Assembly: GCA_019448385.1 (NCBI GenBank)
Contig: JAGTXO010000100.1
Coordinates: 1 to 40,602, forward strand
Length of the DNA: 40,602 bases
Source: Diacronema lutheri
Lineage: Eukaryota > Haptophyta > Pavlovophyceae > Pavlovales > Pavlovaceae
Direction: 5' to 3'
Below, one piece after another: positions 1-40,602 of this stretch; within the stretch, counting starts at the first letter, position 1; every line of letters begins with the position of its first letter. Below the pieces are notes generated by a model that saw only the letters and a list, made by a program, of their open reading frames with translations, was not told where the DNA came from and ran no database searches. The translations under genes were made by a program, and so were the position numbers.

Positions 1-33
<33 letters not shown>

Positions 34-614
34 ACTCGCCCCCGGCGCGCGCACATTTCCTTTGCCGAGCGGGCATCCATGGCGGCGACGGCCACGCGGA
101 TGCGAGCACGGGACGCGGCCGCGGCGACGGCGGCGGGCATGTGCTGCGGCGTGTAGGGGTGGCTATCGGCGGCGGTGGGCTTGGCCGTCCGCGTGCTCAG
201 CACGAGCGCGCTCGCGGGGCCGTCGGGGCGCGCGTCGAACGTGGCGATCGCGGAGTCAGCGGGCGCGGCTGCGCCGAGCCGGGCGGACGGCCGGGGCTGG
301 GCGGTGGACGGGCGGCGGCGCGCGGGCGTGCCTGCACCTCCGCCCGCGACTGCACGCGCCGCCGCCGCGCCGCCGCCCACCGCGACGCCGCGCGCGCGCG
401 CCCCGGCCACGCCGGCCGCGCCGGCGCCTGCGCCGCCGAAAGGCCCGGCGAGGCGGCCGGGCAGGCGAATGTCGATGGGCGCGAGGGCGTCGCCGTCAAG
501 GCGCGGCGTGGGCAGGCGCAGCGGCCTGCCCCGCCCCGCGCGCAGCGCCGCGTCGAGCGGAAGCGGGGCCGGACGCGGGTCCACCCCGGCTCGACGCGTA
601 ACGCCCTCCGCCAT
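1..614 (-). CDS. Partial ORF at left edge, unrecognised product
   Basis: Reading leftwards from an ATG at 614-612, this minus-strand frame has no stop codon until it leaves the window. The product starts MAEGVTRRAGVDPRP and is rich in Ala, Gly, Pro and Arg; a more ordinary stretch around 130-220 includes AIATFDARPDGPASALVL. A plausible splice donor (GTGCGC) lies in the rightmost base pairs of 45-60, just before the C-run at 1-33. No domain is recognisable. It faces the DnaJ gene head to head with 100 bp between the two ATGs, the same arrangement as two other gene pairs here, which supports it being a real gene. Other frames over the same stretch are also open because stops are rare at this base composition, so frame choice is uncertain. 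Confidence 0.35.
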
Positions 615-714
615 CGTGTCTCCCGGGGAGGCTTGCTCCAACCGGGACAAGCCACAGTCGAGACAAGACAGCCGACAAAAGCTCGACCGATTTTGAAAAG
701 GAGCGGTGCCCGCC
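615..714. promoter_or_regulatory. Short divergent intergenic region (putative bidirectional promoter)
   Basis: These 100 bp separate the ATG of the left-edge minus ORF from the ATG of the DnaJ gene. They are visibly less GC-rich than their surroundings and contain an AT-rich TTTTGAAAAG at 691-700. The role is inferred from position only. Confidence 0.35.
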
Positions 715-1292
715 ATGCTGATGCGATACGCGCTCGGCGCGCTGCTCGTCCGCCTCGCGCTCGCCGCCGATCTGTACGCGACGCTCGGGCTCACGCCCGA
801 CGCGTCCGACAAAGACGTGCGCGCCCGCACGCGCTCCTTCCGCCTCCGCGTTCGCACCGCCGGGCGCCGGGCCCGCCGGCCAGCGCGCGCACGCGCGGTC
901 GCGGGCACGCGCCGGCCTGCACGCGCGCGCGCGGGCGCGGGCGTCATGCGCGCACGCAGCGCCGGCTGCGTCTGAGCCGCGGGGCGCGCGAGCTGCGCCC
1001 GCGCACGAGCCGCTTGCGTGCTTGCACTGCGCGCGCGCCCGTCCCCCCGTTCTCCCCTCCGGCGAGTTTGCGAGAACGCGCGCCGGTGAGCTGCATGCAC
1101 CCACCCATCCCTTTTCCCCCGTTCCCCTTCCAGCCCCGTCCTTCCTTCCGTCCGCTTCTTCCCGCGCGTCTGTGCACCTGCCAATGACGCCGGCCACCGT
1201 GCACCTTCCCCTTCGCCCCACCACCACCCCCAACCCCCCGGGGCACCTTGCCCTTCGCCCCACCACCACCCCCAACCCCCCCGGTGCACCTT

Positions 1293-1323
<31 letters not shown>

Positions 1324-1722
1324 CCCCCCCCCGCCCCCTTTCCCTTCCAATCACCACCATGCCCCCCATGCGCCGCCCATGCGCGTTCCCCTCCTCCCAC
1401 CCACCCACCCCCCCCCCCCCCCCCGCCGCAGATTAAAAGCGCCTACCGCCGGCTGTCCCTCAAGCTCCACCCGGACAAAAACCCAAATGACGAAACCGCC
1501 GCCGAACGGTTCGCCGCGGTCGCGCGCGCGTACGAGGTCCTTTCCGACCCGGTGCGTCACCGCCGCGTCACCGCCGCGTCACCGCCGCGTCACCGCCGCG
1601 TCACCGCCGCGTCACCGCCGCGTCACCGCCGCGTCACCGCCGCGTCACCGCCGGGCTGCGCGCCCCGCCCGCACACGTGCGACCGCGCGCGCGCTCACAC
1701 CGAAGGCGCCCCCCCCCCCCCG

Positions 1723-1759
<37 letters not shown>

Positions 1760-3158
1760 CCCCCCCCCCGCATCACCCCCCCCCCCCTCCCAATGGCACG
1801 CCGCTGTTCCGCCATGGCGCTGCGCTCGACCGCTCGCCTGCCGCCGTTACGCCCCCCCCCCCCCCCCCCCCCCCCCCCCTCTCCGCGGTGTGCGTAACGA
1901 CCGCGTCACGGGCCGCGTCACTGGCCGCGTTACGGCTGCGTAACGGCTGCGTAACGGCCGTGTGACATGGGTGACATGGGTTACAGGACAGCCGCATTCT
2001 TTACGACCACGGTGGCGAGGAGGCGCTCGCCGACGGCGGCGGCGGCGGTGGCGGCGGGCCCTTTGGCGGCGGCCTCGACCCGTTCGAAATGTTCTTTGGC
2101 GGGCGCGGCGGCGGGGGAGGGGGCGGCGGGCGCGGCGGGCGCGGCGGCGGCGGGAAGCGTGGGCCGGACGCGCACGTCGAGTTGCGCGTGAGCCTTGCCG
2201 AGCTCTACTCTGGAGGCACGCGGCAGGTGAGCTTGCGGTTGAGACGCCGCTGCGCACACGCCGCGAGCTGCCCCTCCGTCTTTCCTTCATCCCTCCCCCC
2301 CCCCCCCCCCCCCCCCCCCAAATCGCAGGCGTCCGTCACGCGTCGCGTCGTCTGCCGCGGCTGCCGCGACCACCGCCCCGCCACCGCTGGCTGGGAGGGC
2401 GCAGGCTGCGCCGGCTGCGTGCGCTGCCCGCCAGAAGTCCGGATGGTCCACCGGCAGATGGCGCCGGGTTTCGTCATGCAGCAACAGGAGCAGGTACGCG
2501 GCGAGCGGCCATGCGGCGCACGCGGCGCGCGCGGGCAGGCGCTTTCTTTTGAAAAGGCGCGCGCGGGACGGGCTTTGCTATGGTTTGAGCGCCTTTGCTG
2601 CAGGCCGTGCTCAGGATTCCCCCTTCCCCCCCTCTCCCCCTCTTCCATCCCCGCCGCCCCCCCCACCCCACCCCCCCCCCTCCCCCCTTCCCCCCCGCCC
2701 CTCTCGCAGGTGCAATCGCGCGACTTCTGCAAGGCGGAGGCAGCCATACTGGATGCGACTATTGAGAAGGGCATGGCCGACGGCACGCAGGCGCGCGCGC
2801 CGCCCGCGCTGGCGTCCCGCGCGCCAGCAGTCCCGGCGCAAACGCTCCCCTCCCCCCCCTTTCCCCTCCTCTCCTACCCCCATATCCGTCGGCTGGCCTC
2901 CTCTCTAACCCCCCTCCCCCGCTCCCTCTCCCTTCCTCGCCAATCTGTCCTGCCCCCCCCCCCCCCCCCCCTTCCCCCCCTCTCCTGTTCTACGTACAAC
3001 CCGCGCGCAGCTCACCTTTGAACGGATGGCCGAGCAACTTCCCGGACAAGTCCCCGGAGACATCCGCCTCACGCTGCGCGCGATGCCGCACCCGGCCTTC
3101 CGCAGAGACGTAAATGCGCCCGCCCTCCCGCAATGCGCACGCCAGCCCGGCCAGCTGT

Positions 3159-3198
<40 letters not shown>

Positions 3199-4543
3199 CC
3201 CGGCCAGCCAGCTGGCCCCCTTCACTGCCTTCGACTGGAAGCGTCACCAGAGGAAAGGGCGTGTGTGTGTGGTGGGTGGGGGGGGGGGGGGGGGAGGGGC
3301 ATTCCGTCTCTGGCCGCCACGGCCAAGCGCCTGGGATGTGGACGGGCCGGGCCGGCGGTGGCCGGGCCGGCCCAGCGCTTGGCGCGCGCGCGCGTCCTGC
3401 CACATTCTGCCACTTGTTGCCACTTGTTGCCACTTGTTGCCACTTGTTGCCACTTTTTGCCACTTTTTGCCACTTTTTGCCACTTTTTGCCACGTTTTGC
3501 CACGTTTTGCCACGTTTTGCCACGTTTTGCCACTTGTTGCCACTTGTTGCCACTTGTTGCCACTTGTTGCCACTTGTTGCCACATTCGCCACCCGACCCG
3601 TCGCCACCTCACCGCCGCGCCTTCGCTCGCCGCTTTCCCGCCCACACGCGCGCGCCCACCCGGGCATCCGTCCGTCCGCCATCGTGGCGCGGGCGCGCGG
3701 GCGCAGGGCACAAATCTGCACACTGAGATGACAATCTCACTGCGAGACGCGCTCGTCGGCTTTTCAAAAGCGATCACGCACCTCGACGGGCGCGCAGTGC
3801 CCGTACGCGCCGCACCCGCTCGCTGCGCCCGCAGCGAGCCGCGCCTGCGCTCGCGCGCCCGTCGGGCGTTCGTTCGTGCCGCACTTTCTTGCCTCCCGCC
3901 CGCCTAGCCTGCGCGCGCCGCACTTACTTGCCTCCCGCCCGCCTAGCCTGCGCGCGCCGCACTTCTTTGCCTCCCGCCCGCCTAGCCTGCGCGCGCGGCG
4001 CGCGGCTGCCGCGCTCGGGCACCAGCGCCGGCACGCGGCGCCCGCCTGCCCGGCCGCACCACGCGCCATGCGCCTCCGGTGATGACTGAAACCGCCATCC
4101 CACCCCATCCCCACCCCATCCCACCCCATCCCACCCCATCCCATCCCATCCCACCCCATCCCATCCCATCCCTCTCTTCCCATCCATCCCCCCCATTCCA
4201 CCCATCCCACCCCATCCCACCCCATCCCTCTCATCCCAACCATCCCAACCATCCCACCCATCCCACCCATCCCACCCATCCCACCCCATCCCTCTCATCC
4301 CAACCATCCCAACCATCCCAACCATCCCACCCATCCCACCCATCCCACCCATCCCGTGCGCGAGCGCAGGTCTCGCGCACGGGCGTCACGAAGCCCTTCG
4401 AGACGATCGCCGTGGCAGGCGAGGGCATGCCACACCACGGCGTGCCCTCGCAAAAGGGGCGGCTGCTCGTGCACATCACCGTCGACTTTCCGCGCGCGCC
4501 GCTCAGTGCCGCACAGCGCGAGGTAGTCGAGGCGCTCTTCTGA
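715..4543 (+). CDS. ER-luminal DnaJ co-chaperone, ERdj3/DNAJB11-like, 8 exons
   Basis: An Hsp40 that would deliver unfolded clients to ER BiP and stimulate its ATPase. Exons: 715-816, 1432-1551, 1987-2226, 2329-2493, 2710-2790, 3011-3109, 3707-3802, 4370-4543, all phase 0, giving 358 residues, a typical ERdj3 length. Residues 1-18 form a signal peptide; the J domain follows with HPD at 47-49; a Gly-rich stretch then leads to the substrate-binding part, with CRGC (163-166) and CAGCVRC (181-187) in the position of the ERdj3 Cys-containing segment. Family motifs PGQVPGD, HPAFRRD and HLDGRAVP continue across exon joins, which fixes the boundaries. There is no C-terminal KDEL, as in ERdj3. Intron 5 (2791-3010) appears to have a GC donor. 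The start at 715 gives the signal peptide directly. The 3' end converges on the kinase gene. Confidence 0.9.
1262..1431 (+). repeat. C-rich homopolymer tracts, DnaJ intron 1
   Basis: Long C runs (about 1287-1332 and 1408-1424, with a few T or G interruptions) occupy the 3' part of intron 1 (817-1431), ending at CCGCCGCAG before exon 2. They stand where a polypyrimidine tract is expected. Confidence 0.8.
1553..1655 (+). repeat. 11-bp tandem repeat (GTCACCGCCGC), DnaJ intron 2
   Basis: About nine copies of an 11-bp unit begin right at the donor of intron 2 (1552-1986). Further C runs follow at about 1711-1770 and 1854-1879. An 11-bp period would break a reading frame, consistent with the region being intronic. 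Confidence 0.8.
3110..3706 (+). repeat. DnaJ intron 6 with G runs and a 10-bp TTGCCACTTG array
   Basis: This 597-bp intron holds two G homopolymers (about 3159-3195 and 3278-3293) and roughly 18 copies of a 10-bp unit TTGCCACTTG/TTGCCACTTT/TTGCCACGTT at about 3407-3585. Blocks of the three variants are grouped together, as expected from local expansion. The intron ends GGGCGCAG. Confidence 0.85.
3803..4369 (+). repeat. DnaJ intron 7: 39-bp repeats then an ATCCCACCCC-type array
   Basis: Three copies of a unit containing TTGCCTCCCGCCCGCCTAGC lie at about 3888-3995. A long pyrimidine-rich array of ATCCCACCCC, CATCCCAACC and similar variants follows at about 4094-4355, ending at GAGCGCAG before the last DnaJ exon. 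Confidence 0.85.
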
Positions 4544-4876
4544 CGTCGGGCTGCGTGGGCAGAATTTGAAAACCCTGAACACATGAAGATGCAAAGCAAC
4601 GGCGGGGCAGTGCTTTTGCTCACACCGGCAGCAGCAGGCGCTCAAAGCTAGCGTTGGCGTTTCAATTGATACCTGCTGAGCTGGGCCAAAGAGTCGAGCC
4701 TGTGCTCACGCCGCGGCCACATCTCGCGCGCGAGCCTGCGCCTTTCCACTGCTTCTCTCCGTACTTTCTCCATGACAAGATCAACGCAGCATGTGCGCAC
4801 ATGGGGGGGGGGGGGGGGGGGGAGGGGTTGTCATTTGCACCGGACGTGCCAACGCCATGCGGCAGAGCGCCTGCCG
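4544..4876. other. Convergent intergenic region, DnaJ / kinase
   Basis: The 333 bp between the stop codons of two convergent genes contain a G run (about 4804-4822) and nothing else recognised. No canonical AATAAA signal was noticed on either strand. Confidence 0.6.
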
Positions 4877-7800
4877 TCAGCAGACGTTCCATTGCCCACT
4901 GTGTGCAGCCATGGCGGCGGCGGTGGCCTCTCGAGCGCCCGCCTGCGCCGCTTGTTGCTTACGCGCGCGGCCGGCCGCATCGCTGCCGGCGCAGACGTTG
5001 GCCAGCGCGCAGCACGCCAGCTTCCGCACGCCCGTGTGCGCGGCGTGCGCGCGCATCGCGGCGACCACGGCCTCGAGCGCGCCCACCTCCGCCGCCCGCT
5101 GCGCGCGCGCGCGGCCGGGCGCATCGTTGCCAGAGCAGACGTTGGCCAGCGCCCAACACGCCCATTCCTGCACGCCCGAGTGCATGGCGTGCGCGCGCAT
5201 CGCGGCGACCACGGCCTCGAGCGCGCCCGCCTCTGCCGCCACCTGCGCGCGCGCAAGCCCGGCCGCATCGGTGCCGGCGCAGACGTTAGCCAGCGCGAGG
5301 CACGCCGACACCTGCACGCCCGAGTGCGCGGCGTGCGCGCGCATCGCGGCGACCACGGCCTCGAGCGCGCCCGCCTCCACCGCCAGCTGCTTGCGCGCGA
5401 GCCCGGCCGCATCGTCGCCGAAGCAGACGGTGTCCAACGTGCGGCACGCCCGCTCCTGCACGCCTGAGTGCGCGGCGTGCGCGCGCATCGCGGCGACCAC
5501 GGCCTCGAGCGCGCCCGCCTCCGCCGCCCACTGCTTGCGCGCGAGCCCGGCCACATCGTCGCCGAAGCAGACGGTGTCAAACGTGCGGCACGCCCGCTCC
5601 TGCACGCCTGAGTGCGCGGCGTGCGCGCGCATCGCGGCGACCACGGCCTCGAGCGCGCCTGCCTCCGCCCCCCGCCGCTTGCGCGCGAGCCCGACCGCGT
5701 CGTCGCCAAAACAGACGCTGTCCAACGTGCGGCACGCCCGCTCCTGCACGCCTGAGTGCGCGGCGTGCGCGCGCATCGCGGCAACCACGGCCTCGAGCGC
5801 GCCTGCATCCGCCCCCCGCCGCTTGCGCGCGAGCCCGGCCGCATCGTCGCCGGAGCAGACGCTGTCCAACGTGCGGCACGCCCGCTCCTGCACGCCTGAG
5901 TGCGCGGCGTGCGCGCGCATCGCGGCGACCACGGCCTCGAGCGCGCCCGCCTCCGCCGCCCGCTGCGCGCGCGCGCGGCCGGGCGCATCGTTGCCAGAGC
6001 AGACGTTGGCCAGCGCCCAACACGCCCATTCCTGCACGCCCGAGTGCATGGCGTGCGCGCGCATCGCGGCGACCACGGCCTCGAGCGCGCCCGCCTCTGC
6101 CGCCACCTGCGCGCGCGCAAGCCCGGCCGCATCGGTGCCGGCGCAGACGTTAGCCAGCGCGAAGCACGCCGACACCTGCACGCCCGAGTGCGCGGCGTGC
6201 GCGCGCATCGCGGCGACGACGGCCTCGAGCGCGCCTGCCTCCGCCGCCCGCTGCTTGCGCGCGAGCCCGGCCGCATCGTCGCCGAAGCAGACGGTGTCCA
6301 GCGTGCGGCACGCCTGCTCCTGCACGCCCGAGTGCGCGGCGTGCGCGCGCATCGCAGCGACCACGGCCTCGAGCGCGCCCGCCTCCGCCGCCAGCTGCTT
6401 GCGCGCGAGCCCGGCCGCATCGGTGCCGGCACAGATGTTATCCAGCGCGAGACACGCCGACACCTGCACGCCCGAGTGCGCGGCGTGCGCGCGCATCGCG
6501 GCGACCACGGCCTCGAGCGCGCCCGCCTCCGCCGCCCGCTGCTTGCGCGCGAGCCCGGCCGCATCGGTGCCGGCGCAGACGACTCTCAACGCGCGGCACG
6601 CCCAATCCTGCACGCCCGAGTGCGCGACGTGCGCGCGCATCGCGGCGACAACGGCCTCGAGCGCGCCCGCCTCCGCCGCCACCTGCGCGCGCGCAAGCCC
6701 GGCCGCATCGGTGCCGAAGCAGACGTTGGCCAGCGCGCCGCACGCCCAATCCTGCACGCCCGAGTTCGCGGCGTGCGCGCGCATCGCGGCGACCACGGCC
6801 TCGAGCGCACCCGCCTCCGCCGCCACCTGCTTGCGCGCGAGCCCGGCCGCATCGAAGCCGGCGCAGATGTTTCTCAACGCGCGGCACGCCCAATCCTGCA
6901 CGCCCGAGTGTGCGGCGTGCGCGCGCATCGCGGCGACGACGGCCTCGAGCGCGCCCGCCTCCGCCGCCAGCCGCTTGCGCGCGTGCCCAGCTGCATCGTC
7001 GCCGAAGCAGACGGTGTCCAACGTGTGGCACGCCCGCTCCTGCACGCCCGAGTTCGCGGCGTGCGCGCGCATCGCGGCGACCACGGCCTCGAGCGCGCCC
7101 GCCTCCGCCGCCCACTGCTTGCGCGCGAGCCCGGCCGCATCGTCGCCGGAGCAGACGCTGTCCAACGTGCGGCACGCCCGCTCCTGCACGCCCGAGTGCG
7201 CGGCGTGCGCGCGCATCGCGGCGACCACGGCCTCGAGCGCGCCCGCCTCCGCCGCCCGCTGCTTGCGCGCGAGCCCGGCCGCATCGGTGCCGGCGCAGAC
7301 GTTGTCCAGCGTAAAGCACGCCTGCTCCTGCATACCCGAGTGTGCGGCGTGCGCGCGCATCGCGGCGACTACGGCCTCGAGCGCGCCCGCCTCCGCCGCC
7401 AGCCGCTTGCGCGCGAGCCCATCCGCATTGTCGCCGAAGCAAACGGTAACCAGCGCCCAACAAGCCCAATCCTGCACGCCTGAGTGCGCGGCGTGCGCGC
7501 GCATCGCGGCGACTACGGCCTCGAGCGCGCCCGCCTTCGCCGCCCGCTTCGCGCGCGCAAGCCCGGCCGCATCGGTGCCAGCGCAGATGTTGGCCAGCAT
7601 GGAGCACGCCTGCTCCTGCATACCCGAGTGCGCGGCGTGCGCGCGCATCGCGGCGACCACGGCCTCGAGCGCGCCCGCCTCCGCCGCCAGCTGCGCGCGC
7701 GCAAGTCCGGCCGCATCGGTGCCGAAACAGACGTTTATCAGCGCGAAACACGCCAACACCTGCACGCTCGAGTGCGCGGCGTGGGCGCGCATCGCGGCGA

Positions 7801-10800
7801 CCACGGCCTCGAGCGCGCCCGCCTCCGCCACCCACTGCTTGCGCGCGAGCCCGGCCGCATCGTCGCCGAAGCAGACGGTGTCCAGCGTGCGGCACGCCAG
7901 CTCCTGCACGCCCGAGAGCGCGGCGTGCGCGCGCATCGCGGCGACCACGGCCTCGAGCGCGCCCGCCTCCGCCGCCAGCTGCTTGCGCGCGAGCCCGGCC
8001 GCATCGGAGCCGGCACAGATGTTATCCAGCGCGAGACACGCCGACACCTGCACGCCCGAGTGCGCGGCGTGCGCGCGCATCGCGGCGACCACGGCCTCGA
8101 GCGCGCCCGCCTCCACCGCCAGCTGCTTGCGCGCGAGCCCGGCTGCATCGTCGCCGAAGCAGACGGTGTCCAGCGTGCGGCACGCCTGCTCCTGCACGCC
8201 CGAGTGCGCGGCGTGCGCGCGCATCGCAGCGACCACGGCCTCGAGCGCGCCCGCCTCCGCCGCCAGCTGCTTGCGCGCGAGCCCGGCCGCATCGGTGCCG
8301 GCACAGATGTTATCCAGCGCGAGACACGCCGACACCTGCACGCCCGAGTGCGCGGCGTGCGCGCGCATCGCGGCGACCACGGCCTCGAGCGCGCCCGCCT
8401 CCGCCGCCCGCTGCTTGCGCGCGAGCCCGGCCGCATCGGTGCCGGCGCAGACGACTCTCAACGCGCGGCAAGCCCAATCCTGCACGCCCGAGTGCGCGAC
8501 GTGCGCGCGCATCGCGGCGACAACGGCCTCGAGCGCGCCCGCCTCCGCCGCCACCTGCGCGCGCGCAAGCCCGGCCGCATCGGTGCCGAAGCAGACGTTG
8601 GCCAGCGCGCCGCACGCCCAATCCTGCACGCCCGAGTTCGCGGCGTGCGCGCGCATCGCGGCGACCACGGCCTCGAGCGCACCCGCCTCCGCCGCCACCT
8701 GCTTGCGCGCGAGCCCGGCCGCATCGGTGCCGGCGCAGATGTTTCTCAACGCGCGGCACGCCCAATCCTGCACGCCCGAGTGTGCGGCGTGCGCGCGCAT
8801 CGCGGCGACGACGGCCTCGAGCGCGCCCGCCTCCGCCGCCAGCCGCTTGCGCGCGAGCCCAGCTGCATCGTCGCCGAAGCAGACGCTGTCCAACGTGCGG
8901 CACGCCTGCTCCTGCACGCCCGTGTGCGCGGCGTGCGCGCGCATCGCAGCGACCACGGCCTCGAGCGCGCCCGCCTCCGCCGCCCACTGCGCGCGCGCAA
9001 GCCCGGCCGCATCGGTGCCGGCGCAGATGTTGGCCAGCGTGGAGCACGCCTGCTCCTGCATACCCGAGTGCGCGGCGTGCGCGCGCATCGCAGCGACCAC
9101 GGCCTCGAGCGCGCCCGCCTCCGCCGCCCGCTGCGCGCGCGCGAGCCCGGCCGCATCGGTGCCGGCGCAGACGTTTCTCAACGCGCCGCACGCCTGCTTC
9201 TGCACGCCCGAGTGCGCGACGTGCGCGCGCATCGCGGCGACCACGGCCTCGAGCGCGCCTGCCTCCGCCGCCCGTTGCTTGCGCGCAAGCCCGGCCGCAT
9301 CGGTGCCGGCGCAGACGTAGTCGAGCGTAAAGCACGCCCGCTCCTGCATACCCGAGTGCGCGGCGTGCGCGCGCATCGCGGCGACCACGGCCTCGAGCGC
9401 GCCCGCCTCCGCCGCCAGCTGCTTGCGCGCGAGCCCATCCGCATTGTCGCCGAAGCAGACGGTAACCAGCGCGCAGCAACCCCAATCCTGCACGCCTGAG
9501 TGCGCGGCGTGGGCGCGCATCGCGGCGACTACGGCCTCGAGCGCACCCCCCTTCGCCGCCCGCTGCGCGCGCGCAAGCCCGGCCGCATCGGTGCCGGCGC
9601 AGACGTTTGCCAGCGCGCGGCACGCCTCCTCCTGCACGCCCGAGTGCGCGGCGTGCGCGCGCATCGCGGCGACCACGGCCTCGAGCGCGCCCGCCGCCGC
9701 CGCTCGCTGCGCCCACGCGATCCCGGCCGCATCGGTGCCGGCGCAGATGTTGGCCAGCGTGAGGCACGCACCCTCTTGCATACCCGAGTGCGCGGCGTGC
9801 GCGCGCATCGCGGCGACCACGGCCTCGAGCGCGCCCGCCTTCGCCGCCAGCTGCTTGCGCGCGAGCCCGGCCGCATCGTCGCCGAAGCAGACGGTAAGCA
9901 GCGCCCAGCAAGCCCAATCCTGCACGCCCGAGTGCGCGGCGTGCGCGCGCATCGCGGCGACCACGGCCTCGAGCGCGCCCGCCTCCGCCGCCCGCTGCGC
10001 CCACGCGATCCCGGCCGCATCGGTGCCGAAGCAGACTTTCACCAGCGCGTGGCATGCCCGCTCCTGCACGCCCGAGTGCGCGGCGTGCGCGCGCATCGCG
10101 GCGACCACGGCCTCGAGCGCGCCCGCCTCCGCCGCCAGCTGCGCGCGCGCGAGCCCGGCCGCATCGGTGCCGGCGCAGATGTTTGTCAGCGCGCGGCACG
10201 CCTGCTTCTGCACGCCCGAGTGCGCGGCGTGCGTGCGCATCGCGGCGACCACGGCCTCGAGCGCGCCCGCCTCCGCCGCCCGCTGCCTGCACGCAAGCCC
10301 GGCCGCATCGGTGCCGGCGGAGACGTTGGCCAGCGTGAAGCACGCCTCCTCCTGCACGCCCGAATGCGCGGCGTGCGCGCGCATCGCGGCGACCACGGCC
10401 TCGAGCGCGCCCGCCTCCGCCGCCCGCTGCTTGCGCGCGAGCCCGGCCGCATCGGTGCCGGCGCAGACGTTTCTCAGCGCCCAGCAAGCCCAATCCTGCA
10501 CGCCCGAGTGCGCGGCGTGCGTGCGCATCGCGGCGACCACGGCCTCGAGCGCGCCCGCCTCGGCCGCCCGCTGCTTGCGCGCGAGCCCGGCCGCATCGGT
10601 GCCGGCGCAGACGTTTCTCAGCGTGAAGCACGCCTGCTCCTGCACGCCCGAGTGCGCGGCGTGCGCGCGCATCGCGGCGACCACGGCCTCGAGCGCGCCT
10701 GCGTTGGCAGCCAGCTCGCAGCTCGTATCGTCCCACCTCGCGCGACGGGACACCGCCACAATGGCAGCGGCCGCCTCCTCGGCCCGCTGCGCCATCGCCG

Positions 10801-12559
10801 CGACCCAATCCTCGCCGCCGGCCCCAGCGCCGTCCACCGGCGCGGCGCCCACCCGCACGGCCGCAACGAGCTGCGGCCACGACATCGCATTTAGCTCGTC
10901 GGCGGTGGGCGGCGGCGGCCGCTGCGCGACGGGCGGCGGTGCGTCGCGCACGGCCTGCACGTAGGGCGGTGGCGCGTCACGCGGCGGCGGCGGCGGCTGC
11001 TGCGCGCGCGCGTCCTCTGCGCCACCACCGCCGCCAGCGCTTGCCGCCACCACCGCTGCCGCCGCCGCGTCCGCGGCCTCCGCCGCCTCGACGACGCACT
11101 GGGCGCGCGCGACGAGGGCCAGGTCGACCGGCGGCCGGTCCAACGGCTCGTGCGCCCACAGCTGCGCCATCGCGCCGACGAGCGGGCGCAGCGTCGCCGC
11201 CGGCCGCCGGTCGACGGGCAGCCGAGGCCGCTCGCCCGCGCGCACCGCGTCGAACACGATCGCGTCCGACTTGCCCTCCCACGGCGTGCGCCACGCGAGG
11301 AGCTCGTAAAACACGCAGCCGAGCGCGTAGCAGTCCACCTTGTCGCGCATCGCCATACGGTCGCGCGCGCGGTCGAGCAGCTCGGGCGCCATCCACGGCA
11401 GCGTGCTGGCCGCGCCACCGCCCGTCGAGCGCGTCGCGCGCGTCGTGCACCGCGCGCGCGCGAGGCCAAAATCGCAGAGCTTCCACACGCCGCCCGTGCA
11501 GCGGAGCACGTTGGCCGACTTGAGGTCGCCGTGGTGCACCTGCCGCGCGTGCAGGTGCTCGACGCCCGCCACGACGTCGCGCGCGCAGCGCGCGAGCTCG
11601 ACGGCGGGCGGCGGGTCGTGCGAGCGCGCGCGCATCGCGTCGAGCAGGCTGCCGTCGGGCGCGAGCTCGAGGACGAGGCAGAGGCGCGAAGGTTCGAGCG
11701 TCATCGCGCCAAAGACCTGCAGCACGTTTGGCCCGCTCAACGCGCTCTGGATCGCCACTTCGCGCCGCACCTCGTCCGCCGCTGCCTCCGAGCCGCCGTA
11801 AAAGTACTTGAGCGCCACGCGCGTCACGCCCTGGTACGTGCCCGCGTACAGCTCGCCGGCGGCGCCCGCGCGGTTGAGCGGCTCGGCGCGCGCGACGTGC
11901 GAAGGGGTGATCTCGTGCGCGAACACCTTCTTGCGCGCGGCCGCTGCTCGCGTTTCGTCGCTCCGCGCGGCGTGCAACGCGCCGACCATCTCGCCGAGCA
12001 GCGCGTCGAGCGCGGCCGCGTCGATCTGCTCGTCCGCTCGCGCATCACTGGCCGGCGCAACGTTGGCGCCGCGCGCGCTTGACACGCCCGCGTGCAGATC
12101 ATCGACGAGCTCTTGCGCCGCCTCCGCCTCCGCCTCGAGATCAGCCACGTCGTCCTCGGCGAGCCGCTCGCGCAGCCGCAGAGCGCGCGTTGCGTCGATC
12201 TGCAGGCAAAGCTGCAGCCGCTGCTGGTGCACGGCGAGGCGCTCGGCCAGATCGCGCATGCGCGCGCGGTCATGCAGCACGTACTTCATGCGCTGCACGC
12301 GCGAGCGCGACGAGTACTCGGCGACGAAGCCGGCCGTCTCGCGCGCGAGCTCGGAGAGCGCGCCGAGCGGCTGCGCGTGCGCAGCGGCGTCGATGTCGTC
12401 GTTGGCGAGCTGCTTGAGCCGGCTCTCGAGCCAGCGCCATTCGTCGCGAAGCGTCGCGACCATCGTGTGGTTCCTCGTCCCCGTACTGTACGCCTGCCAC
12501 GCCGCGCGGCAGGCCTGGATCGCGCCGGTGAGCACAGGTGACACACCTACCTTGGCCAT
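4877..12559 (-). CDS. Giant TKL-like protein kinase with 40 ARM-like repeats and an N-terminal helical bundle
   Basis: One uninterrupted frame of about 2,560 residues. The N-terminal 190 residues look like an all-helical bundle, with spacing of Leu and charged residues reminiscent of the MLKL N-terminal/HeLo type (weak inference). A kinase domain follows (about 235-485): ATP Lys in VALKYF near 250, catalytic loop HGDLKSANVL near 343 (HGD instead of HRD, catalytic Asp kept), DFGLAR near 365 and APEL near 389. A Pro/Ala-rich linker leads to 40 repeats of 48 residues (about 620-2523), each with GALEAVVAAMRAHAAHS and VQ..AC..L.NVC, typical of armadillo superhelices. The start at 12559 (MAKVGVSP) is preferred; an in-frame ATG at 12616 would add 19 residues. 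Likely a cytosolic signalling scaffold kinase; substrate unknown. Its 3' end converges on the DnaJ gene. Confidence 0.85.
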   Translation of the reverse strand: MAKVGVSPVLTGAIQACRAAWQAYSTGTRNHTMVATLRDEWRWLESRLKQLANDDIDAAAHAQPLGALSELARETAGFVAEYSSRSRVQRMKYVLHDRARMRDLAERLAVHQQRLQLCLQIDATRALRLRERLAEDDVADLEAEAEAAQELVDDLHAGVSSARGANVAPASDARADEQIDAAALDALLGEMVGALHAARSDETRAAAARKKVFAHEITPSHVARAEPLNRAGAAGELYAGTYQGVTRVALKYFYGGSEAAADEVRREVAIQSALSGPNVLQVFGAMTLEPSRLCLVLELAPDGSLLDAMRARSHDPPPAVELARCARDVVAGVEHLHARQVHHGDLKSANVLRCTGGVWKLCDFGLARARCTTRATRSTGGGAASTLPWMAPELLDRARDRMAMRDKVDCYALGCVFYELLAWRTPWEGKSDAIVFDAVRAGERPRLPVDRRPAATLRPLVGAMAQLWAHEPLDRPPVDLALVARAQCVVEAAEAADAAAAAVVAASAGGGGGAEDARAQQPPPPPRDAPPPYVQAVRDAPPPVAQRPPPPTADELNAMSWPQLVAAVRVGAAPVDGAGAGGEDWVAAMAQRAEEAAAAIVAVSRRARWDDTSCELAANAGALEAVVAAMRAHAAHSGVQEQACFTLRNVCAGTDAAGLARKQRAAEAGALEAVVAAMRTHAAHSGVQDWACWALRNVCAGTDAAGLARKQRAAEAGALEAVVAAMRAHAAHSGVQEEACFTLANVSAGTDAAGLACRQRAAEAGALEAVVAAMRTHAAHSGVQKQACRALTNICAGTDAAGLARAQLAAEAGALEAVVAAMRAHAAHSGVQERACHALVKVCFGTDAAGIAWAQRAAEAGALEAVVAAMRAHAAHSGVQDWACWALLTVCFGDDAAGLARKQLAAKAGALEAVVAAMRAHAAHSGMQEGACLTLANICAGTDAAGIAWAQRAAAAGALEAVVAAMRAHAAHSGVQEEACRALANVCAGTDAAGLARAQRAAKGGALEAVVAAMRAHAAHSGVQDWGCCALVTVCFGDNADGLARKQLAAEAGALEAVVAAMRAHAAHSGMQERACFTLDYVCAGTDAAGLARKQRAAEAGALEAVVAAMRAHVAHSGVQKQACGALRNVCAGTDAAGLARAQRAAEAGALEAVVAAMRAHAAHSGMQEQACSTLANICAGTDAAGLARAQWAAEAGALEAVVAAMRAHAAHTGVQEQACRTLDSVCFGDDAAGLARKRLAAEAGALEAVVAAMRAHAAHSGVQDWACRALRNICAGTDAAGLARKQVAAEAGALEAVVAAMRAHAANSGVQDWACGALANVCFGTDAAGLARAQVAAEAGALEAVVAAMRAHVAHSGVQDWACRALRVVCAGTDAAGLARKQRAAEAGALEAVVAAMRAHAAHSGVQVSACLALDNICAGTDAAGLARKQLAAEAGALEAVVAAMRAHAAHSGVQEQACRTLDTVCFGDDAAGLARKQLAVEAGALEAVVAAMRAHAAHSGVQVSACLALDNICAGSDAAGLARKQLAAEAGALEAVVAAMRAHAALSGVQELACRTLDTVCFGDDAAGLARKQWVAEAGALEAVVAAMRAHAAHSSVQVLACFALINVCFGTDAAGLARAQLAAEAGALEAVVAAMRAHAAHSGMQEQACSMLANICAGTDAAGLARAKRAAKAGALEAVVAAMRAHAAHSGVQDWACWALVTVCFGDNADGLARKRLAAEAGALEAVVAAMRAHAAHSGMQEQACFTLDNVCAGTDAAGLARKQRAAEAGALEAVVAAMRAHAAHSGVQERACRTLDSVCSGDDAAGLARKQWAAEAGALEAVVAAMRAHAANSGVQERACHTLDTVCFGDDAAGHARKRLAAEAGALEAVVAAMRAHAAHSGVQDWACRALRNICAGFDAAGLARKQVAAEAGALEAVVAAMRAHAANSGVQDWACGALANVCFGTDAAGLARAQVAAEAGALEAVVAAMRAHVAHSGVQDWACRALRVVCAGTDAAGLARKQRAAEAGALEAVVAAMRAHAAHSGVQVSACLALDNICAGTDAAGLARKQLAAEAGALEAVVAAMRAHAAHSGVQEQACRTLDTVCFGDDAAGLARKQRAAEAGALEAVVAAMRAHAAHSGVQVSACFALANVCAGTDAAGLARAQVAAEAGALEAVVAAMRAHAMHSGVQEWACWALANVCSGNDAPGRARAQRAAEAGALEAVVAAMRAHAAHSGVQERACRTLDSVCSGDDAAGLARKRRGADAGALEAVVAAMRAHAAHSGVQERACRTLDSVCFGDDAVGLARKRRGAEAGALEAVVAAMRAHAAHSGVQERACRTFDTVCFGDDVAGLARKQWAAEAGALEAVVAAMRAHAAHSGVQERACRTLDTVCFGDDAAGLARKQLAVEAGALEAVVAAMRAHAAHSGVQVSACLALANVCAGTDAAGLARAQVAAEAGALEAVVAAMRAHAMHSGVQEWACWALANVCSGNDAPGRARAQRAAEVGALEAVVAAMRAHAAHTGVRKLACCALANVCAGSDAAGRARKQQAAQAGAREATAAAMAAHSGQWNVC
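5000..10720 (-). repeat. 144-bp coding tandem array, 40 copies
   Basis: The ARM-like part of the kinase gene is a tandem array with an exact 144-bp period. The landmark ATCGCGGCGA-type core occurs at 5055 and at 10671, 5,616 bp apart, which is exactly 39 periods, so no net indel has accumulated. Units vary by substitutions in the 3' half of each repeat while the GALEAVVAAMRAH half is nearly invariant. Confidence 0.93.
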
Positions 12560-12802
12560 CGGGCCAGAGCCCTTTCTTCGTACTACCCCCATATGGGGAT
12601 ACCCATACCATACCATACTTAGTCCGCTTGGAAGTTTTCAGGAGCTCCAAGTGCGGTCCGGAACTTTCCCCCCACCGGAAAGTCATGTGGGACTCCGAGT
12701 CCTGTTGGCTGCATCTGTGGGCATCACGTGCAATGTCGGGTACCGCGAGGTGTGAGCGGCTCGCCGATATCAGGCCTAGCGGTGCGATGAGGCGGAGGCA
12801 GG
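12560..12802. promoter_or_regulatory. Upstream region of kinase gene, with CCCCATATGGGG palindrome
   Basis: This 243-bp gap lies between the kinase ATG and the stop of the DOT1-like gene, both on the minus strand. A perfect 12-bp palindrome CCCCATATGGGG sits at 12587-12598, 28 bp upstream of the kinase ATG, followed by CCATA repeats and an imperfect hairpin with TTGGA/TCCAA arms near 12625-12655. A promoter or 5' UTR role is inferred from position. Confidence 0.35.
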
Positions 12803-15800
12803 TCATGCGGGCGGCGCATGCTCGAGGTTGATGTACACGTACGCCTGCGCGGCGGAGGCAGTCCGGACCGGACCGGGCGTGCGCGCCGCGAATGTGCCCG
12901 TGGGCGTAAGCCCGCAAGACATTGCGCGCGAAAGAGCGCGCGACCGTCACTGGGCGAGAGGCGGTCCCTGGACGGTTGGGCGCCAATAGGCGCGCGGCTC
13001 TGAGGCGCGCGGGCGCAGTCGGCGGCTGAGTTGCACGGCCAGCATGGCGGCCACAATGGCGGCCAGCATGGCGACAGCACGCGACGCGTGGGCGTCTGCG
13101 CGCCATGCGGCGAGCCGTGCGCGCGCACGGTGCAGGTCTCCCGGCCCGTTGTGCGCATCCGAAGCTTTGCGACCGGCTCGACCTTGCGCAGCCCGGCCGC
13201 CCACCACTCCTGCGGGTGGGTAACCGGGGGGGAGGAGGGGGCGGAGGGTGAGAATCCGGGTGGCGAAGGGCGGCGTGGTGCCAGGGGCGCATGCGGGGTG
13301 GCTAGGGCCACGGCGCGTGCGGTGCGGTGGCGGCGGTGGCGCGAGGCGCGACGGAGCGGTGGCGCTTATGCGCGGAGAGCGACCCATGAGATGGCGCCCA
13401 TGCGTGTGCGTGCAGGCAAGGAGCAATGGCGCCCATGCGTGTGCATGCAGGCACCAAGGAGCAATGGCGCCCATGCGTGTGCATGCAGGCAATGAGCAAT
13501 GGCGCCCATGCGTGTGCGTGCAGGCAAGGAGCAATGGCGCCCATGCGTGTGCGTGCAGGCAAGGAGCAATGGCGCCCATGCGTGTGCGTGCAGGCAAGGA
13601 GCAATGGCGCCCATGCGTGTGCGTGCAGGCAAGGAGCAATGGCGCCCATGCGTGTGCGTGCAGGCAAGGAGCAATGGCGCCCATGCGTGTGCATGCAGGC
13701 AAGGAGCAATGGCGCCCATGCGTGTGCGTGCAGGCAAGGAGCAATGGCGCCCATGCGTGTGCGTGCAGGCAAGGAGCAATGGCGCCCATGCGTGTGCATG
13801 CAGGCAAGGAGCAATGGCGCCCATGCGTGTGCGTGCAGGCAAGGAGCAATGGCGCCCATGCGTGTGCGTGCAGGCAAGGAGCAATGGCGCCCATGCGTGT
13901 GCATGCAGGCAAGGAGCAATGGCGCCCATGCGTGTGCGTGCAGGCAAGGAGCAATGGCGCCCATGCGTGTGCGTGCAGGCAAGGAGCAATGGCGCCCATG
14001 CGTGTGCATGCAGGCAAGGAGCAATGGCGCCCATGCGGCCCACCCGTCCGCCGGCCGTCCGCGAAAGGCGCTCGACGCGGTCCGTCGCCCCGATGCGCGC
14101 CTGCAGGGGCCGGTCCGGTTGTTCCGGTGCGCGGCTTCGGCTGCACGCACGCCGCAGAGCGCGAAAACCCCTCGCACCCGCCTTGCTGGCGCGGCGCGCG
14201 ACGCCACATGTGCCAAATGGGCTGGCGCGCATGTGCCAAATGGGCTGGCGCGCATGTGCCAAATGGGCTGACGCGCATGTGCCAAATGGGCTGGCGCGCA
14301 TGTGCCAAATGGGCTGGCGCGCATGTGCCAAATGGGCTGGCGCGCATGTGCCAAATGGGCTGGCGCGCATGTGCCAAATGGGCTGGCGCGCATGTGCCAA
14401 ATGGGCTGGCGCGCATGTGCCAAATGGGCTGGCGCGCATGTGCCAAATGGGCTGGCGCGCATGTGCCAAATGGGCTGGCGCGCATGTGCCAAATGGGCTG
14501 GCGCGCATGTGCCAAATGGGCTGGCGCGCATGTGCCAAATGGGCTGGCGCGCATGTGCCAAATGGGCTGGCGCGCATGTGCCAAATGGACTGGCGCGCAT
14601 GTCCCAAATGGGCTGGCGCGCACGTGCCAAATGGGCTGACGCGCATGTGCCAAATGGGCTGGCGCGCATGTGCCAAATGGGCTGGCGCGCATGTGCCAAA
14701 TGGGCTGGCGCGCATGTGCCAAATGGGCTGCCGCGCATGTGCCAAATGGTTTGCCGCGCACGTGCCAAATGGGCTGACGCGTACCTTTGCGGTGCGAAAG
14801 CTGACGAGCACGTAAAAGGCGCATCGGCTCAATCGTGCTGCGAGCGCCTCGAGCGTCGACGGCGCAAAGACCTGCGCGCAGGAGAACGGGAGAGTGCGCG
14901 CGCGCGAGAGAGCCTCACACGTTGGATCCGCCTTGAATAACTCGGCCAACGCACACGGCACACGGGCGCGCGCGCGCTGTGCCGCACCCGGTCGAAGGTG
15001 TACACGTGCGTTGCGAGCAGCAGCTCGCAGCACGACGCGGCGTCGCCGTACCGGTATGCGACGGCATGCAACGCGTGCAGCGCGCCCTGCCTCCATGCGC
15101 TCAAGGGTTGCTCGCATGGAGGCAGCGCGTGTGGCGGCAGCCACGCGAGCCGCGCTGGCGGCGATGGCAGCGGGCGTGCAGACACATCCGACGCTGTGCA
15201 CAAGGCAAAGGGCAGCCATGGTGGCCGCGTTGGCGGCGATGGCAGCGGGCGTGCAGACACATCCGACGCTGTGCACAAGGCAGAGGCGGCCAAGCGCGCG
15301 GCACGGATTGGCAGCGTGTTCGCAGCCGGCTTCGCGTCGAAAGCGATGCTCGCCGTGTGAATGTGCGCCGAATTTTGAATTTCCCCTCTCCCATTCTCCA
15401 GTATAGCGCCTTCAAGAGTCGAACGCAAAGCCGGCTGTAACGGCGCGTGTGCACGTTGCGCAAACTCGCACTCAGGCGGGCGCAGCTCGGGCGGGCGCAG
15501 CTCGTCGAGCGCGCGCTCGGCCGTGTCGTATCGCTGGGCGACGCACTCGATGCCGTAGACTCTGCGTGCGCGGTGTGCGATCGCCACGTGCGCGCAGACC
15601 TGCGCGGTGGGCGGCACGGCACGGCGGGTCGGCGGGTGACCGTCGCGGGATGCTGGCTGGTGGGCGCGCCGGTCATCTCACGATCGCGCGTGGAGCTGCG
15701 AAGCTGGATGGTTGCGACGCTGAACCACGAGCAGCGGTCGCGCAATTCAGCTTTGCAGTTTTGCAGCTGGCCACGCACAGAGCTGCAAAGCTGGATCACG

Positions 15801-17665
15801 CGCACACTGCACGTGATTCGGCTTTGCAGCTGGCCACGCACAGAGCTGCAAAGCTGAATCACGCGCACAGTGCACGTGATTCGGCTTTGCAGCTGGCCGC
15901 GCACAGAGCTGCAAAGCTGAATGACGCGCACACTGCACGTGATTCGGCTTTGCAGCTGGCCACGCACAGAGCTGCAAAGCTGAATCACGCGCACACTGCA
16001 CGTGATTCGGCTTTGCAGCTGGCCACGCACAGAGCTGCAAAGCTGAATCACGCGCACACTGCACGTGATTCGGCTTTGCAGCTGGCCACGCACAGAGCTG
16101 CAAAGCTGAATCACGCGCACAGTGCACGTGATTCGGCTTTGCAGCTGGCCACGCACAGAGCTGCAAAGCCGAATCACGCGCACACTACACGTGATTCGGC
16201 TTTGCAGCTGGCCACGCACAGAGCTGCGAAGCCGAATCACGCGCCACTGCACGTGATTCAGCTTTGCAGCTGGCCACGCACAGAGCTGCGAAGCCGAATC
16301 ACGCGCACACTGCACGTGATTCGGCTTTGCAGCTGGCCACGCACAGAGCTGCGAAGCCGAATCACGCGCACACTGCACGTGATTCGGCTTTGCAGCTGGC
16401 CACGCACAGAGCTGCGAAGCTGAATCACGCGCACACTGCACGTGATTCGGCTTTGCAGCTGGCCGCGCACAGAGCTGCAAAGCTGAATCACGCGCACACT
16501 GCACGTGATTCGGCTTTGCAGCTGGCCACGCACAGAGCTGCAAAGCTGAATCACGCGCACACTGCACGTGATTCGGCTGTGCAGCTGGCCACGCACAGAG
16601 CTGCAAAGCTGAATCACGCGCACACTGCACGTGATTCGGCTTCACGGCGGGTCGGCGGGTGGCCGTCGCGGAGGTGGCGGGCCGTGCGCTGCGGGGCTGG
16701 GTGGCGCGCACGCTGCAGGCGTGTAGGGTGGTGGTGTGCCCCGCTGAACAGGCACACAGAGCCCCATTCATCCTGCATGGCCAGGGGCTAAGGGGGGGGC
16801 AGGCACACGCTGCGCGGCTCAGGCGCGCAGCGCGAGACGCGCGCGCACCTTGCCGTAGCCCGACCCCACATCTACAAAAGTCGAAGACGCGCCCAAATCA
16901 AATTCAAGCGCCCAGCCGCACCCGGCGCAGCCCCCGCCGGCCCCACCGCTCGCACCGCCTTCGCCGCCTTCGCCGCCTTCGCCGCCTTCGCCGCCTTCGC
17001 CGCCTTCGCCGCCATCGCCATCATCGCGCCGAGCCAACGGCTCGAGCACGCGCGCGCGCAGGTCCGCGAGCAGCGCGAGGAGCCCGGCGAGCGCCTGCCG
17101 CGTCGTCTCGCCGTACGCCTCGGAGCCGAGCGTGTCGCCGCCGAAGCCGTTCACGTGGCGTGCGGTGGGCGGCGGCGCCGTGGCGGCGCTCGTCCGGGCG
17201 GGGGGGGAGGCGACGGCGGAGGCGGCGGGGGAGGCGGCGGGGGAGGCGGCGGGGGAGGCGGCGGCGGAGGCGGCGGGGGAGGCGGCGGAGGAGGCGGGCG
17301 TTGCAGCGGTGGCAGTTGCGATGGGTGCACAAGGCGTAGTTCGCGCCAGCGCGCGCTGCGGCAAGGGCGACAGTTTCAGCTCGCTGCCCCGCGACAGTTG
17401 CGGCTCGCTGTCCCGCGACAACACGCTGCCCCGCGATGGCGTGCTGAAATGCGAAGACACCGCTGCGCCCGGCGCGCCGCCGTCCGCGCCGCCTGGCGCG
17501 GACGGCGGTGCTCGCAGCATGCCGGGCTGCCTCCGGACAAGTCCGGTGGTTGTCTCAAGGCGGCAGCGGCGATGTCGCTCGAGGCCCTCGTAGTCGGAGG
17601 TGAGACCCCAGCTGAGGTGAGACGCCCTGCCAATGACAGCGTAGGCCGTGCGTAACTGCAGCGCT

Positions 17666-17716
<51 letters not shown>

Positions 17717-20700
17717 TGGGGGGGGGGGGGGTTGTGTGTGTGTGTGAGTATGCGTGTATGTGTGTGTGTGTGTGGAAAGGGGGGAGGTTTGCGAGCAAAA
17801 GACGCGCGCGGCGCAAGCCCCGCGCGCTGTGAAAGCCCCGCGAGGTGGCGCGGCGCGGCCCGGCGCGCACCGCCGTCTCCGCCTCCGCGCTGAGCGTAAC
17901 GGCTGCCGCCGCCGAGGCCTCCACGGCCACCACCGGGAAGAGCGGCACGTGCCGCGATGGCGGCGTCCACTGCCACAAGGGCGCGCACGGTAACGGTAAC
18001 GGCAGTTCGCACGGTAACGGCAGTTCGCACGGTAACGGCAGTGCGCACGGTAACAGCACTTGCACTGCGCACGGTAACGGCAGCGCACTGGCCGCTGGCG
18101 ACTGGGGCGGCAGCGGCTGCGCGCAGCCGGGCGGCGCGTAAGCGCCGCGCGCGCGTGCGGCATCAGCAGGGCCGAGCGGGGCGAGTGGCGTGAGCTCGTC
18201 CTGTGCGGCATCGCCAGGGCCGAGCGGGGCGAGTGGCGTGAGCTCGTCCTGTGCGGCATCAGCAGGGCCGAGCGGGGCGAGTGGCGTGAGCTCGTCCTGT
18301 GCGGCATCAGCAGGGCCGAGCGGGGCGAGTGGCGTGAGCTCGTCCTGTGCGGCATCAGCAGGGCCGAGCGGGGCGAGTGGCGTGAGCTCGTCCTGTGCGG
18401 CATCAGCAGGGCCGAGCGGGGCGAGTGGCGTGAGCTCGTCCTGCGGGTGCGCCGTGTGCTCGACGGCGACGATGCGCCCATTTTGAATGTGGAGGCGCTG
18501 TGAGAGCGCAACACGCACACCCGCCGCTGCCCAGTGTGGGGCACTCGGCGGCGCTGCCCAGTGTGGGGCACCCGGCGGCGCTGCCCAGTGTGGGGCCGGC
18601 CAGTGTGGGCCCAACGGCCGGAGCGAAGCGGCGCAGCGGACGCAGCAGCCGCCATCGCTCCCAGAGGCCCCGACCCTGGCGCAGCAGCCGCCATCGCTCC
18701 CAGAGGCCCCGACCCTGGCGCAGCAGCCGCCATCGCTCCCAGAGGCCCCGACCCTGGCGCAGCAGCCGCCATCGCTCCCAGAGGCCCCGACCCTGGCGCA
18801 GCAGCCGCCATCGCTCCCAGAGGCCCCGACCCTGGCGCAGCAGCCGCCATCGCTCCCAGGGGCCCCGACCCTGGCGCAGCAGCCGCCATCGCTCCCAGAG
18901 GCCCCGACCCTGGCGCAGCAGCCGCCATCGCTCCCAGAGGCCCCGACCCTGGCGCAGCAGCCGCCATCGCTCCCAGAGGCCCCGACCCTGTCGCGCGCAA
19001 ACTCGCCGCCGCCGCTGTCGCCGGCGCACGCGGCCTCACGCTGCCCTGCGCGGCACGTCTCCTCGTCGACGCAACCGCGAGGAGACCTGCCTCGGCTGCC
19101 GTCGGCGCCTCTCCCGCCTCTGGGACCACGAACTGCCGTCGGGGCCTCGTGGTCGCAACCACCGCCAATAGCGCCGCGGCTGCAGTCGGGGCTGTCACCG
19201 CTCGCCTCGACGAGGACGAGAACATACGCGCCGTCGGCAAGCACGCCCACATCGCCATCTGCGAGCAGACCCACATTGTCGATCTCGAGCGGCCAAGCGC
19301 GCATCGCGCTCACTGCGGCGCCACACTGAGCGCCGCCGAGTGACTGGCAGCCATCGTGACTGCGTGCAGCGCCGCCGAGTGACTGGCAGCCATCGTGACT
19401 GCGTGCGTCACGCAGTGACCAGACCACGGCGCAGCCGTCACCGTCACCCGCCGTGCAGCCGTCACCGTCACCCACCCTGCCGCCGTCACCGTCACCGCTA
19501 CCGCCACCGTCACCGTCACCGTCACCGTCACCGTCACCGTCACCGTCACCACTCGACGGCGCGCGTTCCCAACCAAGCGACGCGCCGCCAGCCCGTGCCC
19601 TGAGCGGACGTCCATCCAAGCCCGCAACTGCCGCCTCGTCGAGCAGCGCGCGAAGCGGCGCGACGGGACGGCAGTTGCAACTGCCGCCTCGTCCCTGTAA
19701 GGCGCAACTGCCGCCTCCACAAGGCGCAACTGCCGCCTCGTCGAGCAGCGCGCGAAGCGGCGCGACGGGCGCCAGCCGCGCGCCGAGCACCGCGCCAACC
19801 GCCACGCGCGCGGCGTGCGCCGTCGCGCCGCGCGCGGCCGCCGCGCCCGCGGCAGCCGCGCGCGCGGTGCGCGCGGCGCCTCCGTCCGCGCCACCGTTGG
19901 CGCCGCCATCGCCGTCGTCGGTGGCGTCGTCCGAGGCGTCGTCGGACTCGGAGTCCGTAACGACCCTCGGAGTCCGTAACGACCCTCGGAGTCCGTTGCG
20001 ACCTCCGGACTCGGAATCCGTTACAACCTCCGCGTGCGCAAGCGCCTGCCCCCCGTGGGCGCGCGCACGACCCACGCCAGCCGCGCCGCTGCAGCCGCGC
20101 GCGGCCACGCGCGCCGCGCGCGCCGCCGCGCGCAGCGCCAGCGCCGCCGCGGCGGCGGCCGCGTCGAACACGTCCGCGTCGATGGCCGTGACGAGCGACG
20201 TGAGGGCAGGAGGCGCGAGCAGGTCGAGGGCGGCCATCGCTGGCGTGCGCAAGAGCTCAACTGCCGCGAACGATGGCTGCGGTCCGACCGGCGGTCCGAA
20301 AGCCTGTCCGATGTCGGGTGCGGCTCCGGAGGCAAGTCCGGGAGGAGCGGAGGGCAGTCCGGGGGCAGCGGCGGCAGATGCACTTTTCCCGGACTGCCCT
20401 GCCGCCGCCGCTGCCGCTGCCGCTGCAGCCGCGCCGGCGGCCGCCGTCGTCGCGCACGCGGCGGAGGTGGCCGCAGCGGTCACGAACGCCGTCGCGGCCG
20501 CCACCGCCTGCGCCACCGCGGCAGCCGTCGCGTCCGCCACGGCGTCCGCCGCGGACGGCGCGACGCGTGCGTCGACGCGCATGAGCGCGAGCGTCACCGT
20601 GACGCCGTGGGTGACGTTACTGTCACCGTCACGCCCGTCACGCCCGTCACGCCCGTCACAGCCGCCGCGCGCTGCTCGCTCGGCGTCGCCGCCGTCCCCG

Positions 20701-22280
20701 CGCGTCGTCGGCGCGCCGCCATCGCCCCGCGCGTAACGGCCGCCGTAAAGGGCGGCCGTCCCGGCCGATCCGGCGCGTAACGGCCGCCCACGCAGCCCCG
20801 AGCAGCGCAGCGCGAGGCGGCGGCCGTCCGCGCCGACGGCCGTGACGCGCAGCCGCAGGGGCGGGACGCACGCGCTGCGGCGCGGCTGGGTCGTCGAGAC
20901 GGCCACCGGCGCGTTGGCCGTGTTCGTGCGCTCCGCACTTGCCCCGCGCCCCGCACACGCCGCCCGCGCCCACTCGCCGCCACCCGGCACGTGGGTGACG
21001 GGGCCCGTCACCGGCGTAACGGGCGTGACGCCCGTTACGCCCGTGCGCTCCGCACTTGCCCCGCGCCCCGCACACGCCGCCCGCGCCCACTCGCCGCCAC
21101 CCGGCACGTGGGTGACGGGGCCCGTCACCGGCGTAACGGGCGTGACGCCCGTTACGCCCGCGCGCTCCGCACTTGCCCCGCGCCCTGCACACGCCGCCCG
21201 CGCCCACTCGCCGCCACCCGGCATATGCGTAACGGGCGTAACGGGCGTGACGCCCGTGACAGTCACGGCCGGCGTCCGTGTCACGCCCGCCCCCGCGCCC
21301 GCGCCCGCCACGCGTGCGCGTGCCGCCGCCGCCTCAGCCGCCCAGCGCGGCCGCGGCGCGAACGGACGCGCGGCGGCCGCCGCGCGCCGCGCGCTGCGCT
21401 GGGCTGCCGTCGGCGGCGGCATCATCCACGCCGCACCGGACTGGGCGCGGCGGGAGTCCGGCTGGCGCGCGTCGGCTGCGCGCCGGACTGAGCGCTGCTC
21501 GCGCGGCGGTGGCGGCGCTGGCGCGCCGACGGTGGCGGCGGACGGCGGGCGGGCGGCGCGCGCCTGCGCGCCGCCCGCGCCAGGCGCGGCCGGCGCGCGG
21601 AGCGCGGCAGGCGCGCCCGGCGGCGGTGGCAGCAGGAGCTGCGGCGGCGGCCACGACGCGGGCGGCGGCGTCCAGTCGCGCGACCCTCCGCTCTCCGCCG
21701 GCGCGCCGAGCGCGGCCGGCGCGACGCAGGGGCGTTTCAGCGCGCGTGGCGCGGCGCTCGGCGCAGCTGGCGGCGTCCGGCGGTCGGCGCGCTGCGCGCC
21801 GGCGGGCGGGCCGGCGTTCGATGGGCGACGGCGCGGCGGCGGCGAGGTAGCAGCTGCGGTGGCGCCGCTTGGCGCCGATGCGCCGCGTGCGACGTAGCAG
21901 GCTGCCGTATCGCCCCGCCATCCCGGACGATGGTTGCCGGCACGCGCGACGCCATCGCCGAGCGGCGACCGCCGGCGCTTGCGCGGCGTCGACGCGGCTG
22001 GCGCCGAGGCATCGGCGCCGGCCAGCGCGGCGTGCGCGGTGGCCGTTGGCATCGCGCAGCCCACGCCACGCGCAGACGCGCTCACAACACGCGCCGCCAT
22101 AGGTGCGCCCGTCGCCGCCGCGCGCGATGCCGCGTCCGCGCGCGCTTCGCGGCGCGCGGCGCAGCGCGCCGCGTGTGGCCCAATAGACGCCTCGTCAAAG
22201 TAGCCGTTGCAGAGGGGGCAGGCGTAAGTGGCGACACGCTGCGCGGAGGGCCTGCCGGCGAGCGTCACGTGCGCGCGCAT
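12803..22280 (-). CDS. DOT1-like class I methyltransferase with N-terminal CxxC...HxxxC zinc finger, 6 exons
   Basis: Exons on the minus strand: 22280-17871, 17655-16849, 15599-14988, 14871-14785, 13209-13129, 12844-12803; all phase 0, about 2,012 residues. Residues 21-40 form a C-x2-C-x11-H-x3-C finger (CPLC to ARC) like the Rad18/UBZ4 type. A disordered linker of about 1,600 residues with several tandem repeats follows. The C-terminal part resembles DOT1: YGETT near 1650, SAM-binding motif VDVGSGYGK at 1731-1739 continuing across a splice into GIE near 1756, then THVYTFDR joined to VFAPSTLEALA and FYVLVSFRTAK. The DOT1 Asn-Asn motif is not present, so histone H3K79 activity cannot be assumed. 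The last exons encode EWWAAGL and a YVYINLE tail. Introns carry large minisatellites. It is head to head with the gene starting at 22427. Confidence 0.75.
13390..14040 (-). repeat. 35-bp minisatellite with 105-bp higher-order periodicity, DOT1-like intron 4
   Basis: About 18 copies of a 35-bp unit containing GAGCAATGGCGCCCATGCGT. Units ending in GTGCATGCAG recur every third copy, about 105 bp apart between about 13691 and 14006, so triplets were amplified as a block. It lies in the intron 13210-14784. Confidence 0.9.
14205..14784 (-). repeat. 23-bp minisatellite (GCTGGCGCGCATGTGCCAAATGG), DOT1-like intron 4
   Basis: About 25 near-identical 23-bp copies run up to the donor of intron 4 on the minus strand. 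The first copies next to exon 4 are the most diverged, the interior ones nearly identical. Confidence 0.92.
15740..16645 (-). repeat. 63-bp minisatellite with internal hairpin, DOT1-like intron 2
   Basis: About 14 copies of a 63-bp unit fill most of the intron 15600-16848. Each unit contains arms TTCGGCTTTGCAGCT and AGCTGCAAAGCTGAA, nearly perfect inverted repeats about 12 bases apart, plus a shorter TCACG/CGTGA pair. One copy near 16240 is about 2 bp short, which breaks frame and agrees with intron status. Confidence 0.9.
17656..17870 (-). repeat. DOT1-like intron 1 with C homopolymer (G on plus) and CA repeat
   Basis: On the minus strand this intron starts GTGCGC, contains a (CA)n-rich stretch (about 17735-17772) and a C run of about 60 bases (about 17669-17730), and ends GCGCTGCAG. 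Confidence 0.8.
18180..18440 (-). repeat. 48-bp coding repeat in DOT1-like exon 1
   Basis: Six copies of a 48-bp unit encode the 16-residue repeat QDELTPLAPLGPADAA in the linker of the DOT1-like protein. Period divisible by three, no frame-breaking variants seen. Confidence 0.9.
18635..18990 (-). repeat. 39-bp coding repeat in DOT1-like exon 1
   Basis: Nine copies of a 39-bp unit encode the 13-residue repeat RVGASGSDGGCCA, giving a cluster of CC pairs in the linker. One copy has Pro in place of Ser. Confidence 0.9.
20925..21260 (-). repeat. 117-bp coding repeat with palindromes in DOT1-like exon 1
   Basis: Three copies spaced 117 bp apart (landmark CTCCGCACTT at 20931, 21048, 21165) encode a 39-residue unit with PGGGEWARAACAGRGASAER and VTPVTPVT. 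Each complete copy contains GTAACGGGCG-TGA-CGCCCGTTAC, a perfect 10-bp inverted repeat. Confidence 0.88.
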
Positions 22281-22426
22281 TCCGCGCGCGCGTACGGTGC
22301 GTCGATGAGCCGGACGTGAGAGAGGGTCTCTCGGTCAAGCGGTCACTCGTTTTTAAATGTGAGCGCGTGACACGCCGTAAAGCCCACTTTTTGGACGTCT
22401 TGCCGTGGGCGGGCTTTTTGGCCGCC
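22281..22426. promoter_or_regulatory. Bidirectional promoter candidate with central TTTTTAAA
   Basis: The 146 bp between two divergent ATGs contain TTTTTAAA at 22350-22357, exactly midway between the two start codons. The region is AT-richer than its surroundings. The same octamer, on the opposite strand, is near the middle of the TOM7/DHHC gap. Confidence 0.45.
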
Positions 22427-25400
22427 ATGGCTCCCCGCCGCCTGAAGAGGCGAGCCGCCGCGGGGGTGCGCGCGCGGCGCCTGGGCGTCGCGCTCAGCAT
22501 CGTCGCCGCGGTGGGCGCCGCGCCAAACTTGTCCGGCCTCGCATTCGCTCCCGGTTTGGCCGCCGTCGGGCCCAGGCCCGCCAACGCTACGCGCGCCACG
22601 CCGGCGGTCGGCGAACGTGCGAGCACGCGCGCGCGGCGCCTCGAGGCGGCGGCTGCACCGACGGCAACGCGGCGCGGCCGGTTCACCGCGGAGTACGTGC
22701 CCGGGCGCGCCGAACTGCCCTGGATCTCGGGCGGCTCGCTCGACGGCCGGTGCGCGCACCCGCTGCGCTTTGAAATCGGGAGACGCGTCGCGCGCGGTCC
22801 ACCCCCCCCCCCCCCCTGCCATCCCCGCGCCCGCCCGGAGCATCCGGACGCCACGCGCGGCCTTCTGCGCTCGCACGCGTCGGCAGGCGCTGTCCGCGCC
22901 GTTGCACGGCCGCGCCACGCGCCGCCCATGCCGCGCGCGCGCCTCCGCGCGCCGCCCGCCGGCCGGCGCGCGCGCCACGCCCGCACGCGCGCACACATGT
23001 CGCCCCGCGCGCGCGCGCCGCGCTGGCGGCGCGCCTCGCTCGCGCCCGGCACGGCGCGCTGAGCTTCTCACGCGCCGTTTCGCCGCGCCCTTCGTCTGCG
23101 CTTGCCCTCCGCGCCGCCACCCTTTCCGCACTGCACCCCCTTTCCCCACCCCCTTTCCCCACCCTTTTTCCCCACCCTTTTTCCCCACCCTTTTTCCCAA
23201 CCCCCTCTTCCCCACCTTCCCCCCCACCTTTCCCCACCCCCTTTCCCCACCCCCTCTTCCCCTCCTTCCCCCCCCCACCTTTCCGCCCGCCCCCACCTAC
23301 CCCTCCTGCCCTTTCTCCTCCCCCCCCTCCCCCCCCCCCCCCCCCCCCCCCGCTCGCATGCACCGCCAGCACGTGCGACGTGGCCGCGTCGCCCACGCTC
23401 GTCGCGCGCCAGGCGCACGCGCTGCGCCTGGCCGATGCGCTGCGCGCGGCGCCGGGGGCGGGCGCGGGCACGGTCGCGGACCCGCGCTCGCCGCTGTCGC
23501 ACATGGTACGTCGAGCCGCGTCGCGCATTCCCGCGCTGCCACTGCCCCCTTCCCCCTGATCCCACTCGGACCTCACGAGGACCCCACCCGGGCCCCACCC
23601 GGATCCCACCCGCGTCGCCCATTCCCGCGCTGCCACTGCCCCCTTCCCCCTGATCCCACCCGGACCTCACCAGGACCCCACCCGGGCCCCACCCGGATCC
23701 CACCCGCGTCGCCCATTCCGCGCTGCCACTGCCCCCTTCCCCCTGATCCCACCCGGACCTCACCAGGACCCCACCCGGGCCCCACCCGGATCCCACCCGC
23801 GTCGCCCATTCCGCGCTGCCACTGCCCCCTTCCCCCTGATCCCACCCGGACCTCACCAGGACCCCACCCGGATCCCACCCGGATCCCACCCGCGTCCCCC
23901 ATTCCCGGCGCGAGCACCGCTCCGCACTGTCCGGCCCTCACTGGTGGCGCTGACTGTGGGCGCTCACTGTCTGCGGCTGCGTGTGTCCGGGCCTCACTGG
24001 TGGCGCTGACTGTGGGCGCTCACTGTCTGCGGCTGCGTGTGTCCGGCCCCACTGCCGAAAGACCGCGCGCGCACCGCCCGCCGCCCACCCGCCGACTCAC
24101 CACGCGGCGCCCGCGCCGCACATTTCGCCGCCCACGACGACGCTGGTGACCACACTGCCCACCACCGCGCCGACCTTCCGCCCCTCCCCCCCCCCCCCCC
24201 CCCCTGCCCCCCCCCCCCCCCCCCCCCACCCCGGGTCAATGTGCGCTTTGCGCCGCTCCTCGCCATGCACCCGCTCACCCAACTCCCCCGCCCCCCACCC
24301 ACCCCCCCTCCCCCGCCCCTTTCCCCTCCTCTTGACTGCATGCATGCAGGTGTACTGCCCAGTGTCCGATACCACAGTGGCCGCGGCCGCGGCAGGGGCA
24401 GCGGCAGCGGCCGGAGCAGCCAACGCCGCCATCGTGGATTTCAGCAGCGGTAGCGCGCACGGCAGCGCCAGCCGTCCGCGCGGCGCGAGCGGCGGCGCAT
24501 GCCGAGTGGAACCAATCGAGCCGCTCAACGGCTTTGGCAGGCACCCGTGCGTGCTGCCGTCTCCAATTCGCCCCTGCTCGCCGTCAATCCCCTCCTCCTC
24601 CCCCCCCCCCCCCCCCCCCTTCCCCAAAGATCACCCGAACTTCTGCTGCTGGTCCCTCGAGCTGCCTAGCTGCCCATCGCGGCAACCCTTCAACCCCCCC
24701 CCCCCCCCCCCCCTCCCCCCCCACCCCCCCCTTCCCCCCCCTTTTCTTCCCCATCTTCCCCCGCCCCGTGGCCGCCGTAGCTTTGCCGAAGTCGGCTGCC
24801 GGCTCCACGAGCGGCGGCCGCCCCCTTTGAAACAGGAGGAGGACATTTTTAATATCGATTTCCTCATCCTCGCCTCGCGCTGCGCGCCCGTCGCGCGCCT
24901 CGCCAGCGGCGGCGTCGCGGCCGGCAGCGCGGACGGCGGTTCCGACGGCGGCTACGACGCACTGTCCGACAGCCGCCGTTCCGACAGCCGCCGTTCCGAC
25001 ACGGGCCATTCCGACATGCCGCCCGCTGTGCACAGCGGGCGCAATCTCTTCTTCGACGCGGGCTGCTCGGTGTACGCACGGCCGCACGGCTCCAAGGCCT
25101 CGCGCTCGATCATGGGGCCAGCGCAGACAGAGGGCGCTGACAGTGGCGCAGACAGTGGCGGTGGGAGCGGCGGCGGCGGCGACGGCGGAGGCGGAGGCGG
25201 AGGCGGAGGCGGGCGCGCGAGCGGAGGCGACGGCGAGCGCGGGCGTGGTGGTGGCGGCTCGCTTGGCGCCAGCGCGCTCGGCCCGTCCATGCCGCTCTTT
25301 GCGCGCATGTACAGGGACAGGTGCGGCTGCGCGGCGCGCGTGAGCGCAGAAGTGGCGGGTTAGGGTTAGGGTTAGGGTTAGGGACAGGGTTAGGGTTAGG

Positions 25401-25532
25401 GACAGGTGCGCCACTTCTGCGTTCACGCGCGCTGTGCCTTAGGGACAGATTGGTGGCGCGCTGTGCTGGCTGCACGTGCGCCTTTGCAGATTGGCGCGGG
25501 GCGCGCCCGCCGCGACTGACCTCGCCCCCCAG

Positions 25533-25564
<32 letters not shown>

Positions 25565-26449
25565 TTTTCCCTCGCGTCCCCCCCCCCCCCCCCCCTATCC
25601 CACCCCACCCCTCCCTGCAGATGTATTGAGTTTGACGGCATCTGGGGATGGGAGGCGCGCCCGTTCCGCCCCACCAAGTGGTGGGAGCACGTGCCACTCG
25701 AGGTGAGAGCCGCACGTGAGCCGCATGCTCGCATCTGTGTCGTTTCCCCTGCCCTTTGCCCTCCCATCCATAAGCAATTCCCCCCCCCCCCCCCCCCCTC
25801 CCCAAACTAACCCCCTCAACCCCCCCCCCCCCCCCCCCCCCCCCAAACCTCATTCTGCCAGGTGCGTCACAAGCTCCGCTTCTTCAACGTACCGATCGCA
25901 CCAGGCGGCGCAGCCGACCCCCTTCTCACGATTGGCCAGGTGCGCGCCTCCTTTCCCCTTCTCCTCCCTTCCACACGGACATGCTCGCCAGCGCGCACGG
26001 GCGCATGCACGGCCCGCTGGTCTCTGGTTCGCTCTCCGGAATTCGGTCTTTGCAACCGTTTTCACCATCGCCTCCGCAGAGATGTCTCCCTGCGCGCATG
26101 CGCCTGTGCAACTCGGCCACCAGCACGCAGACCACACTGCAAGGTACGATGTCGGTATGAGACCCCCCCCCCTCCCCTTCTCCCCCTTTCCCTCCTCTCC
26201 TTCCTGTATCCACTCAGGTTGCTGTGCCTGAGGACTTTGTCGTCTTCAAGCTCGACATCGATACCTTTGAGGTCGAGCGCGAGGTAAGAGCAAGGCGCTG
26301 CTTTGAGTGCAAGCCGCTGCGTGCACGCAAGAATGTCCCCCAAGCCCTTTATGCTGTCGTGTGCGGCCCCTTCCGATGGCTTTTGCAGCAGCCCTTGCGG
26401 ACCTGTCGGCTTGCCCTCTCGCCCCCATTCCGTACGCAGACCTACAACC

Positions 26450-26482
<33 letters not shown>

Positions 26483-26643
26483 CGTCCCCTTCCCATCCTC
26501 ACCATTCCTTTCCCCCTGGGGCGGCAGGTTGTTGAGGAGCTGCGCACCAATAAGCGCAAGACCAACGCCTCCCTGCTGATTGACGAGTTCTTCTTTGAGT
26601 GCGCGCGCGTACATGGACGCAGGCGAGCGGGAGGGCTGCTGCT

Positions 26644-26683
<40 letters not shown>

Positions 26684-26962
26684 GAGGGGGGATGGGCCTG
26701 CGCGCTCATTCGCGAGCGCGTGACTGCATGCACACCCCCACCGCAGCCGATCCGCCCACGCTCTTACGGCGCCCACGGATCCCTGAACACGTCTCCGACC
26801 TGGCCACGCACGCTCGGTCACAGGTACCATTTCGCCACGCCACGCGAGCCGCACCTACACACGTACTGGCCTGGCCGCACGCGCGGTGGTTCGGTCGACG
26901 ACGCGGTCGCGCTAATGGGCGACTTGCGCCGGCTCGGCATTCGCGCGCACTTTTGGATTTAA
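22427..26962 (+). CDS. Conserved protist protein with FFNVP / KLDID / DEFFFE motifs, 9 exons, function unknown
   Basis: Exons: 22427-22749, 23370-23505, 24350-24540, 24781-25320, 25621-25702, 25862-25939, 26218-26283, 26528-26598, 26824-26962; about 541 residues. The ATG has a good context (GCCGCCATGG). An Arg-rich start followed by LGVALSIVAAVGAA suggests a type II signal anchor, hence a Golgi or other secretory location. Conserved-looking blocks: GRNLFFDAGCSVY, IEFDGIWGWEARPF, LRFFNVPIAPG, DFVVFKLDID and LLIDEFFFEYHF, ending DLRRLGIRAHFWI. I recognise this pattern from protist proteins of unknown function; FVVFKLDID loosely recalls FkbM-type methyltransferases, not demonstrated. Intron 3 appears GC-AG. 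The two 5'-most joins rest on weaker evidence than the last five. An unseen exon within 23506-24349 is possible. Confidence 0.7.
23520..24050 (+). repeat. Two minisatellites in intron 2 of the FFNVP gene (about 93 bp x4, 57 bp x2)
   Basis: Four copies of a 93-94 bp C-rich unit (landmark CGCGCTGCC at 23532, 23626, 23719, 23812) are followed by two copies of a unit containing CTCACTGGTGGCGCTGACTG at about 23936-24046. Long C runs follow at about 24187-24226. Confidence 0.85.
25321..25620 (+). repeat. Intronic telomeric-type TTAGGG repeats inside an inverted repeat
   Basis: Intron 4 of the FFNVP gene contains about seven GGGTTA units in two blocks separated by GGGACA (about 25357-25404). The block is flanked by arms of about 29 bp (about 25327-25357 and 25405-25435) that are inverted repeats with few mismatches. 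The string AGGGACAGGTGCG occurs both at the splice donor (about 25313-25325) and again right after the telomeric repeats. Two long C tracts precede the acceptor. Confidence 0.85.
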
Positions 26963-27029
26963 AGCCGGGATGCTTCTATCGTAGGGAGGGCAGTACCGCC
27001 GAGTCTCGATGTCGCTGTGCAGCTGTGGA

Positions 27030-27440
27030 TGTTTCTCACCTTCTCACCCGATAAGAGCGCGCAGTAGCGGTGTTCGGTCGGGCACCGCAGGTCGAGCCGG
27101 TCACAATGCTTCAAATGCGCACAGCGGGCCGGTAGACCTGCACCGTGCGCGCGCACGGCTCGCCGCATGGCGCGCAGACGCCCACGCGTCACGTGCTGCC
27201 GCCATGCTCGCCGTGCACCTCGGCCGCCGACTGCGCCCGCGCGCCTCAGAGCCGCGCACCTATTGGCGAGTGACGGTCGCGCGCTCTTTAATGTGACGCG
27301 GGCTCGCGCCCACGGGCACAGCCGCGGCGCGCACGCCCGCGGAAAACACGCGTTGGCCGCGACCGTCCAGTTGGCCCACCACTGGCGCGCAGGCGTACGT
27401 GCACATCAACCTCGAGAGCACGCGCCGCCCGCACGGCCTG
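27030..27440 (+). pseudogene. Broken copy of the last two exons of the DOT1-like gene
   Basis: The sequence on the plus strand matches the minus strand of 12803-13240. An exon-5-like segment (about 27065-27144) follows a matching GCGCAG acceptor, then a shortened copy of the last intron (27145-27396) and an exon-6-like segment starting GCGTACGTGCACATCAACCTC. The first codon (GAG in the intact gene) is TAG here, a second GAG is TAG in GGCCGGTAGACC, one base is missing, and the terminal TGA is lost. It is therefore a non-functional DNA-level duplicate that keeps the intron, lying 68 bp or more beyond the stop of the FFNVP gene. The start of homology upstream of 27065 is uncertain. Confidence 0.75.
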
Positions 27441-30400
27441 CGAGCGGCCGCGACGACTCTGCGCACGCGCGCGCGATCGCGCAGCCGTGGCCGCCCGAGC
27501 AGCTCGACGCGCCGGCGTTGGCTGCGCGCTCGCCGCTCGCCTTGACAGCTTGCTTGCAAGGCTTGCAAGGCTGGCCGCTTGGCGCGCCGCCGCTGCAGCG
27601 CGCAGAATCTGCTGCGCCGCAGCAGCGCGAAGGCGAGCCCGGCGCCTGGCCCGGCGGCGGCGTGTACGGAGGCGCGCTTGGCGCGAGCGGGCGCGACGGC
27701 GGGCGCGCTGGCGGCGCGTGCGTCGGCGCGCTCGGCGGCCGCGAGCCGGGCGCCGCGCTCGACGCTCTGCTCGGCGCGACCGACTCGGCACAGTCTGTGC
27801 CCAGCTCGGCCCCTCTTCTTGTCGCGAGCCCTGCCCCACAGTCTGCGCGCGCGAGCAGCCTTGGCGGTCGCTTTGCAGATGCGAGTTGCAGCGGCTCGCT
27901 GCGAGGTGTGGAAGCGCCGCCGCTCCCGACTCTCGGCTTGCATCGTGCCTCTCGCTCACGGAGCACATGCGTCGGGGCGGTAGGTGTCAGCCCCTCGGGC
28001 GCAGCAGGTGCGATGCGCTCTGAGCACGCTGCTGCCAGCGCTGCTGCGCCTGCAGCTGCCGCGCGCCCGCTGCTTTCGCATGAGGGCGAGCGGCGACTGG
28101 GCGACGGTGTAGTCCGCGCCCTCATTCGCTCGCTCGGCGGCAGCATGCCACGCATCGAGCTGAGCGACTCTGCCGCCCGAGGGATGCTTGTCCTCACGCG
28201 CGGCGGCGTGGCGCTTTGCGGCGCTGAGGTGATGCAGCTCCTCGAGGAGCGCCTACCTTGTGCGCCCTTCTATGAGCCGCCCGGCTCTGCGCTCATGGCG
28301 AGGCATTGCAAGCCGCCTAGTGGGCAGTGGGACGCTGCATCGATGCTCGCAGCGCGCGGTGCGTTTGTGATGCGTCCAAAGGTTGCGGTGGTCGCGCCAC
28401 ACCTCCTTATTCGACGGGAGCTATCCGCCGACCCGCGCTTTCGCGTCAACGACGACCCTACTCGCATCATCTGCCCGTGCCCCAAGTGCAAGAGCAACAA
28501 CCTCATCTGCCGCGCCGGATGGGCGCCAATCCGCTATGCCTACGACCTCGCTGGCGTTATCTGCGTCATGAGCGAGACCATCTTCTGCAAGGGCTGCAGC
28601 AAGACCACGGCGATAAGCACGCTCATCGCTGACCCGGAGTACTTGCCCGTGTCTGTGCGCACCAAGTATGCAGACCTTGTGCTCATGAAAGTCGGAGCCA
28701 TGACGTGGTCACTTGCGCAGCACATCTTCATCTCGACTATCCCGATGGCCAAGCTCGCCGAGCAGATTGCCGCTCCGCACCTTCTGAACCAATCGCTCAT
28801 GCACGATGCCTACGCTCGCTTCGTCGAGGAGCAGGGGCATTCAAGTCGCGCGCGTGCGCAGCAGACTCTCCACTCGTACTGGGGCGATGCGCAGCGCGAG
28901 CAAGAGACGGAGCCAGCTGCTCGCGTCGCTGATTGGCCGCCATTTGCCTTCCTTAACGTGTTCAACTCGCTGCTCGTGCCCTCTGCTGACAACATTCGCA
29001 CGATCTTTTGCCACATTGGCGCTATCCTCGAGCCCTTTCTGCTCGAGCGCTTGCTCCAGTCTTCGCCCGGGAGAATCATCCGCTCGGATGGCACGCGCTC
29101 CCTTGCAATCAGGTCTACTGGTGATGGCAAGGTGCTGGTCATCATCCAGGGAGCACGCGGGGAGACGCTCTGGTGGGGAGTCACCGCGTCGGAGAGCTTT
29201 GACAAGCATCTCCTCCCCGCGCTGCTCCGGCTGCGCGCGCGGTTTGAGCGCATGGGGACTTTGTCAGGCGTCGTCGCGTGGTACACAGACACCTGCTGCG
29301 GCAAGTGCAGGCCTGAGATGCTCTCCAAGCATGTGCTCGTCAACCTCTTCCCGACCATCTCCCGCCGCCCGTATCTCGACCACTTCCACGCGCTCAAGCG
29401 TATCGGCGACACGTGCAAGGCCTCCAGCCAGGCCTTTGCGACCGAGCTCAAGCGCAATTTGTCCAGTGCACTCCTTCAGCCGGTCGAGGAGGACATCCGC
29501 GCGGTTGCGTCCTATCTGCAGGCGCAAAACAAGTCGCTCACTGCACAAGCGGCGCTCGCGCGCGTGCGCGAAGACCTCGCTCGGTACAAGGCAGATGGCG
29601 CGATTCGATCGACGACACCTGCACCCGAGATTGCGCTCGCGCGACTGACTGAGGTCAAGGAGAAGAGGGAAGCGTTTGCGCGGTCGAGCCCGACACAGTC
29701 GCCGATGCGCCCAGCGAGCAGGACTGGCGAGCGTGTTGCGGGCACCGGCGAGGTGATCGACTTGGTCGGAGTCCACGTGGCTAACGGCTGCTTGAACGAC
29801 CCGCTTCCTCTCGACGAGATGTACCTGCAGGCCGGGCGCGTGTACCATAACAGCACGCTGCGCAAATTTGTGGCCATGCGAGGGGATTCGCTTGTCGAGG
29901 ATCTGAACTCGTTCCTCAATCCGCTCGTGGAAGGTGTCTCGACGGTGGACAGGAACGTGCTGCAGTACCGCATCTTTTTCCGGCTCGTGGGGCATGCGCG
30001 CGCTGCGGAGATGCGCGACGCATTCGGCCGATCTACGAACGCCGACGGTGAGCCATTCTGGCTTACACCTGCTCTGCTCTCGGAGCGCAGCCTCGGCGAG
30101 ACATTTGCCATGCTGCGCAAGTCCTTCTTCGACAATCCGACCGGCGGCATCGGCTCGAAGCACGCTCTCTACGAGCCGATGGGCTGGGCCTACGAGCCTG
30201 ACATTGAGAAGGCGCAAGAGGAGTACGCGCAGCTCGTGAGCGCGCTGGCAGCAGAACGCGCCTCACGATCCGTTCCGTCGCCCCCGCGGCAGCCGCCGCC
30301 TTTGTCGCCGAGTTTGGTTCAGACGCGCGTGCCGCGGTCGCTGTCGCCCGAGCAGAGGGCAGCCTTAGCGCTCTCGCTTACAGGGCGCGCGAGCTCGCCG

Positions 30401-31795
30401 CAAACGCAGCTCGAGCACTGGCCATCGCCGCCGCCGACGCTGCCACTGCCGCCGCCGCCGCGGCCGCAGCAGCAGCAGCTGCCCCGCCTCGCATGGGCAG
30501 ACGGCTCGTCCGCAGCTGGCGACGCGCTCGCAGCATTCACCTCGCAGCCGACTCTTTCGCCATCGAGGCTGCAACTGCCAAGGCAACCATCGCCACCATG
30601 TCCGCCACCGCCATCGCCGCCACCGCCGCTGCAGTCCGCACAGCTGCGGCGACAAACGCAGCAGCCGCAGCAGCCGCGGATGCAACAGTCGGCGAGGACT
30701 CTGCCTGCTTCACCTGCGATGCAGCGCTCACCGCAGCCCGCACCTTCGCAGCGGCCGTTGCAGCACCAGCACTGCCAGCAGGAGCAGCCGCGCCAGCTCG
30801 TGTCGGGCGACGCCTCCGCAGCAGCCCACGCCGCGCCCTCCCAGCCGCCGCCGCCGTCGCCGCCTCGTCCGCGATCCACCGCACAGCGGACCGACCTCAA
30901 GCAGAGTTTGTCGAAGAAGGCAACTCCGACGCACTGCTTTCAGACCAGGGGCATGGCCTTGCAGCACCTCTCGCCATCCGAGCGTGCGCTCGCAGGGAGG
31001 TGCCTCGCGATGGCCGTGGCACAGGGCGGAAAGACGTCGGGCGACAATGTCTTCTCGGCGGCACAAGCTGTGTACAAGAGCCTGGTGCAAAACAGCTTCA
31101 CGCCCGGCGTGCAAACGTCGGCCGATGAGCGCGTGCTCCGGACGCCGACACTCAAGGCCTTCGAGGACATCTCGCGCAGAGCTGGGCAGCGACACGCGGC
31201 GGCGACCGTGGATGATTGCATGCGGCGGGCATCGTCTGGTGAGGCAGCCGCCCTGTCGGCCGAAAGTACGGCGCGCGCCTGCGCGCTCGCGCGACCTGCG
31301 AGCGTGCTCCCTCTCCCGTCTCCCGTCCCTCTGCCGCCGCATGCCACAACGCGACCGTTTCTTATTTGCCGCCCTGCGCGTTCACATGCACGCTCAGACG
31401 AAGAAGAGGCATTGCGCCAAGCAGCCACTGCGTACGAGGCGGGGCTCGTCCAGCTCAACGCCGCACGCGCGCTCGCGCAACCCGTGCGAGCCTCACCTGC
31501 CGGTGCGCTGTCGGCTGCGCCTCCTTTCGCGCGGCTGCGCTGCTGCCGCCGCATGCACAGCGTTGCAGCGTCTCACTCTCCGACCCTCCGCTCCCTCCCC
31601 ATATTCCCCGCGCGAATTCAAATTACCCTGTTAGGCGCACACTTCGCCTGCCCGCCTTCGTGGCCCAACCGTGGTCCTCGGCAGCTCCTTTTGACGCGGC
31701 AAACGCGCACGTCGTTACGAGCCCCATGCAAAGCGCGCACGTCGTTAGTATATCTACCCCACGTCATATGGGGGGCGTATTCGAACATAGGTTAG
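27167..31795 (+). CDS. DDE (RNase H-fold) transposase-like protein with zinc ribbon and Pro/Gln-rich tail
   Basis: A single open frame of up to 1,542 codons. The first ATG (27167) lies in the DOT1-derived fragment in an unrelated frame, so a later start such as 28013 is quite possible. A zinc-ribbon-like pair, CPCPKCK near 435 and CKGC near 474, precedes a transposase-like core: SDGTRSL near 639 (first Asp), TDTCCGKC near 706 (second Asp), LDHFHALKRI near 737 and RGDSLVEDLN near 905 (candidate Glu). This order resembles the eukaryotic transposase-derived family with a DUF6729-type zinc domain, named from memory. Residues about 1035-1245 are Pro/Gln/Ser-rich. The frame is intact, so the element may be recent or domesticated. 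No clear terminal inverted repeats were found. The last 140 codons, without conservation cues, may be intronic or untranslated. Confidence 0.65.
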   Translation: MARRRPRVTCCRHARRAPRPPTAPARLRAAHLLASDGRALFNVTRARAHGHSRGAHARGKHALAATVQLAHHWRAGVRAHQPREHAPPARPASGRDDSAHARAIAQPWPPEQLDAPALAARSPLALTACLQGLQGWPLGAPPLQRAESAAPQQREGEPGAWPGGGVYGGALGASGRDGGRAGGACVGALGGREPGAALDALLGATDSAQSVPSSAPLLVASPAPQSARASSLGGRFADASCSGSLRGVEAPPLPTLGLHRASRSRSTCVGAVGVSPSGAAGAMRSEHAAASAAAPAAAARPLLSHEGERRLGDGVVRALIRSLGGSMPRIELSDSAARGMLVLTRGGVALCGAEVMQLLEERLPCAPFYEPPGSALMARHCKPPSGQWDAASMLAARGAFVMRPKVAVVAPHLLIRRELSADPRFRVNDDPTRIICPCPKCKSNNLICRAGWAPIRYAYDLAGVICVMSETIFCKGCSKTTAISTLIADPEYLPVSVRTKYADLVLMKVGAMTWSLAQHIFISTIPMAKLAEQIAAPHLLNQSLMHDAYARFVEEQGHSSRARAQQTLHSYWGDAQREQETEPAARVADWPPFAFLNVFNSLLVPSADNIRTIFCHIGAILEPFLLERLLQSSPGRIIRSDGTRSLAIRSTGDGKVLVIIQGARGETLWWGVTASESFDKHLLPALLRLRARFERMGTLSGVVAWYTDTCCGKCRPEMLSKHVLVNLFPTISRRPYLDHFHALKRIGDTCKASSQAFATELKRNLSSALLQPVEEDIRAVASYLQAQNKSLTAQAALARVREDLARYKADGAIRSTTPAPEIALARLTEVKEKREAFARSSPTQSPMRPASRTGERVAGTGEVIDLVGVHVANGCLNDPLPLDEMYLQAGRVYHNSTLRKFVAMRGDSLVEDLNSFLNPLVEGVSTVDRNVLQYRIFFRLVGHARAAEMRDAFGRSTNADGEPFWLTPALLSERSLGETFAMLRKSFFDNPTGGIGSKHALYEPMGWAYEPDIEKAQEEYAQLVSALAAERASRSVPSPPRQPPPLSPSLVQTRVPRSLSPEQRAALALSLTGRASSPQTQLEHWPSPPPTLPLPPPPRPQQQQLPRLAWADGSSAAGDALAAFTSQPTLSPSRLQLPRQPSPPCPPPPSPPPPLQSAQLRRQTQQPQQPRMQQSARTLPASPAMQRSPQPAPSQRPLQHQHCQQEQPRQLVSGDASAAAHAAPSQPPPPSPPRPRSTAQRTDLKQSLSKKATPTHCFQTRGMALQHLSPSERALAGRCLAMAVAQGGKTSGDNVFSAAQAVYKSLVQNSFTPGVQTSADERVLRTPTLKAFEDISRRAGQRHAAATVDDCMRRASSGEAAALSAESTARACALARPASVLPLPSPVPLPPHATTRPFLICRPARSHARSDEEEALRQAATAYEAGLVQLNAARALAQPVRASPAGALSAAPPFARLRCCRRMHSVAASHSPTLRSLPIFPARIQITLLGAHFACPPSWPNRGPRQLLLTRQTRTSLRAPCKARTSLVYLPHVIWGAYSNIG

Positions 31796-31808
31796 AGTTG
31801 TGGGGGCT

Positions 31809-31845
<37 letters not shown>

Positions 31846-31978
31846 GGAGGAGGGGGGAATTCTTGTGTTGCCTGTTCGCCATTTTTTTGCAGGCTCGGCT
31901 TACATTTGCAGCCCGTGCCTCTGAGAGTTACTGCCCATGGCTGAGTCTGAGTCTGCCTTCCAGTCACATCGCAGACAC
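31796..31978. other. Intergenic region with G run between transposase ORF and TOM7
   Basis: It contains a G homopolymer of about 34 bases (31811-31844) broken only at its end. Just upstream, inside the 3' end of the transposase ORF, GCGCACGTCGTTA occurs twice (about 31707-31748). No gene is recognised. Confidence 0.6.
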
Positions 31979-32873
31979 TCACATTGGCTGGATCCTGCAG
32001 GCGCACCGCGGAGTGGCGCACACCCGCGACGCGCACGGCGGGGCGAGAGTTGTGAGTGTGGGTGATGGTGTGGGCGCAGGTCTACGTGTGAGACTGTGAG
32101 TGTGGGTCTGGGTCTGAGTGTGGGCGCGTGTGTGCGTGTAAGGCTGTGAGTGTGGGTCTGGGTCTGAGTGTGGGCGCGTGTGTGCGTGTAAGGCTGTGAG
32201 TGTGGGTGTTCGCGTGTGTGTGTGTGTGTGTCCGAGCGGAGGGCAGCCGGGCAGGGGAGGCGAAAGGGCGGTCGGCACCAAGTGGCGCACAGGTTGGGGT
32301 GAGATCCGGCGTGGAAAGTGGGAAGTGGGAACGGCCGCAAGCTTTGAAAAGGGGCGGCGGCGCGCACAGCTGGAGGAGCGTCGGGCGCGGCTCGGTGCGC
32401 ATGCCGACAACGAGGACGGCCGGGATGAAGCAGTAATGGAAGGTCGTGGCCACCGCCTGCCACCGAACAGCCCACCGCACAGCCGTTGGGCGGGAAAGGA
32501 AGGAGGCATGGGCCGGCGGGGCCGAGGGGGGGGGCGCGCGGGCGAGCGGGCGCGCGGCGCGCGGCGTGGCGGCCGGGGCGTGGCGAGCATGAGCGGGTGC
32601 CATTCGCGCGGCGCAAGGGGTGTAACCACGCGCGCGCACGCATTCGCGCGGCCGACGCGGCCGCCAGCGCCGCGCGCGTGCGCACGCGCCCCGTTGGCGG
32701 CCGGCGCGGCCGCGTGCTGGGTACGCTGGGAGGGCGGCAGGCGGACTTGGCCCGGCACACGCGCGCGCGCGCGCTGTGCGCGCCTCGGCGCCGATGCGCC
32801 GCGCGAGGCGCACCTCCGTCACCGTGTCGGCGTGCGCCGACCACCACGCTGCGAGGTGCGCGAGAACGCCCAT
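31979..32873 (-). CDS. TOM7: Mitochondrial import receptor subunit TOM7, 3 exons
   Basis: A small subunit of the TOM complex of the mitochondrial outer membrane, which modulates assembly of the import pore. Exons on the minus strand: 32873-32814, 32456-32368 and 31994-31979, giving 54 residues, the usual TOM7 size. The second exon encodes the diagnostic block FHYCFIPAVLVVGMRTEPRP and continues TLLQL; plant TOM7 has a closely similar HYGFIP..IIIGM..EPKP stretch, recalled from memory. Both donors read GTGCGC and both acceptors end CAG. The last exon is only 16 bp (end of a Leu codon, IQPM, stop), giving a C-terminus that matches the family's short tail after QL. The N-terminal 20 residues (MGVLAHLAAWW...) are less certain. 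The gene is head to head with the DHHC gene. Confidence 0.82.
31995..32367 (-). repeat. TOM7 intron 2 with 50-bp GT-rich repeat
   Basis: About 2.5 copies of a 50-bp unit containing TGAGTGTGGGTCTGGGTCTG (plus strand, about 32094-32215), followed by a (GT)n stretch at about 32212-32230. Confidence 0.8.
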
Positions 32874-32962
32874 CTGTCTCGCGTCGAGGCGATGGCGGGG
32901 TTGGGACGTGGCGCCCACTTTAAAAACCTGTCCGCCTAGATTTCCGGGCGCCGGGCAAAACG
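32874..32962. promoter_or_regulatory. Bidirectional promoter candidate, TOM7 / DHHC gene
   Basis: Only 89 bp separate the two divergent ATGs. TTTAAAAA lies at 32919-32926, which on the minus strand is TTTTTAAA, the same octamer as at 22350-22357, and it sits near the midpoint. Confidence 0.45.
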
Positions 32963-40467
<7,505 letters not shown>

Positions 40468-40602
40468 TGGCCACCTGTTGCTGACTGGCAGACATTGACG
40501 CGGTGGGGCACGCTCCAGTCACGCGCTCCCCCCCTGGGTGACCCCACAACTATAAGTCAGCACGGGCCGCCAAGGGGTCTCGAGCACGGCGAGGAGGCGT
40601 GA
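40468..40602. other. Right-edge flank downstream of the DHHC gene
   Basis: The final 135 bp follow the DHHC stop codon. An AT-rich CTATAAGTC lies at about 40549-40557; it could belong to a gene beyond the window. Nothing else is recognised. Confidence 0.5.

Follow-up and report, generated by a model that had tools for sequence, protein, structure and literature searches.

Two copies of one block of sequence lie in opposite orientation on a single contig of Diacronema lutheri, one at 12.8-13.2 kb and the other at 27.1-27.4 kb, and the second copy abuts a large transposase-like ORF. The question raised by this locus is what the block is and how it came to stand beside a mobile element. A first-pass annotation had taken it for the last two exons of a DOT1-like gene with the intron between them, brought next to a DDE transposase by gene-fragment capture or by insertion into an older paralogue. 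The window analysed here is the whole contig JAGTXO010000100.1 (40,602 bp, GC 71.8%), referred to below as C66, and the genome searches covered the C66 assembly of 43.49 Mb in 103 contigs, in which contig C9 measures 3,042,068 bp. The publication on D. lutheri NIVA-4/92 gives an assembly of 43.50 Mb in 103 contigs, with a longest contig of 3.042 Mb and a GC content of 73.25% (PMC8379373). The best candidates were scored in the genome searches, and the counts from these searches are lower bounds.

Comparison of the window with itself confirmed the inverted copy: 27060-27441 on the forward strand aligned to 12798-13214 on the reverse strand with 72.46% identity over 443 columns (E 3.3e-78), in a filtered comparison that omitted pairs falling within two large tandem arrays as well as those separated by less than 1.5 kb. 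On realignment, in which identities were counted over ungapped columns, 318 of 355 columns were identical (89.6%). Seven gap runs were observed, of 25 and 2 positions in the 12.8 kb copy and of 1, 24, 29, 7 and 1 positions in the 27 kb copy, and the 1-bp deletion described in the first-pass annotation is present. The pair had a local alignment score of 318, whereas none of 1000 first-order Markov controls scored above 45 and none of 274 real window segments above 34 (both tandem arrays and both block copies left out); the likeness of the two copies is far above chance. The features of the locus are collected in Table 1.

Table 1. Features of the 40,602-bp window bearing on the block and the adjoining element.
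Feature	Positions	Strand	Remarks
Kinase-armadillo ORF, 2586 codons stop to stop	4877..12637	-	PF07714 E 2e-33, PF00514 E 4e-52, PF23744 E 1e-57
Paralogous block, in place	12798..13214	-	~0.23 kb upstream of 12567, where kinase-gene homology with sister loci begins
Orphan block, upstream flank of the kinase-ARM family	27060..27441	+	matches 12798-13214 (-), C69, C47, C31
Open frame, orphan block into transposase-like ORF, 1575 codons stop to stop	27068..31795	+	
Junction of block and transposon interior	27441..27442	.	both sides share 2 bp (GC), or 4 of 5 bp allowing one mismatch
Transposon copy, truncated	27442..31809	+	lacks ~1.7 kb at left (compared with C75), ~34 bp including terminal repeat at right, ~0.46 kb inside
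Weak kinase-like stretch in element	27444..27540	+	resembles end of kinase domain, window 11105-11207, sense direction
Internal deletion site in transposon	31706..31725	.	18 bp here, 479 bp between same anchors in C95
G-run in place of element's right terminal repeat	31809..31857	.	

A genome search with 27030-27440 returned at least five places, which were the query itself, the 12.8 kb copy and matches on C69, C47 and C31. The 27 kb block matched C69:1555596-1555746 at 93%, C47:9519-9576 at 98% and C31:1174-1217 at 91%. Over the 151 bp common with C69, identity of the 27 kb copy to C69 is 93.4% and to the 12.8 kb copy 84.7%, the latter figure resting on 124 ungapped and 37 gap columns; over this length the 27 kb copy is closer to the C69 copy than to the one on its own contig. 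The inner 0.2 kb of the block (27060-27268) was found only in the two C66 copies among the matches listed, a distribution to be expected after local inverted duplication.

The proposed DOT1 identity was rejected, since the DOT1 profile PF08123, which gave at least nine matches in the genome, had none on C66 even at E ≤ 10. A genome search with PF08123 at E ≤ 0.001 likewise gave nothing on C66, and comparison of 24 window ORFs with Pfam at E ≤ 0.1 revealed no DOT1. A coding signature was looked for between the 27 kb copy and C69 and was not found: of ten substitutions, two to four were synonymous in any of the six frames. Among the seven gap runs of the inverted pair, one (24) is a multiple of three and the other six would break a frame. 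With no frame showing an excess of synonymous changes and with gaps that would disrupt one, the argument that a kept intron rules out retrocopying is unfounded; no exon-intron structure is supported in either block copy, and nothing favours retrocopying. The two in-frame stops and the lost stop codon attributed to the copy hinge on the choice of frame, in a window holding 159 open frames of at least 150 aa from stop to stop, and they were not confirmed. No Rfam match was detected in the window or in the C69 stretch. Judged from these comparisons, the block is probably non-coding.

The surroundings of the other block copies point to a different gene. The ORF at 4877-12637 encodes a kinase (aa 257-503) followed by an array of ~40 tandem 144-bp armadillo repeats (87% matching), and its N-terminus gave a weak MLKL-like match below the cut-off (E 0.014). 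Its kinase part was matched at 86% identity or more by at least eight loci (on C66, C69 (twice), C47, C11, C63, C86 and C31), and a ninth locus, on C86, was matched at 68%. Members of this kinase-armadillo (ARM) family are 86-93% alike; on C31, C63 and C86 only part of the kinase was matched. At C69:1569 kb a kinase gene has kept its two sides, that of the start and that of the ARM array, which meet at a 4-bp overlap where the body has been lost. Loss of the gene body is not rare in this family.

On C69, C47 and C31 the block lies directly upstream of DNA homologous to the window from 12567 downwards, that is, to the 5' side of the kinase-ARM ORF, and with C66 it precedes kinase homology at four of the eight loci matched at 86% or more. 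On C69 it is preceded by the end of an ARM array and followed by the next kinase. No block upstream of the kinase was found at C11, C63, C86 or the second of the C69 loci; at each of them the four best matches spanned at most 40 bp with E 1.5e-4 or worse (search at E ≤ 0.05). The 12.8 kb copy has no alignment to the sister loci between 12567 and 12771. From its position at these loci, the block is assigned as an upstream flank of the kinase-ARM gene family.

The sequence on the other side of the junction belongs to a small family of nearly identical elements. From 27437 on, five other places (C95, C33, C75, C94 and C37) match the window at 99% over 4.1-4.3 kb, and the window element differs from these sister copies by 0.16-0.39% substitutions. 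The copies on C75 and C37 measure ~6.6 kb and ~6.3 kb, respectively. Those on C75, C37 and C33 carry a short repeat that is inverted at both ends and adjoins G-runs, while C95 and C94 show the right terminal repeat alone in the stretches examined, the C94 element running into the contig end. C95, C75 and C94 have the element and its right flank in common at 99.7-99.9% over more than 8 kb and look like duplicates of one insertion. In the window, no terminal repeat of the element was found by exact search of the whole length or, with one mismatch allowed, in 27.0-32.5 kb.

With inverted repeats at both ends of its complete copies, near-identical copies and a large open frame, the element resembles DNA transposons with terminal inverted repeats (TIRs). 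It differs from them in that both ends of the complete copies lie within G-runs, where a target-site duplication is not readable, and in that no Pfam or PDB profile matched the catalytic domain of its protein over the cut-off. In the protein, a cysteine-rich stretch was seen along with two aspartate motifs read as DDE-like. Its best matches below the cut-off were DUF6729 (E 0.025), Lar_restr_allev (best E 0.0071 among 10 members) and a PDB aldolase (E 0.032); PDB was searched with one protein and then with a 10-row profile. A single-sequence structure model had a mean pLDDT of 39.3 and was too poor for use, and a literature search for DUF6729 together with transposase returned no paper. Relatives of the protein (28400-30400, forward strand) occur at ~13 or more further places in the genome. 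The abutment of the block to a transposase-like ORF stands; the DDE label is one of motifs. Possibly the element belongs to an as yet unclassified family of DNA transposons with complete copies located in G-runs.

Several further observations were made on this family. An internal unit of the element (27437-27773) is present once in C37, as one full and one partial copy in C75, and as two full copies and one partial copy in C33, where the units are spaced by ~363 bp; from this varying number, the coding region of the element varies by tandem copies. The C95 element breaks off internally at ~C95:41694, ~1 kb from the left end as judged from C75, and joins other sequence, which makes a second internal junction in the family. 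The 9-mer CGTTAGTAT (window 31743-31751) occurs 22 times in 104 kb of examined loci, where ~0.1 would be expected from base composition, and part of these occurrences are repeat copies. Separately, a 66-bp repeat on C69 (C69:1555433-1555498) recurs at 30 or more places at 97% identity or higher over at least 62 bp, and the C69 stretch gave no Rfam match; the core of the repeat is also present near the element in the examined stretches of C95, C75, C37 and C94, and the C47 stretch has no exact core match.

Block and element meet at a point inside the element. Homology to the element starts at 27437 and homology to the block ends at 27441, with one mismatch in the overlap, and by comparison with C75 the junction falls ~1.7 kb into the element. 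Past this point C69, C47 and C31 go on into mutually alike sequence, and the window does not. The block was found beside none of the five other element copies, in the stretches examined and among the genome-search matches listed, and the element at none of the three block loci on other contigs; block and element meet once, which is no association. The first-pass annotation had itself held that many copies unrelated to transposase loci would count against its reading, and the search bears this out in part, one of the five block places among the matches listed being beside the element. Beyond the far side of the element, neither self-comparison nor genome search found homology to the block's gene, and the right flank (31.86-34.2 kb) is represented elsewhere by short pieces only, of at most 263 bp at 69%.

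The reading that we favour, and consider reasonably probable, is that the body of a second kinase-ARM copy was lost here and that the flank of this copy became fused, by a deletion, to internal sequence of a young transposon. The kinase-ARM family would have multiplied and broken, leaving several paralogues truncated, and the block at 27060-27441 would be the upstream flank of a lost member that stood head to head with the survivor at 4.9-12.6 kb. A TIR transposon would have inserted in the neighbourhood, with the G-run at 31.8 kb as its probable landing site. Subsequently, the body of the lost gene and the leftmost 1.7 kb of the transposon would both have been removed by a deletion or some other illegitimate rearrangement, which connected the orphan flank to internal transposon sequence across a 2-bp microhomology, presumably through end-joining repair. 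Two more deletions would account for the missing internal piece and right terminal repeat, and the element should no longer be able to move by itself.

The internal junction and the absence of both element ends agree neither with plain insertion nor with capture of the block; they fit a deletion or illegitimate rearrangement after a nearby landing. Since the element and its sisters differ by less than half a per cent, as against 6.6% for the block and its relative on C69, the meeting of the two appears recent and the block old. The loss of the gene body at C69:1569 kb is the same kind of event at a sister locus and speaks for this history. Several points count against it. The lost gene is deduced from 382 bp of flank, which was possibly duplicated alone; the kinase-like stretch of Table 1 starts right at the junction and in the sense direction, which a deletion leaves to chance; the short matches of the right flank mean that no arrangement predating the deletion was found; and alignment between the 12.8 kb copy and its sisters is lacking just upstream of 12567.

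The first of these points leads to the strongest alternative, in which nothing but the 382-bp flank was copied, through local inverted duplication or as filler in break repair, and a piece of the transposon became attached to it during the same repair event or a subsequent one, with no second kinase gene ever standing at 27 kb. The lack of convincing kinase or ARM sequence right of 27.44 kb would agree with such a course, as would a transposon copy without a true end on either side. However, elsewhere the block stands before kinase genes (four loci), and the sister locus on C69 demonstrates that a whole gene body can be lost; we hold copying of the flank alone to be unlikely, though a possibility to be reckoned with.

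Direct insertion of the transposon into an older paralogue, with subsequent loss of an end, would explain why element and block abut within 5 bp, and complete element copies that could have inserted do exist. An older paralogue is indeed involved, but it is one of the upstream flank of a kinase-ARM gene and not of DOT1, and a simple insertion finds no support in view of the internal position of the junction (1.7 kb inside the element compared with C75), the missing terminal repeat and host homology that does not resume beyond the element. The remaining element is moreover at least 99.6% identical to the others by substitution, and we regard this course of events as improbable. An assembly misjoin would be conceivable in a window rich in homopolymer runs and tandem arrays, on a contig whose 40.6 kb fall short of two read lengths at the N50 of 23.5 kb given for the published assembly, but it is very unlikely given the coverage of ~x315 and the removal of 33 short sequences reported in the publication (PMC8379373) and given that five substitutions, along with deletions, are private to the element copy, which is thus not merely another copy misplaced.

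The kinase-like stretch adjoining the junction bears on a further alternative. It aligned to the end of the kinase domain with 74% identity (E 3.5e-8, self-comparison) and, apart from a 28-bp match, is the only kinase-like match right of 27.44 kb; both lie in sequence common to other element copies, the stretch being present in C95, C75, C33 and C94 and absent from C37. Its score of 61 exceeded the maximum of 48 in 1000 Markov controls and of 57 among 1326 window segments (everything before 13.3 kb and 26.9-27.6 kb left out), and it was the highest among 436 segments of the element. One of 1224 segments from other loci scored 65, and the protein match of the stretch (45) was below that of other segments of the same ORF (up to 52). 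The C75 linker preceding the stretch is not block-like, 415 of 1000 controls being as good, and a genome search with 27444-27540 returned element copies only among the matches listed. We take the stretch for a GC-rich coincidence or a very old relic; as the one result that would fit capture, it is suggestive and not convincing.

Pack-type elements are transposons with captured gene fragments. An acquisition of this type, of either the block or the kinase-like stretch, would be in keeping with a duplicated host segment that abuts a transposase-like ORF, with the open frame that runs through both, and with a sense-direction resemblance to the kinase-domain end carried by four other copies. The open frame comes cheaply in a window of 72% GC with so many long frames. 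Of the five substitutions private to the window element, four change the protein and one is silent in the frame of the other copies, and a 16-bp gap near the 3' end shifts its frame; changes so few have nothing to say on constraint. The capture of the block that had been proposed finds no support, as the block lies outside an element both of whose ends are missing and, in the stretches examined, beside none of the five other copies. As for the stretch, its 74% contrasts with the 86-93% among family members, and both its nucleotide score and its protein match were surpassed elsewhere, so that we give acquisition of host sequence by the transposon little credence. Still more doubtful is the notion that the junction marks the very site of acquisition, with the ~100 bp being a worn piece of the lost kinase gene that was taken up by the element standing here and has since come to lie in four other copies, the window keeping the donor flank and an immobile copy with a fused frame.

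Returning to the loss of a second gene copy by deletion, the locus can be set beside known systems. It resembles the relics of birth-and-death gene families, in that the family is multi-copy with long, truncated and body-deleted members and one member here would be reduced to its upstream flank, and it is unlike them in that the surviving part is flank and not exon and ends at the interior of a transposon. With Pack-type elements it shares a host-derived segment beside a transposase-like gene; unlike in those, the segment lies outside the element and beside one of six copies only, and for the block no host fragment between terminal repeats was found. The scar is real but looks ordinary, of the kind that duplication of a gene and a subsequent deletion would leave. 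It would gain greater weight only if the kinase-like stretch were captured or the fused frame expressed. The analysis removes a misleading lead, leaving no DOT1 gene, no argument from an intron and no capture of the block, and puts in its place a readable series of events, in which a kinase-ARM family expands and fragments and the broken copy of a young transposon marks the scar of a deletion.
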